Of a DNA stretch of 64,000 nt, positions 1 through 64,000 are shown piece by piece. The notes under the pieces are model-generated. The model was not told the origin of the DNA. It saw nothing but the letters and a program-made list of their open reading frames with translations, and did no database searches. Position 1 is the first letter of the stretch. Every line of letters starts with the position of its first letter. Origin of the DNA: Leisingera sp. ANG-M1 (lineage in GTDB: Bacteria > Pseudomonadota > Alphaproteobacteria > Rhodobacterales > Rhodobacteraceae); assembly GCF_000813745.1 (NCBI RefSeq), contig NZ_JWLC01000005.1, positions 1-64,000 of the forward strand, in the 5' to 3' direction. The position numbers were made by a program, and so were the translations under genes.

Positions 1-52
1 GGGAAATCCCAGGCCGAAAGCCGCGCGCCGCGCGGCAGGCCAAATAAAGCGT

Positions 53-129
<77 letters not shown>

Positions 130-642
130 AAACCTAACCACATGATTACAACGCCTTACACCCCCGCAGCCGCGGGGCTGACTGCGTTCGGAACAAGGAT
201 GCTGGAAGCACTACGGAAGCAAACGAGCGCAGCTCGAGCTGTGGCAAACACACCTGAGTGGTTCGGTTTGATTGTTAGTGCATCACTGGCCTCGGTTCCA
301 TTGGAACGATGGTTTCCAGTGCTGGTGGGCGGTAGCCTAATGCGCCAGGAGGAGGCGTAAGACAGCTATCAATGGCGCTAGCACCAAAGGGCAAGGAGAG
401 CGAGCGGGGCCCAAAGGGCGCCGGGTGCGGCTCCGCTGGCGTCCGCAGGCCGGATGCCGGGGCAGGGCAGTCCGCTTGCATGGATAAGAAAATCCCCGCG
501 GAGCGTGTTCTGTTTCCGCATTTGCCGTGAAACGCTGTCCCTTGCGGGGCCGAAACATGATACAATTACCTCGCAGGGGTTTTGCATGCTGGGATTGCAC
601 TGAAAAAGCTGAACCGCCTGGAAGGAAAGGGAGGACAGGCGC
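130..642. other. intergenic stretch without a supported gene
   Basis: About 510 bases lie between the tRNA and the acetyltransferase gene. The open frame at 142-360 (72 codons) has no ribosome binding site in front of its ATG and no recognisable motif. Longer frames on the minus strand have low-complexity composition typical of antisense GC-rich DNA. No terminator with a T-run and no clear repeat were seen. Confidence 0.5.
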
Positions 643-1293
643 ATGTCCGACTCTCCAGAGTGCCAGTTTGCGCTCAGGCCGCTCGAAAAACCGGATCTCG
701 CGGAGCTATCCTGCTGGTTCCAGGACGTGGCTGATCTTGCGTGCTTTGACCGTTCTGCGCGCACTCCGCTCGATTCCGCAGCAACTGCGCACGCCTGGGA
801 AGCTTCGGGGGATGCGGCGGGCGGAACCGGAAAGTGCTGGTTTTCGATTGTGGCGGACACTGGCGCGCTTGCAGGAATTGCCGGGCTGGAAGGCATCTCA
901 GCGGTAAACCGCGACGCAGTGATTGCGCTGTTCATCGCAAAGGAAAGGCGCCGGCAGGGGATCGGTATCCGCGCCATGGCTCTGCTGCTGGATTTTGCGT
1001 TCCGTCAGCTTGGGCTGAACCGTGTCACATCATATTACCGCGAAGACAACTTGCGCACCCGGGATATGACAGCGCGCCTTGGCTTTGAAACCGAAGGCAG
1101 GCTGCGCCGGGCCTGGTATGCGGAAGGCTGTTTCTTCGACATGGTCGCGGTCGGGATCCTGCGCGCGGAATGGGACAGGCGCCGCCAGGAACTGTCGCAG
1201 AGCCTCAAGCCGGGGTTGACTGTCAGCTTCGGTGCCGCGGACGCTCAGGGCTGGGTTTGGCCGCCGCGCCAGCCAGAAGGCGCAACAGGCTGA
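643..1293 (+). CDS. GNAT-family N-acetyltransferase
   Basis: A 216-residue protein with a GCN5-related acetyltransferase fold. The acetyl-CoA pyrophosphate loop is visible as ERRRQGIGIRAM at about residues 101-112, preceded by the strand VIALFIAKE. Downstream, GLNRVTSYYREDN and MTARLGFETEGRLRRAW match the RimJ/RimL-type acceptor region (pattern of N-terminal or small-molecule acetylases). The start ATG follows the strong site GGGAGG by 9 bases. It transfers an acetyl group from acetyl-CoA to an unknown amine in the cytoplasm. The last 30 residues are Pro/Trp-rich and outside the domain. It is followed after 63 bases by the cyclase gene, with its own ribosome site, so co-transcription is possible but not shown. 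Confidence 0.85.
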   Translation: MSDSPECQFALRPLEKPDLAELSCWFQDVADLACFDRSARTPLDSAATAHAWEASGDAAGGTGKCWFSIVADTGALAGIAGLEGISAVNRDAVIALFIAKERRRQGIGIRAMALLLDFAFRQLGLNRVTSYYREDNLRTRDMTARLGFETEGRLRRAWYAEGCFFDMVAVGILRAEWDRRRQELSQSLKPGLTVSFGAADAQGWVWPPRQPEGATG

Positions 1294-1356
1294 GCGGGCC
1301 GCTGGGGGCGAGAGGCAGAGCAGATGAAGAAGGATTGACGCACGAGGGACATTTCA

Positions 1357-3126
1357 ATGGGCGATCATAGCGAAAACCCTTCGTTCAGGCGAAGGCTCGG
1401 TGCAGTGCTCTTTGCCGATGTGGTTGGCTATGCCCGGCTCATGGGTAACGACGAAGTCGACACTTACAGTGCTCTGAAGTCGCTGCTGATGCAGCTTGAG
1501 GCGGCCTGCGAAGCCCATGACGGTCAGGTCATCGCTGTGCGCGGAGACGGCGTTCTGGCCCTGTTTGAGACCGCAACCGATGCGGTTCAATTCGGCGTCG
1601 AGCTGCACCGGATTGCAGAGCAAAGCAACCAGGCGCGGCCCAGCAGCGAGAAAATCCGCTTCCGTGCCGGGGTGCATTTAGGGGAAATCCTGGAAGATGA
1701 CCGGGGTATCCATGGCGACAATGTCAACATTGCTGCCCGGTTGCAGGAAATCGCCGAACCCGGTCGCGTGTTTGTCAGCGCGGTTGTCTATGAGCAGATC
1801 CGCAACCGGCTGCGGTTCGGTTACGAGTTTCTGGGGCCATGCGCGCTCAAGAACATTGCCGAGCCGGTGCCGACTTATTGCGTCCGCAGCGAGGTTGCGG
1901 GGGTGACCATGGCGCCAAGCCGACGGCCGGATTTTCCAAAGCCGGAGCGGGTGCGGCCGGACATTCCCTCGGTTGCGGTTCTGCCGTTTGCCAGTCAGAG
2001 CGGGGACCCGTCCGACAGCTGGTTTGCCGACGGGCTGACGGATGACATCATCCTGAATCTCTCCAAGTTCAAGAACCTGTTTGTGATCGCCCGCAATTCC
2101 GCCTTTTTCTTCAAGACGCAATCCATGCCCCCGCAGGAGGCCGCGCAGGAACTCGGGGTGCGCTACATTGCGCGCGGCAGTGTCCGCAGGGCGGAGTCGC
2201 GGGTGCGGGTCGCGGTCGAGCTGATTGATGCGGACAGCGGCAGGACGATCTGGGGAGAACGCTATGACCGCAATATCGACGACATTTTTGCGATCCAGGA
2301 CGAAGTCACAGACGCCATTGTTGCTGCAACCGCGGTTCTGATTGAAACCCAGGAACGCAAACGGATGGCCCAAAGAGCGCCCTCCGACCTGGCAGCCTAC
2401 GGCTATGTGCTGCGCGGCCAGCAGTTTATCTTCAGATATACCCGTCAGGACAATCAGGAAGCGCATGGGCTTTACGAACGGGCGCTTGCCTGCGACCAGG
2501 ACTATGCACGGGCCTCGGCGGCGATCTCGCGCACGATGAACATCAATTGGCGCTACTCCTGGGCAAAGGACAGCGAGCATGCGCTGGATACCGCTTTGGG
2601 GTTTGCCCAGCGGGCTGTTGACCTGGATCCGACAGATGCCCGCGGCTTTGGCGAGCTAGGTTTCGTGCATCTTTACCGCAAGGAGCATGATGCCTCTATC
2701 GGCGCCTACAGGCGTGCGCTGGCACTCAACCCGAATGATGCAGACCTGCGATCGGATTTTGCGGATGCGATGGCGCACTCCGGCGACAATGAGGCGGCCA
2801 TCGAACATCTGCAGCAGGCCATGCGGCTGAACCCCTACTTCCCGGACCAGTACCTGTGGCATCTCGGCGGCGCCTACTACAATCTCAAAGAGTATGAGGC
2901 GGTGATCGAGACGCTGACAAAAATGAACAACCCGACCGAAGGGCAGCGCATGCTGGCGGCAAGCTATGCCCAGCTTGGCCAAATGGGCCAGGCGCAGGAA
3001 ATGACCCGCAAGCATCAGGAAGCCCACCCGAATTTCTCGCTGGAGCGTTGGGCCAAGGTGCAGCCCGACCGTTTGGAAGAGGACACGCAGCACTTTGTCG
3101 AAGGGCTGAAGAAGGCCGGTTTTTAG
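1357..3126 (+). CDS. class III adenylate/guanylate cyclase with TolB-like and TPR domains
   Basis: A 589-residue cytoplasmic protein in three parts. Residues 12-170 form a class III cyclase homology domain: metal-binding Asp21 (LFADVVGY) and Asp64 (VRGDGVLALF) and transition-state Asn124 and Arg128 (NVNIAARLQ) are all present, so it should be catalytically competent. Residues about 203-310 (SVAVLPFASQSGDP onward) match the TolB/FlgO-like N-terminal domain. Residues about 340-580 contain several TPR-type helices (ALNPNDADLRSDFADAM, AMRLNPYFPDQYLWHLGG). This architecture is common in alphaproteobacteria, where multiple such cyclases are thought to answer separate stimuli through the TPR part. 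The start is set by GAGGGA nine bases upstream. Substrate (ATP or GTP) cannot be decided by eye. Confidence 0.92.
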   Translation: MGDHSENPSFRRRLGAVLFADVVGYARLMGNDEVDTYSALKSLLMQLEAACEAHDGQVIAVRGDGVLALFETATDAVQFGVELHRIAEQSNQARPSSEKIRFRAGVHLGEILEDDRGIHGDNVNIAARLQEIAEPGRVFVSAVVYEQIRNRLRFGYEFLGPCALKNIAEPVPTYCVRSEVAGVTMAPSRRPDFPKPERVRPDIPSVAVLPFASQSGDPSDSWFADGLTDDIILNLSKFKNLFVIARNSAFFFKTQSMPPQEAAQELGVRYIARGSVRRAESRVRVAVELIDADSGRTIWGERYDRNIDDIFAIQDEVTDAIVAATAVLIETQERKRMAQRAPSDLAAYGYVLRGQQFIFRYTRQDNQEAHGLYERALACDQDYARASAAISRTMNINWRYSWAKDSEHALDTALGFAQRAVDLDPTDARGFGELGFVHLYRKEHDASIGAYRRALALNPNDADLRSDFADAMAHSGDNEAAIEHLQQAMRLNPYFPDQYLWHLGGAYYNLKEYEAVIETLTKMNNPTEGQRMLAASYAQLGQMGQAQEMTRKHQEAHPNFSLERWAKVQPDRLEEDTQHFVEGLKKAGF

Positions 3127-3277
3127 GGGCGGGGCTTCGGCAGCCAGGCGTTTGCCGTACCGTAGCAAGCTGCAGGCAAAGCATTGGCCGTTTCAACCGC
3201 AGATTCTGGCGCCGGAAATTTCCTGTATCCAAAGCCGCATGGGCTCGGTGCGGGGCAAAGGATGCAACGCACCGGCA

Positions 3278-4138
3278 CTAGTCCAGAAACAGGCCGAAAT
3301 GATCCTGAGCTTCCGAAAGTTTCCTGACGCGCTGGCGTGCAGTATCACCCAGCCGGCCGCTGACGTCTTGCAGCAGCAGGTTGAGCCCTGTTGAAATCCC
3401 TTGCGGCATCGCAAGGAAGAAATGCGTTTCAGCCGGATAGCGCAGCACATATGGCGTTATGCCCGCGGCCCAGTCGCAGAATTCATCCGCGAGAATAATC
3501 ACTTCGATGCCGCGCTCGCGGGCAAGCCTGGCAAGGACCGGGCCATGCGCCCCGTAGCGGAACACGTCCATCATGATCAGCGTGACCTTCTCCTTCGGTT
3601 CTGGCAGAAGGCCCGCATAGACACCATCGATGCCGTCCACGATATGCACCCTGTCCCGCAGGTAGGAGAGGCGGCGGCAGAACCCGTCGGCCAGATAGTA
3701 CATAGTCTGAAAACCGGTCACATGGACGGCATCCGATTGTGCGACCAGCCCGACGATATCCTGCCACAAAGCGCTCTCGCGAAAGGAAAACGCTGCGGCT
3801 ACCGAGGCCTGGCTCAGCTCCAGGTCCGATTGCCATTGTTCAGACTGGCTGCGCGTGAAGCTGGTCTCGAACCTCCGGTCCACACGGTAGTTGTCCGGGC
3901 CATAGGTGTCCTGGACAACCTGATTGCGGGCATCAGCGGAATCCTCGAACCCAAGCTTCCTGAAAAACCGGGTCAGCGTCATCGGGCTGAGGTCCAGCTT
4001 GCGGGCAATCTCGGAGTTGGTTTCCACGACCACCGCTTCCGGGCGTGCCAGGAAATAGGCGGCGATACGCTTTTCCATAAGCGTGAAGCCGCTTTCAGCC
4101 TGCGCTATCGCATTGGCGAGCAAATCCCGCTGTTGCAC
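3278..4138 (-). CDS. RpiR/MurR-family transcriptional regulator (HTH + SIS)
   Basis: A 286-residue regulator. The N-terminal 75 residues carry the RpiR helix-turn-helix (TLMEKRIAAYFLARPEAVV, then NSEIARKLDLSPMTLTRFFR). Residues about 115-250 form the SIS phosphosugar-binding domain (VHVTGFQTMYYLADGF, VTLIMMDVFRYG). An upstream in-frame ATG exists, but the GTG chosen here is preceded by AGGAAAGGAG at ideal spacing. It is divergent from the TRAP transporter-dipeptidase operon with 267 bases between starts and is probably its local regulator. RpiR relatives such as MurR sense sugar phosphates from cell-wall recycling, which fits the dipeptidase downstream; the actual ligand is inferred, not seen. 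Confidence 0.9.
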   Translation of the reverse strand: MQQRDLLANAIAQAESGFTLMEKRIAAYFLARPEAVVVETNSEIARKLDLSPMTLTRFFRKLGFEDSADARNQVVQDTYGPDNYRVDRRFETSFTRSQSEQWQSDLELSQASVAAAFSFRESALWQDIVGLVAQSDAVHVTGFQTMYYLADGFCRRLSYLRDRVHIVDGIDGVYAGLLPEPKEKVTLIMMDVFRYGAHGPVLARLARERGIEVIILADEFCDWAAGITPYVLRYPAETHFFLAMPQGISTGLNLLLQDVSGRLGDTARQRVRKLSEAQDHFGLFLD

Positions 4139-4228
4139 CGTCCTAGCTCCTTTCCTGTTCACGGCTTTCTGCCTCAGCCACCTCATGTTTACGGCTTAAC
4201 CGTCTCTGCTGGCCATAGGTTTTGCCGT

Positions 4229-4275
4229 GTTAACATACTAACATATGCGTATCACATGTTCTATTGATAACATTT
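4229..4275. promoter_or_regulatory. candidate operator/promoter region between rpiR-type gene and TRAP operon
   Basis: This AT-rich stretch inside the divergent 267-base gap holds a direct repeat TAACATAC-TAACATAT followed by ATCACATGTT and GATAACATTT, much more AT-rich than its surroundings. Its place midway between the divergent starts makes it the likely operator for the RpiR-type regulator. No footprint-grade consensus can be claimed from sequence alone. Confidence 0.4.
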
Positions 4276-4405
4276 TTGGATTGCGCTAAGCAAAGCTCAT
4301 GGTGAGGATTCGCGGGTTTCCGCGGCCGAAACCTCAAGCGGCGGCGCGGTGGGACGGTTCATCTGCCTGGCGTTTGAAACCGTATCCAACAGGGAGGAAC
4401 CGAAC

Positions 4406-5416
4406 GTGAAACTGAGAATCCTGGCAGCTGCCGCCTTGCTCATGAGCACCGCAATCACCGCGCAGGCGGAAGCGGTCAAGCTGGGTTACAACGGGGCGCC
4501 TGACGCCAAGAAGAACGCCGTGCACTACTTCGCCGAAACGCTTGAGCGGATTGTCGAGGAGAAGTCCGGTATCGAGATCGAGCTTTACCCGAACTCGCAG
4601 CTTGGAAACGAGCAGGAGCGGATGGAGAATACCCTGGCGGCGCCGTCGCTGAATGTCGCAAGCTTTGCCGGGCTTTCGCCGGTTGTTCCGGAAAGCTTTG
4701 TTTCCAACACGCCCTTCATGTTCAGTACCGCAGAAGAAGCGCGGACGTTCTTTGACGAAGGCGCCTATTGGAAAATGGTTGAGCAGGCGTTCAGCGACCG
4801 CACCGGCGGCTCTGAAATCCTGGCAGTGGTGGAAGAAGGCGGCTTCCTGGCCTTCACCAGCACCGACCGGGCCATTCATTCGCCCGCCGATTTCGACGGC
4901 TTGAAGTTCCGAGCAATGGATCCGTCCCAAGTTGCCCTGTACGAGGCCATGGGCGCTTCGGGCACGCCCATCCCCTGGACCGAGGTCTACTCCGCGCTGC
5001 AGACCGGTGTGGTCGAAGGCCAGATGAACCCGCCGCTTTACATTATCCTCGGCTCGCTCAACGAAGTGCAGAAATACATGACACGGGCGAACGTGCAGTA
5101 TTCCATGCAGTTCCTAGTCGGCAACGGCGCCTGGCTGAACTCCCTGTCTGAGGCAGACCGCAAGGTGCTGGAAGAGGCCGTGGCAGAAGCCAATGCGATG
5201 ACCCGCGGCAAGGTTCAGGCGACGGTCGAAAGCCGGGTAGAATGGCTGGCGGAAAACGGCATGGAGGTCATCACGCCGACTGCCGCGCAACTGGCGGAAT
5301 TCCAGAAGATCGGCCAGCCGAGCTTTATTGAATGGCTGGGCACGCAAAGCATTGATCCAAGCTTCATCGAAGCCGCGTTCAATGATCTGGGCAAGTCCGA
5401 CCTGCTTCAGAAATGA
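4406..5416 (+). CDS. TRAP transporter substrate-binding protein (DctP family)
   Basis: A 336-residue periplasmic solute receptor. It begins at a GTG placed 8 bases after AGGGAGGA and starts with a signal peptide (KLRILAAAALLMSTAITAQA, cleavage near residue 21). The mature part shows the DctP pattern: substrate-binding Arg in LKFRAMDPS, followed by GTPIPWTEVYSALQTGVVEG. In the family this Arg usually pairs with a carboxylate on the ligand, so the substrate is expected to be an acid or a dipeptide carboxylate. It is the first gene of a four-gene operon with both permease subunits and a VanX-type dipeptidase. Confidence 0.93.
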   Translation: MKLRILAAAALLMSTAITAQAEAVKLGYNGAPDAKKNAVHYFAETLERIVEEKSGIEIELYPNSQLGNEQERMENTLAAPSLNVASFAGLSPVVPESFVSNTPFMFSTAEEARTFFDEGAYWKMVEQAFSDRTGGSEILAVVEEGGFLAFTSTDRAIHSPADFDGLKFRAMDPSQVALYEAMGASGTPIPWTEVYSALQTGVVEGQMNPPLYIILGSLNEVQKYMTRANVQYSMQFLVGNGAWLNSLSEADRKVLEEAVAEANAMTRGKVQATVESRVEWLAENGMEVITPTAAQLAEFQKIGQPSFIEWLGTQSIDPSFIEAAFNDLGKSDLLQK

Positions 5417-5898
5417 TCGAAACAGCACAGCGCTGGCTGGCACGCCTTACCCTGGGTGTGTCGGCCCTTCTTATCGCTTGGGTCGCCTTGTTTATCCTGT
5501 ACGGCGTCGGCGCGCGGTACTTCTTTGGATCGTCTCCGATCTGGTTTGATGAACTGGCGCGCTATGTGATCATTGGCGCCGCCATGATCGGCCTCGGCGC
5601 CGTCTGGGTTGAGGGCGCGCACATGCGGGTATCGGTGCTGGAAACGCGGGTTCCGCCGCGGGTCCGGTCGGCCATCATCCTGTATCAATGGCTGCTGACG
5701 CTGGCGCTTGCCGGTGCCATGGCCTGGTTCTCCTGGACATACGCCGGCCAGGTCGGCTTCTTCAAAACCCCGGGCCTGCAGATCTCGCGCACGCTGCCCG
5801 TGATGCTCTTGCCGGCAGGGTTTGGCCTGCTGTTTCTCATGGTGCTGCTGAACGGCCCCAAGGCTCTGCGCCAGCCTGCAGTGGAGAGTGACGAATGA
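5413..5898 (+). CDS. TRAP transporter small permease (DctQ family)
   Basis: A 161-residue inner-membrane protein with four predicted membrane helices (first helix around LTLGVSALLIAWVALFILYG; last around LPAGFGLLFLMVLL). The family signature W-F-D-E-L-A-R-Y is present as PIWFDELARYVIIGAAMI. Its ATG overlaps the stop of the binding-protein gene in an ATGA, and its own stop overlaps the large permease gene in the same way, so the three subunits are translationally coupled. Confidence 0.93.
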   Translation: MIETAQRWLARLTLGVSALLIAWVALFILYGVGARYFFGSSPIWFDELARYVIIGAAMIGLGAVWVEGAHMRVSVLETRVPPRVRSAIILYQWLLTLALAGAMAWFSWTYAGQVGFFKTPGLQISRTLPVMLLPAGFGLLFLMVLLNGPKALRQPAVESDE

Positions 5899-7172
5899 TT
5901 GCTGCAATGCTTTTTGTCATGCTGGTCAACGTGCTGATCGGCGTGCCGCTGTTCCTGAGCCTGATGGCGACGGCAGTGGTTGGCTTTGCCTTTGTCGGCA
6001 TGGACCAGATGGCGCGGATCATGCCGCAGCAGGCCTTTGGCGGCATTGATGTCTTCTCGCTGATGGCGATCCCGCTGTTCATTCTGGCGGGCAACCTGAT
6101 GAACAACGGCCAGATGACGCCGCGGCTGCTGCAGCTGGCCGACCGGCTGGTCGGGCACCTGCGCGGCGGTCTGGGGCATGTAAATGTGACCGCAAGCGTA
6201 TTCTTTGCCGGGATCAACGGATCTGCGGTGGCCGATACGTCTGCGCTTGGCACTTTGCTGGTTCCGGGCATGCGCAAGGCCGGCTTTCCCGGCACTTATG
6301 CCGCCGGGCTGACCGCGGCCAGTTCGCTGATCGGGCCCATCGTGCCGCCCTCCATCTTCATGATCCTGTTTGCCAGCCAGACCGGCACCTCTGTCGGCAG
6401 CCTGTTCCTAGGCGGCATTCTGCCCGGCCTGTCGCTCGGCGTGGCCTTCATGGCGATGAACGTCGTCTATTCGCGGCTCTACAACGTCGAAAAGAACCAC
6501 CGCCGCGCCAAGCTGCGCGAGATTGCCAGCGCGGCCTATGCGGCCCTTCCGGCCCTGATTGCCCCGGTGATCATCGTGGCAGGGATTGTCCTGGGGGTCG
6601 TGACACCGACTGAGTCCGGTGCCCTGACCGTGGCTTATGTGCTGGTCTGGGGGCTGTGGTCAAAGAACCTGAGCTTTCATGGCGCCTGGCTGTCGCTGAA
6701 GGAAACCGCGACGCTGACCTCGGCTGTCTTTGTCATCATCGCGATCTCTTCGGTCCTGTCCTGGCAGCTTGCCTATGCAAAAGCACCGGAAGCCTTTGTC
6801 AGCCTGCTGGAGCCTTTCGCGAACAGCCCTGCGCTGACCCTGATTGCGATATCCGGCATCACCTTCATTACCGGGATGTTCATGGAGGAAGTCTCAGCCC
6901 TGATGCTTCTGACGCCGATCGTGCTGCCGGTTGCACAGGTGGCGGGGGTGGATCCGGTCCACCTGGGCATCGTGGTCACGCTCAACATCACCATCGCGCT
7001 GATTACACCGCCGATGGGGGCCTGCATCTTTGTTGCAGCGGCGGTGGGCAAGGTCGACATCGCGCGTCTGTTTGTTGCCATCTGGCCTTTCATCGCAGTG
7101 GCTCTCGGGGTGCTTCTGATCGTGATCCTGGTGCCCGGACTGACCGTGTGGCTGCCGCGGCAGCTGATCTGA
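5895..7172 (+). CDS. TRAP transporter large permease (DctM family)
   Basis: A 425-residue protein with about twelve membrane helices and the expected DctM length. Family hallmarks seen include AIPLFILAGNLMNNG, GINGSAVADTSALGTLLVPGM and the re-entrant-loop proline-rich segments LIGPIVPPSIFMI and ALITPPMGACIF. It forms the sodium-driven channel with the DctQ subunit. The stop is followed after one base by the ATG of the dipeptidase, which argues strongly that import and peptide hydrolysis are one functional unit. Confidence 0.95.
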   Translation: MIAAMLFVMLVNVLIGVPLFLSLMATAVVGFAFVGMDQMARIMPQQAFGGIDVFSLMAIPLFILAGNLMNNGQMTPRLLQLADRLVGHLRGGLGHVNVTASVFFAGINGSAVADTSALGTLLVPGMRKAGFPGTYAAGLTAASSLIGPIVPPSIFMILFASQTGTSVGSLFLGGILPGLSLGVAFMAMNVVYSRLYNVEKNHRRAKLREIASAAYAALPALIAPVIIVAGIVLGVVTPTESGALTVAYVLVWGLWSKNLSFHGAWLSLKETATLTSAVFVIIAISSVLSWQLAYAKAPEAFVSLLEPFANSPALTLIAISGITFITGMFMEEVSALMLLTPIVLPVAQVAGVDPVHLGIVVTLNITIALITPPMGACIFVAAAVGKVDIARLFVAIWPFIAVALGVLLIVILVPGLTVWLPRQLI

Positions 7173-7173
7173 C

Positions 7174-7851
7174 ATGCCCCTTCAGCCTCAATCAGCCCTG
7201 AACTGGGACGCCGCCCAGACCATTTCCGCTGGAACAAGCCGCGAGCCGCTTGTTCCAGCATCCCCCAGTCCGCATTGGATTACCTGGCCTGTCTACTTCC
7301 ACAACGGCGTCCAGGCGGCGCTGCCCGAGATCTGGGTCCGCGAAGCGGTCTATGACCGGCTGATCACGGCGGCGCAGAGCCTGCCGCCGCAGTACCGCTT
7401 GGTGGTGCTGGACGGGTGGCGGCCGAAGACCGTGCAAAACAGCCTGTTCGAAGGGATGCGCTGCAAGCTGGCTTTGCAGCATCCGGAGCTTCCGGGCTGC
7501 GAGCTTGACCAAAGGGCGCTGCTGTATGCGGCACGGGCCAGCGACGACCCCGCACGCCCCAGTCCGCATATTACCGGCGGCGCCGTCGATGTGGCGCTGG
7601 CCGATGCGGACGGCCGGTTTCTGAATATGGGCAGCACCTTCGACGAAGCCAGCGAAAGAAGCTGGACCGCGGCGCCAGTGGCCGAAGGCCACGAAGCGCG
7701 CCGGAGATGTCTGCTGGATGCCATGCTGCAGGCGGGCTTCACCAACCTGCCAAGCGAATGGTGGCATTTCGACTACGGCAATTGGGTGTGGGCCTGGTAC
7801 CGGAACAAGGCGTCTGCAATTTACGGTCCAGCGGAAATTCCTGCGATTTAA
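7174..7851 (+). CDS. D-alanyl-D-alanine dipeptidase, VanX/DdpX type (peptidase M15D)
   Basis: A 225-residue zinc dipeptidase. The M15D zinc motif SxHxxGxAxD is at residues 130-139 (Ser130, His132, Asp139), the second motif ExxH at 195-198 (catalytic Glu195, zinc ligand His198), and the transition-state Arg is Arg83 in DGWRP. These match VanX His116, Asp123, Glu181, His184 and Arg71. No signal peptide is present, so it acts in the cytoplasm on imported D-Ala-D-Ala or a similar dipeptide. It sits one base after the TRAP permease gene. There is no vancomycin-resistance ligase nearby, so a nutritional role like that of E. coli DdpX is more likely than antibiotic resistance. Confidence 0.92.
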   Translation: MPLQPQSALNWDAAQTISAGTSREPLVPASPSPHWITWPVYFHNGVQAALPEIWVREAVYDRLITAAQSLPPQYRLVVLDGWRPKTVQNSLFEGMRCKLALQHPELPGCELDQRALLYAARASDDPARPSPHITGGAVDVALADADGRFLNMGSTFDEASERSWTAAPVAEGHEARRRCLLDAMLQAGFTNLPSEWWHFDYGNWVWAWYRNKASAIYGPAEIPAI

Positions 7852-7920
7852 TCTGCGCAGGTGCCAGGCTACTGCACGCTCTGGCTGCCTGGCACTCTGC
7901 TGCCGCGTATCGCCGACGAA

Positions 7921-7948
7921 AAACGCCCGGGCATCGGCCCGGGCGTTT
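7921..7948. terminator. Rho-independent terminator, probably bidirectional
   Basis: AAACGCCCGGG, a six-base loop and CCCGGGCGTTT form an 11-bp perfect stem with A and T tails on both sides, so it can end both the dipeptidase operon and the converging icd gene. Confidence 0.85.
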
Positions 7949-7971
7949 GGTGCATGTCACATCCGGCTGGC

Positions 7972-10185
7972 TCAGCCGATGATCGCGTTCAGCGTTGCCG
8001 AGGGGCGCATCACCTTGGCCTTCAGCTCAACGCTCGGGCGGTAATAGCCGCCGATATCGGCTGCCGGGCCCTGCGCTGCGGCAAGTTCACCCAGGATCTG
8101 CTCTTCCTTGGTGCCCAGCTCTTCGGCGATGGGAGCAAAGAAGGCGGCCAGCTCGGCGTCATCCCCCTGAGCAGCCAGGGCTTCGGCCCAGTAGCGGGCA
8201 AACCAGTAGTGGCTGTCGCGGTTGTCCGGCTGGCCGACCTTGCGCGAGGGCGAGCGGTTGTGGTCGAGGATGCCTTGCGTTGCGTCCTCGGCTGCCGCGC
8301 CCAGCACGCCCGCTTTGGCGTTGCCTTTGCTGTCGGCCAGGAATTTCAGGCTTTCCCCCAGCGCGCAGAACTCACCCATGGAGTCCCAGCGCAGGTGGTT
8401 TTCTTCAACCAGCTGCTGCACGTGTTTGGGAGCCGAACCGCCAGCGCCGGTTTCAAACAGACCGCCGCCATTCATCAGCTTCACGATCGACAGCATCTTG
8501 GCCGAGGTGCCCAGCTCCAGAATCGGGAACAGGTCGGTCAGATAGTCACGCAGCACGTTGCCGGTGATGGCGATGCTGTCGTTGCCAGCGGTGATGGTCT
8601 TCAGCGATTGCGCCGTGGCTTCGCGCGGGGCAAGCGTCACGAACTTGTCCGCCACACCGGCAGCTTCCAGCGCGGGCTGCACGTATTTGATCAGCTCGGC
8701 ATCATGGGCGCGGTTTGCGTCCAGCCAGAAGATCGCCTCGGAGCCGGTCAGGCGCTGTCGGTCCATCGCCAGCTGGATCCAGTTCTCGATCGGGGCTTTT
8801 TTCACGGTGCAGGAACGCCAGATGTCGCCTGCTTCCACTTCGTGGGAATGCAGGGTCTCGCCGTTTGCCAGAACCACACGGATGGTGCCGTCTGCCGGTG
8901 CCTCGAAGGTGGTCGGGTGCGAACCGTATTCCTCAGCCTTCTGCGCCATCAGGCCGACGTTGGCGACCGCGCCTGCGGTGGTCACATCCAGCGCGCCGTT
9001 GGCTTTGAAGAAGTTGATGGTCTCGTCATAAACCGAGGCATAGCAGCGGTCGGGGATCACGCAGTTGGTATCGCCCTTCTGGCCTGCCGCGTCCCAGCCC
9101 TTGCCGCCGGCGCGGATCACCGCGGGCATGGAGGCGTCGATAATCACATCGGACGGCACGTGCAGGTTGGTGAGGCCCTTGTCGCTGTCGACCATATACA
9201 TGGCCGGACGCTCGGCGGTGACGGCCTCGATAGCGGCCATGATGTCGGCGTTGCCTGCAACGCGGTCCAGCAGGTCGCCCATGCCGGAGTTCGGGTTCAC
9301 ACCCAGAGCGTCCAGCTCGGCGCCGAACTTGTCGAACACCGGCGCCAGCCAGGCCTTCACGGCGTGGCCAAAGATGATCGGGTCGGAGACCTTCATCATG
9401 GTGGCCTTCATGTGCAGCGAGAACATGGTGCCGTCGGATTTGGTGTCCTCAATAGCGCCGGCCAGGAAGGTGGCCAGAGCCTTGGCGGACATGAAGGTGG
9501 CATCCGCAACGGTGCCTTCTTCCAGCGGCCAGGCGTCTTTCAGAACGGTGACGGCGCCGTCCTTGGCAACGAATTCGATCTTCGCGTCACCAGCCTGGGC
9601 GGCGGTGATGGTCGCGGATTTTTCGTTGGCATAGAAATCGTTGCCGGGCATCGACGAGACTTTGGTCTTGCTGTCCGCAGCCCATGCGCCCATCGAATGC
9701 GGGTTGGCTTTGGCATAGTTCTTCACGGCTTTTGCCGCGCGGCGGTCGGAGTTGCCTTCGCGCAGAACCGGGTTCACCGCCGAGCCCTTGATGGCGTCGT
9801 AACGGGCGCGCACTGCCTTTTCGGCATCATTGGCAGGTTCTTCCGGGTAGTTCGGAATGTCGTAGCCCTGGCCCTGCAGCTCGGTGATCGCGGCGACCAG
9901 CTGCGGCACCGAGGCGGAGATGTTGGGCAGCTTGATGACGTTTGCGTCCGGGGTTTTCACCAGCTGGCCCAGCTCGGCCAGGTCGTCGTTCTGGCGCTGA
10001 TCCTCAGACAGATTCTCCGGGAAGGCGGCGATGATGCGGCCCGCCAGCGAAATATCCTTGGTGCCGACCGAAACGCCGGCGGCCGAAGCGAACTTGCGGA
10101 TGATCGGCAGGAAGGAGGCCGATGCCAGCTCGGGCGCTTCGTCTACAATGGTATACAATATGTCCGGGTTTTTGTTTTCTGCCAT
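7972..10185 (-). CDS. icd: NADP-dependent isocitrate dehydrogenase, monomeric type
   Basis: A 737-residue enzyme matching the monomeric (about 740-residue) isocitrate dehydrogenase family along its full length ([20 protein letters not shown] at the start; substrate region around [35 protein letters not shown]). It converts isocitrate to 2-oxoglutarate with production of NADPH in the citric acid cycle. An in-frame ATG three codons upstream is possible, but AAAGG lies nine bases before the ATG chosen. It is monocistronic, closed by the 7921-7948 terminator and preceded by a 289-base gap. Confidence 0.96.
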
Positions 10186-10395
10186 GTTCCACAACCTTTC
10201 AGCGATCTCGGAGGCGTTTATGACGTCGGCACAAGCGGAGCCCGCGCCGGAGGGTTATTCCAGTGATGTTCCGGTGCAATCAAACGTGTCCGGAACGGGC
10301 TTGGGAAGCCATTGGTATCGCCCCCATGTAGAACAGGATTGCTGCAGGTGCAATGGTGCGGTGCATATGACAGCCCGCGCGGATTGCCGCGGATG

Positions 10396-10474
10396 GCAGG
10401 GGAGGGGCGCTGCCCCTCTTGGCCTTTGGCCAATTCACCCCGGGATATTTTATGCAAGAGGAAAGAGCTGGGGG
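10396..10474 (+). repeat. dispersed palindromic element, family B (intergenic copy)
   Basis: The element contains a 7-bp stem hairpin GAGGGGC-GCT-GCCCCTC, then GGCCTTTGGCC, then CACCCCGGGATATTTT and GCAAGAGGAAAGAG. The same order of parts recurs inside xdhA (41748-41810) and, inverted, inside xdhB (39683-39737). Here it abuts the stop codon of the SH3-protein gene and may serve as its transcript end. Confidence 0.75.
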
Positions 10475-10972
10475 TTACTCGCGCAGCTCGTCCGGGGCGA
10501 CACCCCAGAGCTTTTTCTTCGGCGCCCAGCCGCTGTAGCCGCCGGCCGAGATTTCGCACCACTCGCTGCCGCACTCGCCGAGGCGGGCCACAACACCGAG
10601 CTCAAAGGCAGCGCTGACCGGCGCGCGGGCATCGGGGCGGGCGTGCACCGTCAGCATGTCCTCTTCCACCAGCACAGTGCGGACGCCTGACAGCAGCGCG
10701 TAATGCACCCAGCCGCCGGCGCCGTCGCGGTCCTGCACCCGGCGCCAGTGGCCGTACTCAGCCGTGATCTCCAGCGGCATGCCGCGGCGCTTGAACACCC
10801 AGTCGATCTTATGGGTGAGGGAGGGACCGCGGCGCACATTGCCCTTGGCGGCTTTCATCGAGACGTAACGAGGCAGGGGCAGGTTGGTGACAGGGCCGCG
10901 GGATTCGGCGGCGCAGACTGCTCCAGCCACCGCCAGGGATACCGCTGCCGCTGCCAGATGGCGCAGTGCCAT
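10475..10972 (-). CDS. exported SH3-domain protein
   Basis: A 165-residue protein with an N-terminal signal peptide (RHLAAAAVSLAVAGAVCA, cleavage near residue 22). The mature part contains a bacterial SH3-like domain of the type with the conserved RYVSMKAAKGNVRRGPS start, the GHWRRV core and GWVH turn, followed by a second SH3-like half (MLTVHARPDARAPV ... GYSGWAPK). Such periplasmic domains bind peptidoglycan or metals; the exact role is unknown. A GTG five codons upstream (position 10987) would add a VRKAA n-region and cannot be excluded. Two Cys in GECGSEWCE could form a disulfide. Confidence 0.85.
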   Translation of the reverse strand: MALRHLAAAAVSLAVAGAVCAAESRGPVTNLPLPRYVSMKAAKGNVRRGPSLTHKIDWVFKRRGMPLEITAEYGHWRRVQDRDGAGGWVHYALLSGVRTVLVEEDMLTVHARPDARAPVSAAFELGVVARLGECGSEWCEISAGGYSGWAPKKKLWGVAPDELRE

Positions 10973-11185
10973 TGCCGCTTTTCTCACTGCCTGCTCGCCT
11001 CTTCGTTGCCCAGCCGGGTTGTGCCCAGCCTCTTTTCCGGTCTTGCGCCCGTGTTTTGCCCCCTGGCGTTCCGGCAAAACTCCGGTTGCGGCCAAGGGAA
11101 TGCGCGCGGGTTCTTGTGCCTGCCCGCGTCCTGCGCCACGATGCCACGGAGAGGCGGCATTTGAAAAGCCCGAGGGAGAGCGCAA

Positions 11186-12172
11186 ATGGCAAGAGAACGC
11201 TTGAGTGTTGTTGTTACGCGACGGTTGCCGGAGCCGGTGGAAACGCGGCTGAGCGAGCTGTTCGACGTGCGGCTGCGCGAGGATGACACGCCGATGACCA
11301 AGGCGGAGCTGATCGAGGCGGTGAAACAGGCCGATGTGCTGGTGCCGACTGTCACCGACAGCATCGATGCGGGGCTTTTGGGCCAGGCGGGCGAGCAGCT
11401 GCGGCTGATTGCCAACTACGGCGCCGGGGTGGATCACATCGACGTGGCCACAGCGCGGCAGCGGGGCATTCTGGTGTCCAACACGCCCGGCGTTTTGACC
11501 GATGACACCGCCGATATGGCGATGGCGCTGATCATGGCGGTGGTGCGCCGGATGCCCGAAGGCCTGGCGGTGATGCAGAAAGGCGACTGGCAGGGCTGGG
11601 CGCCGACCGCGCTCTTGGGCGGCCGGATTGCCGGGCGGCGCCTCGGCATCCTCGGCATGGGCCGGATCGGCCAGGCGGTGGCCAAACGCGCCGCGGCCTT
11701 TGGCATGCAGGTGCATTACCACAACCGCCGCCGGTTGCGTGCCGAGACAGAAGCGGCGCTGGAGGCCACCTATTGGGAGAGCCTCGACCAGATGGTGGCG
11801 CGGATGGATGTGATCTCGGTGAACTGCCCGTCGACGCCTTCGACCTTCCATCTGCTGAACGCGCGGCGGCTGAAGCTGATGAAACCCTCGGCAGTGGTGG
11901 TGAACACTTCGCGCGGCGAGGTGATCGACGAGCACGCGCTGACCCGGATGCTGCGCGCAGGCGAGATCGCAGGCGCCGGGCTGGACGTCTATGAGCATGG
12001 CACAGACATCAACCCGCGCCTGCGCGAGCTGCCCAATGTGGTGCTGCTGCCGCATATGGGGTCGGCGACGCTGGAAGGGCGGATAGAGATGGGCGAGAAG
12101 GTGCTGCTCAACATCAAGACCTTTGAGGACGGCCACCGCCCGCCCGATCAGGTGGTTCCGTCGATGCTGTAG
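11186..12172 (+). CDS. D-isomer-specific 2-hydroxyacid dehydrogenase (glyoxylate/hydroxypyruvate reductase-like)
   Basis: A 328-residue NAD(P)-dependent oxidoreductase. The Rossmann motif is GILGMGRIGQAVAKR; the catalytic Arg243 lies in TSRGEVID and the catalytic His290 in LLPHMGSAT, with the acidic partner Glu in between, so the full triad is present. It likely interconverts a 2-keto acid and a D-2-hydroxy acid such as glyoxylate/glycolate. The start is supported by GAGGGAGAG nine bases upstream. It is followed 41 bases later by ggt; both are on the plus strand with the D-lactate dehydrogenase-like gene, a loose three-gene group handling hydroxyacids and glutathione-type peptides. Confidence 0.93.
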   Translation: MARERLSVVVTRRLPEPVETRLSELFDVRLREDDTPMTKAELIEAVKQADVLVPTVTDSIDAGLLGQAGEQLRLIANYGAGVDHIDVATARQRGILVSNTPGVLTDDTADMAMALIMAVVRRMPEGLAVMQKGDWQGWAPTALLGGRIAGRRLGILGMGRIGQAVAKRAAAFGMQVHYHNRRRLRAETEAALEATYWESLDQMVARMDVISVNCPSTPSTFHLLNARRLKLMKPSAVVVNTSRGEVIDEHALTRMLRAGEIAGAGLDVYEHGTDINPRLRELPNVVLLPHMGSATLEGRIEMGEKVLLNIKTFEDGHRPPDQVVPSML

Positions 12173-12213
12173 GTGCCCGCAAGCCGGGCCGGAATTTGAG
12201 AGAGGGAATTTCC

Positions 12214-13989
12214 ATGAGACATCTGATTCTGGCCTGTTTTGCCGTTGCAGGCGCGGCCAATGCACAGGAAGCCGCAGATTCCGTGGCGCCGGAAGCTGCC
12301 ACTGCCGGCAGCTTCGAGGCGATCTCAGAGCAGGTTGCTGCCGCACTGGAGGCCAGAAACGCAGGCCAGCCGGTCGAGGCCGAAAATTGGATGGTTGCGG
12401 CGGCCAATCCGCACGCCGTTGAAGCTGGCGCCCAGGTGCTGCGCGCAGGCGGCACTGCCGCGGATGCGATGGTGGCAGTGCAGACCGTGCTGGGGCTGGT
12501 AGAGCCGCAGTCCTCGGGGCTGGGCGGCGGTGCCTTTCTAGTCTGGTATGACGGGGCGACCGGCGAGCTGACCACACTGGACGGGCGCGAGACCGCGCCT
12601 CTGGCAGCCACCCCGACGCTTTTCCAGGATGAAAACGGCGAGCCCTTGCAGTTCTTTGACGCAGTGGTCGGCGGCCGTTCGGTGGGGACGCCGGGCACGC
12701 CTGCGCTGCTGGAGGCCGCACACCGGAGCTGGGGCCGTGCCAATTGGCCGTCGCTGTTCGAACCGGCGATTGCCTTGGCCGAGGGCGGCTTTGCCGTGTC
12801 GCCGCGTCTTGCCGGGCTGGTGCAGCGTGACGCCGAACGGCTGGCGCGCTTTCCAGCCACGGCGGAATACTTCCTTCCCAATGGCGAGCCGATCGAAGCA
12901 GGGGGCGTCCTGCTCAATCCGGACTACGCGGCCACATTGCGTGCTTTAGCCGAGGGCGGAGCGGGGGCGTTCTATTCCGGTCCCATCGCAGCAGAGATCA
13001 TCCGGACAGTTTCAACTGCCGAAGGCAACCCCGGCGTGCTGTCGGCCACTGACTTGGCGCTGTACCAGGTCAAAGAGCGCCCGGCGGTCTGTGCCGCTTA
13101 CCGCGATTTTGAGGCTTGCGGCATGGGGCCGCCGTCCTCTGGTGCCCTGACGGTGGGGCAAATCCTGGGAATGCTGGGGAGTTTTGACCTCGCTGAAATG
13201 GGCGCCGAGAGCGCCGAGGCCTGGCGGCTGATCGGCGATGCCTCGCGCCTCGCCTTTGCCGACCGCGGGCGCTACATGGCCGACAGTGATTTTGTTCCGG
13301 TGCCCACGCATGGGCTGGTGGCGGCGGATTATCTGGCCAGCCGTGCCGAACTGCTGCAGGGCGATGATGCGCTGCCCGAGGTGGCGCCGGGATCGCCCGA
13401 GTTTGACCATGCGCTTTGGGCCGATGATGAATCGATTGAGCTGCCCTCGACCTCCCATATCTCGATCGTGGATCAGTACGGCAACGTCCTGTCGATGACC
13501 ACGACTATCGAGAACGCCTTTGGCTCGCGGCTGATGGCGGGCGGCTTCCTACTGAATAACGAGCTCACCGATTTTTCCTTCCGCACCCATGTGAACGGCG
13601 TGCCGATTGCCAACCGGCTGGAGCCGGGCAAGCGGCCGCGCTCCTCAATGGCGCCCACGATTGTGCTGCGGGACGGCAAGCCGGTACTGGCCATCGGCTC
13701 GCCTGGCGGCAGCCGGATCATCGGCTATGTGGCAAAATCCATTGTCGCTTGGGCCGATTGGGGGCTGAACATCCAGGAGGCGCTGGCGCTGCCGCATCTC
13801 GTCAACCGCTTCGGCACCTATGACCTGGAAGCGGGCACCAGCGCCGAAGGCTTTGAAGAGGCGCTCTCTGGCATGGGGTTCGAGGTGAACATCCGCGATC
13901 TCAACTCCGGGCTGCACGCGATTGAGATTGGCGATGTGCTGAAAGGCGCCGCTGACCCGCGGCGTGAGGGGATAGCGCTAGGCGGTTAA
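12214..13989 (+). CDS. ggt: gamma-glutamyltransferase (glutathione hydrolase)
   Basis: A 591-residue secreted Ntn hydrolase precursor. The signal peptide is RHLILACFAVAGAANAQ. The protein self-cleaves before a Thr that becomes the nucleophile; the matching site is Thr413 in STSHISIVD, followed by GNVLSMTTTIENAFGSRL. The gamma-glutamate-binding Arg lies in TLDGRETAP near residue 125, and the lid/glycine pair appears as RPRSSMAPTIV and GSPGGSRI. It removes gamma-glutamyl groups from glutathione and related peptides in the periplasm. The ATG chosen follows GAGAGAGGGA, rather than an ATG six codons upstream. Confidence 0.95.
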   Translation: MRHLILACFAVAGAANAQEAADSVAPEAATAGSFEAISEQVAAALEARNAGQPVEAENWMVAAANPHAVEAGAQVLRAGGTAADAMVAVQTVLGLVEPQSSGLGGGAFLVWYDGATGELTTLDGRETAPLAATPTLFQDENGEPLQFFDAVVGGRSVGTPGTPALLEAAHRSWGRANWPSLFEPAIALAEGGFAVSPRLAGLVQRDAERLARFPATAEYFLPNGEPIEAGGVLLNPDYAATLRALAEGGAGAFYSGPIAAEIIRTVSTAEGNPGVLSATDLALYQVKERPAVCAAYRDFEACGMGPPSSGALTVGQILGMLGSFDLAEMGAESAEAWRLIGDASRLAFADRGRYMADSDFVPVPTHGLVAADYLASRAELLQGDDALPEVAPGSPEFDHALWADDESIELPSTSHISIVDQYGNVLSMTTTIENAFGSRLMAGGFLLNNELTDFSFRTHVNGVPIANRLEPGKRPRSSMAPTIVLRDGKPVLAIGSPGGSRIIGYVAKSIVAWADWGLNIQEALALPHLVNRFGTYDLEAGTSAEGFEEALSGMGFEVNIRDLNSGLHAIEIGDVLKGAADPRREGIALGG

Positions 13990-14122
13990 AGCTTCCGCCC
14001 GGCTGCCCTGCGTGCTCTGGTGCAGGCCTACCCGCTTGTGGGTATTGCGGCGCGGCCTCTGCGGGGCGTAGGTTAACACGTAAACTTCCCCAACGGATGC
14101 CTGCCGCCCAAGGAGACCCGCC

Positions 14123-15526
14123 ATGGTGCAAGCCACCTCACTGCCGCGCAACGAAGCCGGAATCGAGGCTGCCATCGAGACGCTGAAACAGCGTTTCGGC
14201 GACCAGTTGCAGACGGGCCAGGCGGTCTGCGAGCAGCACGGCCACACCACCACCTGGATCGTCAATCAGGCGCCTGATGCGGTGATCTTCCCAACCTCTA
14301 CTGAGGAAGTCTCGGAGGTTATCAAAGTCTGTGCCGAGTTCGGCGTGCCGGTCATTCCCTTCGGCACGGGCACCTCGCTGGAGGGGCATGTGAACGCGCC
14401 TGCCGGGGGTATCTGCGTTGACATGATGCGGATGGACAAGATCCTGGCGGTCCACGCCGAGGACCTCGACGTGGTGGTCCAGCCCGGCGTTACCCGCGAG
14501 CAGCTCAACACCTACCTGCGCGACCAGGGGCTGTTCTTCCCGATTGACCCCGGCGCCAATGCTTCGCTTGGCGGCATGGCGGCCACCCGTGCCTCCGGCA
14601 CCAACGCGGTGCGCTATGGCACCATGAAGGACAATGTGCTGGGGCTGGAAGCGGTGATGGCCGACGGCGGCGTGATCCGCACCGCGCAGCGCGCTAAGAA
14701 ATCCTCGGCGGGCTACGACATGACCCGGCTGCTGGTCGGCAGCGAAGGCACCCTCGGCCTGATCACCGAGCTGACCCTGAAATTGCAGGGCATCCCCGAG
14801 GCGATCCGCTCCGCCCGCTGCTCCTTCCGCTCGGTCGACGATGCGTGCCGCGCGGTGATGATGACCATCCAGTACGGCATCCCTGTTGCCCGCATCGAAC
14901 TTCTGGATGCGCTCAGCGTGCGCGCTGCCAACGCCTATTCCGGCCTCGACCTGCCGGAGAACCCGCTGCTTCTTTTGGAGTTCCACGGCTCGGACGCTGG
15001 TGTGGTCGAGCAGGCGGACATGTTTGCTTCCATCGCAGAAGAATTCGGCGGTTTCGATATCGAGGCCACTTCGACAGCTGAGGAGCGCAACAAACTCTGG
15101 CAGGCGCGTCATGACATGTACTGGGCCAGCCTGCAGCTGCGCCCCGGTGCCAAGGGGATTTCCACCGACGTCTGCGTGCCGATCTCGCGATTGGCGGAAT
15201 GCGTTGGCGCCGCCCGCGAGAAGGCGGAAGGCATGGGGCTGATGGCGCCGATGGTCGGCCACGTGGGCGATGGCAATTTCCACGCGCTGCTGCTCATTGA
15301 CATGGACAGCGGTATCGAGCGGCGGAAGGCGGATGACTTCGTCGGCTGGCTCAATGAACTGGCAATTTCGATGGACGGCACCTGCACCGGCGAGCACGGC
15401 ATCGGCCAGGGCAAGCGCCCTTATCTGCAGCAGGAACTGGGCGAGGCCACCCGCTATATGGCTGCGGTCAAGGCGGCGCTGGACCCGGAAAACATTATGA
15501 ACCCCGGGAAAATCCTGGAGATGTGA
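14123..15526 (+). CDS. FAD-linked oxidase, D-lactate dehydrogenase/glycolate oxidase GlcD-like
   Basis: A 467-residue flavoprotein with the VAO/PCMH FAD-binding domain at about residues 50-230 (VIPFGTGTSLEGH; PGANASLGGMAATRASGTNAVRYG; GSEGTLGLITELTLKL) and the FAD-oxidase C-terminal domain (GHVGDGNFHALLLID; GTCTGEHGIGQGKR; DPENIMNPGK). The C-terminal His pairs fit a metal-assisted D-2-hydroxyacid dehydrogenase such as mitochondrial-type LDHD. No membrane helix is seen. The ribosome site AAGGAGA precedes the ATG. Substrate (D-lactate, glycolate or another) is not decided by sequence. Confidence 0.93.
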   Translation: MVQATSLPRNEAGIEAAIETLKQRFGDQLQTGQAVCEQHGHTTTWIVNQAPDAVIFPTSTEEVSEVIKVCAEFGVPVIPFGTGTSLEGHVNAPAGGICVDMMRMDKILAVHAEDLDVVVQPGVTREQLNTYLRDQGLFFPIDPGANASLGGMAATRASGTNAVRYGTMKDNVLGLEAVMADGGVIRTAQRAKKSSAGYDMTRLLVGSEGTLGLITELTLKLQGIPEAIRSARCSFRSVDDACRAVMMTIQYGIPVARIELLDALSVRAANAYSGLDLPENPLLLLEFHGSDAGVVEQADMFASIAEEFGGFDIEATSTAEERNKLWQARHDMYWASLQLRPGAKGISTDVCVPISRLAECVGAAREKAEGMGLMAPMVGHVGDGNFHALLLIDMDSGIERRKADDFVGWLNELAISMDGTCTGEHGIGQGKRPYLQQELGEATRYMAAVKAALDPENIMNPGKILEM

Positions 15527-15557
15527 GCTGCTGGCGGTGTTCCGGGACGAAAAGAAG

Positions 15558-15650
15558 AGTTCCCGCCTGTCGTAAGGCGCATCAAAGATGCACCTGCTTC
15601 CGTTGGGCCGGGCGCCGCGCTGGCGCGCGGCGCGGCGCCCCGGGCAACCC
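15558..15650 (+). repeat. dispersed repeat, family A, copy 1
   Basis: The order of parts is TTCCCGCC, a small hairpin GCATCAAAGATGC, CTTCCGTTGGGCC, then a GC-rich hairpin (GGGCGCCGCGC ... GCGCGGCGCC). Copy 4 at 51681-51756 (inverted) has the same CATCAAAGATG hairpin and GCGTTGGGC core. Confidence 0.7.
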
Positions 15651-15729
15651 GCGGGTCAAGGGCCGCGCAGCGGCGGTGCGCGGCACCGTTTACCCTTGAC
15701 GCGCATCCCTCTCCAAAATTGCAAACGCA

Positions 15730-15753
15730 CTTAAGGGCAGGCCTGCCCTTAAG
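15730..15753. repeat. perfect 24-bp palindrome
   Basis: CTTAAGGGCAGG is followed directly by its exact reverse complement CCTGCCCTTAAG, with no loop. One mismatched pair further out, two more bases can pair. It could be a protein-binding site or an RNA hairpin; it has no T-run after it. Confidence 0.8.
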
Positions 15754-16257
15754 CGCTTCTCAGCAATCTCTTTTTGCGCTGCGCAAGCAGCGCCCGGCCC
15801 AAGGCTGTAATAGGGCCCCGCAGGGGCCATCTTCAGGCGCGGGAGCCCGCCGCCTGCGGGAAGGCGTGCCGTTGCCGGCCCGGCACACGCCCCGTTCACA
15901 GCATTTTTGCCTGGGGGTGCTAAGATGCTTGCCGATCGCGGTCACCGCCGGGACTGACATCCCCGGCCTCCAGGAACAGGGCCCTTTGGCAAGGGCGCGC
16001 AGAGACGACGTTCAGCGTGCGGGAGGCATCTCCCGTCCCGCCTCCGCCTCTTTGGCGGCGCCGCCATTCCTTACCGCTCGTGAACAGCCGTTGAGGATCA
16101 GCAAGTAAAACTGCAGCAGCCGGCGGGGCAGGGGCCCGGGCCGGATACGGCGCATTGCAGCCAAACCTCCCCTGAATTGCCGGAAAGCTGCCGCAATTGT
16201 GCTCCAGGTTTTAAGCAGGTGTGAAAACCGGGCAATTCGCGGACCTGGAGAGCGGCC

Positions 16258-16581
16258 ATGGGATTGAAAAAGGCGGTAGGCATTGTGGTGTTCTGCATCC
16301 AGGGCGTGATCGGCGCCGATTACTATTTCCAGACCCGCGACGCAGGGCTTGGCTGGGGCCAGCTGAGCAGCGCGGACTATGCCGCAATCGTGCGTGAACG
16401 CATCACCCGTGTCCGTGCCGAACGCGCCGGGCTGAACGCTGGCGCGGAGAACTCAGTTTGGGGAGAGGCCGCAAGCTATGGCAAGCGCCTGCTGTCAGGC
16501 GGGCAGCAGGTGGCCGAAGCGCAAGAGCCCGAAGCCCCGAAACCGATCTGCGTGCGCCGCGGCAACGTTTCCGACTGCTGA
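16258..16581 (+). CDS. hypothetical small protein with N-terminal membrane segment
   Basis: A 107-residue protein preceded by GGAGAG at good spacing. Residues about 5-20 (KAVGIVVFCIQGVIGA) are hydrophobic and may be a signal anchor. The middle (SSADYAAIVRERITRVRAE) is helical and charged, and the C-terminus ends with two Cys (PICVRRGNVSDC). No known family is recognised. It lies 213 bases before the dimethylglycine dehydrogenase gene and is probably independent of it. Confidence 0.6.
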   Translation: MGLKKAVGIVVFCIQGVIGADYYFQTRDAGLGWGQLSSADYAAIVRERITRVRAERAGLNAGAENSVWGEAASYGKRLLSGGQQVAEAQEPEAPKPICVRRGNVSDC

Positions 16582-16794
16582 GGCAGCCCTTTCCGCAGGC
16601 CGAACGGCAAAGCGGGCAGCGGCCCCTCATTGCGGCCGGAAAATGCCATTTCCGGCAAAATCATCCTGAAATCCTTCCATCGGCGACGCAGCAGGTCGGT
16701 TTTTGCGGTTTTTGCGTCGGATGGATTTTGCGCGCTCCCTTCCGCTTGGGCATAAACCAAAGCCAAGAATCTCATAAAGCTGGAGAGCCGGAGA

Positions 16795-19302
16795 ATGAAA
16801 ACCCAAGTCAAAGCACTTGTTGTTGGCGGCGGCGCCGTTGGCACCTCGATCGCCTATCACCTGGCCAAGGCCGGCTGGGACGACGTCATGCTGATCGAGC
16901 GTGACGAGCTGACCTCCGGCTCGACCTGGCACGCGGCCGGCCTGCTGCCGCTGTTCAACATGTCCTATGCGACCACCCACATCCACAAGTACTCGGTCGA
17001 CTTCTACAAGACCCTGGAAGAGGAAACCGGCCTGAACGCCGGCTTCGCCGTGGTGGGCAACCTGCGCATGGCGCAGACCCAGGAGCGTATGGACGAGTAC
17101 ATGCTCTACGCCTCCACCGCCGAGACCTGCGACGTTGCCTATGAGTGGCTGACTCCGGAGCAGATCAAGGAGCGCTGGCCGCTGATCGAGACCGGCGACC
17201 TGAAAGGCGCGATCTACCACACCGAAGACGGCTACATTAACCCCGCCGACGTGACCCAGGCGATGGCCAAGGGCGCCCGTCAGCGCGGCGTTGAAATCGT
17301 CCGCAAGCTGCAGGCCGATGCCTTCCACTGGACCGGCACCCACTGGGAAGTCACCTGCACCAAGATGGTCGAAAAAGGCGGCAACCTGGTGCCCTCTGAC
17401 GAACAGGTGGTGATCACCGCCGAGCACGTCGTGACCGCATCCGGCAACCACGCGCAGCGCACCGCCAAAATGCTGGGCATCAAGATGCCGGCGATCCCGG
17501 TCGAGCACACCTTCATCGTCATGGACAAGGACCCCGAGCTGGTCAAATGGCGTGAAGCCGGCAACCCCGAGCACCCGGTTGTGCGCGACGCCGACAATGA
17601 ATCCTATGCCCGCGAAGAGCGCGGCGGCTGGATCCTGGGCATCTACGAGCGCGGCGCACCGGCTCAGTTCGAGCACGGCGTGCCGGACAGCTTCCGTGCC
17701 GACCTGTTCCCGCTGGATCTGGACCGGATCGCCGAGCAGTACATGGCGATGGCCGAGCGCGTTCCGTCCTGCGCCGAATCCGGCCTGAAAGACGACTTCA
17801 ACGGCCCGATCTGCTACACCCCCGACGGCAACCCGCTGGTTGGCCCGGCACCGGGCCTGCGCAACATGTGGCTGGCAGAAGGCTTCTCCTTCGGCATCAC
17901 CGCCGCAGGCGGCACCGGCTACTACCTGGCGCAGATGATGGTCGACGGCGAAGCCGAGATCGACATGGCGTCGCTCGACCCCAAGCGCTACTCCTCCAAC
18001 TGGATGACCACCGAGTTCGCGGCCCGCAAGAACGAAGAGTGCTATGAGCACGTCTACATCCTGCACCACCCGGACGAAGAGCGCCCGGCAGCCCGCCCGC
18101 TGCGCACCGCGCCCGCTTACGACCGTCAGAAGGCCCGCGGCGCACAGTTCGGCTGGGTCAACGGCTGGGAACGCCCCAACTACTTCGGCCCGCTGGATGC
18201 AGCTGACAACTTTGACGAAGAATCCCGCTCCTTCCGCCGCGGCGGCTGGTGGCAGTATGCTGTGGAAGAGGCGAAAGCCGTGCGTGAAGGCGTTGGCCTG
18301 ATCGACGCAACCGCCTTCACCAAGCACGTCGTCAAAGGCCCCGGTGCCACCCAGTTCCTGGACTGGTTCACCTGCAACAAGCTGCCGAAGGTCGGCCGCA
18401 TCAACCTGACCTACGCGCTGACTGTCTTTGGCACCACCCGGACCGAATACACCATCGTCCGCAACGGTGAGAACAACTACTATCTGGTCTCCGCCGGCGC
18501 CTGGTCCGAATATGACGCGGACTTCCTGCGCAAAGCGGCCGAAGACAAGATGGAAGAGTTCGGCTACATCGAGATCCAGGACGTGACCAGCCAGTGGGGC
18601 GTCTTCGCCATCGCAGGCCCCAAGTCCCGCGATGTGCTGAAAGAGGTGATCGTCGACGCCGATCCGGAAACCGCGCTGTCCAACAAGCGCTTCCCCTGGC
18701 TGTCGGCCAAGCAGATCGAACTGGGCATGTGCCCGGTGAACGCGATCCGCGTGGCCTACACCGGTGAGCTGGGCTGGGAACTGCATCACCCGATCGAGAT
18801 GCAGAACTACCTGTTCGACCTGCTGGAGAAAGCCGGCGAGAAGCACGGCATGAAGCTGGTGGGTGCCCGCGCCCAGAACTGGCTGCGCCAGGAGAAATCC
18901 TACCGCGCCTTCGGCAACGAACTGGGCCGCGACGCGACCCCGCTGGAAGCCGACCTGCCGCGCTTTATCGACATGTCCAAGGACTTCCACGGCAAGGACA
19001 AGCTGGAAGAGACCGGCGTGCGCGTGAAGTGCTGCACTCTGCTGATCGACGGTCCGAGCGACGCCGATCCCTGGGGCCGCGAGGCGCTTTATGCCGAAGA
19101 TGGCACCCGTGTGGGCCGCCTGACCTCCGGCGGCTACTCGGTGGCCTTCGAGAAATCCATCGGCATGGGCTATGTGAAGCCCGAGTTCGCGGTGGAAGGC
19201 ACCAAGCTGCAGGTCAAGATCCAGGACAAACTGTGGGATGCGGTCGTCACCTGCGACAGCCCCTACGATCCGAAGAACGAGACCATCCGTCAAAACGGCT
19301 AA
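16795..19302 (+). CDS. dimethylglycine dehydrogenase-like FAD protein with GcvT domain
   Basis: An 835-residue oxidative demethylase. Residues 1-390 are a DAO-type FAD domain (LVVGGGAVGTSIAYHLAK) with His46 in SGSTWHAAG, the position that binds FAD covalently in dimethylglycine and sarcosine dehydrogenases. Residues about 400-450 form the FAO_M linker, and 450-830 the GcvT aminomethyltransferase and barrel domains that pass the removed methyl group to tetrahydrofolate (GELGWELHHPIEM; GRLTSGGYSVAFEKSIGMGYV). It would convert dimethylglycine to sarcosine, or sarcosine to glycine, in betaine degradation. Codon use is strongly biased to C-ending codons, suggesting high expression. Start follows GGAGAGCCGGAG; a terminator follows. 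Confidence 0.9.
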   Translation: MKTQVKALVVGGGAVGTSIAYHLAKAGWDDVMLIERDELTSGSTWHAAGLLPLFNMSYATTHIHKYSVDFYKTLEEETGLNAGFAVVGNLRMAQTQERMDEYMLYASTAETCDVAYEWLTPEQIKERWPLIETGDLKGAIYHTEDGYINPADVTQAMAKGARQRGVEIVRKLQADAFHWTGTHWEVTCTKMVEKGGNLVPSDEQVVITAEHVVTASGNHAQRTAKMLGIKMPAIPVEHTFIVMDKDPELVKWREAGNPEHPVVRDADNESYAREERGGWILGIYERGAPAQFEHGVPDSFRADLFPLDLDRIAEQYMAMAERVPSCAESGLKDDFNGPICYTPDGNPLVGPAPGLRNMWLAEGFSFGITAAGGTGYYLAQMMVDGEAEIDMASLDPKRYSSNWMTTEFAARKNEECYEHVYILHHPDEERPAARPLRTAPAYDRQKARGAQFGWVNGWERPNYFGPLDAADNFDEESRSFRRGGWWQYAVEEAKAVREGVGLIDATAFTKHVVKGPGATQFLDWFTCNKLPKVGRINLTYALTVFGTTRTEYTIVRNGENNYYLVSAGAWSEYDADFLRKAAEDKMEEFGYIEIQDVTSQWGVFAIAGPKSRDVLKEVIVDADPETALSNKRFPWLSAKQIELGMCPVNAIRVAYTGELGWELHHPIEMQNYLFDLLEKAGEKHGMKLVGARAQNWLRQEKSYRAFGNELGRDATPLEADLPRFIDMSKDFHGKDKLEETGVRVKCCTLLIDGPSDADPWGREALYAEDGTRVGRLTSGGYSVAFEKSIGMGYVKPEFAVEGTKLQVKIQDKLWDAVVTCDSPYDPKNETIRQNG

Positions 19303-19321
19303 GTCTTACGTCAGAGATGAG

Positions 19322-19351
19322 AAAGCCCCGGCCAAAGTGCCGGGGCTTTTT
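19322..19351 (+). terminator. Rho-independent terminator of the dimethylglycine dehydrogenase gene
   Basis: AAGCCCCGGC, loop CAAAGT and GCCGGGGCTT form a 10-bp stem followed by TTTT. Confidence 0.9.
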
Positions 19352-19386
19352 CGTTATGCAGTTTGCGGCCCGCGGCGGTGCGAGGC

Positions 19387-19653
19387 TTACTGTTGTGCGG
19401 GCAGAATTCCGGTCATGTTTTCTTTTGCCTCTAGTTTGGTTTTCGCCGTCCGGGCGGCACAGTCCCCGCCCAGGGGAGACAGCTGGTATTCGGCGCGCAG
19501 GGGTGTTCTGTCATAGACCGTGCGGGTGAGCAAACCGCCAGCACCTTGGTTCCGCGAGGTCTTGGCCAGCGTCGTTTGCGAGACACCGTGGATCCGCCGC
19601 CGAAAGTCCTGGCCCCGCATTGGCCCGCCAAGCTTGGCGGCCAGCGTGAGCAT
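19387..19653 (-). pseudogene. decayed HxlR-family regulator remnant
   Basis: The 88-codon frame carries the back half of an HxlR winged helix: the pattern GP-R-F-LRR-I-GVSQ is seen as GGPMRGQDFRRRIHGVSQ, and the wing as GGLLTRTVYDRTPLRAEYQL followed by SPLG. The family's first helix and its N-terminal Cys are missing (an in-frame stop lies just upstream of the ATG), the recognition helix has decayed (TLAKTSRNQGAGG where TL-LE-DGL is expected), and the tail after SPLG is unlike the family. An AAAAGGAC site precedes the ATG, so a short protein could still be made. I read it as a broken gene. Confidence 0.6.
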
Positions 19654-19820
19654 CGTCCTTTTTTAGCAAGCCGGGCCAGGATGCCCGGGCCGGGCTGCTG
19701 GCTGGGAAGGCGTTAGGGGCAGAAATCTCTATGGTTACCCAGGGGTACCTAATTGACGGAAGAAACTAAGCGAACAATATCCTGCCCGCACACAATGCCG
19801 AACCGGAAAGGAAGCCTACC

Positions 19821-20234
19821 ATGTTCAAGTCAATTCTGTTTGCATCCGCTATCGCTGCCACCGCCGCCATTGCGCAGGCCGGGGAACAGCACATTGTCAA
19901 CTTCGATGACGTCGACTGGCAGCCTGCTGGGCTGGAAGGGGCCGAAATGGCAGTCCTCTGGGGCAGCGAGGAAGAAAGCTCGGCGATTTGGGCCTTTCGC
20001 CTGCAACCGGGCGTCGCGATCCCTGCGCACACCCATTCGGGCACCTACCGGGGGTTTGCGATCCAGGGCAACTGGGTCCACATTGATGCAGAGGGGCAGG
20101 AAGAGGTTACTGCACAAGAGGCCTTTGCCGTGATCGAGGCGGGAGAGCTTCACGCGGACCGCTGCGCGGGCCCTGGGGTTTGCATTAACATCCTCGACTT
20201 CGAAGGCGCGCGCGACATCGCTTTCCCTGAATAG
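19821..20234 (+). CDS. periplasmic cupin-domain protein
   Basis: A 137-residue protein with a clear signal peptide (FKSILFASAIAATAAIAQA, cleavage near residue 20). The mature part is a single cupin barrel with the metal-type motif AHTHSGTYRGFAIQGNWVHI and a later pair of Cys in DRCAGPGVCINIL, resembling ChrR/DUF4437-type cupins. The ligand and reaction are unknown. The start has AAAGGAAG upstream, and a terminator follows the stop after 26 bases, so it is a single-gene unit. Confidence 0.8.
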   Translation: MFKSILFASAIAATAAIAQAGEQHIVNFDDVDWQPAGLEGAEMAVLWGSEEESSAIWAFRLQPGVAIPAHTHSGTYRGFAIQGNWVHIDAEGQEEVTAQEAFAVIEAGELHADRCAGPGVCINILDFEGARDIAFPE

Positions 20235-20259
20235 GGCAAAACGGAATTGCAAATGCAAA

Positions 20260-20290
20260 GCGGGCGCCCCTCCCAGGCGCCCGCATTTTT
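20260..20290 (+). terminator. Rho-independent terminator of the cupin gene
   Basis: GCGGGCGCC, a seven-base loop and GGCGCCCGC form a 9-bp stem followed by ATTTTT. Confidence 0.88.
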
Positions 20291-20421
20291 CCGGGCCTCT
20301 GCATCGGTTGATCCGCGGGGTTGCAGGCAAATTTTGCCGTAAGGCAGGAGTATTGGGCCGGCGTAAATGGGCAGAACCGGCAGCCGCTTCGGCAGGTTTC
20401 TGGCCGTGTTTACCCTTCCGA

Positions 20422-20516
20422 AGCTCTCCCGCCCGTCACCGTTCGGATTGAAAATCCGAAGGTTCCCGTTGGGCCAAGCAGGCCGCGCCGGGGGCACGGC
20501 CTGCCGGGGGCTTGCG
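20422..20516 (+). repeat. dispersed repeat, family A, copy 2
   Basis: GCTCTCCCGCCCGTCACCG, hairpin TTCGGATT-GAA-AATCCGAA, GGTTCCCGTTGGGCC and a GC-rich hairpin AGGCCGCGCC ... GGCACGGCCT. The first 60 bases are nearly identical to copy 3 at 22230-22318. The two copies flank azoR and its LysR neighbour. Confidence 0.85.
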
Positions 20517-20532
20517 GCAGGCGGGCTGGCTT

Positions 20533-21156
20533 TTAGGAGGCCAGCGTTTGGGCGCGGGCGATGGCGGCTTGGAAATCGCCTTCGGGGTCCTGGGTCAGCA
20601 GTGAGGGCTGGAAGCGGAGCTCGGCGATGTTCTTGACGCCGGCCTGGTTCAGCCAGAACCGCAGGTAGGAGGACTGGTAGTCAACGCCGAATGCAGGCGA
20701 GGGCATTTCGGGACCATAGGCGCCGCTGGTCAGGGCCAGCACTGCGCGTTTGTTTTCCAGCAGGCCAAAGTAGCCGGTTTCCGGCTCCAGTCCCCACAGC
20801 AGCCCGGGCTGGTGGATCAGGTCAATGTACTGTTTGAGCCTGTAGGGGATGCTGCCGTTCCACATCGGAGAGGCGATCAGGTAGATGTCGGCGGCAATGA
20901 AGCGCTGGGCCAGGCTGCTGATCTGGTCCCAGGCACTGCGCTGCGGGTTGTTCTGATCCTGGCCGGTGATCACATTCATCTTGGCGGCCACCTTGTCGCC
21001 ATCATAGTCCGGCAAAGCCTCCTGGGACAGATCCAGGATGTCGGTTTCGATCCCGGGCGAAGTCTCTTGCAGCCTGGCAAGATAGGCACTGGCCAGCGCG
21101 CCTGATTTCGACTCGGCGCCGCGGGGCGAGGCTTTGATAAACAGCAGTTTGGTCAT
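20533..21156 (-). CDS. azoR: FMN-dependent NADH:quinone oxidoreductase/azoreductase
   Basis: A 207-residue flavodoxin-like protein of the AzoR/AcpD family: FMN phosphate loop SPRGAESKSGALASAYL near residues 10-26, SPMWNGSIPYRLKQYIDLI near the active site, and LTSGAYGP. It reduces quinones and azo bonds with NADH in the cytoplasm. AGGAGA precedes the ATG. The gene is divergent from a LysR regulator that probably controls it, an arrangement common for azoreductases. Confidence 0.93.
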   Translation of the reverse strand: MTKLLFIKASPRGAESKSGALASAYLARLQETSPGIETDILDLSQEALPDYDGDKVAAKMNVITGQDQNNPQRSAWDQISSLAQRFIAADIYLIASPMWNGSIPYRLKQYIDLIHQPGLLWGLEPETGYFGLLENKRAVLALTSGAYGPEMPSPAFGVDYQSSYLRFWLNQAGVKNIAELRFQPSLLTQDPEGDFQAAIARAQTLAS

Positions 21157-21264
21157 GGTCCGGGGTCTCCTGTCCGGGGTAACGGGTTGCAGGAGCGATA
21201 TGGCAAAGGCTCATTCGTGCAAAAAGATGTTGAATTGCAAAGGATCTGTGCGAAAAGTGCAAAG

Positions 21265-22158
21265 ATGAATTCAGACGGCGCCGATAATCTCTTTGTACGT
21301 GTGACCGAAGCGGGCAGTTTTTCGGCGGCCGCGCGGGCGCTGGGGGTGGCGCCGTCTTCCGTGGCGCGCCAGATCCAGCAGCTGGAAAAGGATCTTGGCA
21401 CGCGCCTGTTTCAGCGCACGACCCGCAAGCAAAGCCTGACCGAAGCGGGTGAACTGTACTACCGCCATGCCAAACGCGCGGCGGAGGAAATGGCGGCAGC
21501 CCGCAGCAGCATCGCGCGCCTGGCCGCGGCGCCGTCCGGCGTGCTGACGATCACGGTGGAGCCGGATCTGGCCGTGGCCCTGATTGCGCCGCTGCTGCCG
21601 GAGTTTCTGCGCCTGCACCCGGAGGTGAAAACCAGGCTGCTGTTCTCCGCTTCGCATGCGGATCTGGTGGAGGGCCGGATCGACCTGGCGATCCGCATGG
21701 GGCAGCTTGAGGATTCCGGCCTTGTTGCCCGCAGGATCTTCACCAGCCGTTCACAGCTTTACGCCAGCCCTGCCTATCTCCAGAGCCGCGGGACGCCCAG
21801 CCACCCTGCGGATCTGGCACACCATCAGTGCCTGTCGTTCCGGACCGGGGCGGATCAGGCCATATGGCGGTTCGAAACGCAGGACGGGATGTGCGAGGCC
21901 GCGGTCAGCGGCCCCGTCCAGGCGAACGGCCTGATGTTCCTGAAGGCAATGGCGCAGGCCGGATGCGGTATCATCATGATCCCGGACTGGAGTGTGCAGG
22001 CGGAACTGGCTGGCGGTGGTCTGGTTCCTGTTCTGGCGGAGTTCCCGTCTCATCCGTCCAGCACGCCTGTCAGTGCTGTTTATACCGGACGGCGCAATCT
22101 GGAGCCGAAAACACGCGCCTTTGTGGACTTTCTGGCGGCACGCTTGCCCGGGACGTAA
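21265..22158 (+). CDS. LysR-family transcriptional regulator
   Basis: A 297-residue regulator with the N-terminal winged helix (LFVRVTEAGSFSAAARALGV, APSSVARQIQQLEKDLGTRL) and the LysR substrate domain from about residue 90. A longer frame begins at 21187 but would add 26 residues of unlikely sequence; the ATG used gives the family's standard start. It lies back to back with azoR (108 bases between starts), and is likely an activator or repressor of it responding to a quinone or electrophile; the ligand is not known. Confidence 0.9.
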   Translation: MNSDGADNLFVRVTEAGSFSAAARALGVAPSSVARQIQQLEKDLGTRLFQRTTRKQSLTEAGELYYRHAKRAAEEMAAARSSIARLAAAPSGVLTITVEPDLAVALIAPLLPEFLRLHPEVKTRLLFSASHADLVEGRIDLAIRMGQLEDSGLVARRIFTSRSQLYASPAYLQSRGTPSHPADLAHHQCLSFRTGADQAIWRFETQDGMCEAAVSGPVQANGLMFLKAMAQAGCGIIMIPDWSVQAELAGGGLVPVLAEFPSHPSSTPVSAVYTGRRNLEPKTRAFVDFLAARLPGT

Positions 22159-22229
22159 CGCTTGCAGCGCGGGTCCGGCTGCGCGGCTGGGCCACCGGCA
22201 ATGCCGGACCGGAAAGTGCAGGGCTCTCA

Positions 22230-22318
22230 GCTCTCCCGCCCGTCACCGTTCGGATGTGAAATCCGAAGGTTCCCGTTGGGCCAGGCAGGCCGCGCCGGAG
22301 GCGCGGCCTGCCTGGCCC
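22230..22318 (+). repeat. dispersed repeat, family A, copy 3
   Basis: CTCTCCCGCCCGTCACCG, TTCGGATGTGAAATCCGAA hairpin, GGTTCCCGTTGGGCC and the hairpin CAGGCCGCGCC-GGA-GGCGCGGCCTG. It is nearly identical to copy 2 over the first 60 bases. Confidence 0.85.
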
Positions 22319-22396
22319 CCGTAGCGGCGCACGGAGTGCGGCGCAAGGCCTCGTCCAGGCTTTGCCGCCGGGTGCCGCACGGTCCTGTCGCGGGTG

Positions 22397-22819
22397 TCAG
22401 CCGCTCTTTTGGCTGCGCAAGGACCGGAAGTCGCTGCGGGTCAGCTCGCCGTTGCCATCGGCGTCAACCCGGGTGAAGAATTGCTCGGCCACAGAACGGA
22501 ACTCAGCCTTGGAGATGCTGCCATTGCCATCCGCATCGGTGATGGCAAAGGGATCGGCATCGCCTGCACGCTTGGAGCTGCCGCCGCGCTTGCGCTGGCT
22601 TTTCAGCGCTTCCAGCATCGCCGAGTGCTCTGCCTTGTCCAAGCTGCCGTTGCCGTTGGTGTCGGCGCCGTCGAACTTGGCCACACGTGCTTCCACTGCC
22701 TCGGAGACGGTTACTTTGCCGTCGCCGTTCAAGTCCATTGCCTTGAGGCGCCCGCCGCCGGCATAAGCCGGCAGGGCAACGGCAGCTGTCAGGGCGGCGA
22801 TCAGGATTTGTGTCTTCAT
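22397..22819 (-). CDS. exported EF-hand calcium-binding protein
   Basis: A 140-residue protein with a signal peptide (KTQILIAALTAAVALPAYA). Four 12-residue EF-hand loops are visible: DLNGDGKVTVSE, DTNGNGSLDKAE, DADGNGSISKAE and DADGNGELTRSD, each with Asp/Asn at positions 1, 3, 5 and Glu or Asp at 12. The protein should bind up to four calcium ions in the periplasm. AAAGGA precedes the ATG. It may act as a calcium buffer or sensor; no partner is adjacent, though a very large RTX calcium-binding protein is encoded 30 kb away. Confidence 0.88.
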   Translation of the reverse strand: MKTQILIAALTAAVALPAYAGGGRLKAMDLNGDGKVTVSEAVEARVAKFDGADTNGNGSLDKAEHSAMLEALKSQRKRGGSSKRAGDADPFAITDADGNGSISKAEFRSVAEQFFTRVDADGNGELTRSDFRSLRSQKSG

Positions 22820-23076
22820 TGTCAGGTCCTTTGGTAAAATCTCTGCGACGGTTTGTCCTTTCTGAAACGGGGCTGAAGCCGGTTTCCGGCGCAAAAAACC
22901 GGCAGATCTCACAGATGCGTCATTGATCCTCACAAGCTGTTGAAATCAAGGTCTAAAACCGGCGGGGGCGCCGCAAATGGGCGGCCTGTTTCCGACCCGC
23001 AGGGCGGGAATGAAGGCGAAACCTTCCGGTCCGGGCGGCACCGTTTTTCCCAGCCAGTTTGCCCGGAGGAGGAAAA

Positions 23077-24180
23077 ATGGGGGAAATGAGCTTTGCCGGC
23101 GGTGTCTACACCACTTTGCCGGCCCGCAGCTATACGGATGAGGCGCTTTACGCCGAGGAGAAGGCGAAGATTTTCCGCCGGTCCTGGCAGCTGATCGGCC
23201 ACGCCAACGATATTCCCAACGCAGGCGACTACGTGGTGGAGGATGTTTCCGGCACCTCCATTATCGTGATGCGCGGCCAGGACGGGGAGATCCGCGCCTT
23301 CTACAATGTCTGCATCCACCGCGGCCATGAGCTTTTGGAGGGCAAGGGCTGCGCCAAGAAGATGACCTGCCCGTATCACGCCTGGACCTATGATACCACG
23401 GGCCAGCTGCGCGCGGCGCCCAATGCCGCAAACTTCCCAGGTTTCGACAAATCGCAGCACAAGCTGCGGCAGGTACGTGCCGAGGTGTTCTTTGGCCTGG
23501 TGCTGGTCAACCTGGATGCGGATGCTGTGCCTTTTGCAGAGCTGGCAGCGGAAGCCATTCCGGAGATTCAGGACTATGCCCCTAATCTTGGCAGCTATCA
23601 CCGTGCGGCGCGGACCGAGCGGCTGGCTTCGGCCAACTGGAAGGTGGTCGCTGAGAATTTCAACGAATGCTACCACTGCGCAGTGGTGCATAAGACGCTG
23701 ACCACTGGCGTGGTGGATCCGGATGAATACCGCACCCGCGGCTTTGACTATGGTATCCGCCATGTCTCGCCCGCACGGCCCGACGAGAAGAAGAGCTATT
23801 CCTATGTGGCTGATCCGGAGGCGAAGACCGACAAGTTCCTGACCTGGTGGTTCTTCCCGCTGGTGGCGCTGCAGGTCTACCCGGGGGGCATCGTCAACAC
23901 CTACCGGTGGAAGCCGATGGGAGTGAATAAGACCAGGATCGAGGTCGACTGGTGGCTGCCTGAAGCAACCCCGAATCCGGTGGAAGAGGAGATTATCCTG
24001 CAGCACCGCCACACCACCTTTGCCGAGGACGGGCCAATTGTGGACTCGGTGCAGCGGGGGCTGGAGTCCGGCGGGTTTGATACCGGGCCGCTGGTGGTGG
24101 ATGCGGTCTGCTCATCCCAGTCGGAACACCCGATCATGGCGTTTCTGGAGCACTACCGGGCCGCCATGGCACGCAGCTGA
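23077..24180 (+). CDS. Rieske non-heme iron oxygenase, quaternary-amine (CntA/GbcA-like) type
   Basis: A 367-residue oxygenase alpha subunit. The Rieske [2Fe-2S] ligands are Cys79, His81, Cys98 and His101 (CIHRGH and CPYH). The mononuclear iron site has His200 and His205 in ECYHCAVVHKTL and an Asp near residue 315. The residue bridging the two centres is Glu197 (NFNECYHC) as in carnitine monooxygenase CntA, not the Asp of aromatic dioxygenases. This suggests oxidation of a trimethylammonium compound such as carnitine, glycine betaine or stachydrine. No reductase gene is adjacent. The dimethylglycine dehydrogenase 4 kb upstream would take the product of betaine demethylation. AGGAGGAAAA precedes the ATG. 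Confidence 0.88.
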   Translation: MGEMSFAGGVYTTLPARSYTDEALYAEEKAKIFRRSWQLIGHANDIPNAGDYVVEDVSGTSIIVMRGQDGEIRAFYNVCIHRGHELLEGKGCAKKMTCPYHAWTYDTTGQLRAAPNAANFPGFDKSQHKLRQVRAEVFFGLVLVNLDADAVPFAELAAEAIPEIQDYAPNLGSYHRAARTERLASANWKVVAENFNECYHCAVVHKTLTTGVVDPDEYRTRGFDYGIRHVSPARPDEKKSYSYVADPEAKTDKFLTWWFFPLVALQVYPGGIVNTYRWKPMGVNKTRIEVDWWLPEATPNPVEEEIILQHRHTTFAEDGPIVDSVQRGLESGGFDTGPLVVDAVCSSQSEHPIMAFLEHYRAAMARS

Positions 24181-24211
24181 TGCTTTTTCCCCTGCAGCAC
24201 GCGTGAGCCCT

Positions 24212-24245
24212 GCCGCCCCGGATGCCCGTCCGGGGCGGCTTTTTC
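24212..24245 (+). terminator. Rho-independent terminator of the Rieske oxygenase gene
   Basis: GCCGCCCCGGA, loop TGCCCG and TCCGGGGCGGC form an 11-bp stem followed by TTTTT. Confidence 0.92.
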
Positions 24246-24585
24246 GTGCATGAGGCATGTGCGGAGTTGAGAGATGTTTGAGGCTGAGCGCTGAGTAAAT
24301 ACAGAGGCTTTTGCAGCCCAGCCTGGCGTGTCAAAGGGGATCTTAGCGCAAAAATTGCGCAAACCCAGGGGAATGGCCTGAATTATTTCCCGTGAAAAAC
24401 ATGGGTTTCACCCATTCCTTTTCCGGAATGCTTCGGCCTATGCTTATTTTATGAGCAACTCATGTGTCAGAAGGCGGATGGGGATCAGGAGGAGACCGGT
24501 CTGTTTCCCGGGGCTGTGGCGTTTGCGGCCTTCTGGTGCCGCCTGTGTCCGGCGCGGGCTGGCTTCGTCAGAGGCGGACGGCGTT
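24246..24585. other. intergenic region, no gene recognised
   Basis: About 340 bases that are more AT-rich than the surroundings, containing GTGAAAAACATGGGTTTCACCC, a short inverted repeat, and CATTCCTTTTCCGGAATG, another. Open frames starting at 24451-24464 lack ribosome sites and overlap the minus-strand small gene that follows. It may hold the promoter of the LytTR gene or a small RNA, but nothing is shown. Confidence 0.35.
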
Positions 24586-24771
24586 TTACCGGCCGCTTTT
24601 GCCCGAGTTCTCAAAACTGTTCAGCGCCGTTTCAATCCAGCGCAGAGCCGCCGCAATGGCAGCTTCGGCTGCGGCGCGTTCTTCGCGGCAGCCGGCGGTG
24701 AAGTAATACTCCTGCAACTGCAGCAGGTGCTGAGAGGCTTTTTCGAAATCTGCAGGAACAAACTGGCGCAT
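24586..24771 (-). CDS. hypothetical small protein
   Basis: A 61-residue acidic-helical protein (RQFVPADFEKASQHLLQLQ, then AAAEAAIAAALRWIETALNS). The residue mix and third-position GC are those of a real gene on this strand, unlike the competing frames, but the ribosome site is weak (GGATG eight bases upstream) and a longer start is possible up to 24897. No family recognised. It is divergent from the LytTR regulator. Confidence 0.45.
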   Translation of the reverse strand: MRQFVPADFEKASQHLLQLQEYYFTAGCREERAAAEAAIAAALRWIETALNSFENSGKSGR

Positions 24772-24884
24772 CGGACATCCGTCTTGCGGAAAGTGAGGTG
24801 CTGATGACCTGGTGAATTTGAGCGCGGAGGCAATCTCTTCTTGTGCGGCAATACAAGGATTGAAGAAACCGCCCCCGGCCACTC

Positions 24885-25883
24885 TTGAAAAATGCAACCA
24901 TTTACAAGGGTTTGATAGGTTTGGGTAAAATCAAGGACAACCTGCAAAGCCGCGAAGTGCAGCTTTTTGACATGTACGGGGACCCGCCGCAGTTCACGTT
25001 GCATGAAATGAGACTGGTATTCCGTACCAGGATTTTCCTGAATTACGCCGCGGCGGTGGTGCTGCTGCTGACCGCGTTCGACACCCACGGCTACCGCGCC
25101 GGGGGGATGCACCTGGCTGCAAACGTGTTCCTGTGGGCGGTGTGCGTGGCCTGTTATGTCACGGTTTACGCGGCGGTGCTGGCGGCCTGGGTGGCGCTGG
25201 CGCCGGGCGGGCGTGTGGTGCGGCTGTTCCGGCTGGTGCCGATGACGGCAGCAATGTCGCTGACCACGGTGGTGGTGCTGGCGATGGCCGCGCAATATTC
25301 CATGCTGGCCTTTGGCATGCCTGCGCTGATGCGGCATATTCCCTATAATCTGCTGCTGAGTTTCACCTTTGAATCGCTGCTGGTTCTGTTCATCCTGCCC
25401 CACATCGACACAAGCCTGGGCCTGGGCCTGTACCGCAAGGCTGAGCGGGCGGCGGAACCCGCAGCGGCGCCGTCTGCCGCGCCTGCCGCAGTGACCGAGG
25501 AATGGATTGAGGACCCGGTTCAGGATCCCTCTCCGGCGGCAGAGCCTGCTTCCGCGCGCCCGGTGGTTCTGGGCGGCAAAAGCTTCGCTTTGGAGGACCT
25601 GCGCTACGTGAAGTCGGAGGAGCATTATCTGCGGGTCGCTACACAGACCGGGCAGCAGACCTTGCGCGGGCGACTGGGCGACTTGATTGCGCAGGTGCCG
25701 GCCGGAGCGGGCATCCAGCCGCACCGCTCCTGGTGGGTGGCGCGTGCGGCCGTGGCGGGGCTGAAACGCGGCAGCCAAAGCGATGTGCTGCTGCTGGAAG
25801 AGGGCATCCGGGTGCCGGTCGCACGCGGCCGCCGGGCCCAGGTGCGCGAGACCGCCCGGGATTGGCAGATCACCGAGCATTAG
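24885..25883 (+). CDS. membrane-bound LytTR-domain transcriptional regulator
   Basis: A protein of up to 332 residues. About four membrane helices lie at residues 48-170 (IFLNYAAAVVLLLTAF; MHLAANVFLWAVCVACYVTV; TAAMSLTTVVVLAMAAQ; YNLLLSFTFESLLVLFIL). A Pro/Ala linker leads to a C-terminal LytTR DNA-binding domain from about residue 230 (LEDLRYVKSEEHYLRVAT; IQPHRSWWVARAAV; VPVARGRRAQV). There is no receiver domain, so it is a one-component regulator sensing at the membrane. The start is uncertain: no good ribosome site precedes the first ATG, and starts within 90 bases downstream are possible. The target is unknown. Confidence 0.8.
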   Translation: MKNATIYKGLIGLGKIKDNLQSREVQLFDMYGDPPQFTLHEMRLVFRTRIFLNYAAAVVLLLTAFDTHGYRAGGMHLAANVFLWAVCVACYVTVYAAVLAAWVALAPGGRVVRLFRLVPMTAAMSLTTVVVLAMAAQYSMLAFGMPALMRHIPYNLLLSFTFESLLVLFILPHIDTSLGLGLYRKAERAAEPAAAPSAAPAAVTEEWIEDPVQDPSPAAEPASARPVVLGGKSFALEDLRYVKSEEHYLRVATQTGQQTLRGRLGDLIAQVPAGAGIQPHRSWWVARAAVAGLKRGSQSDVLLLEEGIRVPVARGRRAQVRETARDWQITEH

Positions 25884-25935
25884 GGTCCAGCCTTAGGGCC
25901 GGCCGGCTGCAACCGTGTGCGCGGAGCAGAAATGA

Positions 25936-25970
25936 AAACGCCCCTCCGGCTGGAAACCGGGAGGGGCGGC
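25936..25970 (-). terminator. Rho-independent terminator of the HD-domain gene
   Basis: On the minus strand CGCCCCTCC, a 12-base loop region and GGAGGGGCG form a 9-bp stem followed by TTTTC, 57 bases after the stop of the HD gene. Confidence 0.8.
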
Positions 25971-26026
25971 GCCTGGCCCATGCCAGGACAAGGACGGGGA
26001 GAGGTGGTCCGTCCCGAGAGAGCGGA

Positions 26027-26617
26027 TCAGTCGTTGGCGGTTTCGGCCAGCTCCATATGGCCCCAGCCGCGCGACAGCACCTTGCGCAGGATCGGCTCGA
26101 AGAACTCCAGCGGCTTGGTCGGGTAGTCCGGGTCAAAGGCGCATTGGTCGTATTTCTCGCAGAAATAACGGCAGTCTTCCCAATAGGGGCTGTCGCGGTA
26201 CTTGTCCCGGGCGTTGCGGTCGCCGCCGAAGTGGTGGTTGTAGTAGAAGCCCTGGAACACGCAGTGATGCTTGAGGATCCAGTAGGTCTTCTCGCTGACA
26301 TAGGGCTTCATCATCGCCGCCGACAGCTCGCCGTGGTTGTAGGGGGACAGGATGTCGCCGGTGTCATGCACCAGGGCAGCCACGATAATCTCGTCATCGG
26401 CGCCGTCCTCATAGGCGCGGGTCGCGGCCTGCAGGCTGTGCTGATAGCGGTTCACCGGGTAGGGGGTCCAGTCCTCGTCCAGCGAGCGGATGGCGTCCAG
26501 GATGCGGTCGGGCAGGGCGGCGTTATAGGCCTCCTCATAGGCTTCCACCGCGGCCCAGTCTTCGGGCGTGGCTTCTTCGAAACTGGTCCAGGTTGGCTTG
26601 TGGCTTTTGTCCAGCAT
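26027..26617 (-). CDS. HD-domain protein related to PhnZ/MIOX-type diiron oxygenases
   Basis: A 196-residue HD-domain protein. Candidate metal ligands are His60 (YQHSLQAA), His84-Asp85 (ALVHDTGD), His95 (NHGELSA), His117 or His118 (ILKHHCVF) and Asp157. The stretch QHSLQAATRAYEDGADDE followed by VAALVHD closely resembles PhnZ, the mixed-valence diiron oxygenase that splits a 2-amino-1-hydroxyethylphosphonate, including the 24-residue spacing from first His to the HD pair. The PhnZ substrate residues Tyr24/Glu27 are not evidently conserved, so the substrate may differ, and plain phosphohydrolase activity remains possible. AAAGGA precedes the ATG; the gene is divergent from a LysR gene (98 bases between starts). 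Confidence 0.82.
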   Translation of the reverse strand: MLDKSHKPTWTSFEEATPEDWAAVEAYEEAYNAALPDRILDAIRSLDEDWTPYPVNRYQHSLQAATRAYEDGADDEIIVAALVHDTGDILSPYNHGELSAAMMKPYVSEKTYWILKHHCVFQGFYYNHHFGGDRNARDKYRDSPYWEDCRYFCEKYDQCAFDPDYPTKPLEFFEPILRKVLSRGWGHMELAETAND

Positions 26618-26715
26618 GTCGCGAGTCCTTTGGTTGATCTGGGGGCAGGGTAGCGAAAGCAGAGTGAGCAGGAAAACGAATTGATTTGTTCAATCCGAGC
26701 AGAAATAGTGATCAC

Positions 26716-27567
26716 ATGCAGATCAACGCTTTTGAGACTTTTCTGGCTATAGAGGCCGCGGGCAGTTTTCACGGTGCTGCGCGGGAATTGAACATCACCC
26801 AGACGGCGGTCAGCGCCCGGATCAAGGCGCTGGAGGAGGCCTTGGGCGCCACCCTGTTTGAGCGGGGGCCGGGCGGCACCAGGCTGTCGGCGGCAGGGCG
26901 GCAGTTCCTGCCTTACGCCGAGCAGATGATCCGCACCTGGGAGTTTGTTTCCGGCGATTTGCGGGCGAGCCTGGCGGGCCGGGTGTCGCTGCGGCTGGGG
27001 GCGCAGCTGTCGGTTTGGGATCCTTTGCTGGTCGATGTGGCGGTGTGGCTGGAGCGGGCCCGCGGCGCGGTGCCGTTCACGCTGAACTATGACCATGGTC
27101 TGAACATGGCAGAGGCGGTGGCGCGCAGGCTCTTGGACCTGGCGATTGTCAATGAGGTGCCGGCGGGCACCCGCCTGGGGGTCGAGGAGCTGCCGCCCGA
27201 GACGCTGGTGCTGGTGTCGGACCGTCCGCTGCGGCTGGGCCGGGATGAGCTGCCTTTGTTCATCAACCTCGAGTTTGGAAATGAATACACTGCCCAGCTG
27301 CAGCAGGTGCTGCCGCAGCGCAGCCGCCAGCACATCGTGCTGGGCAATGCGCCGATGGGGCTGCGGTATTTGATGAAGCGGGGCGGCATGGGGTATTTTC
27401 CGGCCTATATGGCAGCAGAGGCGCTGGCGGCGGCGCAGATCCACAAGGTGGAGGATGCACCGCAAATCAGTCTGAGCTGCAAGGCGCTGTATCTGGCGGA
27501 CAACCCGGCGCTGGAGCAGATCCTCCAGGTGCTGCAGGGGCTGAGGGAGGTCCGGGCCGGCGGTTAG
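26716..27567 (+). CDS. LysR-family transcriptional regulator
   Basis: A 283-residue regulator: winged helix at residues 1-60 (FLAIEAAGSFHGAARELN, ITQTAVSARIKALEEALG) and LysR effector domain after residue 90. The effector half is shortened and lacks the usual central motifs. The ATG used gives the standard LysR start; a start ten codons upstream has no better support. It is divergent from the PhnZ-like HD gene and is its likely regulator. Confidence 0.9.
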   Translation: MQINAFETFLAIEAAGSFHGAARELNITQTAVSARIKALEEALGATLFERGPGGTRLSAAGRQFLPYAEQMIRTWEFVSGDLRASLAGRVSLRLGAQLSVWDPLLVDVAVWLERARGAVPFTLNYDHGLNMAEAVARRLLDLAIVNEVPAGTRLGVEELPPETLVLVSDRPLRLGRDELPLFINLEFGNEYTAQLQQVLPQRSRQHIVLGNAPMGLRYLMKRGGMGYFPAYMAAEALAAAQIHKVEDAPQISLSCKALYLADNPALEQILQVLQGLREVRAGG

Positions 27568-27616
27568 TTCAGAAAATTCCGGGCGGGGCTTCGGCAGCTG
27601 AGGGAGGAGGACGACC

Positions 27617-28036
27617 ATGACACGACTGACAGGCCGCTGCCAATGCGGAGCCATTGCCTGGTCCGCGGACGGTCCCGTCCTGTGGGCGGGCCATTGCCAT
27701 TGCGACAGCTGCCGCCGGGCCAGCTCTGCCGCCTTCACCAGTTTCTTCGGAGTGCAGCGCGCAGGTGTTGCTTGGCGGGGCGCGCCTGCTGTCAACCGGT
27801 CCTCTGCCGCGGTGGAGCGCGGGTTCTGTGCCGCCTGCGGAACGCAGCTGTTCTACCGATCCACGCGTTGGCCTACGGAAACCCACCTGTTTGCCGCAAC
27901 GCTGGATGACCCGGTCCAGTTCCAGCCCAAGGCGCATTTCCACTGGGCTGAGCGGGTATCCTGGGTGCAGGTTGCAGACAGCTTGCCGAAATTTGCAGGT
28001 TCGGCCGAGGGAGCCGAGCCAGTGGAGAACGGCTGA
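27617..28036 (+). CDS. GFA-family zinc protein (glutathione-dependent formaldehyde-activating-like)
   Basis: A 139-residue protein with the Mss4-like zinc fold of the GFA family: CQCGAIAW near residue 8, HCHCDSCRR near residue 26, and FCAACGTQL near residue 92 supply the structural and active-site Cys. The founding member was proposed to condense formaldehyde and glutathione, but most members have no assigned reaction. It has a strong GGGAGGAGG site and abuts the converging AhpD-like gene with no gap. Confidence 0.88.
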   Translation: MTRLTGRCQCGAIAWSADGPVLWAGHCHCDSCRRASSAAFTSFFGVQRAGVAWRGAPAVNRSSAAVERGFCAACGTQLFYRSTRWPTETHLFAATLDDPVQFQPKAHFHWAERVSWVQVADSLPKFAGSAEGAEPVENG

Positions 28037-28372
28037 TCAGCGGGTCAGCTGGTGGTAGCACTCCATCGCTTTGGCGGCATACATCATCGCCGGGCCGCCG
28101 CCCATCTGGATTGACATCGCCAGCACATCCCCAACCTCTTCCTGGCTGGCCCCGGCCTTGACCAGCGCTTCCACATGCAGGGCAATGCAATCCTCGCAAC
28201 GCAGGGCAACTGCGATGCCCAGGGCCACGAATTCCTTCTGCTTGAACTCCAGCACACCGCCCTGTTTCACCGATTTGCCAAGAGCGCCAAAGGCCTGAGC
28301 GGTTTCCGGAATGGCGCCGTTCAGAGTACGCAGGCGGCTGCGAGTCTCATCCAGTTTCTCGTGCCAGCTCAT
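28037..28372 (-). CDS. carboxymuconolactone decarboxylase/AhpD-like protein
   Basis: A 111-residue all-helical protein of the CMD family. The redox-type motif CEDCIALHVEAL (Cys-x-x-Cys-x-x-x-His, near residues 59-66) is the AhpD active-site pattern, suggesting a peroxidase-supporting disulfide reductase rather than a decarboxylase. GGAGAA precedes the ATG. It lies 70 bases after the methyltransferase gene on the same strand and may be the last gene of that group. Confidence 0.88.
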   Translation of the reverse strand: MSWHEKLDETRSRLRTLNGAIPETAQAFGALGKSVKQGGVLEFKQKEFVALGIAVALRCEDCIALHVEALVKAGASQEEVGDVLAMSIQMGGGPAMMYAAKAMECYHQLTR

Positions 28373-28442
28373 GTCATTTCTCCATACACATTCTGTTTGA
28401 GAGATGTGTATGGATCTGCCGGAGGCGCGGCTTTGATCCAGG

Positions 28443-29099
28443 TCAGAAGGGGGGCTTTTCGGACACCAGCGCCAGGTTGTTGGCGGGCATTTCCACTGCC
28501 TGCAGCAGATCCAGTCCGGCGCCCTGCAGCCAGTCTATCGTATCGAAATCGTCCTTGTAGCCGGTCTCGGGGTCGTGGGCAGTGAGTGTCGCGTGAAAGC
28601 GCTGGTCGCCGTCGCTGGTCAGCTCGCCGCCGCGCATGAAGGGGCCGTAGATCACGAAGCGCCCGCCCGGGGCGAGGGCAGCGGCGGCCTCGCGGATGAG
28701 GATGCGGGCTTCGCCTTCGCTGATCAGATGCAGGAGGTTCACCAGCACGATCAGGTCCTGGCCTGCGTGCGCGGCTCCCCAGCCGGGCGCGGTGGCGTCT
28801 AGGACGAGGGCCGGGGAGATATTGGTGAGCCCGCTGTCTGCGGCATAGGCCTGGATACTGGCGCGGCGGGCCTCGTCCACTTCGGTCGGCTGCCAGTGCA
28901 GGCCAGGCAAGCGGGCGGCATAAGCCACGGCGTGCTGGCCGGTGCCGCTGGCGATTTCCAGTGCGCGGCCTTTGGCCGGTGCAAATCCGGCCAGAAGATC
29001 GCACAGCACGTCCGCGTTGCGGGCGGCGGCGGGCGCAAAGAGCTTGCCGTCCTGCGGTGCGGCGACCGAAGCGGCGCCGGGAACGGACCGAACCGGCAT
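28443..29099 (-). CDS. SAM-dependent methyltransferase, DUF938 family
   Basis: A 218-residue class I methyltransferase-like protein. The SAM-binding loop is ALEIASGTGQHAVAYAARLP near residues 46-65, with the acidic end of strand 2 at PTEVDEARRAS and motif IV at LIVLVNLLHLI. DUF938 proteins are widespread in proteobacteria with no agreed substrate. The ATG overlaps the stop of the preceding flavoprotein gene as TGATG. Confidence 0.88.
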   Translation of the reverse strand: MPVRSVPGAASVAAPQDGKLFAPAAARNADVLCDLLAGFAPAKGRALEIASGTGQHAVAYAARLPGLHWQPTEVDEARRASIQAYAADSGLTNISPALVLDATAPGWGAAHAGQDLIVLVNLLHLISEGEARILIREAAAALAPGGRFVIYGPFMRGGELTSDGDQRFHATLTAHDPETGYKDDFDTIDWLQGAGLDLLQAVEMPANNLALVSEKPPF

Positions 29100-30169
29100 C
29101 AGCGCAGCCTCGCCGGAGACAAGGCAGCGACGGCGGCGGCGTCCAGTGCAGGCTGCCGGTCCGCGACCAGGTCTGCCAGCAGCTGCGCCGCGGCGGGCGA
29201 GGTTTGCACGCCATAGCCGCCCTGGCCCGCGCTCCAGATGAAGCCTGGGTGCGCAGGGTCCGGTCCCAGCACCAGCGCGCCGTCGGGGGCAAAGCTGCGC
29301 AGGCCGGCCCAGCTGGTTTCAACCCGGGTGACCGGCTCGGTCACGTTTTCCTCATAGCGGGCCAGGCCCTCGGCCAGTACCATGTCGTCCGCATAAGCGT
29401 CGTGGGGATCAACCGGCTCGGCCTCGGCCGGGGAGACCAGCAGCTTGCCGGCATCCGGTTTCGCATACCAGGTTTCACCAGCCCCCATAATCATCGGCCA
29501 GGAGGTCACGTCATGGCCGCCCGGGGCGGGCAGCCGTGCCATCGAGCGGCGTTTGGGCTGCAGCCCGATGGGGGTAGCGCCTGCCATCACGGCGATCCGG
29601 TCGGCCCAGGCACCAGCGGCATTGACAAGCTGCCTGGCTTCATAGGTTTCACCGCCTGCGGTGACCTGCCATCCGGCGGCGGTGCGGGTAATGGCTGTGA
29701 CCGGCGCGCGGGTTTTGATGACGGCGCCATTGGCGCGGGCCGCCTTGGCAAAACCCTGCAGCAGCAGGTCGGCGTCCAGGTCCTGGGCATCGGCGTGAAA
29801 ACCCGCCATGGTGACGCGTTCGGGGTGCAGGATCGGGACTTTGGCGCGGGCCTCTTCGCCCGAGATCGGCTCCAGATCCAGCTCTTTCAGGCCCTGAGCA
29901 AAAACCTCGGCGTTCTGCGGACCGCCCACCAGCATGAAGCCGCGCGGCGACAGGCAGCCCTGGGCTTGGTGATGCGCGGCGCTGGCGCGGGACAATTCCA
30001 CCACCGGTGCTGGCCCGTAGGTCTCGGCAAACATCGCAGCGGAACGCCCCGAGGCATGGTAGCCAAGCGCGTCTTCCATCTCCAGCAGGGTGACGCTGCC
30101 GAGTTCCGACAGCCGTGCGGCTGCTCCGGTTCCGGCAAGCCCGCCGCCAATGACGAGGAAATCCTGCAT
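29099..30169 (-). CDS. FAD-dependent oxidoreductase (DAO family, DadA/glycine oxidase-like)
   Basis: A 356-residue flavoprotein. The FAD motif begins the protein (FLVIGGGLAGTGAAARLSE), and the DAO C-terminal region is seen as GQGGYGVQTSPAAAQLLADL. It probably oxidises an amine or D-amino acid. The upstream frame extends to 30304 but only the ATG chosen gives a start directly before the dinucleotide fold; it lies 4 bases after the aldo-keto reductase stop. Middle gene of a compact three-gene operon (aldo-keto reductase, this gene, DUF938). Confidence 0.88.
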   Translation of the reverse strand: MQDFLVIGGGLAGTGAAARLSELGSVTLLEMEDALGYHASGRSAAMFAETYGPAPVVELSRASAAHHQAQGCLSPRGFMLVGGPQNAEVFAQGLKELDLEPISGEEARAKVPILHPERVTMAGFHADAQDLDADLLLQGFAKAARANGAVIKTRAPVTAITRTAAGWQVTAGGETYEARQLVNAAGAWADRIAVMAGATPIGLQPKRRSMARLPAPGGHDVTSWPMIMGAGETWYAKPDAGKLLVSPAEAEPVDPHDAYADDMVLAEGLARYEENVTEPVTRVETSWAGLRSFAPDGALVLGPDPAHPGFIWSAGQGGYGVQTSPAAAQLLADLVADRQPALDAAAVAALSPARLR

Positions 30170-30173
30170 AGGG

Positions 30174-31127
30174 TCAGCGCTCCTGTTCTTCCAGCCGGTC
30201 GGTGGCGGGTGCCGGGCGCGGGCTGAGGGATTCGATGGCCTGGTACAGCTCTGTGTCCATTTGGAAGTCCAGCGCCGCCAGAGAGGGCTGCAGTTGCTCT
30301 GCATTGCGGGCCGAGATGATCGGCATCGGCGCGGTGGGGTGGGCGGCGGCCCAGGCGACGGCGAGGGTGGCAGGGTCGGTGCCGCGCTGGGCGGCCAGCT
30401 CCATCAGGGCCTTGGCGGTTTCATGCATGACCGCGGGGCTGTAGCGGGTGCTGTAGCCCTTGTCCTCGGTGATGCGGCCGGTGCCGCCGGCGGCGTATTT
30501 GCCGGTCAGCAACCCGCCGCCCAAGGGGGAGTAGGGCGCCACGGCGATGCCCTGGTCAGCGCACATCGGCAGGATCTCAACCTCAACCTGGCGCTTTACC
30601 AGTGAGTACATCGGCTGGAGGATGTCCACGGTGATGCCGGAGGCGAGCCCGGCCATCTGCGCCTTCATCACCTGCCAGGCGGCAAAGTTCGACAGGCCTG
30701 TATAGCGGATCCTGCCCTCATCCTTGAGGGCGGCAAAGCAATCCATGGTTTCGCGCAGATCAGTGCCGGGATCGAACTTGTGCAGGTAAAGCACATCCAC
30801 GCTGTCTAGCTGCAGCCGCCGCAGGCAGGTGTCCAGCTGGGCACGCATGTTGGCGGCCCCTGCGCCGCCTTCGTAGGCGACCTTGGTGGCGATCAGCAGT
30901 TGGTCGCGCTCAGGTTTGATCAGCTCCCCCAGAATCTGTTCCGAGCGGCCCTCGGTATAGACCCAGGCGGTGTCGAAATGGGTGATGCCGGCGGCGCGGC
31001 TGGCGGCGTACATCTCTGCCGACTGGCGCTCATCGGCGCGGCCGCCGAACTGCATGCAGCCAAAGGCAAAGCGGCTGGCCGGGGTGCCATCGGGGCTGGT
31101 CAGAATCTGGCGTGCTGTCTGGGTCAT
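30174..31127 (-). CDS. aldo-keto reductase
   Basis: A 317-residue TIM-barrel NADPH reductase. The catalytic Asp and Tyr are in FDTAWVYTEGRSEQILGELI, the Lys in LLIATKVAYEGGAG, the His in DVLYLHKFDP; the NADPH-binding end includes PMPIISARNAEQLQ. It is closest by pattern to the YdhF/general-stress AKR groups. The ATG chosen skips 26 codons of an upstream extension that lacks the fold. First gene of the three-gene operon. Confidence 0.9.
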   Translation of the reverse strand: MTQTARQILTSPDGTPASRFAFGCMQFGGRADERQSAEMYAASRAAGITHFDTAWVYTEGRSEQILGELIKPERDQLLIATKVAYEGGAGAANMRAQLDTCLRRLQLDSVDVLYLHKFDPGTDLRETMDCFAALKDEGRIRYTGLSNFAAWQVMKAQMAGLASGITVDILQPMYSLVKRQVEVEILPMCADQGIAVAPYSPLGGGLLTGKYAAGGTGRITEDKGYSTRYSPAVMHETAKALMELAAQRGTDPATLAVAWAAAHPTAPMPIISARNAEQLQPSLAALDFQMDTELYQAIESLSPRPAPATDRLEEQER

Positions 31128-31293
31128 GCGGCGGAGCTTGGCACAGGGGCGGGCGGCTGGGAAGGCGGTTTTGCCAGCTTGTACGGTTGCCGTAGGATGC
31201 CACAATGCCGCCCGGTTTTGCTGCCATGCTGGAGCCTGGCAAATGGCCCGGTACCAGGCCCGGTACCAGGGCTGTGCGGAATGGAGAGTGAAT

Positions 31294-31884
31294 GTGAAAC
31301 AGTTTCTGATGATCGGGGCCGCTGCCCTGCTGGCCGCTTGCAGCCCGTTCGACGAGCCGGATTACTGGTCCGCCACCCGGACCGGCCACGGCGTGCAATC
31401 TGCAGTACAGGCACAGGCGCCGGCGGAAGAAGGCGCCGATTACCGCGCAGCCGCGCTGGCCGATGCGGGGTATTCCGGAGCCGCCATGCGGCCGGGGCTT
31501 CACAAAACCCTCACCGGAGCGCCCTGGCTTGTCGCCCACTCCGCGGGCTTTCAGGCGGGCGGGGTGCGGCAGACGGGACAGCTGGCTGCAGGCTCTGCTC
31601 TGACTTACATGGCGTCGGAGCGAAAGTCGCCCTATGCCGCCAAAACCCATCTGGGAGACGCCCAGACACGGTTCCGGATTGTCACCGTGGACGGCAGCAG
31701 CTTTGCGGTGCTGTTTGCCATTAACATGCCGAACAAAGAGCTGCGGGCCAAGGACAGCCCGGCGTTGCGGAACCTGACGGCGCATGTGGCGCGGATTTCT
31801 GGCTGCTCGGTGACCGGAGCCGCGGTGGCGCAACGCGACGGCGGGCTGGTGCACAGACTGGCCGCGCCGGTGCGCTGTTCCTAA
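31294..31884 (+). CDS. hypothetical lipoprotein
   Basis: A 196-residue protein starting at GTG after GGAGAG. The N-terminus KQFLMIGAAALLAACSPF is a lipoprotein signal with the lipobox LAAC; Cys at about residue 16 would be acylated. The rest is soluble, with no domain I recognise; two later Cys (SGCSV and PVRCS) may pair. An in-frame extension upstream overlaps the aldo-keto reductase on the other strand and is unlikely to be translated. Confidence 0.72.
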   Translation: MKQFLMIGAAALLAACSPFDEPDYWSATRTGHGVQSAVQAQAPAEEGADYRAAALADAGYSGAAMRPGLHKTLTGAPWLVAHSAGFQAGGVRQTGQLAAGSALTYMASERKSPYAAKTHLGDAQTRFRIVTVDGSSFAVLFAINMPNKELRAKDSPALRNLTAHVARISGCSVTGAAVAQRDGGLVHRLAAPVRCS

Positions 31885-32004
31885 GGGGCAGCCGGCGGGC
31901 GCGGCAAGCGGCTGGCCCGGCCTCGCCGGGCCGCGCCTGACCTATGTTCAGGGGAAGGCGCAGCTGCGCCCAGCCAAGGCCTGATGCGGTCTCAGATGAG
32001 CCGG

Positions 32005-32361
32005 TCAGTCTGCAAAACAGAGCTTATTGCCGTCCAGATCCCTGACATATGCGGAAAACCGCGGCCCGCGCTGGCCTGGCACCCCTTCGCAGGTGCCCCC
32101 CAGCTCAACCGCCCTTTGGTGCAGCCGTGCTGCTTCTTCAGCAGACCCGGTGCTGAACCCCACCATGGCGCCATTGCCGCTGGTGGCCGGTTCGCCGTTA
32201 AAGGGAAGGGCCGCGGCAAAGGCAAAATCGTCCCGCAGCCAGTAAGTCATTCTCGCGGAGGGTTGCACCTTGGCAAACCCTGAGTGTTCAAAAAGCGCGT
32301 CGTAGAATTCGACCGACGCGTCCATGTCGTTGGTTCCAACAACGGCGTAATTCATTTTCAC
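32005..32361 (-). CDS. VOC-family (glyoxalase/bleomycin-resistance fold) protein
   Basis: A 118-residue protein with the paired beta-alpha-beta-beta-beta modules of the vicinal oxygen chelate fold: AVVGTNDMDASVEFYDALF at the start and the closing strand FSAYVRDLDGNKLCFAD. Substrate and metal use are unknown. The GTG start used follows GGAG by seven bases; an ATG two codons later is the alternative. Confidence 0.85.
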   Translation of the reverse strand: MKMNYAVVGTNDMDASVEFYDALFEHSGFAKVQPSARMTYWLRDDFAFAAALPFNGEPATSGNGAMVGFSTGSAEEAARLHQRAVELGGTCEGVPGQRGPRFSAYVRDLDGNKLCFAD

Positions 32362-32511
32362 AGGCAATCTCCAATATGCGTGCCGGGTTTCCGGGCAGCA
32401 AAAATCCGGTGAAAGAGACTGCCGGCCGGCTTGTGGGCGGGTGTAACCGCATGTCTGTGACAGGGTGTGTCAGCAGTCTGCCAGGCGCATCAATGTCTTG
32501 CCGTCAAAAGG

Positions 32512-32538
32512 AAAGGCCCGCCTGAATGGCGGGCCTTT
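32512..32538. terminator. Rho-independent terminator of the xdh-nucleoside transporter operon
   Basis: AAAGGCCCGCC, loop TGAAT and GGCGGGCCTTT form an 11-bp stem; on the minus strand it is followed by CCTTTTGAC. It lies 20 bases after the stop of the BMP gene. Confidence 0.85.
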
Positions 32539-32558
32539 CACATGTCAGGTGCAGCGGC

Positions 32559-33632
32559 TTACTGCGGGATGTCGCCTTCCAGGCCTTCGACATAGAAGTT
32601 CATGCCTGCCAGGGTTCCGTCATCGGCGGTTTCGCCCTCTGCCAGCCAGTCGGAGCCGTCCTGCTTTTTGATCGGGCCGGTGAAGGCGTGGTAGGAGCCA
32701 TCCGCCAGCGAGTCCTTGATCGCCAGGGCAGCGGCTTTTACATCCGCCGGAACCGCGTCGGAGATCTCGCCGATGCCCACCATGCCGGCGCCGATGCCGT
32801 CCCAGGTGTCCTTGCTCTCCCAGGTGCCGTCGATCACGGCCTTGGTGCGGGCGATGTAGTAGGGCGCCCAGTCATCGATGATCGAGGAAACGCGCGGTTT
32901 CGGCGCGTATTCCGACATGTCGGAGGCCTGGCCGAAGGTGATCACGTTGCCTGCGGCCTGAGCGGCGGCCTGCGGTGCGGTGGAGTCGGTGTGCTGCAGG
33001 ATCACGTCAGCGCCCTGTTCAATCAGAACTTTTGCTGCGTCAGCCTCTTTCGCCGGGTCGAACCAGGTGAAGGCCCAGACGATCTTGAACTCGACGTTGG
33101 GGTTCACTTTCTTGGCGTGGATATAGGCGGAGTTGATTCCGCGGATCACTTCCGGGATCGGGTAGGAACCGATGTAGCCGATGATGTTGCTCTCGGTCAT
33201 GTGGCCCGCGATGGTGCCCTGAACCGCGCGCCCCTCATAAAAACGTGCGGAATAGGTCGAGACGTTGTCCGAACGCTTGTAGCCGGTGGCGTGCTCGAAT
33301 TTCACGTTCGGGAATTTCTTGGCGACGTTGATGGTCGGATCCATGTAGCCGAAGGAGGTGGTGAAGATCAGGTCGGCGCCTTCCAGCGCCATCTGGGTCA
33401 TCACGCGCTCGGCGTCCGGGCCTTCGGCGACGTTTTCAACGTATACGGTTTCGACCTTATCGCCGAATTCGGCCTCAACCGCCTTGCGGCCCTGGTCGTG
33501 CTCATAGGTCCAGCCACCGTCGCCGACGGGGCCGACATAGACAAAGCCTACCTTGGTGGTGTCGGCCATCGCTGCGCCTGCAGCCAGGCCAAGCGCCACG
33601 GCGGCGCTGGTCAGGAGGTTGGTCAGTTTCAT
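32559..33632 (-). CDS. BMP-family ABC transporter substrate-binding protein (nucleoside/purine)
   Basis: A 357-residue periplasmic receptor with signal peptide KLTNLLTSAAVALGLAAGAA ending MADTTKVGF. The BMP/PnrA fold is shown by VGFVYVGPVGDGGWTYEHDQ, IFTTSFGYMDPTINVAKKFP and the nucleoside-type ligand loop ending DDWAPYYIARTKAVIDGTW. BMP proteins of this type bind purine nucleosides. GGGGAG precedes the ATG. It is the last gene of the operon with xdhABC and the ABC subunits. Confidence 0.92.
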   Translation of the reverse strand: MKLTNLLTSAAVALGLAAGAAMADTTKVGFVYVGPVGDGGWTYEHDQGRKAVEAEFGDKVETVYVENVAEGPDAERVMTQMALEGADLIFTTSFGYMDPTINVAKKFPNVKFEHATGYKRSDNVSTYSARFYEGRAVQGTIAGHMTESNIIGYIGSYPIPEVIRGINSAYIHAKKVNPNVEFKIVWAFTWFDPAKEADAAKVLIEQGADVILQHTDSTAPQAAAQAAGNVITFGQASDMSEYAPKPRVSSIIDDWAPYYIARTKAVIDGTWESKDTWDGIGAGMVGIGEISDAVPADVKAAALAIKDSLADGSYHAFTGPIKKQDGSDWLAEGETADDGTLAGMNFYVEGLEGDIPQ

Positions 33633-33695
33633 CAAATTGCTCCCCAGTTTGGATATTTTGGCCCCGGGGCTCCCGGGGCAGTGAAAAGCCCCCCG

Positions 33696-34616
33696 CTAAC
33701 GGGAGGCGTGGAAGTTGCGGCCAAGCGAGGCAGGTGCGCTGCTTTTGTCCGCGGAAAGGATAACAAGCACAAGGATCGTAATCAGATAGGGCGACATTGC
33801 CAGATACTCGACCGGAATGGCAACGCCTGCCGCCTGCAGATTGAGCTGCACCACGGTGACCCCGCCGAACAGATAGGCCCCCAAGAGCGCACGCCAGGGT
33901 TTCCAGCTGGCAAAGACCACCAGCGCCAGGGCAATCCAGCCGATGCCGGCGGTCATGCCCTCGGTCCACTGCGGCACCCGGATCAGGCTGATGTAGGCGC
34001 CGCCGAGGCCCGCACAGGCCCCGCCGAACATGATCGCCAACAGGCGGATCTTGATCACCTTGTAGCCGAGCGCATGGGCGGCGTCGTGGTTTTCACCCAC
34101 CGCGCGCAGCACCAGGCCGATGCGGGAGTATTTCAGCACCCACCAGACCGCGGCGGTCAGGGCGATGCCGAAGTAGAGGATGATGTCATGGCCGAACAGG
34201 ATCGGGCCGACAACGGGCAGGTCGCTCAGGACGGGGATATGGATATCGCCCATCTGCGGCGGCTTGATGCCGACATAGGACTGCCCCATCAGCGCTGACA
34301 GACCAAGGCCAAAGAGCGTCAGTGACAGTCCCGAGGCCACCTGGTTTGCCTGGGCAAACTGGGTGAGGATGGCAAACAGGATCGACAGGGCGGCGCCTGC
34401 GATGGCAGCCGCGATGAAGCCGAGCAGCGGCGAGCCGCTTTCAACAGCCGTGGCAAAGCCAGCGATTGCGCCAACGATCATCATCCCCTCGACCCCGAGG
34501 TTCAGCACACCTGACTTTTCGACCACCAGTTCACCGATGGCCGCCAGCAGAAGCGGGGTTGCCGCCACCATCAGCGAGGCGATGAGCAGGACCGGATTGA
34601 TTGCAGAAAGATCCAT
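33696..34616 (-). CDS. ABC transporter permease 2 (BMP-associated, NupC/YufQ type)
   Basis: A 306-residue inner-membrane protein with 8-9 hydrophobic segments, matching the shorter of the two BPD_transp_2 permeases of nucleoside ABC systems (LVVEKSGVLNLGVEGMMIVG; ALGYKVIKIRLLAIMFGGAC). GAGGT precedes the ATG. It is separated from its partner permease by the 109-aa membrane gene instead of being directly adjacent. Confidence 0.93.
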   Translation of the reverse strand: MDLSAINPVLLIASLMVAATPLLLAAIGELVVEKSGVLNLGVEGMMIVGAIAGFATAVESGSPLLGFIAAAIAGAALSILFAILTQFAQANQVASGLSLTLFGLGLSALMGQSYVGIKPPQMGDIHIPVLSDLPVVGPILFGHDIILYFGIALTAAVWWVLKYSRIGLVLRAVGENHDAAHALGYKVIKIRLLAIMFGGACAGLGGAYISLIRVPQWTEGMTAGIGWIALALVVFASWKPWRALLGAYLFGGVTVVQLNLQAAGVAIPVEYLAMSPYLITILVLVILSADKSSAPASLGRNFHASR

Positions 34617-34632
34617 TGTCGTTACCTCGCCG

Positions 34633-34962
34633 CTAGTTCGTCGTTAAGTAGGTCGCCGCAAAGACTGCGGCTCCGGCGGAGAGGCTCAGGACATTCCAGA
34701 GCCGTTCCTTCATTGGCTTTTTCTGTTTGGTCGGTTCGGCTGACTGCTTTTCTGAAAACCCATCCACGACAAGGCTGATCAGAAAAATCAGTAGGAGGTC
34801 TCCGAAAAAAATGAGGCCGAACACAAAGCTGACGAACAGCGTGAGGTAAATCCCCAAAGACAGCCATATCAGCAGGAACGGAAGCATGTAGCCAAGCGCA
34901 AACCATCCTAGATTGGCTAGCAGGAGATTGAAGATTTTCCATTCTTTGTTCTCCTTGCTCAT
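34633..34962 (-). CDS. small membrane protein of unknown function inside the ABC operon
   Basis: A 109-residue very hydrophobic protein. Residues about 12-68 are an almost unbroken run of two to three helices (LLLANLGWFALGYMLPFLLI; LTLFVSFVFGLIFFGDLLLI), then a Lys/Gln/Glu-rich loop (EKQSAEPTKQKKPMKE) and a last helix (VLSLSAGAAVFAATYL). It overlaps the stop of permease 1 as ATGA and ends 16 bases before permease 2, so it is co-translated with the transporter. GC content and codon use are visibly lower than in the flanking genes, which hints at later acquisition. I know of no subunit of BMP-type transporters with this shape. Confidence 0.72.
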   Translation of the reverse strand: MSKENKEWKIFNLLLANLGWFALGYMLPFLLIWLSLGIYLTLFVSFVFGLIFFGDLLLIFLISLVVDGFSEKQSAEPTKQKKPMKERLWNVLSLSAGAAVFAATYLTTN

Positions 34963-36041
34963 GCCTGGACCGGCTTGCCGACGGCAATGCGGAAATTGGT
35001 GAGCAGGTCAAAGGCCAGCAGGAAGAACAGAAGCATCCCCTGGAACACCTGGATGGCTGCGGCGGGCAGCTGCAGGTTCGACTGCGCGATGTCGCCGCCG
35101 ATATAGGTCAGCGCCATCAGCCCGCCCGCCAGCAGGATGCCCACCGGATGCAAGCGGCCCAGGAAGGCGACGATGATTGCGGTGAAGCCGTAGCCGACGT
35201 TGAAGTCGATGGTGATCTGGCCGGAGGGACCCGAAACTTCGAACAACCCGGCAAGGCCCGCCAGGGCGCCGGAGGTGCCGAGGCAGAACAGCACCAGCCG
35301 GGTGGGGTTCACGCCGGCAAACTTGGCCGCGCGCGGGGCTTCGCCGGTCAGGCGGATGTGGTAGCCGGTCATGTGCCGGTTCAGCAGCACATAGGCAAAG
35401 ATCACCGCAATCAGCGCCGCAACCACGCCCCAATGCATGCCGGAGCCTGTGATCAGCTCGGCATTATGGGCGCTGTCCCAGGACTGCAGGTTGCGCGAGC
35501 CGGGGAAACCGAAGCCCTCCGGGTTCTTCAGCAGGCCCAGCGAGACCGAGGCGAGGAACTGCTCGGCCACATAGACCAGCATCAGGGAGACCAGGATTTC
35601 ATTGGTGCCGAAACGGGTTTTCAGCACCGCCGGGATCATCGCCCAGGCCCAGCCGCCAAGCGCGCCGGCAACCACCATCAGCGGGAAGATGAAGAAGGAC
35701 TCGGCTGGATAGAAGGCAAGGCCCGCCCCGGCGCCGCAGATGGCGCCCATGATGTACTGGCCTTCAGCGCCGATGTTCCAGATGCCGGCGCGAAAGCCCA
35801 GCGACAGGCCGATGGCGATCAGAACCAGCGGCGCGCCTTTGACCAGAAGCTGCGGGCGGTAGTAGAAAGAGAACTCGCCAAACAGCGGCTCCCAGAAAAT
35901 AGTGCGGATCGCCTCCACCGGCGGTTTGCCAAGCGCCGCAAACAGCAGCCCGCCAAACAGCATCGTCGCCAGCACCGCTACCAGCGGTGTCGCCATCGAC
36001 CAGGCGCGCGACGGCTGCGGCCGTTTCTCAAGCCGGATCAT
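34959..36041 (-). CDS. ABC transporter permease 1 (BMP-associated, NupB/YufP type)
   Basis: A 360-residue membrane protein with about ten hydrophobic segments, the longer permease of the nucleoside ABC pair (AIRTIFWEPLFGEFSFYYRP; GLSLGFRAGIWNIGAEGQYI; LMLVYVAEQFLAS). The GIWNIGAEGQ motif is typical of this permease class. It follows the ATPase gene by 66 bases that carry a half copy of the family B repeat. Confidence 0.93.
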   Translation of the reverse strand: MIRLEKRPQPSRAWSMATPLVAVLATMLFGGLLFAALGKPPVEAIRTIFWEPLFGEFSFYYRPQLLVKGAPLVLIAIGLSLGFRAGIWNIGAEGQYIMGAICGAGAGLAFYPAESFFIFPLMVVAGALGGWAWAMIPAVLKTRFGTNEILVSLMLVYVAEQFLASVSLGLLKNPEGFGFPGSRNLQSWDSAHNAELITGSGMHWGVVAALIAVIFAYVLLNRHMTGYHIRLTGEAPRAAKFAGVNPTRLVLFCLGTSGALAGLAGLFEVSGPSGQITIDFNVGYGFTAIIVAFLGRLHPVGILLAGGLMALTYIGGDIAQSNLQLPAAAIQVFQGMLLFFLLAFDLLTNFRIAVGKPVQA

Positions 36042-36054
36042 TCAAACGCCCCCT

Positions 36055-36094
36055 GCTTCTTCTTTGTAAAAATACTCTCGCCGAAGGCGAAAGA
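36055..36094 (-). repeat. half copy of family B-like repeat
   Basis: Read on the minus strand: CGCCTTCGGCG hairpin, AGAGTATTTTTACAAAGAAG, AAGCAGGGG. The GTATTTTT and AAGAAGAAG parts match the right half of family B. It fills the gap between the ATPase and permease 1 genes. Confidence 0.4.
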
Positions 36095-36107
36095 ACTGCG
36101 GGTGGTC

Positions 36108-37625
36108 TCAAACATGCGCCACCTCCATGCCGTGGGCGCCGCCCATCATCAGGCCGATCTCATCCACGGTCAGGCCCGTTGCCTCGCGCGGGGCGCTGAG
36201 GCGGCCTTCGTTCAGGGCGGCAAAGCTGTCGGAGATTTCCATCAGCTCGTCCAGATCCTGGCTGATACAGATCACCGCGGCGCCTTTGGCTGCGAGATCC
36301 AAGAGCGACTGGCGTATGGATGCGGCAGCGGCGGCATCGACGCCCCATGTCGGCTGGTTCACCACCAAGACGTCCGGGTCCTGCAGCACCTCGCGGCCAA
36401 TCACAAACTTCTGCAGGTTGCCGCCAGACAGCGAGCGCGCCGCATTGCCAGGCCCAGGCGTGCGCACGTCAAAGGCTTTGATGACGCGTTCGGCAAACTC
36501 CTTGGTCTTGCCCCAGTCGAGAAAGCCGTTCTTCTCCAGCCCCTCGCGCACTGATCCGGTGAGCATGGCGTTTTCCGTCAGGCTCATATCCGGCGCAGCC
36601 GCATGGCCGAGCCGTTCCTCGGGCGCGGCCAGTACACCCAGCTGGCGCCGCGCGGTCGGACCCAGCTTGCCGATGGGTTGCCCGTGCAGCTTGACAGCGT
36701 CTGCCTCAGTCAGAGTTTCGCCTGACAAGACGCCCAGCAGCTCATCCTGGCCATTGCCGGCGACACCGCCGATGCCCAGAATCTCGCCTTTGCGCACCGT
36801 CAGATGCACATTTTTCAGCGCAGTGCCAAAGGCCGAAGGGGCGGGCACCGACAGCCCGGAGATATCCATCGCCACATCTCCGAACTCGCGGCTCTCGCGC
36901 TGCGGCGTCTGCAGGGTGCTGCCGACCATCATCTCGGCCATATCGCGGGCCGAGGTCTCAGAGGGCGTGCATTCGCCGACGTTCCTGCCCAGTCGCAGGA
37001 TGGTGGCGTGGTCGCAAAGCGTGCGGATTTCCTCCAGCTTGTGCGAGATATAGAGGATCGAGGTGCCCTCGGAGCGCAGTTTCTGCAGCGTCTCGAACAG
37101 GATGTCGACTTCCTGCGGTGTCAGCACCGAGGTCGGCTCATCCATGATCAGCAGCTTCGGATCCTGCAGCAGGCAGCGGATGATCTCGACCCGCTGGCGT
37201 TCGCCCGCGGACAGGTCGCCGACGGTGCGGAACGGGTCCAGCGGCAGGCCGTAGGTTTCGGATACTTCGCGGATCCGGGCCGCCAGATCGCGCATCTCGG
37301 GCGGGTTCTCCATCCCCAGCGCGATATTCTCGGCCACATTCAGCGCGTCAAACAGCGAGAAATGCTGGAACACCATGGCGATGCCGTCAGCGCGCGCGGC
37401 GCGCGGCTCGGCAGGGGCAAAAGGCTCGCCGCGCAGCAGCATCTGGCCGCTGTCGGGCTTCACCAGCCCATAGATCATCTTGACCAGCGTCGATTTCCCG
37501 GCGCCGTTTTCGCCGAGGAGCGCATGCACCTCGCCCTCGCCGATGTCAAAGGAGACAGTGTCATTGGCCACCACTCCGGGGTAGGCCTTGGTCAGGCCCT
37601 GCAGGCTCAGCAATGGTACAGTCAC
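36108..37625 (-). CDS. ABC transporter ATP-binding protein, two-domain (nucleoside, NupA/YufO type)
   Basis: A 505-residue protein with two ATPase domains in tandem. Domain 1 is complete: Walker A GENGAGKST, signature LSAGERQRVEI, Walker B LLIMDEPTSVLTP. Domain 2 keeps a signature (LSGGNLQKFVIGRE) but has a degenerate Walker A (GVAGNGQDEL), which is usual for RbsA-like carbohydrate and nucleoside importers. The ATG overlaps the stop of xdhC as ATGA, tying transport to xanthine oxidation. Confidence 0.95.
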   Translation of the reverse strand: MTVPLLSLQGLTKAYPGVVANDTVSFDIGEGEVHALLGENGAGKSTLVKMIYGLVKPDSGQMLLRGEPFAPAEPRAARADGIAMVFQHFSLFDALNVAENIALGMENPPEMRDLAARIREVSETYGLPLDPFRTVGDLSAGERQRVEIIRCLLQDPKLLIMDEPTSVLTPQEVDILFETLQKLRSEGTSILYISHKLEEIRTLCDHATILRLGRNVGECTPSETSARDMAEMMVGSTLQTPQRESREFGDVAMDISGLSVPAPSAFGTALKNVHLTVRKGEILGIGGVAGNGQDELLGVLSGETLTEADAVKLHGQPIGKLGPTARRQLGVLAAPEERLGHAAAPDMSLTENAMLTGSVREGLEKNGFLDWGKTKEFAERVIKAFDVRTPGPGNAARSLSGGNLQKFVIGREVLQDPDVLVVNQPTWGVDAAAAASIRQSLLDLAAKGAAVICISQDLDELMEISDSFAALNEGRLSAPREATGLTVDEIGLMMGGAHGMEVAHV

Positions 37626-38557
37626 GCGCGTGCGCCCTCTCTCTGTTCTTCTCTTTCACCGTGCCGCAGCAGCTGGGCTGCCACGCCGACCGCAATCATT
37701 TGCGGATGTTTCCCAAGCTGCGGATCGCCGATCGGGCAGGTGATCCTTGCGATGTGCCCGGGCGCATGCCCCAGGGCGGCAAGACGCGAGCGGAACCGCG
37801 CCCATTTGGTTTTGGAGCCGATCAGCCCGGCAAATGCGAAATGATGACTCAACAGCGCGTGGCATAGCGCCAGATCCAGCGCATGGGAATAGGTCAGCAC
37901 CAAATGTGCCGCGTTTTCAGGCGCATGGGATACCAGTAACGCTGGGTCAGAAGCCGGGGCCGCGGTGACGGAAGCCGGGATTTCCGGCGGAAACCGGTCC
38001 GCGCCGGTGTCGACCCAGGTGATCTCCAGATCCGGCAGCGGTGCCAGCACATTCACCAGCGCCCGCCCGACATGGCCTGCGCCCCAGATCCAGACCGGGC
38101 TGCAGGGGCGGTGGACCGGTTCGATCATCCAGCCGTCCGCCAGCTGCGGCTCAGGTGCCAGTCCTTGGCTGCGGGCCTTGGCAAGGATACGTTTCACGGA
38201 CATGGGCATCGTCGCCGGAGCCGCAGGGCGGGCGATGATTTCGCTATCCAGCGCGTCCACATCCGCGGCTTCATAAACTTCGCTGAGCAGCGTGACTGCA
38301 CCGCCGCAGCACTGGCCCAGATCCGGCCCCAGCGCATGGGTGCTGAGTTTCCTGGGTACGATCTGTTCCCGCGCGGCTTCCGCGGCCTCATACTCCAGCG
38401 TGCCGCCGCCGATGGTGCCGCTCTGGCCCTCCTGCCAGACCAGCATTGCGGTCCCTGTTTCACGCGGAGAGGAGCCGCGGATGGCCGCGATCACCACCCG
38501 CACCACACGGCCATGTTCGGCAACGGCTTGGCGGAGGGCCTGAACATCAAATCCCAT
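37622..38557 (-). CDS. xdhC: xanthine dehydrogenase accessory protein XdhC
   Basis: A 311-residue protein of the XdhC/CoxI family, which inserts the sulfurated molybdenum cofactor into xanthine dehydrogenase. Visible marks are GSSPRETGTAMLVWQEG with GTIGGGTLEYEA near the start, the Cys pair region LGQCCGGAVTLL, and the Rossmann-like half VWIWGAGHVGRALVNVL ending FAGLIGSKTKWARF. The ATG overlaps the end of xdhB by 11 bases. Confidence 0.93.
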   Translation of the reverse strand: MGFDVQALRQAVAEHGRVVRVVIAAIRGSSPRETGTAMLVWQEGQSGTIGGGTLEYEAAEAAREQIVPRKLSTHALGPDLGQCCGGAVTLLSEVYEAADVDALDSEIIARPAAPATMPMSVKRILAKARSQGLAPEPQLADGWMIEPVHRPCSPVWIWGAGHVGRALVNVLAPLPDLEITWVDTGADRFPPEIPASVTAAPASDPALLVSHAPENAAHLVLTYSHALDLALCHALLSHHFAFAGLIGSKTKWARFRSRLAALGHAPGHIARITCPIGDPQLGKHPQMIAVGVAAQLLRHGEREEQREGARA

Positions 38558-40880
38558 CGCGCACCCTCCGGATTGCGCGCCAGACCTCTTCCGCTGTGGC
38601 GGGTGCATTCAGCGCCGGGTAATCGGTGCCAAAGGCCGAGACCGCATCGCTGAGGGCCAGCCAGGCGGAGATGCCCAGCATAAACGGCGGCTCCCCCACT
38701 GCCTTGGAGCGGTAGATGGTGTCCTCGCGGTTCCGCCCATCGTATAGGGCCACGTTGAACACATCCGGCCGGTCCGAGCAGGCGGGGATCTTGTAGGTCG
38801 AAGGCGCATGGGTCCTGAGCCGCCCGGCCTCGTCCCAAACCAGTTCCTCGGTGGTGAGCCAGCCCGCGCCTTGCACATAGCCGCCTTCGATCTGGCCGAT
38901 GTCCAGCGCCGGGTTCAGCGAGGCGCCGGCGTCATGCAGGATATCGGCGCGCAGGATGCGGTTCTCGCCGGTGAGCGCGTCCACCGCCACTTCGGTCACC
39001 GCGGCGCCATAGGCGAAGTAGTAGAACGGGCGGCCCTGGCCTTTGATCCGGTCCCATTCCACCTTGGGGGTCTTGTAGAAGCCGGTGGCCGACAGGCTGA
39101 CCCGGCCTTGGTAACAGGCGGCGGCGGCCTTATCGAAGGTCATCTCATCCTGGCCGATCCGCACCTTGCCGTTCTCAAACACCACATCGCCGGGGCTGGC
39201 CTGGTGCTGCAGCGCCAGATGCTCGGCCATGCGGTCGCGGATGGTGTCGCACGCGGCTTTCACCGCCATGCCGTTCAAATCCGAACCCGAAGAGGCCGCA
39301 GTGGCCGAGGTATTGGGCACCTTGCCGGTGTCGGTGGCAGTGATCTTCACCTTCTCCAGCGGGATGCCAAAGCGGCTGGCGGCCACCTGCGCCACTTTCT
39401 GGAACAGCCCCTGGCCCATCTCAGTGCCGCCGTGGTTCAGATGCACCGAGCCGTCCTGGTAGACATGCACCAGCGCGCCCGCCTGATTCAGATGTGTGAG
39501 CGTAAAGGAAATCCCGAATTTTACCGGCGAAAACGCAATGCCGCGCTTCAGATGCGTCTGCCCCGCATTCCACTTTGCAATCGCCGCCTTGCGTGCCGCA
39601 TAATCCGAACTGCGCAGCAAATCCGCCGTCATCCCATGCAGCTCAAAATCCGTGACCTCCATGCCGTAGGGCGTGGAATTGTCTTTCCTCTTGCCGGAAG
39701 TATCCCGGGGGGAAGGGGGGGCAGAGCCCCCCTCCGCCGGTGCGGCATAGTAGTTCCGCCGCCGCAGCTCCGCCGGGTCCAGCCTCAGGTCATGGGCAAT
39801 ATGGTCCATCACCCGCTCGATCCCCACCATGCCCTGCGGGCCGCCAAAGCCGCGGTAAGCAGTGGCGCTTTGCCGGTTGGTGCGCAGCCGGTGGCTTTCG
39901 ATGCGGACGTTTGGGATCAGATAGGCGTTGTCAGCATGCAGCATGGCGCGGTCGGCCACCGGCAGCGACAGGTCCTGGGCCCAGCCGCAATCTACCAGAT
40001 GCAGAAACTCGACACCTTGCAGATGCCCGTCCCGGTCAAACCCGGCGCGGTAGGAGATGCGGAAGGCGTGGCGTTTGCCGGTGATCACCATGTCGTCGTC
40101 GCGGTCATAGCGCATCTTGCAGGGCTTGCCTGTGAGACGGGCGGTGACGGCGCAGGCGACAGCAAGTGCGTTGCCCTGGCTTTCCTTGCCGCCAAAGCCG
40201 CCGCCCATGCGGCGGGTCTCAACCCTGACGCTGTGCATCGGCAGGCCGATGGCGTCGGCAACCTTGTGCTGTATTTCGGTCGGGTGCTGGGTGGAGGAGA
40301 AGACATGCATGCCGCCATCCTCCTGCGGCCAGGCCATGGCTGCCTGGCCTTCGAGATAGAAATGCTCCTGGCCGCCCAGCTCGAATGTGCCTTCGACGGT
40401 GCGGGGGGCATTGGCGATGGCGGTTGCGGCATCGCCTTTCTGATAGATGCGCGGGCCTTCCTCAAACCGGCTGTCTGCGGCCAGCGCCGCGTCCAGGGTC
40501 AGGAGGGCGGGCTCTTCGGCGTAGTCCACCCGGCCTTTGCGGGCGGCAATGCGGGCGTTGCGGTGGCTGTCTGCCGCCACCAGGAATACCGGCTGGCCGA
40601 CATAGTTGACAGTGCCCGCCGCCAGCAGCGGTTCATCATGGATCGAGGGCGAGACGTCGTTGGAGAAGGGCAGCCCCTTGGCGGTCAGCACCGCCACGAC
40701 GCCGGGGCTCTGCTGCACATCACTGAGGTGCATGCCGGTGATATGGCCGCGGGCGATGGGGGAGAGGCCGAAGGCCAGATGCAGAGTGCCCTTGGGCGAC
40801 GGGATGTCGTCGACGTAGCGCGCGCTGCCGGTCACATGCATTTGGGCGGCATCGTGGGAGAGGGGTTTGGTGACGCTCAT
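38547..40880 (-). CDS. xdhB: xanthine dehydrogenase molybdenum-binding subunit
   Basis: A 777-residue large subunit that oxidises hypoxanthine and xanthine to urate. Molybdopterin and substrate motifs seen: [38 protein letters not shown], and the catalytic Glu in [15 protein letters not shown] near residue 740. Residues about 382-400 ([20 protein letters not shown]) are encoded by an inverted family B repeat copy lying in frame, between RRRNYYAAP and [11 protein letters not shown]. The repeat occupies what should be a surface loop, so activity may be kept. The ATG overlaps the xdhA stop as ATGA. Confidence 0.95.
39683..39737 (-). repeat. family B palindromic element inside xdhB, in frame
   Basis: On the minus strand it reads CGGAGGGGGGCTCTGCCCCC, CTTCCCCCCGGGATACTTCC, GGCAAGAGGAAAGA. 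The GGGGGC-TCT-GCCCCC hairpin, CCCGGGATA and GCAAGAGGAAAGA blocks match the intergenic copy at 10396-10474. Its orientation is the same as the gene. It carries no stop codon in the xdhB frame. Confidence 0.75.
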
Positions 40881-42301
40881 GGTTTCACCTCCAGCACCGA
40901 CACCGGCTGGCCGTTTCTCTCGGCAAAATAGCGCAGGAGCATGTTGCGTGCGGTCTCCAGCCGGTAGACGGCGGAGGCGCGCATGTCGCTCATTGGGGTG
41001 AAATCCTGATCGAGGACTGCAGCGGCGGCCTGGATTGAAGCCTCAGCCCAGGGCTGACCGGCGAGGGCGGCCTCGGTGTTTGCGGCCCGCTTCGGAATGC
41101 CGGCCATGCCGCCGTAGGCGATGCGGGCGGCGGTGATGGTGCCGTCTTCCACCGTGACGTTGAAGGCGCCAAGCACGGCGGAGATGTCCTGGTCGAAGCG
41201 TTTCGACAGTTTGTAGACCTTGAGCCTGTCCGGCTGGCGCGGGAAGCTGACCGCTTCGACAAATTCGCCGGGCGCCCGGTCCTGCTTGCCGTAATCGAAG
41301 AAGAAATCCTCCAGCGGCAGTTCGCGGCGGTCATCGCCTTTGCGCAGGTGGACGGTGGCGTTAAGCGCGATGAGGGCGGGCGGGGTGTCGCCAATTGGTG
41401 AGCCGTTGGCGATATTGCCGCCGACAGTGGCGGCGGCGCGGATCTGCTGCGAGGCGAAGCGGCGCAGCATTTCGGCGAAAGATGGGTGCAGCGGCTGCAT
41501 CGCGGCGCGCAAGGCGTTCATGTCCACCATGGCGCCGATACGGACGGTGCTGTCCGTTACCTCAATGTCTTTCAGGTCGGCGCAGCCGTCGAGGACGATC
41601 ATCTGCGGCAGGTGGCGGAGCTGCTTGGTGACCCAGAGGCCGACGTCGGTGGCGCCGGCCACCAGGGTGGCGTCCGGGTTGGCGGCATAGAGTTCCGCCA
41701 GTTCATCGGCTGAAGCCGGGCAGAGAGGGGGCGCTGCCTCAGGTTTGCCGGAGGGGGGCGCTGCCCCCCGGCCTGCGGCCTCCCCCCGGGATTTTTCGGG
41801 CAAGAGGAAGGGGGCATCCTGGGCGATCCAGTCCGGAACCGGCGCGCCCTTGGCGGCCTCCGCCGCGCGGATAATCGGGGCGTAGCCGGTGCAGCGGCAG
41901 AGGTTGCCTGCCAGCTGGTCGTCAAAGTCGGTGGCGCCGTTGGTGTGGGCGGTCACCATCGACATGATGAAGCCCGGGGTGCAGAAGCCGCATTGGCTGC
42001 CGTGGTGGTCCACCATCGCCTGCTGCACCGGGTGCAAGGTGCCGTCCGGGCCCGCGGCGCCTTCGACGGTGCGCACGGACTTGCCCTGCAGTTGGGGCAG
42101 GAACAGGATGCAGGCATTGAGGGCCTTCGCTCCACGTGAATCCGTCACCATGACGGTGCAGGCGCCGCAATCGCCTTCGTTGCAGCCTTCCTTGGTGCCG
42201 GTGAGGCCCTTCTCTTCGCGCAGCCAGTCCAGCAAAGTTGCCGAAGGGTCTGCGTCAGCGATGCGGACGTCTTCACCGTTCAGACGAAAGGTGAGTGCCA
42301 T
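40877..42301 (-). CDS. xdhA: xanthine dehydrogenase iron-sulfur/FAD subunit
   Basis: A 474-residue small subunit. Residues 1-155 hold two [2Fe-2S] domains ([23 protein letters not shown] and [11 protein letters not shown]). Residues from about 195 form the FAD domain ([35 protein letters not shown]), ending in the CO-dehydrogenase flavoprotein C-terminal domain. The linker at about 164-193 ([20 protein letters not shown] and on) is encoded by a family B repeat in the opposite orientation to the gene. It is the first gene of the eight-gene purine operon. It passes electrons from the molybdenum subunit to NAD. Confidence 0.95.
41748..41810 (+). repeat. family B palindromic element inside xdhA, in frame
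   Basis: Blocks in order: GGAGGGGGGCGCTGCCCCCC hairpin, GGCCTGCGGCC, TCCCCCCGGGATTTTTC, GGGCAAGAGGAAG. The order and sequences match the intergenic copy at 10396-10474. A further partial hairpin (GAGGGGGCGCTGCCTC, 41724-41739) precedes it. It is antisense to xdhA and free of stops in that frame. Confidence 0.78.
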
Positions 42302-42657
42302 CTTCCCGAGACCCGCCGCGTTACCCTGTTAACCCGGTGTGCCTTCCTTCGATGCGGCGTAGAAGGAGAGGCGGGCTGTTTATTGCTTGCTAAGACCAGC
42401 CTAGGGAGCAGGTCCTTGTCAAAGCAAGGAAAACCCGTGCTGCATTGCAGTATTTTGCGGCGCAAGAAAGTTGCTGCTGTGGCGGGTAGCCCGTTATTTT
42501 TTATGCTTTTTACCTGTATCTTTCGGTTTGGCTGCTCCGGCGGGGCGAAACAGCTTCAAAAATATCCTGAAAATCGGCGGGGCTGTTTGGCTATTCCGGG
42601 CGGCGGAGGGGCAGTTGGCTCTTTCGCCCTGAGCCGCCAATAAGATAGCGTGGCGGC
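42302..42657. other. divergent promoter region of xdhA and dnaE
   Basis: About 356 bases separate the two divergent starts. The middle (around 42485-42525) is AT-rich, with GTTATTTTTTATGCTTTTTACC, and may hold the dnaE promoter; on the minus strand a TTGACA (42418-42423) points toward xdhA but no good -10 follows at 16-18 bases. No regulator gene, riboswitch-like fold or terminator was recognised. Confidence 0.4.
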
Positions 42658-45600
42658 ATGACAAGCTCTCCCCGATTCATTCACCTGCGCACCCATACTG
42701 AGTACTCTTTGCTGGAGGGGGCGCTGCGGCTGAAGAAGCTGCCGGACCTGTGCAAGAAGCACGAAATGCCCGCGATTGCGGTCACCGACAGCAACAACCT
42801 GTTCTCGGCGCTGGAGTTTTCAGTGTCGGCAAGCGGTGCCGGGGTGCAGCCGATCATTGGCTGCCAAGTGGATCTGCGGTTTTTTGAACCGGCGCCGGGC
42901 GAGCGGCCCAAGCCGCCGGCGCCCTTGGTGCTGCTGGCGCAGAGCGAGGCGGGGTATGAGCATCTGATGAAGCTGAACTCCTGCCTGTATCTGCGGCAGG
43001 GGGGCGAGCTGCCTTATGTGACGCTGGAGGAACTGGAGGCGAATTCCGGCGATGTGATCTGCCTCAGCGGCGGGCCTGACGGGCCGGTGGGGCGCTTGCT
43101 GCAGATGGGCCAGCGCCCGGCGGCCGAGGCGCTGATGCAGCGGCTGAAGGCGATATTCCCGGACCGCCTCTATGTGGAGCTGCAGCGGCATCCGGGCGAG
43201 CACGGCCAGCCCGAGGCGGAGAAAGCAACCGAGCGCGGCCATGTGGAGATGGCCTATGCGATGGATCTGCCGCTGGTCGCCACCAATGACGTCTATTTCC
43301 CCAACACGGAAATGTACGAGGCCCATGACGCGATGATCTGCATCGCCGAAGGGGCCTATGTCGACCAGGTGGAGCCGCGCCGCCGCTTGACCGCGCAGCA
43401 TTATTTCAAAAGCCAGGAGGAAATGGTTGCGCTGTTTGCCGACCTGCCGGAGGCGATTGAGAATACGGTGGAGATCGCCAAGCGCTGCGCCTTTATGGCG
43501 TACCGGCGTGACCCGATTCTGCCGAAGTTCGCCGATGACGAAGTGGCGGAACTGCGCCGCATTGCCAACGACGGGCTGCAGCAGCGTCTGGCCGTGATCC
43601 CGCACGCGGTGAGCGTCGAGGAATACCAGGAACGGCTGGATTTTGAACTGGGCATCATCGAGGGGATGGGCTTTCCGGGCTACTTCCTGATCGTTGCCGA
43701 CTTTATCCAATGGGCCAAGGATCATGACATCCCGGTGGGGCCGGGGCGGGGCTCGGGTGCGGGCTCGCTGGTGGCTTATGCGTTGACCATCACCGACCTT
43801 GACCCGCTGCGCTACTCGCTGCTGTTTGAACGCTTCCTGAACCCGGAACGGGTGTCGATGCCCGACTTCGACATCGACTTCTGCATGGACCGCCGCGAAG
43901 AGGTGATCAAATACGTGCAGGAGAAATACGGCCGTGACAAGGTGGGCCAGATCATCACCTTTGGCGCGCTGCTGTCCAAGGCGGCGGTGCGCGACATGGG
44001 GCGGGTGCTGCAGATGCCCTATGGCCAGGTGGACCGGCTGTCTAAGCTGATCCCGGTCGAGGGCGTGAAGCCGATGTCCATCGTGGACTCGCTGAAGGAA
44101 GAGCCGCGGCTGCGCGAGGAGGCGGAGAATGAGGAAGTTGTTGATCGCCTTTTGAAATACGGCATGCAGGTCGAGGGCCTTCTGCGCTCGGCCGGTACTC
44201 ACGCGGCGGGCGTGGTGATTGGCGATAGGCCGCTGGACGCGCTGGTGCCGCTCTACCGCGATCCGCGTTCCGACATGCCCGCAACCCAATTCAACATGAA
44301 ATGGGTGGAACAGGCCGGGCTGGTGAAGTTCGACTTCCTTGGCCTCAAGACCCTGACCGTGATCCAGAACGCCATGGACCTGATCTTCCAGTCGGGCCGC
44401 GACCTGCATGTCGCCGAGGACGGCACCCAGCTCTATGAGCCGCCGGAAGGGGCGGAGAACCAGATCAACGCCATTCCACTGGATGATAAGGTCACCTACG
44501 ACCTCTATTCCCGGGCCAAGACGGTGGCGGTGTTCCAGGTGGAATCCACCGGCATGATGGATGCGCTGAAGCGTATGAAGCCGACCTGTATCGAGGACAT
44601 CGTGGCGCTGGTGGCGCTCTACCGTCCCGGCCCGATGGAGAACATCCCGGTCTACTGCGAGGTGAAGAACGGGATGCGCGAGATCACCTCGGTGCACCCC
44701 CTCATCGACCACATCCTGGAGGAAACCCAGGGCATCATCGTCTACCAGGAACAAGTGATGCAGATCGCCCAGGTGATGGCGAACTATACCCTTGGCGGTG
44801 CGGATCTGCTGCGCCGGGCGATGGGTAAGAAGATCAAGGAGGCGATGGACGCCGAACGCCCGAAATTCGAGAAAGGCGCGGCGGAAAACGGGGTCGACAA
44901 GAAGAAAGCCTCCGAGGTTTTCGACCTGCTGGAGAAATTCGCCAACTACGGCTTCAACAAGTCCCACGCGGCGGCCTATGCGGTGGTGTCCTATCAGACC
45001 GGCTGGCTCAAGGCGAACCACCCGGTGGAGTTCATGGCCGGGGTCATGAACTGCGATATCCATCTGACCGACAAGCTGGCGATCTACTTCGAAGAGGTGA
45101 AGAAGGGGCTGAAGCTGAAATACGTGCCGCCCTGCGTCAACCGCTCGATGGCGACGTTCAATGTGGTCAAGGGTGAGCTGGTCTACGCGCTGGGCGCGCT
45201 GAAGAACGTCGGCGTCGACGTGATGAGGCTGGTAACAGAGGCGCGCAATGAGGACGGCAATGAACGGGTCTTTGTGAACCTCTTCGACTTTGCCCGCCGG
45301 GTGAACCTGAAGAAGGTCGGCAAGCGGCCGCTGGAGATGATGGCGCGGGCAGGGGCGTTCGACCAGCTCGACCAGAACCGCCGCCGGGTGTTTGAAAGCC
45401 TTGGCGCGCTGGTGGATTACTCTGCAGCCGTGCATGACCAGCGCGCCTCCAGCCAGGTGTCGCTGTTCGGCGAGGCGGGCGAGGACCTGCCCGAGCCGCG
45501 GCTGCCTTCGGTGCCTGACTGGCTGCCGGCCGAGCGCCTCAGCGAGGAATTCAAAGCGATCGGCTTTTACCTGTCGGGCCACCCGCTGGACGACTACATG

Positions 45601-46170
45601 CCCGCGCTGAAGCGCAAGGATGTGATGACGCTGGACGAGGTGACCGCCAAGGCCGAGCGCGGCGCCTGCATTGCCAAGATGGCCGGCGTGGTGGCCGGGC
45701 GTCAGGAGCGTAAGTCGGCCCGTGGCAACCGCTTTGCCTTTGCCCAGCTGTCGGACCCCTCCGGCGCCTTTGAGGTGACGCTGTTCTCTGAGGTGCTGGA
45801 GAAATCCCGCGAGTATCTGGAGACCGGCTCCAAGGTGGTGATCACCGCCGAGGCGACGATGGAGAGCGACCAGCTGAAGCTGCTGGTGCGCTCGGTTGGT
45901 CCGGTGGATTCCGCCATTGCCGATGCCGGGCGCAGTTCCCTGCGGGTCTATGTGAGTGACGCCGCAGCCGTGGGCACCGTGGCCCAAGTGCTGGAGGACG
46001 CCAAATCCGCCGCCCGCAATGCATCGCGCGGCGAGGTCTACATGTACCTGCAGGACCCGGCGCTGCCCGGCGATGTGGAGATGGACCTGGGCCAAGCCTT
46101 CCCGATCAACCCGCAGATCAAGGGCGCCCTGAAGTCGCTGGAAGGCGTGCTGGATGTGGAGGAGATTTAA
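42658..46170 (+). CDS. dnaE: DNA polymerase III subunit alpha
   Basis: An 1170-residue replicative polymerase of DnaE1 type. The PHP domain is at the N-terminus (FIHLRTHTEYSLLEGALRLK), the polymerase core holds GPGRGSGAGSLVAY and the catalytic Asp pair in MPDFDIDFCMDRRE, followed by the helix-hairpin-helix and OB-fold (AKMAGVVAGRQERKSARGNR) regions. Length and order are those of DnaE1. The first His of the usual PHP metal site is retained in the start (LRTHTEYSL). It is a single gene; the following gene has very different base composition. Confidence 0.97.
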   Translation: MTSSPRFIHLRTHTEYSLLEGALRLKKLPDLCKKHEMPAIAVTDSNNLFSALEFSVSASGAGVQPIIGCQVDLRFFEPAPGERPKPPAPLVLLAQSEAGYEHLMKLNSCLYLRQGGELPYVTLEELEANSGDVICLSGGPDGPVGRLLQMGQRPAAEALMQRLKAIFPDRLYVELQRHPGEHGQPEAEKATERGHVEMAYAMDLPLVATNDVYFPNTEMYEAHDAMICIAEGAYVDQVEPRRRLTAQHYFKSQEEMVALFADLPEAIENTVEIAKRCAFMAYRRDPILPKFADDEVAELRRIANDGLQQRLAVIPHAVSVEEYQERLDFELGIIEGMGFPGYFLIVADFIQWAKDHDIPVGPGRGSGAGSLVAYALTITDLDPLRYSLLFERFLNPERVSMPDFDIDFCMDRREEVIKYVQEKYGRDKVGQIITFGALLSKAAVRDMGRVLQMPYGQVDRLSKLIPVEGVKPMSIVDSLKEEPRLREEAENEEVVDRLLKYGMQVEGLLRSAGTHAAGVVIGDRPLDALVPLYRDPRSDMPATQFNMKWVEQAGLVKFDFLGLKTLTVIQNAMDLIFQSGRDLHVAEDGTQLYEPPEGAENQINAIPLDDKVTYDLYSRAKTVAVFQVESTGMMDALKRMKPTCIEDIVALVALYRPGPMENIPVYCEVKNGMREITSVHPLIDHILEETQGIIVYQEQVMQIAQVMANYTLGGADLLRRAMGKKIKEAMDAERPKFEKGAAENGVDKKKASEVFDLLEKFANYGFNKSHAAAYAVVSYQTGWLKANHPVEFMAGVMNCDIHLTDKLAIYFEEVKKGLKLKYVPPCVNRSMATFNVVKGELVYALGALKNVGVDVMRLVTEARNEDGNERVFVNLFDFARRVNLKKVGKRPLEMMARAGAFDQLDQNRRRVFESLGALVDYSAAVHDQRASSQVSLFGEAGEDLPEPRLPSVPDWLPAERLSEEFKAIGFYLSGHPLDDYMPALKRKDVMTLDEVTAKAERGACIAKMAGVVAGRQERKSARGNRFAFAQLSDPSGAFEVTLFSEVLEKSREYLETGSKVVITAEATMESDQLKLLVRSVGPVDSAIADAGRSSLRVYVSDAAAVGTVAQVLEDAKSAARNASRGEVYMYLQDPALPGDVEMDLGQAFPINPQIKGALKSLEGVLDVEEI

Positions 46171-46221
46171 GTTGAGCTCTCAAATCTGCATTAAGGATTT
46201 ATAGAAGTAAGGTTCAGAACT

Positions 46222-47031
46222 TTGATTAGATTTATTTGTGCAGCCTTGGCCGCATTTTTTGCAACGCAATCTGTTTCTCAGGGGCTTTCGACCGACTATT
46301 CGATCCCAACGACCAGGTATATTAAAGATGCCCAAGGCACCTTGACTTTAACGCGATGGGAAGATGCTGGAATCAAGCTGGATATTGTAGGAGACACTTC
46401 ATCCGAAACGGCATTCTCTACTGCATCGTACCTCAAAACCTTGTCAAACTTTGCCGAAACAAACCTCGAATTGGTTGGCCGTGCCGAAGACTGGTTCGCT
46501 CCGCGATCGGAGATTTCAGCGGAGGCTAATTATGTTGTGTTGTTTGGAGATCTGTCTTCCATAAAACAGCCCGACGGTTCACTCCTGCGGCGTCAGAATA
46601 TTGGGCATTCAATTGATAATGCTTCGAGAGATATTCGTTCGATATTTGACGAGGGGCTGACCCATCTGGGGGCTGGTTGTTATGGCAAATGGAGTGCAAG
46701 CAAAGAGAATGTACTTCGCGCTTTCGTCACCGTCGTAGATAGCAGTCAACCGTCAAATATTCAGCGGGGATGTTTAGGCTATAGCCTAGTGGCGTCGTTG
46801 GGTGTTTTTTATATTACGACAAAGTTTGAGTTTGATATGCCCAAGTATGGTGGCAAGCAGAACCGGCCTGACTTTTCGAATGACAGTGAGATAATTATGC
46901 TTCTTCAATTGTCTGCCTACTGCCGGGAGGTCATGGCCAGTGATTCCTTGCAGTGCCCCGCAGATCTGTATGGGTCGATGTTGAAGTATTATGAAGAACT
47001 GAAATCGGCGGACGCGGTGTCTACCCGTTAA
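46222..47031 (+). CDS. exported protein, divergent DUF2927-like
   Basis: A 269-residue protein starting at TTG, preceded by AAGG, with signal peptide IRFICAALAAFFATQSVSQ. The order TRWEDAGIKLDIVG, a Cys/Gly-containing segment RGCLGYSLVASLG and FSNDSEIIMLLQLSAYCREV resembles the DUF2927 pattern (RW-G-V at the start, IHEE-AQ-LG and NDD-EF-LLT-HD later), but the match is distant and judged by eye only. GC content is near 47%, far below its neighbours, and codon use includes many T- and A-ending codons, which suggests horizontal acquisition. Confidence 0.65.
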   Translation: MIRFICAALAAFFATQSVSQGLSTDYSIPTTRYIKDAQGTLTLTRWEDAGIKLDIVGDTSSETAFSTASYLKTLSNFAETNLELVGRAEDWFAPRSEISAEANYVVLFGDLSSIKQPDGSLLRRQNIGHSIDNASRDIRSIFDEGLTHLGAGCYGKWSASKENVLRAFVTVVDSSQPSNIQRGCLGYSLVASLGVFYITTKFEFDMPKYGGKQNRPDFSNDSEIIMLLQLSAYCREVMASDSLQCPADLYGSMLKYYEELKSADAVSTR

Positions 47032-47077
47032 GATTTGAGGATCGGCCCGGAACAACGGCGCGGAGCGCCCCGGGCCT

Positions 47078-47105
47078 GCGGCAGCCTATTCGGGCGGGCT
47101 GCCGC
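47078..47105. repeat. inverted repeat after the DUF2927-like gene
   Basis: GCGGCAGCC, a ten-base loop and GGCTGCCGC. It may end the upstream transcript, although no T-run follows. Confidence 0.4.
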
Positions 47106-47227
47106 AATAGTGAGGCAATGCGCTCCGCCAGAGACGTTCTACGGACTTGGCCGGAAAAAAACTGCTCCGAACATCCGCTGAAGCGCCATCCCACGGGCTG
47201 CCGCAGGCCCATTACTGAGGGGGAGAG

Positions 47228-47851
47228 TCAGGCCTCCTTGGGCACCGGCAGCTTGGCGACGTCTTTCAGCAGGCGGATGGCCTCCTTAATTTCCAGCCGC
47301 AGGGTCTTCACCACTTTCTTCAGCATCCCCTTCACCTTCTTCACGCCGCCCAGGATCGTGGTCAGCTCCTTGATCCAGCCAAAGACGATCTGCAGCACCG
47401 AGGCAAAGCGGTTCAGGATCGACAGCGCGGTGTCGAGCACGCCGATCTGCTCCCAGATCTCCTGCACCCAGCCCCAGACCTGGCGGAACATCTCGACGTA
47501 TTTGCGGACCACGGTTTTCAGCACCCGGACCAGGCGGGAGCGGTCGGTGTTCTTGCGGATTGTGTCGAGGATGCGCTGGCCCAGCTTGATCATGCTCTTC
47601 AGCATCTGCTCCACCCGGTCCAGCAGATTGAGCACCGTCTGCCCGGCGGAGGTGACCTGCGAGACCGCCTTCTTGCCGGCGGTTTTGGCGATGGACTTGG
47701 CCGCCGAGAGCATTTTCTTCATGAACTTGCGCAGCGGCATCAGCAGCGAGCGGACGCGCTTCCAGACCTTCTTGAGGTAAAAGATCACCCGCGCATGCAG
47801 TTTGCTGACGCCCTTTTCGACGAACTCCACCGGGTCGTTGGACGGTGCCAT
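47228..47851 (-). CDS. basic amphipathic-helix protein of unknown function
   Basis: A 207-residue protein starting seven bases after GGGGGA. It is almost entirely helical with many Lys and Arg and regular hydrophobic spacing (YLKKVWKRVRSLLMPLRKFM; VLNLLDRVEQMLKSMIKLGQ; VVKTLRLEIKEAIRLL), and a central aromatic stretch (MFRQVWGWVQEIWEQIG). No signal peptide. Such a helix-bundle could sit on membranes or nucleic acid, or resemble a phasin-type coat, but no family is recognised. It shares the strand with slyX, with 98 bases between. Confidence 0.7.
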   Translation of the reverse strand: MAPSNDPVEFVEKGVSKLHARVIFYLKKVWKRVRSLLMPLRKFMKKMLSAAKSIAKTAGKKAVSQVTSAGQTVLNLLDRVEQMLKSMIKLGQRILDTIRKNTDRSRLVRVLKTVVRKYVEMFRQVWGWVQEIWEQIGVLDTALSILNRFASVLQIVFGWIKELTTILGGVKKVKGMLKKVVKTLRLEIKEAIRLLKDVAKLPVPKEA

Positions 47852-47949
47852 GGCCGTGTCCCCCAATCACTTGTCACAAAATACCTGAGTGACAGCCTGC
47901 GCGGGGCGGGCGTTTGGATCAAGGAAAACTATGGTGCCCGGTGCGGGCG

Positions 47950-48144
47950 TCAGTAATGCGGCGGGCGTTCGTCGGCAAAGACCACGCCGCCGCCGCCGTC
48001 CTGCTGGCGCTCGGCTTCGCGCTGCATCAGCATGGCGACGCGGCGGGTCAGCAGGTCGATCTCCTGCTGCTGGCGGGCAATCACGTCGCTCATTTCGTCC
48101 ACGCTGCGGGTCAGATGGGCGATTTGCTCTTCCAGATGCTGCAT
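47950..48144 (-). CDS. slyX: SlyX family protein
   Basis: A 64-residue coiled-coil protein with the SlyX pattern: LEEQIAHLTRSVDEMSDVIA at the start, heptads of Leu/Ile, and the family's C-terminal ERPPHY. GGAGA precedes the ATG; the longer frame upstream is not translated. Its function in the cell is not established in any species. Confidence 0.88.
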   Translation of the reverse strand: MQHLEEQIAHLTRSVDEMSDVIARQQQEIDLLTRRVAMLMQREAERQQDGGGGVVFADERPPHY

Positions 48145-48402
48145 GGGGTGTCTCCTGTGCGTGCGGCTTTGACATAGTGCCATCGCGGCCCTGGGTCCAT
48201 GGGGCGGCTGTTGCAGACGCAGGTTTTCTTGCAAAAACCTGCGGGCCTCCGGCGGGGATATTTAAAGCCAGAAGAAGGAGCGAATGCCGTGGTGTTTTCC
48301 CAGAGGTGCGGCGCTGGGCAGCGGCGGCTCTGTCTTGCCGTTGTGACCCGCTTCCGTTAGACCGCCACGCGAGTGAAACCGCTACCCGTGAGGAGGCCTC
48401 AG

Positions 48403-49890
48403 ATGGCCAAAGTGAAGAAACAGCCCCGCCCCAAGGCGCAGACGCCGAAGGGGTTCCGTGACTATTTCGGTGCGGAGGTGACCCAGCGCAGCGAGATGCT
48501 GCGGGCCATCGCGGGTGTGTATCATCATTACGGGTTCGAGGCGCTGGAAAGTTCGGCGGTGGAAACCGTTGAAGCGCTGGGCAAATTCCTGCCCGATGTG
48601 GACCGCCCGAACGAGGGTGTGTTTGCCTGGCAGGAGACTGAGGACGACGGCAATGGCGACTGGATGGCGCTGCGCTATGACCTGACGGCGCCCTTGGCGC
48701 GGGTCTATGCCCAGCACCGCAACGATTTGCCGACGCCTTACCGCCGCTATGCGATGGGGCCGGTCTGGCGCAACGAGAAGCCGGGACCGGGGCGCTTCCG
48801 CCAGTTCTATCAGTGCGATGCGGATACCGTGGGTACCGCTTCGATGGCTGCTGACGCGGAGATCTGCGCGATGCTGTCCGACACGCTGGAAACCGTCGGC
48901 ATCCCGCGCGGCGATTACCTGGTGCGGGTCAACAACCGCAAAGTCTTGAATGGCGTGCTTGAAGTCATGGGGCTTGGCGAGGACCAGGCGGCCAAAGACA
49001 ATGTTCTGCGCACCATCGACAAATTTGATAAGGTCGGCGAAAGCGGTGTGCGCGAACTGCTCGGCAAGGGGCGCCTGGATGCGTCTGGCGCATATATTGA
49101 TGGCGTTGGCCTGAGCGACGATCAGGCGGCGCCGGTGCTGGCCTTCCTGACCTCCAAGGCGGCAGATGCGGCGGGCACTATCTCGAACCTGCGTGCGGCT
49201 GTAGGCGACAGCAAGGTGGGCCAGGAGGGCATTGCCGAGCTGGAGCAGATCGGCGAGCTGCTGGCTGCGGGCGGCTATGGCAAGGACCGGATTGAAATTG
49301 ATCCTTCTGTCGTGCGCGGGCTTGGCTATTACACCGGGCCGGTGTTTGAGGCGGAGCTGACCTTTGAGATCCTGGACGAGAAGGGCCGCAAGCGGCAGTT
49401 CGGATCGGTCTCGGGCGGCGGGCGCTATGATGGCTTGGTGAAGCGTTTCACCGGGCAGGAAGTGCCTGCGGTGGGTGTGTCGGTCGGTGTCGACCGGCTG
49501 CTGGCGGCGCTGCATGCCAAGGGGCGCTTGAGCGCTGAGGCGACTGGTCCCGTGGTTGTGACCGTGATGGACCGGGACCGGATGGCGGATTATCAGGCGA
49601 TGGTGGCCGAGCTGCGCAATGCGGGCATCCGGGCCGAGGTCTATCTGGGCAACCCCAAGAACTTCGGCAACCAGCTGAAATATGCGGACAAGCGGAACTC
49701 TCCGGTCGCCGTGATTGAGGGCGGCGACGAGAAAGCCAACGGCGTGGTGCAGATCAAGGACTTGATCCTGGGCGCCAAGATCGCCGAAAGCGCGACGCTG
49801 GAAGAGTGGAAAGAACGCCCCAGCCAGTTTGAGGTGCCGCGCACTGAACTGGTTGCCAAGGTGCGCGAAATCCTGGACGGGCAGGGCTGA
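48403..49890 (+). CDS. hisS: histidyl-tRNA synthetase
   Basis: A 495-residue class II synthetase that charges tRNA-His. The motifs seen are [13 protein letters not shown] at the start, motif 2 [17 protein letters not shown], the histidine loop [13 protein letters not shown], and motif 3 [12 protein letters not shown] with [14 protein letters not shown]. The ATG chosen follows GAGGAGG; a frame ten codons longer has no site. It is the first gene of hisS-hisZ-hisG. Rhodobacterales belong to the group with an unusual HisRS that does not require the extra G at position -1 of tRNA-His; that is family knowledge, not tested here. Confidence 0.96.
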
Positions 49891-49892
49891 TC

Positions 49893-50981
49893 ATGGCGCT
49901 TCGTTCTGACATTCAGGCCCGCGCAGCAATGCTGCGGGTCCGCTTCGAGGCCGCGGGCGGGCAGGTGGTGGATACGCCTTTGCTGCAGCCGGCGGGCACT
50001 TTGCTGGATCTGTACGGCGAAGACATCCGTGCCCGCGCCTATGTGACCACCGATGCGCTGCGCGGCGAGCAGATGCTGCGCCCGGATTTCACCGTGCCGG
50101 TGGTGGAGGCGCATATGCGCCATGGCGCCGAGCCGGCACGTTATACCTACTCGGGCGAGGTGTTCCGCCGCCAGGAAATGGATCCGGACCGGCCGAATGA
50201 ATACCTGCAGGTCGGTTATGAGGTGTTTGAGCGCGACGATCCTGCCGCTGCGGATGCCGAGGTTTTCTCGCTCTTTGCCTTGCAGGTGCGCGGGCTGCCC
50301 TTGCGGGCGGCGACCGGCGACATCGGCATTCTGATGGCGGCAGTTCAGGGTCTGAACACCACGGGGAAGCGCAAGGCGGCGCTGATGCGCCATATCTGGC
50401 GGCCGCGGCGGTTCCGTGCCTTGCTGGACCGGTTTGCGGGCCGGGCGCCGCTGCCCGAAAGCCGCAAGAAGCTGCTGGAGACTGAGGGCGATCTGACCGG
50501 GTCTGCGGTGGAGATCGGCAAGCGCCGGGCGTCGGAAGTGCAGGCGCGCATTGAAGCGCTGCGCGAGGATGCCAAGGCGCCGCCGATTGCCGAGAATGAG
50601 CTGCTGGCGCTGGAGGCGCTGATGGCTGTGCGCGAGACCGTGCCCTTTGCCACTGAACAGATGCGCGACATCGCGGTGGATCTGCCGCAGATCAACCCGG
50701 CGCTGGACCGGCTGGATGCGCGCACCGCGGCGATGAAGGCGCGCGGTGTGGATGTCGAGAACCTGGACTTCGAAGCCTCTTACGGGCGCACCTCGATGGA
50801 ATACTACGATGGGTTTGTCTTTGGCTTCTATGCCGAAGCACGCCCGGACCTGACACCGGTTGCGAGCGGCGGACGCTATGATGCGCTGACCCGGCAGCTG
50901 GGAGACGGCGAAGAGATCCCAGCCGTGGGGGGCGTCATCCGTCCCGACCTGATGCTGCAGCTTGAGGAGGCCCGGGCATGA
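49893..50981 (+). CDS. hisZ: ATP phosphoribosyltransferase regulatory subunit HisZ
   Basis: A 362-residue HisRS paralogue that lacks charging activity but regulates HisG. The class II fold is seen as YGEDIRARAYVTTDALRGEQ, LRPDFTVPVVEAHMRHG, YSGEVFRRQEMDPDRPNEYL and ASGGRYDALTRQLG. It starts two bases after the hisS stop and overlaps hisG as ATGA. Together HisZ and the short HisG form the octameric first enzyme of histidine synthesis. Confidence 0.95.
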   Translation: MALRSDIQARAAMLRVRFEAAGGQVVDTPLLQPAGTLLDLYGEDIRARAYVTTDALRGEQMLRPDFTVPVVEAHMRHGAEPARYTYSGEVFRRQEMDPDRPNEYLQVGYEVFERDDPAAADAEVFSLFALQVRGLPLRAATGDIGILMAAVQGLNTTGKRKAALMRHIWRPRRFRALLDRFAGRAPLPESRKKLLETEGDLTGSAVEIGKRRASEVQARIEALREDAKAPPIAENELLALEALMAVRETVPFATEQMRDIAVDLPQINPALDRLDARTAAMKARGVDVENLDFEASYGRTSMEYYDGFVFGFYAEARPDLTPVASGGRYDALTRQLGDGEEIPAVGGVIRPDLMLQLEEARA

Positions 50982-51676
50982 CCTTGAAGCTGGGGGTGCC
51001 GTCCAAGGGGCGGCTGATGGAGAAGACCTTTGATTGGTTCGCCAAGCGCAGCGTGACCCTGTCGCGCACCGGCTCTGACCGGGAATATGCCGGCGCAGTC
51101 GAAGGCGTGTCGAACATGGAGCTGGTGCTGCTGTCCGCCGGAGAGATCCCGCGCGAGCTGGCAGCGGGGCGGATCCATCTGGGCGTCACCGGCACCGATC
51201 TGGTGCAGGAGAAGCTGCCGCGCTTCGAGCAGCAGGTGGAAGGCCTGGCAGAGATGGGCTTTGGCCATGCCGACCTGATCCTGGCGGTGCCGCAGTTCTG
51301 GATCGATGTGGATACGCTGGACGATCTGGATGCGGCAGCTTCGGCCTTCCGTGTGCAGCACGGCCACCGCCTGCGGATCGCAACCAAGTACCACCGGCTG
51401 GTGCGGGAGTTCCTGACCGATGCCGGGGTGGCGGATTACCAGCTGGTCGACAGCCAGGGCGCCACTGAGGGCACGGTGAAAAACGAGACCGCCGAAATGG
51501 TGGCCGATATCACTTCGACCGGCGAAACGCTGCGCGCCAACCACCTGAAACTGTTGAGCGACGGTCTGGTGCTGAAGTCTCAGGCAACCCTGTGGCGCAG
51601 CCGGGTGGCGAAATACGCAGCGGATGAAAAGGCGGCGCTGAACACGCTGCTGGACCTGCTGGAAGGCAAGAAGTAA
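50978..51676 (+). CDS. hisG: ATP phosphoribosyltransferase, short form
   Basis: A 232-residue catalytic subunit (LKLGVPSKGRLMEKTFDWFA; IHLGVTGTDLVQEKLPRFEQ; RIATKYHRLVREFL; TGETLRANHLKLL). It lacks the C-terminal regulatory domain of the long form, so it depends on HisZ, encoded just upstream. It joins ATP and phosphoribosyl pyrophosphate in the first step of histidine synthesis. Confidence 0.95.
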   Translation: MTLKLGVPSKGRLMEKTFDWFAKRSVTLSRTGSDREYAGAVEGVSNMELVLLSAGEIPRELAAGRIHLGVTGTDLVQEKLPRFEQQVEGLAEMGFGHADLILAVPQFWIDVDTLDDLDAAASAFRVQHGHRLRIATKYHRLVREFLTDAGVADYQLVDSQGATEGTVKNETAEMVADITSTGETLRANHLKLLSDGLVLKSQATLWRSRVAKYAADEKAALNTLLDLLEGKK

Positions 51677-51680
51677 GCGA

Positions 51681-51756
51681 AGCCGCCCGCGCGCCAGCGC
51701 GGGCCGCGCCCAACGCCTTCCGGGGCATCTTTGATGCCTCTGAAGGGGGCGGGAGC
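51681..51756 (-). repeat. dispersed repeat, family A, copy 4 (inverted)
   Basis: Read on the minus strand: GCTCCCGCCCCCTTCAGAGG, GCATCAAAGATGC hairpin, CCCGGAAGGCGTTGGGCGC, then a GC hairpin GGCCCGCGC-TGGC-GCGCGGGC. It follows the hisG stop by 4 bases and may act as its transcript end. Confidence 0.7.
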
Positions 51757-51783
51757 GGTGCCCTTGCTGGCTGCTGCGGAAGC

Positions 51784-52275
51784 TTAGGTCAGGGTGTTCC
51801 CGTCCGTCAGTTCTTCCAGCAGAAAGCTCATCAGCTGGTTTTTTCCCGACAGCCCGGATTTGGCATAGATGGAATGGGTTTGCGCCTTGACGGTGCCGAT
51901 GGCCGAATTGCGGATCTCCGCGATTTCGGCGTTGGAGCAGCCCTTGAGCACCAGCCTGGCCACTTCACGCTCCGACCTGGTGAGCTCCCAGGTGTCGTAA
52001 TGTGCTTCCAGAAGCTTGTTGAATGAGCCGGATGCAGCCTTGAGTTTCTCGGCCATCGAATCGGCCGCCTGCCGCATGGCGCGGACTTCCACGCTCAGGA
52101 ACCCCACGGCGCAAAGAAGGCCTCCGGTGACCAGAAGCTCCAGAAAATGGTAGCTCTCCCAATCTTCCCACCACTCAGGCTCGGCAAATTCGATTGCCCC
52201 TTCGATCAGCATAAGAACCGCACAGACGGCAATGATCAGGAAAGCCGTCTTTACCTTGCTGCCATTGTTCATCAT
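51784..52275 (-). CDS. membrane-anchored LuxR-type transcriptional regulator
   Basis: A 163-residue protein. Two membrane helices lie at about 8-27 (VKTAFLIIAVCAVLMLIEGA) and 45-64 (LELLVTGGLLCAVGFLSVEV); a short coiled segment follows (MRQAADSMAEKLKAASGSFN), then a C-terminal LuxR helix-turn-helix (LTRSEREVARLVLKGCSNAE, IRNSAIGTVKAQTHSIYAKS). There is no receiver or autoinducer domain. It lies 169 bases after the stop of the giant RTX gene on the same strand, so it may regulate it; this is only positional inference. Confidence 0.88.
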   Translation of the reverse strand: MMNNGSKVKTAFLIIAVCAVLMLIEGAIEFAEPEWWEDWESYHFLELLVTGGLLCAVGFLSVEVRAMRQAADSMAEKLKAASGSFNKLLEAHYDTWELTRSEREVARLVLKGCSNAEIAEIRNSAIGTVKAQTHSIYAKSGLSGKNQLMSFLLEELTDGNTLT

Positions 52276-52444
52276 CTGCAGTTCTTCTCAGCTCCCACGC
52301 GCGGCCAGCCGGCAGCACGCCGGAGATGAGTCTAATACACATCCCTGCTGCCTGGCCGCAATCGGAACTCACGGAAAAATGCGCAGATAGCGCACATCTT
52401 TTGCAAACCCGCTGGGGGGGGTGCAGGGAGCGGCGGGGCGGGGA

Positions 52445-55400
52445 CTAGCCGATCACATCCCAGACATAGGAGATGTCAGTGACAGAGCCGTCGGGCGCAA
52501 ATGAGGTGGTCTTGCTGTCAAATGGCTGATCGCCGTTCAAGTCCTCCAGAATCCGGGTGGTGAGCACGCCGGATTCATAGAGCAGCGTGCTGCGGTCGCC
52601 GTTGTCCCAGTAGTTGATCTGCTGTTCCAGAACGCCGCGGGCGTCGAACGTGCGTTCGATCCTGCTCCAGGGAGCGCTGCTTTGCGCGCCGGTGCCATCG
52701 GTGGTGACACGGCCGGTTCTCACGCCATTGCTATAGCTGTCCAGGGCGGAACGGGTGGTTCCGTCGTCATAGACCACGTCCGTCCGCAGAACATTGCCTT
52801 GGGCATCGAATGTGCGGGTGATGCTGCTCCATGGGGTTCCGCTTGCGTCGCCGGTGCCGTCGGTGGTGACCCGGCTGGTTCGGACGCCGCCGCTGTAGGT
52901 GTTGACGGTAGAGCGCGTGGTGCCATCGTCATAGACCACATCCGTTTGCAGAATGTTGCCCTCGGCATCGAAAGTGCGGGAGAGTGTCTGCCACGGCGTG
53001 CCGCTCTCAGCGCCGGTGCCGTCAGTGCTCACCCGACCGGTTCTGACCCCGCCGCTGTAGGTGTTGACGGTGGAGCGGGTGGTGCCGTCGTCAAAAACGG
53101 TGTCCGTCTGCAGAATGTCGCCGTTTGCGTCAAAGCTGCGGGAGAGGGTGCTCCATGGTGTGCCGCTTTCAGCACCTGTGCCGTCAGTGGTGACCCGCCC
53201 GGTTCTGATGCCGCCGCTATAGCTGTTGACGGTGGATCGGATGGTTCCGTCATCAAACACGGTGTCCGTCTGCAGGATGTTGCCCTCGGCGTCGAAAGTG
53301 CGGGTCTGGCTGCTCCAGGGGGCGCTGCTTTCGGCGCCGGTGCCGTCAGTGGTGACCCGTCCCGTCTTGACGCCGCCGCTGTAGATGTTGACCGCGGAGC
53401 GGACAGTGCCGTCATCCATCGTCAGATTGACACGCACGACCTTGCCATCGGCATTGTAGAACCGCTCGCGCGAGGACCAGGGCGCGCCGCCCTGGCTGCT
53501 GGTATCCGTCGAGACATCGGAAACCCGGACGCCGTTTTCAAAGACGCTGGCCACTTCGACCCCGTTCGGCTGGTTGTTCAGCCGTTGAATGACCTGCCCG
53601 TTTGCCCGCAGCACCAGCGACTCGGCCTGTCCTCCGTCCCATGTGAGGCTGGCAACGGCGCCGTCTGCGAAAATGATGGCATCGGTGCCTTCCAGCAGCA
53701 GGTCTTGGCCTTCATCCAGCCCGTCCTGCGGATTGGTATCGGTCACCGTGACGCCGCTGCCATCCGCAGTAAAGTCAAAGGCAAACTCATCGCTGTTGCC
53801 CAGGTAGGCGGCATAGTCGAAGCCTTCACCGCCTGCGATGGTATCATCTCCGCCCAGCCCGGTGAGGGTGTCGTTGCCGGTGCCGCCCGCCAGGGTTTCG
53901 CCCGCAGCGGTGCCGGTGATGGAAAGATGGTCGAGCCTGCCCTCGATGGTGATGTCCAGGACGGCAGGTGTGCCGTCCGCAGCTGCCAGGGCAAAACTGT
54001 CAATGACGCTCTGTCCTGGCTCCAGGTGGTCCAGCGCGGCGGTGCGGGTATAGGTCCAGCTGCCGTCAGCGGCCAGGCTGAGGCTGCCGTAGATGCCGGT
54101 ATAGCTGGCCGCTGCCATCTGGGCCGGGCCGTCGGGGTCGGCAACGGCGATTTGGCCGCTGGCTCCCGGGCTGTCCTCGGACAGAGCAGCGCTCAGACGG
54201 CCTGAGACCACTGCCGGGTCATTCACCCCCGTCATGGTGATTTCGATCATCCCCGAGGCGGTCAGCCCATTGGTGTCCGCAAAGCTGTAGGGCACCTGAA
54301 CCACTGCCGGAGCAGCGCCTGCAGGCAGCCAGTCAAAGGCGCCGTTGGGATCGAAGGTCACGGTGCCGTCGCCGTTCAGCGTGACAACCGCGCCGCTGGC
54401 GAGGGTGACGCTGCCGCCTGCGGCCACCGGCGTGCCGTCCAGCGCGGTGATGGCCAGAGCGCTGCCTTCGGTATCGCTGTCATTGGCCAGCGGCGCCAGG
54501 GTGACCGGGCTGTCTTCGCTGGTGGTGGCGGCATCATCGGCTGCCACGGGGGCGTCATTCACAGCTGCCACAGCGACCGTCACCGCCGCTTGGGCGGTGC
54601 CGCCCTGGCCGTCGCTGACCGTGTAGGTAAACGTGTCCGTGCCGTTGAAATCGGCGTTGGGCGTATAAACCAGCCGGCCGTTCACGATTTCCACCGTGCC
54701 ATTTGCCCCTTGCCCCGTACCGGTGATCAGCAGATTGGCGGTTTCCACGTCGCTGTCGTTGGCCAGAACGTCGATAGTGACGGCGGTATCCTCGCTGGTC
54801 GAAGCTGTATCGTCCACTGCCTGGGGGAGGTCGTTCACTGGGGTGACGGTGACCGTCAGCGTGCCCGTATTGACCGCACCGAGAGCGTCGCCAACCGAAT
54901 AAGTGATCTGCTCAACCCCGGAGAAGTCCGGGTTTGGAGTGTATGTGATAGTGCCATCTGCGCTGAAGCTCACCGTACCATTGGCCGGGTAGGCGACGCC
55001 TGTCAGGCTCAAGGCATTACCCTCGGCATCCTGAGCGTTGCCCAGAACATTCACCGTCAGGGCGGTGTCTTCCTCAGTCGTGGCAGTGTCCGGCGTGATG
55101 ACCGGTGCGTCATTGATGCCGGTCACGGTGAACTGGATCGAGCCGGTCGAGGTGCCGCCCGCACCGTCCGAGACCGTGTAGCTAACGGTTTCAACAGCCG
55201 TTTCATCAAGCGCCAGGTGGTCGTAATTGCCGCCCGGGAAGAAGCTGACGCTGCCGTCGCCGTTCAGGAACACCAGCGCGCCGCTGGCGAGGCTCACGAA
55301 CTGCCCCGGCTGCAACGCGGTGCCATTCAGTTCGGTGATGCTTAGCTGCGGTCCATCCACATCGCTGTCATTGGCCAGCGGCGCCAGCGTCTGGGTGGCG

Positions 55401-58400
55401 CTCTGCACCGCGCTGGAGGTGTCGTTCACCACCACTGGCGCGTCATTCACCGGTGTCACGGTGATCTGGACAGTTGCCGTGGCAGTGCCGCCATTTCCGT
55501 CCGAGACGGTATAGGTGATCTGCTCGGATCCATTGAAATCCGCATCCGGCGTATAGGTGATCTGGCCGCCGCTGAACTGCGCTTGGCCGTTGGCGGCACC
55601 GGTGACGGCAGTCACTGTCAGGGCTTGGCCATCGGGGTCGCTGTCGTTTGCTGCAACATTGATAACCACCGCGGTGTCTTCGGCCGTGGCTGCGCTGTCG
55701 GTCACCGCGACCGGCGCATCCTGCACCGGCTGCACCGTCACGGTGATGGTGGCCGCCGAGGTCAGCTCGCCGTCGCTCACCTCATAGGTGAAGCTGTCGC
55801 TGCCAAAAAAGTCCGCATCCGGCACGTAAGTGACGGTGCCATCTGCGTTGATCTGCGCCGTGCCATGCGCAGGCGTGCCCAGGCTGGTGATGCTGAGCGC
55901 GGTGCCTTCCGGATCGCTGTCATTGCCGCGCGGATCAAAGGTCAGGCTGCCGTCCTCGGCGACTGTTACGCTGTCGGCATTTGCCACCGGCGCGTCATTG
56001 ACCGCGGAAACATTGACCTTGACGGTTGCCGTGGTTGTGCCGCCCAGCCCGTCTTCGCGGGTGTAGGTAAAACTGTCGGTGCCGTTGAAATTGGCGTCCG
56101 GCACATAGGCGAAGGTCTGACCCTTTTGCACGATGGCGCCGTGAGATGGTGTGCCGACTGACAGAACCGCACCGCTGAAGCCCTCAGGGTTGACGTCGTT
56201 CGCCGTCAGATCCAGCACAACCTGCTGATCTTCTGCGGTGGTGATGGTGTCATCCACCGCCGTGACGGGATCGGTCACCGGCGTCACTGTGATGGTGATT
56301 GTCGCGGTACTGGCCGCGCTTTCCGGCTGATACTGCGACCCCACGTAATAGGTGATCGTCTCGGTGCCGTTGAAATTGGCATCGGGCGTATAGCGGATGC
56401 TGCCGTCGGCCAGCACTTCGGCGGTGCCATTGGCAGGCTGGTCCACTTTGTGAACCACCATAGTATCGCCATCGGCATCGCTGTCGTTGGCCAGGACATT
56501 GATGACAACCGCCGTATCCTCAGCCGTGGTGGCGCTGTCGTCCGCAGCAGCCACATCATTGTCGACATAGACAGTGGCACGGCCGGTCTCGAGCGCTAGC
56601 GCATTGTTATCATAGAAAATATATTCAAATGTGGAGATCCCATGGAACCCGGCATCCGGCGTATAGGTGACGTGGCCGCCAGCGCGCGAATCCAGAATTG
56701 CGCTTGCTCCGGGAAAGACTGCCGGGTGACCGGAATGGGGGTGATCCCGCGTGGTGCTCTCGCCGGCATATCCTGAAATGGTGCCGTCAACACCATTCCC
56801 GACCGAAACAATCCAGCCGGTCAGCGCTCCGTCGATATCATAGTCGTTGGCCAGCAGTTCCGAGGTATGGATGGCAAAGGCCTGGTCCGGCGTGGTGCGG
56901 AACACGTCGTCCACCATGGTTGGCGCGTCCGGCGTATTGTTGAAGATCAGCCCCTGCACATAGCTCACCTCGTGCAGGCCGTCGGTGACGGTCACGTTCA
57001 GATAGACGGTTCCAACGAAGTTCGGATCGGGGGTAGCGGTGTAGGAGCCGTCGCCATTATCGACGATGGTGACATTCGGCACATCGGTCTGGATGCTGAC
57101 CACCGACAGCGCGTCGCCGTTCACGTCCTGAAACAGCGTCGGATTAAAGGTCGAGGGCTGATCCTCGTAACCCAGCAGCGAAAAGTTAAAGACGTTCGGC
57201 GGTGTCTCGTTCACCAGCGTGACGTCGATCTGCCCGCCATAGCCAACATGCCCGGCGTCGTCCCGGATTCCGTAATACAGCTGGTACGTTCCCGGCCCAA
57301 GGTGCGACGCCGGGGTCCAGACAACCTTGTTATCGACCATCTGCACCGCCCCGGCCCCGGAGGACCAGGCGTGCGCGCCCCAGATTGTCAGCTCACCGCC
57401 TTCGGGATCGAAATCATTGGCCAGCACATCAATTTCAACCGGCCCGCGGCCGATGGTTGCGGTCACCGTGTCATTCACGATGGTCGGCGCGTCATCCACC
57501 GCCACATAGTTCAGCGACACTGTAGCGGTCTGAGTGCTCACCCCATCCGTCGCGTCATAGGTGAAGGTCACCGGCCCGTTGTAGTTCAGCTGCGGGGTAT
57601 AGACGATCTGCCCATTGACGATCTCGGCGGTGCCCACGTTGGGGGTTCCAACACTGACCAGGCTCACCGGATCGCCATCCGGGTCGATGTCATTGGCCAG
57701 CACGTCCAGCGTCAGGACCTGATCCTCCAGTACCACCCGGCTGTCGTCCTGGGCGGTGAAGGGATCATCCACACCGGTCACCGTCACGGTGACGGTGGTG
57801 GTGGAGGCATAGCGCCCGTCATCCAGCGTATAGGTAAAGGTGTCGGTGCCGGTCTCCCCTGCCTTCAGGCTGTTGAAGGCATCGCCAGGAGTATAAGTGA
57901 ACGTGCCATTGCCATTGTAGGCCACGGTGCCGCCGCCGGTGCCGGTGCTGTCGAACTGGCTGACAACCGCATCCTGCGCGCCGGGGTCCAGGTCGTTGGC
58001 CAAAGCATCGAAGGTAAGCGCCGTATCCTCGTTCGTGCTGACAGAGTCGGCATAAGCCACCGGGTTGTCGGTGAAGCCCGCGATATTGATGGTGACGGTG
58101 GCTGTGGTTGTCGTGGTGCCGTCCGATACCGTGTAGGTGAAGCTGTCGGTGGCCGATTGCCCGTCGATCAGCCCGTCAAAGATATCGGCCGGGTCATAGG
58201 TGAACTGGCCGGTGCCCGGCACCCGCGTGACCGTTGCGCCATGGGCAGATACCGCGTCAAAAGACACGATTTGCACATTTGCGATGCCCGGGTCGGTGTC
58301 ATTGGCCAGCACGTCGCCGGTGGTGAGGACCGTGTCCTCATCCGTGTTGAAGGCTGCGCCGCTGTCGTCGCGGGCCACCAGCGTGCCGTCCACCACGGTC

Positions 58401-61400
58401 ATCTCCCAGGTGGTCACGCCGCCAGTGCTGGAGGACGCGGAATTCAGGTCCAGCAGGCCGGGCGACGTAAAGACGGCCGTGGTGCTGCCGAAGGTGACGG
58501 TGTAGGTGTAGTTTCCGTCGCTGCCGCTGCGCACCAGCGACGGCGCGCTGCTTCCGTCCGGGCCTTCGAACACCAGCACATCGCCGATTACCGCATCTGC
58601 CAGCACATCGGCGCCGTCGTTCAGGCCGAACAGGAAGCGGTCATTGCCGGCGCCGCCGCGCAGCGTGTCGTTGCCGCCACCGCCGCGCAGCGCGTTATCG
58701 CCTGCATCCAGTGAGATCACCTCGCCATTGGCAGTGCCGGTGATCGCCTCAAAGCCGGAAACCGTATCGGTGGCGGCCAGCGTGCCGTCGCTGTTCAGAA
58801 GCCGGATGGTGCCATTGCCATTGGAATCCAGACCGGAGAAATCAAGGGAATAGGCTGCGTCCAGGCGGCTGTAGTCGAGGGTGTCGTAACCGCTTTCCCC
58901 TGCAAGTGTGTCGTTGCCTAGGCCCGCGTAATAGGTGTCGTTGCCTGCCCCCAGCGCCACATTGTCATTGCCGCTGCCAGTGCCGATTGCGTTGTTGATG
59001 GTATGGCCCGCAATCGACGGCCAGAAGTCGGGCTCGAAATCCGCCCAGTCCACCAGGTCGACGGTGATATTGCCGCCGGTCAGGTGGATCTCCTCGAAGT
59101 TCAGATATTCGGTTGTCCGCACCCGGCCCGTGTGAGGGTCCACGTCGCGGAAACCGGTTACGAAGTCATAGGAGAAGCTGGCGGACTGGAACGTTGCCAG
59201 ATCGGTGTAGAGCAAGGACGCGCCGCTGACGTCCACGGTCAGAACATCATAGCCCGCGCCGCCGTCCAGGACGGCATTCTGGTAAATATACTCGTAAATT
59301 GAAAAGTCGAAGCCCAGGTTGAAGTCGCCTCCGCTCCAAATATCGGTGACGATATCGTCGCCTGCACCGGCAGAAACAACGTCCAGCCCGGCGCCTGCGC
59401 TGATGGTGTCGCTGGCACTGCCGGTGGTAATTTTGTCGTTGCCCGCACCGCCTGCAATCAGGTTTGCGCCCTGCAAGTCTGTGATGCTGTCATTGCCGCT
59501 GCCGCCCATGAGGACGTCCTGGCCTGCACCGCCGTCGAGCGTGTCATGGCCCGCGCCGCCCTGCAGCCGGTCCACGCCGCCGCCGCCCAGCAGCGAGTCG
59601 TGGCCATCGCCGCCGTACAGCTGATCGTGACCGCCGCGCCCGTGCAACGTATCATTGCCCGCCTGGCCACGGATGCGGGAGCCGGAATTCAGCGCATAGA
59701 TGATGTCGTGATACTGGCTGCCGACAGCCCATTCGAAGCCCTGCACGGTGGCAGTGGTGTCGGTATGGACCAGAACGTCGTAGTGCGGCTCGGTAATCCA
59801 GTAATGGATCGAATTGCCCACCGCATGGGTGCGCATCCAGGTTGCGCCGCTCTCCAGGTCCAGCGAAGTCACGAAATAGGTGTTGGCAATAACTCCCGGT
59901 TCCGGCGCCCGGTTCACGTCCGGTGCCAGGATCTCGAATGTGTCAATTCCTGTGCCGCCCTGGTAAGACGCCCCGTTGACCAGCTCGCCGGCCACATAGT
60001 CGTGCCCGGCACCGGCATCCACCGCCACAAACCGAGCGCTGGTGTCCCCATAGCTGATCGAGGTCACCTCCCCTTGCCAGAGCGTAACCCGGGCGGTCAC
60101 GCTGCGGCTGGTGTCGATGATCAGGGTGTCGTCATAGGCAGAGCCGTAGACATGCGACACGGACACGCTGTCAAATGCATCCTCCGCCGACAGTTTCACT
60201 GCGTAAGCCGACTGGCGCATGTCAAACAGGCGCAGGTTTGTGACGTGGAATTCTTCGAAATTCCGATGGGTGGCAATGGTGCGGAAGTTCGAGGCATCCA
60301 AGCCGTAGAACGGACCAGCCACATAGCGCACCGTGTTATGGTCGATCACGATGTCGCCGGTGTAGCCGTCCGCGTTGCCTTCGGTCAGCCCCAGCGTGCT
60401 CATAGTGTCAAAGCCCGCACCGCCGTCGATCAGCCCTGCAGTGACTGTCTGATAGTAGGGGCTGACACCGGTGCCGCCGCCTGCGTCCTCGGCAAAGTTG
60501 AAGGTGTCGTTGCCGCCCAGCAGATTGACCGGCCTGCCTGCGGGCGCAAAAACGGTGTCCACGTTGTCGCTGGTGGTAAAGGCCGCCGTGTCCTTTTCGA
60601 GAATATACAGCCCGCCATTGATTGCAGTCGGCGCGTTGTTGACGTGAATAAGGTCCCAGGGGTTGGTCGTGTTCGGGTCGACGCCGGGAAAAATGACGTT
60701 TGATGCTGTAAAGAACGGCCTGGTTTCCCAAATTCCGTTGAACGCAAAATAATACCGTGTCGCGCCCAGGTTCGCGTCCAGATTCAGCGTCAGCTCCTGA
60801 TAATATTTTCCGTAACTGCCGTATTGCGCCCGGAGCTGCGCCGACAACCCGGCCATGAAGCTGGTGCTTTCAAACCCTCCATAGGCATCAGCAATTGCAA
60901 CGGCCCGGTCAAAGGTGCCATTGTTGTTACTGCTGCCGGTGGCGCTGTACCACCAGTCGGGCAGGGTGCCGCCGTTGTCATGCACCGCCGCCTCGACCAG
61001 CCCCTGCGAAATCGCTGTCGGAGACAGGTCAATCAGCCCGTTGGCGCCCATTTCGGCATTGGCCGCTGCTGAAATGATGACCGGGGCAATGTAATCAAAG
61101 AAATAGTCCGAAGCCCCCCAGGTCAGAACCGAGGCAGCCATTTGAACCGCAATGGTCAGAAGCGTTGCCGGATCGCCATCGCCTTTTACCGCCGCCGCAA
61201 TGCCAGGCGCCAAGTAGGACGCAAAGTTCACGATGTTGACGACGGCCTTTGCAGCCGGCGGCAGCGGCAGTACGGCGAGGATCGACGTTGCCGTTTTGAC
61301 CGCAGCCGCGACAGTCAGCCCGATCACTTCGGGGCTCGTGTCTCCTGCCGCAATCTTCTGGAAAAAGGACCGCGCATCCGCCAGATCCTTAATCGCGTTT

Positions 61401-61858
61401 GCCACTCCGCGGTTGAATTGGACCTCTTCCTCGGGCGTGCTGGGCAGATAGACGGCAACCGATGGGTTCGCCGAGATCTGCGTCTGGAACTCTGCCAGCA
61501 TGTCGGCGGACAGCTGTTCCGCCCGCGCGTCAAGCTCGGCTTCCGTGAAATTTGCGTCGGACTGGGCAGTCAGTCCGGAAACCTCATTGACCTGGGCCAG
61601 CAGCGCGTCAGCGATCTGGCTGACACCCTCCACGGTCAGCGGATTGGCGGATCCGACCCCCTTGTCCCCGGCAATCAGCGCCGCGGAGAGGCTGATGTTC
61701 TCCTGCTGCAGTTCCGCTGCTGTCAGCCCCGCGCCGCTGCTGCCGTAAAACCCGGCGTCGCCAAGATCCAGAACCGGTGTGTTGCCGGATTCCGCTGCCC
61801 GGAAATAGGCCTCGTAAACCGTGAAGGCCTCGGCGTCCGCCGTGATCGTCTTTACCAC
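52445..61858 (-). CDS. giant RTX/cadherin-like repeat protein (probable type I-secreted adhesin)
   Basis: A 3137-residue protein. The GTG start chosen follows GGGAGAG by seven bases (protein begins VVKTITADAEAFTVYEAY); the frame continues 83 codons upstream without a site. No signal peptide, as expected for type I secretion. Domains: a helical, Ala-rich head (about 1-300); RTX glycine-rich nonapeptides (GGDGHDSLLGGGGVDRLQGG) near 733-819, with further blocks near 965-1005, 1045-1090 and 2645-2680; about fourteen cadherin-like tandem-95 repeats (VLANDSD ... FNGTDTFTYTVSDG) from about 1160 to 2540; one VCBS repeat; and seven 54-residue repeats at the C-terminus. Calcium-dependent folding outside the cell and a role in attachment are inferred. 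No transporter genes are in the window. Confidence 0.9.
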   Translation of the reverse strand: MVKTITADAEAFTVYEAYFRAAESGNTPVLDLGDAGFYGSSGAGLTAAELQQENISLSAALIAGDKGVGSANPLTVEGVSQIADALLAQVNEVSGLTAQSDANFTEAELDARAEQLSADMLAEFQTQISANPSVAVYLPSTPEEEVQFNRGVANAIKDLADARSFFQKIAAGDTSPEVIGLTVAAAVKTATSILAVLPLPPAAKAVVNIVNFASYLAPGIAAAVKGDGDPATLLTIAVQMAASVLTWGASDYFFDYIAPVIISAAANAEMGANGLIDLSPTAISQGLVEAAVHDNGGTLPDWWYSATGSSNNNGTFDRAVAIADAYGGFESTSFMAGLSAQLRAQYGSYGKYYQELTLNLDANLGATRYYFAFNGIWETRPFFTASNVIFPGVDPNTTNPWDLIHVNNAPTAINGGLYILEKDTAAFTTSDNVDTVFAPAGRPVNLLGGNDTFNFAEDAGGGTGVSPYYQTVTAGLIDGGAGFDTMSTLGLTEGNADGYTGDIVIDHNTVRYVAGPFYGLDASNFRTIATHRNFEEFHVTNLRLFDMRQSAYAVKLSAEDAFDSVSVSHVYGSAYDDTLIIDTSRSVTARVTLWQGEVTSISYGDTSARFVAVDAGAGHDYVAGELVNGASYQGGTGIDTFEILAPDVNRAPEPGVIANTYFVTSLDLESGATWMRTHAVGNSIHYWITEPHYDVLVHTDTTATVQGFEWAVGSQYHDIIYALNSGSRIRGQAGNDTLHGRGGHDQLYGGDGHDSLLGGGGVDRLQGGAGHDTLDGGAGQDVLMGGSGNDSITDLQGANLIAGGAGNDKITTGSASDTISAGAGLDVVSAGAGDDIVTDIWSGGDFNLGFDFSIYEYIYQNAVLDGGAGYDVLTVDVSGASLLYTDLATFQSASFSYDFVTGFRDVDPHTGRVRTTEYLNFEEIHLTGGNITVDLVDWADFEPDFWPSIAGHTINNAIGTGSGNDNVALGAGNDTYYAGLGNDTLAGESGYDTLDYSRLDAAYSLDFSGLDSNGNGTIRLLNSDGTLAATDTVSGFEAITGTANGEVISLDAGDNALRGGGGNDTLRGGAGNDRFLFGLNDGADVLADAVIGDVLVFEGPDGSSAPSLVRSGSDGNYTYTVTFGSTTAVFTSPGLLDLNSASSSTGGVTTWEMTVVDGTLVARDDSGAAFNTDEDTVLTTGDVLANDTDPGIANVQIVSFDAVSAHGATVTRVPGTGQFTYDPADIFDGLIDGQSATDSFTYTVSDGTTTTTATVTINIAGFTDNPVAYADSVSTNEDTALTFDALANDLDPGAQDAVVSQFDSTGTGGGTVAYNGNGTFTYTPGDAFNSLKAGETGTDTFTYTLDDGRYASTTTVTVTVTGVDDPFTAQDDSRVVLEDQVLTLDVLANDIDPDGDPVSLVSVGTPNVGTAEIVNGQIVYTPQLNYNGPVTFTYDATDGVSTQTATVSLNYVAVDDAPTIVNDTVTATIGRGPVEIDVLANDFDPEGGELTIWGAHAWSSGAGAVQMVDNKVVWTPASHLGPGTYQLYYGIRDDAGHVGYGGQIDVTLVNETPPNVFNFSLLGYEDQPSTFNPTLFQDVNGDALSVVSIQTDVPNVTIVDNGDGSYTATPDPNFVGTVYLNVTVTDGLHEVSYVQGLIFNNTPDAPTMVDDVFRTTPDQAFAIHTSELLANDYDIDGALTGWIVSVGNGVDGTISGYAGESTTRDHPHSGHPAVFPGASAILDSRAGGHVTYTPDAGFHGISTFEYIFYDNNALALETGRATVYVDNDVAAADDSATTAEDTAVVINVLANDSDADGDTMVVHKVDQPANGTAEVLADGSIRYTPDANFNGTETITYYVGSQYQPESAASTATITITVTPVTDPVTAVDDTITTAEDQQVVLDLTANDVNPEGFSGAVLSVGTPSHGAIVQKGQTFAYVPDANFNGTDSFTYTREDGLGGTTTATVKVNVSAVNDAPVANADSVTVAEDGSLTFDPRGNDSDPEGTALSITSLGTPAHGTAQINADGTVTYVPDADFFGSDSFTYEVSDGELTSAATITVTVQPVQDAPVAVTDSAATAEDTAVVINVAANDSDPDGQALTVTAVTGAANGQAQFSGGQITYTPDADFNGSEQITYTVSDGNGGTATATVQITVTPVNDAPVVVNDTSSAVQSATQTLAPLANDSDVDGPQLSITELNGTALQPGQFVSLASGALVFLNGDGSVSFFPGGNYDHLALDETAVETVSYTVSDGAGGTSTGSIQFTVTGINDAPVITPDTATTEEDTALTVNVLGNAQDAEGNALSLTGVAYPANGTVSFSADGTITYTPNPDFSGVEQITYSVGDALGAVNTGTLTVTVTPVNDLPQAVDDTASTSEDTAVTIDVLANDSDVETANLLITGTGQGANGTVEIVNGRLVYTPNADFNGTDTFTYTVSDGQGGTAQAAVTVAVAAVNDAPVAADDAATTSEDSPVTLAPLANDSDTEGSALAITALDGTPVAAGGSVTLASGAVVTLNGDGTVTFDPNGAFDWLPAGAAPAVVQVPYSFADTNGLTASGMIEITMTGVNDPAVVSGRLSAALSEDSPGASGQIAVADPDGPAQMAAASYTGIYGSLSLAADGSWTYTRTAALDHLEPGQSVIDSFALAAADGTPAVLDITIEGRLDHLSITGTAAGETLAGGTGNDTLTGLGGDDTIAGGEGFDYAAYLGNSDEFAFDFTADGSGVTVTDTNPQDGLDEGQDLLLEGTDAIIFADGAVASLTWDGGQAESLVLRANGQVIQRLNNQPNGVEVASVFENGVRVSDVSTDTSSQGGAPWSSRERFYNADGKVVRVNLTMDDGTVRSAVNIYSGGVKTGRVTTDGTGAESSAPWSSQTRTFDAEGNILQTDTVFDDGTIRSTVNSYSGGIRTGRVTTDGTGAESGTPWSTLSRSFDANGDILQTDTVFDDGTTRSTVNTYSGGVRTGRVSTDGTGAESGTPWQTLSRTFDAEGNILQTDVVYDDGTTRSTVNTYSGGVRTSRVTTDGTGDASGTPWSSITRTFDAQGNVLRTDVVYDDGTTRSALDSYSNGVRTGRVTTDGTGAQSSAPWSRIERTFDARGVLEQQINYWDNGDRSTLLYESGVLTTRILEDLNGDQPFDSKTTSFAPDGSVTDISYVWDVIG
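52470..53560 (-). repeat. seven tandem 162-bp (54-codon) coding repeats
   Basis: The unit recurs every 162 bases: marker positions 52527, 52689, 52851, 53013, 53175, 53337 and 53499 all hold the same GTCACCACCGAC-type block. In protein terms each unit has VRTGRVTTDGTGAESGTPW, RTFDAEGNILQTD, and DDGTTRSTVNTYSGG. Five units are highly alike and the outer two are worn. They lie after the last RTX block at the C-terminal end of the giant protein. Confidence 0.9.
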
Positions 61859-62458
61859 CCGTGCTCTCCCGCGCTCTGCAGCGCCCGCAGGTGCCGCCTG
61901 GTTCCCGAGGCTGCCGGCGGACAGGCGGAAAAGGCGCCCCGAAGAGCGCCCCGACACATGATCAGCCCGGCCTGTTTCTCTGCCTCGTGCCGGTCTCAAA
62001 GACGGCAACAGCGGCTCTTTCAGGCCGCATCCCTGATTGGCACGGGCAGGGGGCGGACGGCAATAAACCCAAGGCCAGCAGGCATAAACCTTTGGCGTGA
62101 AGGGCATAAACCTTGGATATATGCCGGGGTGAGCGCCCCTTAATCGCCGGGACCGGCATTAAGCGGGCCGCCATGTGAGGGGGCAGGCAAGCCGCCAAAA
62201 AACATTGCCTCGCCATTCCCAAGTCAGCTTCGCCAAGCCGGTGAATGGTTTCCCGCAAGAACTGCATCCAGCACACCCCGCCGGTTTCAGTCCGTCCGAA
62301 AACTGCAATCCAAGGCTGGCGCCATCCACCGCGGGTACAGTTTTCTGCCGGAATGTTATATTGTCGACAATCCAACAGTATTGTGATAGAACGCCCATGC
62401 TGCACCAAGGGTGACAACCGCAAGGTAATCTGGCTTGCGCCACCAAGAGGAGGAAAAC
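61859..62458. other. intergenic region between the giant RTX gene and the TAXI gene
   Basis: Six hundred bases without a supported gene. It contains the upstream extension of the RTX frame, a GGCATAAACCTT-type direct repeat (around 62081-62112), and the candidate operator at 62360-62371. Long minus-strand frames here are antisense to the TAXI and aminotransferase genes. Confidence 0.45.
62360..62371. promoter_or_regulatory. palindromic candidate operator upstream of the TAXI gene
   Basis: ATTGTCGACAAT is a perfect 12-bp palindrome in an AT-rich island 88 bases before the TAXI ribosome site. The TTGT-N2-ACAA shape is like operators of FCD-type GntR regulators, but the regulator is not in the window. 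Confidence 0.45.
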
Positions 62459-63454
62459 ATGAAGAAAAACAGAAAATTCGGCGCGAATCTCAGGCGCCGG
62501 GCCACGGCGGCGGTGCTGGCAGCAGGTCTGGCTGCGCCCGGAGCGGCAATGGCAGAAGAAACCTTTCTGACAATTGGCACCGCCGGTGTTACCGGCATCT
62601 ATTATGCTGTTGGCGGCGGTATTTGCCGGCTGGTCAACAAGGGACGCAAGGATCACGGCATCCGCTGCTCGGTCGAAAGCACCGGCGGCTCGGTCTACAA
62701 CCTCAAGACCATCCGCGCGGGCGAGCTGGAAATGGGCACGGTGCAGTCGGACTGGCAGTTCCATGCCTACCACGGTTCCAGCGTGTTTGAAGAAGACGGC
62801 GCCAACCCCGATCTGCGCTCGGTGTTCTCGCTGCATCCCGACACGGTGATCATCGCCGCGCGCCAGGACACCGGCATCCAGAAACTGGATGACCTGAAAG
62901 GCAAGACCGTGAACCTGGGCAATCCGGGCTCCGGTACCCGCGCCACCGCCGATGTTCTGGTCGATGCGCTGGGCTGGAGCCACAGCGATTTCGGTCTGGT
63001 GACGGAGCTGAAATCGGCCGAGCAGTCGGCGGCGCTGTGCGACGGCAACATCGACGCCTTCCTGATGGTCGCGGGCAACCCGGTCGCCAACGTGCTGGAG
63101 GCTGCCACCACCTGCGATATCAACATCATTCCGGTTGTGGGCGAAGCCGTCGACAAGCTGGTCGAAAGCAAGTCCTTCCTGGGCCATGTGACGATTCCCG
63201 GCGGGCTGTACCGCGGTGTCGATGAAGGCGTGCCGTCCTATGGCCTGTCGGCTACTTTCGTGACCTCGGCTGAGATTGACGACGAGGTTGTCTATCAGAT
63301 GGTCAAAGCGGTTTTCGACAACTTCGATACCTTCAAGGGGATGCACCCGTCGTTTGCCAACCTGGACAAGCAGCTGATGGTCTCCCAGGGCCTGACCGCG
63401 CCGCTGCACCCGGGCGCCGAGCGGTATTACCGCGAAGCCGGCCTGATCAAGTAA
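62459..63454 (+). CDS. TAXI-family TRAP transporter solute-binding protein
   Basis: A 331-residue periplasmic receptor. A long signal peptide with a basic start (KKNRKFGANLRRR) ends near AAPGAAMAEE. The TAXI signature appears as FLTIGTAGVTGIYYAVGGGI, then STGGSVYNLKTIRAGE and LGNPGSGTRATADVLVDALG. AAGAGGAGG precedes the ATG. TAXI receptors normally work with a fused DctQM permease, which is not next to it here. Known TAXI ligands include glutamate-like acids; the substrate here is unknown. Confidence 0.93.
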   Translation: MKKNRKFGANLRRRATAAVLAAGLAAPGAAMAEETFLTIGTAGVTGIYYAVGGGICRLVNKGRKDHGIRCSVESTGGSVYNLKTIRAGELEMGTVQSDWQFHAYHGSSVFEEDGANPDLRSVFSLHPDTVIIAARQDTGIQKLDDLKGKTVNLGNPGSGTRATADVLVDALGWSHSDFGLVTELKSAEQSAALCDGNIDAFLMVAGNPVANVLEAATTCDINIIPVVGEAVDKLVESKSFLGHVTIPGGLYRGVDEGVPSYGLSATFVTSAEIDDEVVYQMVKAVFDNFDTFKGMHPSFANLDKQLMVSQGLTAPLHPGAERYYREAGLIK

Positions 63455-63521
63455 GAGCAGTGCCCGGGGCTTCCACCGGCCCCGGTACCGAAGGGAGAGG
63501 CCTTCCGGCCCCCGCTTCCAG

Positions 63522-63547
63522 GAATGCCCGCTTGCGGGCGGGCATTC
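63522..63547. repeat. inverted repeat, possible weak terminator
   Basis: AATGCCCGC, loop TTGCGG, GCGGGCATT. It lies between the TAXI and aminotransferase genes and lacks a T-run. Confidence 0.45.
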
Positions 63548-63580
63548 ACCCTTTCCGCCATCAATAGAGCGATGAGTCCA

Positions 63581-64000
63581 ATGTCTGAAGCTGCCCACAG
63601 CCACTCCACCCATGACGCCGAAGAAGATATCCGCAACCGCGATATCAAGATCTATGTGAACGGTGACATCGTGCACCGGGACGAGGCCAAGGTGTCGGTC
63701 TATGACTCGGGCTTCATGCTGGGCGACGGCATGTGGGAAGGCCTGCGGCTCTATAACGGCAAATGGGCCTTTTTCGACGAGCACATGGACCGGCTCTACA
63801 ACAGCTGCAAATCTGTCTCGATCGACATCGGCCTGACCAAGGAGGAGCTGCTGGAGGCGATGAACCGCACCGCGGCGGCCAATGGCATGACCAGCGACGC
63901 CCATTGCCGGCTGATGATCAGCCGCGGCCGCAAGGCCAAGCCGTTCCAGCACCCCGGTCTGTCGCGGTTCGGTCCGACCATCGTGATCATCGTCGAGCAC
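63581..64000 (+). CDS. class IV aminotransferase (branched-chain/D-amino acid type), 5' part
   Basis: The first 140 codons are present; the gene runs beyond the window. After a His/Asp-rich start (EAAHSHSTHDAEEDIRNRD) the fold type IV PLP pattern is clear: KIYVNGDIVHRDEAKVSVYD, SGFMLGDGMWEGLRLYNGKW, DEHMDRLYNSCKSVSID, and the phosphate/substrate Arg region CRLMISRGRKAKP. It may be a branched-chain or D-amino acid aminotransferase or an aminodeoxychorismate lyase; the separating part lies outside the window. The ATG three codons upstream (63572) is an alternative start. Confidence 0.88.
   Translation, partial: MSEAAHSHSTHDAEEDIRNRDIKIYVNGDIVHRDEAKVSVYDSGFMLGDGMWEGLRLYNGKWAFFDEHMDRLYNSCKSVSIDIGLTKEELLEAMNRTAAANGMTSDAHCRLMISRGRKAKPFQHPGLSRFGPTIVIIVEH

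Follow-up and report, generated by a model that had tools for sequence, protein, structure and literature searches.

A locus of five genes at positions 3278-7851 of the window, the 64,000-nucleotide stretch of DNA from Leisingera sp. ANG-M1 analysed here, most probably encodes a system for scavenging D-Ala-D-Ala, in which uptake by a TRAP transporter would be followed by intracellular splitting of the dipeptide, under the control of an adjacent regulator. What can be read from the DNA itself comprises gene content, gene order, active-site residues, kinship to two proteins of solved structure (PDB 4N8G and 4NGU), a linkage kept across genomes and a repeated operator-like site. The genes for a solute-binding protein (SBP), DctQ, DctM and an M15D dipeptidase form an operon divergent from the regulator gene, and all five genes recognized in the initial annotation lie where it had placed them, with their families confirmed by Pfam:

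3278..4138, minus strand: RpiR-type regulator (HTH_6 (rpiR), 1.8e-07); the open reading frame reaches ATG 4186, GTG 4138 being the more probable start
4228..4272, no strand: candidate tandem operator, two TGTT-N8-AACA sites (4228-4243 and 4257-4272), from pattern counts against shuffles
4406..5416, plus strand: TRAP SBP of the DctP family, probable D-Ala-D-Ala receptor (DctP, 2.7e-66; probable start GTG 4406)
5413..5898, plus strand: TRAP small permease DctQ (PF04290, 7.9e-23)
5895..7172, plus strand: TRAP large permease DctM (PF06808, 9e-100)
7174..7851, plus strand: M15D zinc D,D-dipeptidase, VanX/DdpX-like (PF01427 (Peptidase_M15), 2e-21)
7921..7948, no strand: perfect 12-bp inverted repeat with a 4-base loop, possible two-way terminator, read by eye

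The TRAP set is complete, with DctP, DctQ and DctM adjacent and all above the Pfam cut-offs. Reading the junctions in the sequence bore out the tight packing described earlier, with ATGA overlaps at 5413-5416 (SBP/DctQ) and 5895-5898 (DctQ/DctM), and a single base (7173) between the end of the DctM stop codon at 7172 and the ATG of the dipeptidase at 7174. The inverted repeat at 7921-7948 sits where the dipeptidase and isocitrate dehydrogenase genes converge, and was not called by a terminator scan that requires a T run.

In the model that we infer for ligand, direction of transport, reaction, product fate and all of the regulation, the periplasmic DctP protein would bind D-Ala-D-Ala, or a D,D-dipeptide closely resembling it, released by wall turnover; DctQ and DctM would bring the dipeptide in, presumably together with sodium; the M15D zinc dipeptidase would cleave it in the cytoplasm to two molecules of D-Ala, which could be catabolized or re-used for the wall; and the RpiR-type regulator would probably work at the tandem TGTT-N8-AACA site in response to the dipeptide or to D-Ala. 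The pairing of TRAP import of D-Ala-D-Ala with a cytoplasmic D,D-dipeptidase had been proposed in the initial annotation, and is supported by the gene order, by the kinship to 4N8G and 4NGU (given the ligand that we take these to bind) and by the VanX-type active site. If confirmed, the strategy of the E. coli Ddp system would here be run by another transporter class, the TRAP and M15D gene pair would mark bacteria feeding on a peptidoglycan fragment, and a non-sugar effector candidate would be available for an RpiR-type regulator.

TRAP transporters are a family of sodium-coupled carboxylate importers. The nearest solved relatives of the SBP, compared as the mature protein, are PDB 4N8G (Csal_0660, 60% identity) and PDB 4NGU (Dde_1548, 56% identity), retrieved from the solved structures with E values of 3.6e-124 and 1.4e-107, respectively, the next match standing at 5.6e-31. 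The likeness extends to the fold, as the AlphaFold2 model of the SBP (mean pLDDT 89.2) superimposes on 4N8G and 4NGU with an rmsd of 1.2-1.7. Both entries, which we take to be Enzyme Function Initiative deposits with bound D-Ala-D-Ala, reportedly stem from the study of Vetting et al. 2015. Judged from these relatives and the ligand that we assign to them, D-Ala-D-Ala is very likely the ligand of the SBP as well. The D-Ala-D-Ala reading of the locus is thus very likely right, yet it is largely anticipated, because the SBP is so close to two proteins presumed to have been solved with this dipeptide; the ligand class of the close SBP relatives has presumably been published or deposited in the PDB before. 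The new elements are modest, namely the difference in regulator, the limits of the cassette and the predicted operator. A 2018 review, in the excerpt available, names 'cell-wall constituents' among the new TRAP ligands from Vetting et al. 2015 (PMC5812351), a phrase that fits the ligand we assign to 4N8G and 4NGU and makes the earlier remark that TRAP systems are rarely linked to peptides an overstatement. In a literature search, none of the titles and abstracts listed tied a TRAP system to D-Ala-D-Ala, although papers in which the words occur separately were retrieved as well.

The dipeptidase contains the zinc and catalytic residues listed in the initial annotation (Arg83, His132, Asp139, Glu195 and His198), and these are invariant in 27/27 aligned M15D proteins (27 of the 77 available, its own sequence included). 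Counted along the alignment, VanX residues R71, S114, H116, D123 and D142 correspond to R83, S130, H132, D139 and D157 of the dipeptidase, and VanX E181 and H184, placed by the EWWH motif, correspond to E195 and H198. All of these VanX-equivalent positions, including S130 and D157, are invariant in the aligned proteins (27 of 77), and we take their VanX counterparts to have roles in the active site. Among solved structures, VanX alone is a sequence relative of the dipeptidase at E 0.01, and the VanX structure (PDB 1R44) is the best fold match of its model (mean pLDDT 90.8; TM 0.63/0.69). The two proteins thus agree in fold and in the full set of active-site residues, whereas their identity is just 25% and the dipeptidase here is set in a transport operon. 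A D,D-dipeptidase gene in a row with a dipeptide importer is also found in E. coli ddpXABCDF (MG1655 annotation), where DdpX is 32% identical to the dipeptidase over 127 residues; the importer, however, is of the ABC type in E. coli and of the TRAP type here, and the dipeptidase, at 72.1 bits, falls below the cut-off of 176 bits of the DdpX equivalog NF007557, on which E. coli DdpX as a control scores 334.7 bits. The score on the VanX equivalog NF033115 was 38 bits against a cut-off of 320. With both scores so far below the cut-offs, the substrate could differ. By eye, no signal peptide-like stretch was seen at the N-terminus of the dipeptidase, which makes it natural to assume that import precedes cleavage.

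The missed curated cut-offs for DdpX and VanX would also suit a system that takes up another small D-amino-acid dipeptide or a related acid, the specificity of the M15D enzyme having shifted along with that of the SBP, as would a branch with SH-aLRT 86 in a quick tree that parts the TRAP-linked M15D proteins from nine others including DdpX, a split that is tentative because the outside branches are very long. We consider such a joint shift improbable, in view of the complete VanX-type active site that has been retained and the 56-60% identity of the SBP to proteins presumed to be D-Ala-D-Ala-bound, although those proteins belong to other bacteria and display the ligand under crystal conditions only.

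The scavenging reading draws further support from the linkage of the TRAP and M15D genes across genomes. An alignment of the SBP with 4N8G and 4NGU served as seed for a scan at one genome per species. This yielded 295 pattern matches and, from these, 211 stretches encoding an SBP relative, the best 80 of which were kept and inspected. The order SBP-DctQ-DctM-M15D on one strand was present in 76/80 loci (best 80 of 211), and since the scan was seeded on the binding protein alone, the pairing with M15D is not due to chance; the earlier expectation that the pair would be kept together in relatives has therefore held. In two of the exceptions the locus runs off the contig end (L071 and L073), a third (L057) is a damaged gene set whose M15D lacks its middle part, and in the fourth (L068) the SBP, DctQ and DctM genes are present and an M15D gene was looked for and not found. 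Marine and halophilic Proteobacteria commonly have the set (211 stretches with an SBP relative at one genome per species, best 80 inspected), and the order is the same in the four loci (L050, L060, L072 and L093) from Chromohalobacter, the genus of 4N8G. Besides a regulator, no gene family is kept with the operon in the best 80 of the 211 loci, from which the peptidase would be the sole enzyme needed.

The same linkage is seen at closer range. The genome of ANG-M1 itself has 20 DctP matches and a single M15 match, which is the dipeptidase at 7174..7851; among 61 relatives, the four with a close SBP (E <= 1e-50) are the same four that have a close M15D protein, and among 248 evenly sampled genomes of the family SBP and M15D both occur, at strict limits, in the same two genomes. 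Pairwise distances of SBP and M15D are correlated over the 76 loci (r 0.912), in the 11 alphaproteobacterial loci (r 0.794) and in the 65 others (r 0.902), with 0/2000 permutations reaching the observed value in each of the three sets, a correlation that is partly due to shared descent. That the transporter imports an ordinary organic acid, as many TRAP systems import simple acids, next to an M15D protein with a separate job in wall remodelling or VanX-like protection, for which L068 with its transporter and no peptidase might speak, is very hard to reconcile with an order constant in 76/80 loci (best 80 of 211), with the short junctions, with a cassette confined to these genes and with the absence of any SBP, DctQ or DctM match (E 1e-3) from the 12-16 kb surrounding each of the more distant M15 genes in the 61 relatives (10/10).

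The regulator had been described as an SIS-domain protein of RpiR/MurR type, and of this the RpiR-type helix-turn-helix stands (HTH_6 (rpiR), 31.5 bits against a cut-off of 28.3), whereas no SIS domain was detected by Pfam at E up to 10 in the regulator and five homologues (6/6 proteins); E. coli MurR as a control gave a Pfam SIS match of 1.1e-21. A diverged SIS fold is possible, because the profile comparison with MurR, a weak long match (probability 94.7, E 5.9e-08), runs into the SIS region. A particular likeness to MurR was not upheld by the pairwise BLASTP (E 0.25), and close kinship was rejected, firm support from Pfam, BLASTP and profile comparison being confined to the HTH part. The two proteins have in common the HTH_6 domain and the weak long profile match, and differ in that the SIS domain of MurR is detected by Pfam. 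The RpiR family is known mainly for sugar phosphates; wall sugars, the effector suggested at first, found no support here. The best NCBIfam model of the regulator is SapR, at 85.8 bits against a cut-off of 500. Translation probably starts at GTG 4138 rather than at ATG 4186, the start originally assigned, because several relatives begin there (MQQ/VQQ) and a GGAG precedes it.

Judged by the genes adjoining the operon, the type of regulator is lineage-specific, with the RpiR type in alphaproteobacteria and the LysR type in most other loci. An RpiR-type homologue was found in 10/80 loci (best 80 of 211), all within an alphaproteobacterial clade of 11 loci that both trees set apart by a branch with SH-aLRT 100. 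A LysR-type gene, so labelled by Pfam for one gene and by similarity to that gene for the rest, immediately precedes the operon, in the same orientation, in 54 of the 69 other loci, and 16/80 loci have neither type, at least two of them (L069 and L083) missing the limit by two bases. The Chromohalobacter loci, identical to ours in gene order, differ in this respect, since the upstream gene is of the LysR type or, failing that, no RpiR-type gene is present.

The tandem TGTT-N8-AACA at 4228-4272 is a candidate operator. Its two sites are the only exact matches to this pattern in the window, where 0.31 are expected, and two matches were reached in 4/100 shuffles of the window. With a spacer of 8 or 9, the pattern occurs 14 times in 10 of the 12 alphaproteobacterial intergenic regions between regulator and SBP genes, whereas 500 shuffles gave 0.2 on average and at most 2; the test is generous, because the pattern had been derived from these very regions, some of which are near-copies. 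No TGTT-N8/9-AACA site was found at L024, which has the regulator, or at L028, which lacks it. A wider regulon was considered and dropped, since, with up to two mismatches allowed, the genome has a single place with the tandem pattern and likewise one with the backwards control. A simple promoter was also rejected, as the sigma-70 scan of 3200-8000 gave 0 matches, where shuffles averaged 1.0. Suggestive of a promoter element is a -35-like TTGATA that overlaps the last operator site in 5/12 regions, with no good -10.

The use of D-Ala was not traced in the genome of ANG-M1, because none of its 70 DadA matches exceeded the cut-off (best 197.2 against 383 bits). This counts against the scavenging reading, as do the missed DdpX and VanX cut-offs, the locus without a dipeptidase (L068), the locus without an operator-like site (L024) and the empty sigma-70 scan.

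Comparison of positions 1-14000 of the window by BLASTN with five alphaproteobacterial loci, one of which (L100) has little flank on its 5.5-kb contig, gave matches confined to 3275-7837, and the alphaproteobacterial five genes are, by this alignment, a discrete cassette of ~4.6 kb. Both flanking genes are core in the genus (21/21 and 20/21), and the cassette is present in 4/21; in a cassette-free relative (G005) the left flank ends at 3122 and the right flank resumes at 7969, on different contigs. It appears that the five genes move together as one block, because matches are limited to the cassette, the flanks are core and few members of the genus (4/21) have it. A bolder proposal, which we regard as rather doubtful, is that the alphaproteobacterial form is a D-Ala-D-Ala cassette that is self-contained and moves horizontally, with an RpiR-type regulator that has a diverged SIS region, senses D-Ala-D-Ala or D-Ala directly and acts through the tandem operator; if true, the regulator would represent a peptide- or amino-acid-sensing branch of the RpiR family. 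Among plasmids, one SBP relative was found, on a Halomonas record of 1.8 Mb for which no genes are listed.

The regulator, the TRAP solute-binding protein, the DctQ and DctM permeases and the M15D dipeptidase form a discrete five-gene cassette spanning positions 3275-7837 of the window, with unrelated flanking sequence in the five alphaproteobacterial loci compared, and the cassette is carried by 4 of the 21 genomes of the genus. The genes that border it in the window are the following:

1357-3126, adenylate/guanylate cyclase domain, then TPR repeats (Pfam)
7972-10194, monomeric isocitrate dehydrogenase, encoded in convergent orientation to the dipeptidase

The cyclase/TPR gene is core in the genus (20/21 genomes), and the isocitrate dehydrogenase gene was found in all 21.

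For loci L021 (JAHVJD010000004.1) and L101, recovered with relatives of the binding protein, the record bears the title Nocardioides marinus DP1N28-1. Since the genome containing this contig was placed within the window's genus, and its genes group inside the alphaproteobacterial clade of the tree, the record appears to be either wrongly titled or mixed.

Halomonas ventosae 1_TX harbors a damaged copy of the gene set (locus L057, about 6980-9543), in which DctQ is mostly absent and just two end pieces of the M15D gene remain. In a Halomonas metagenome-assembled genome (L068), the binding protein, DctQ and DctM are present without the dipeptidase, and the ORFs next after the transporter genes resemble, by eye, those of molybdate transport.
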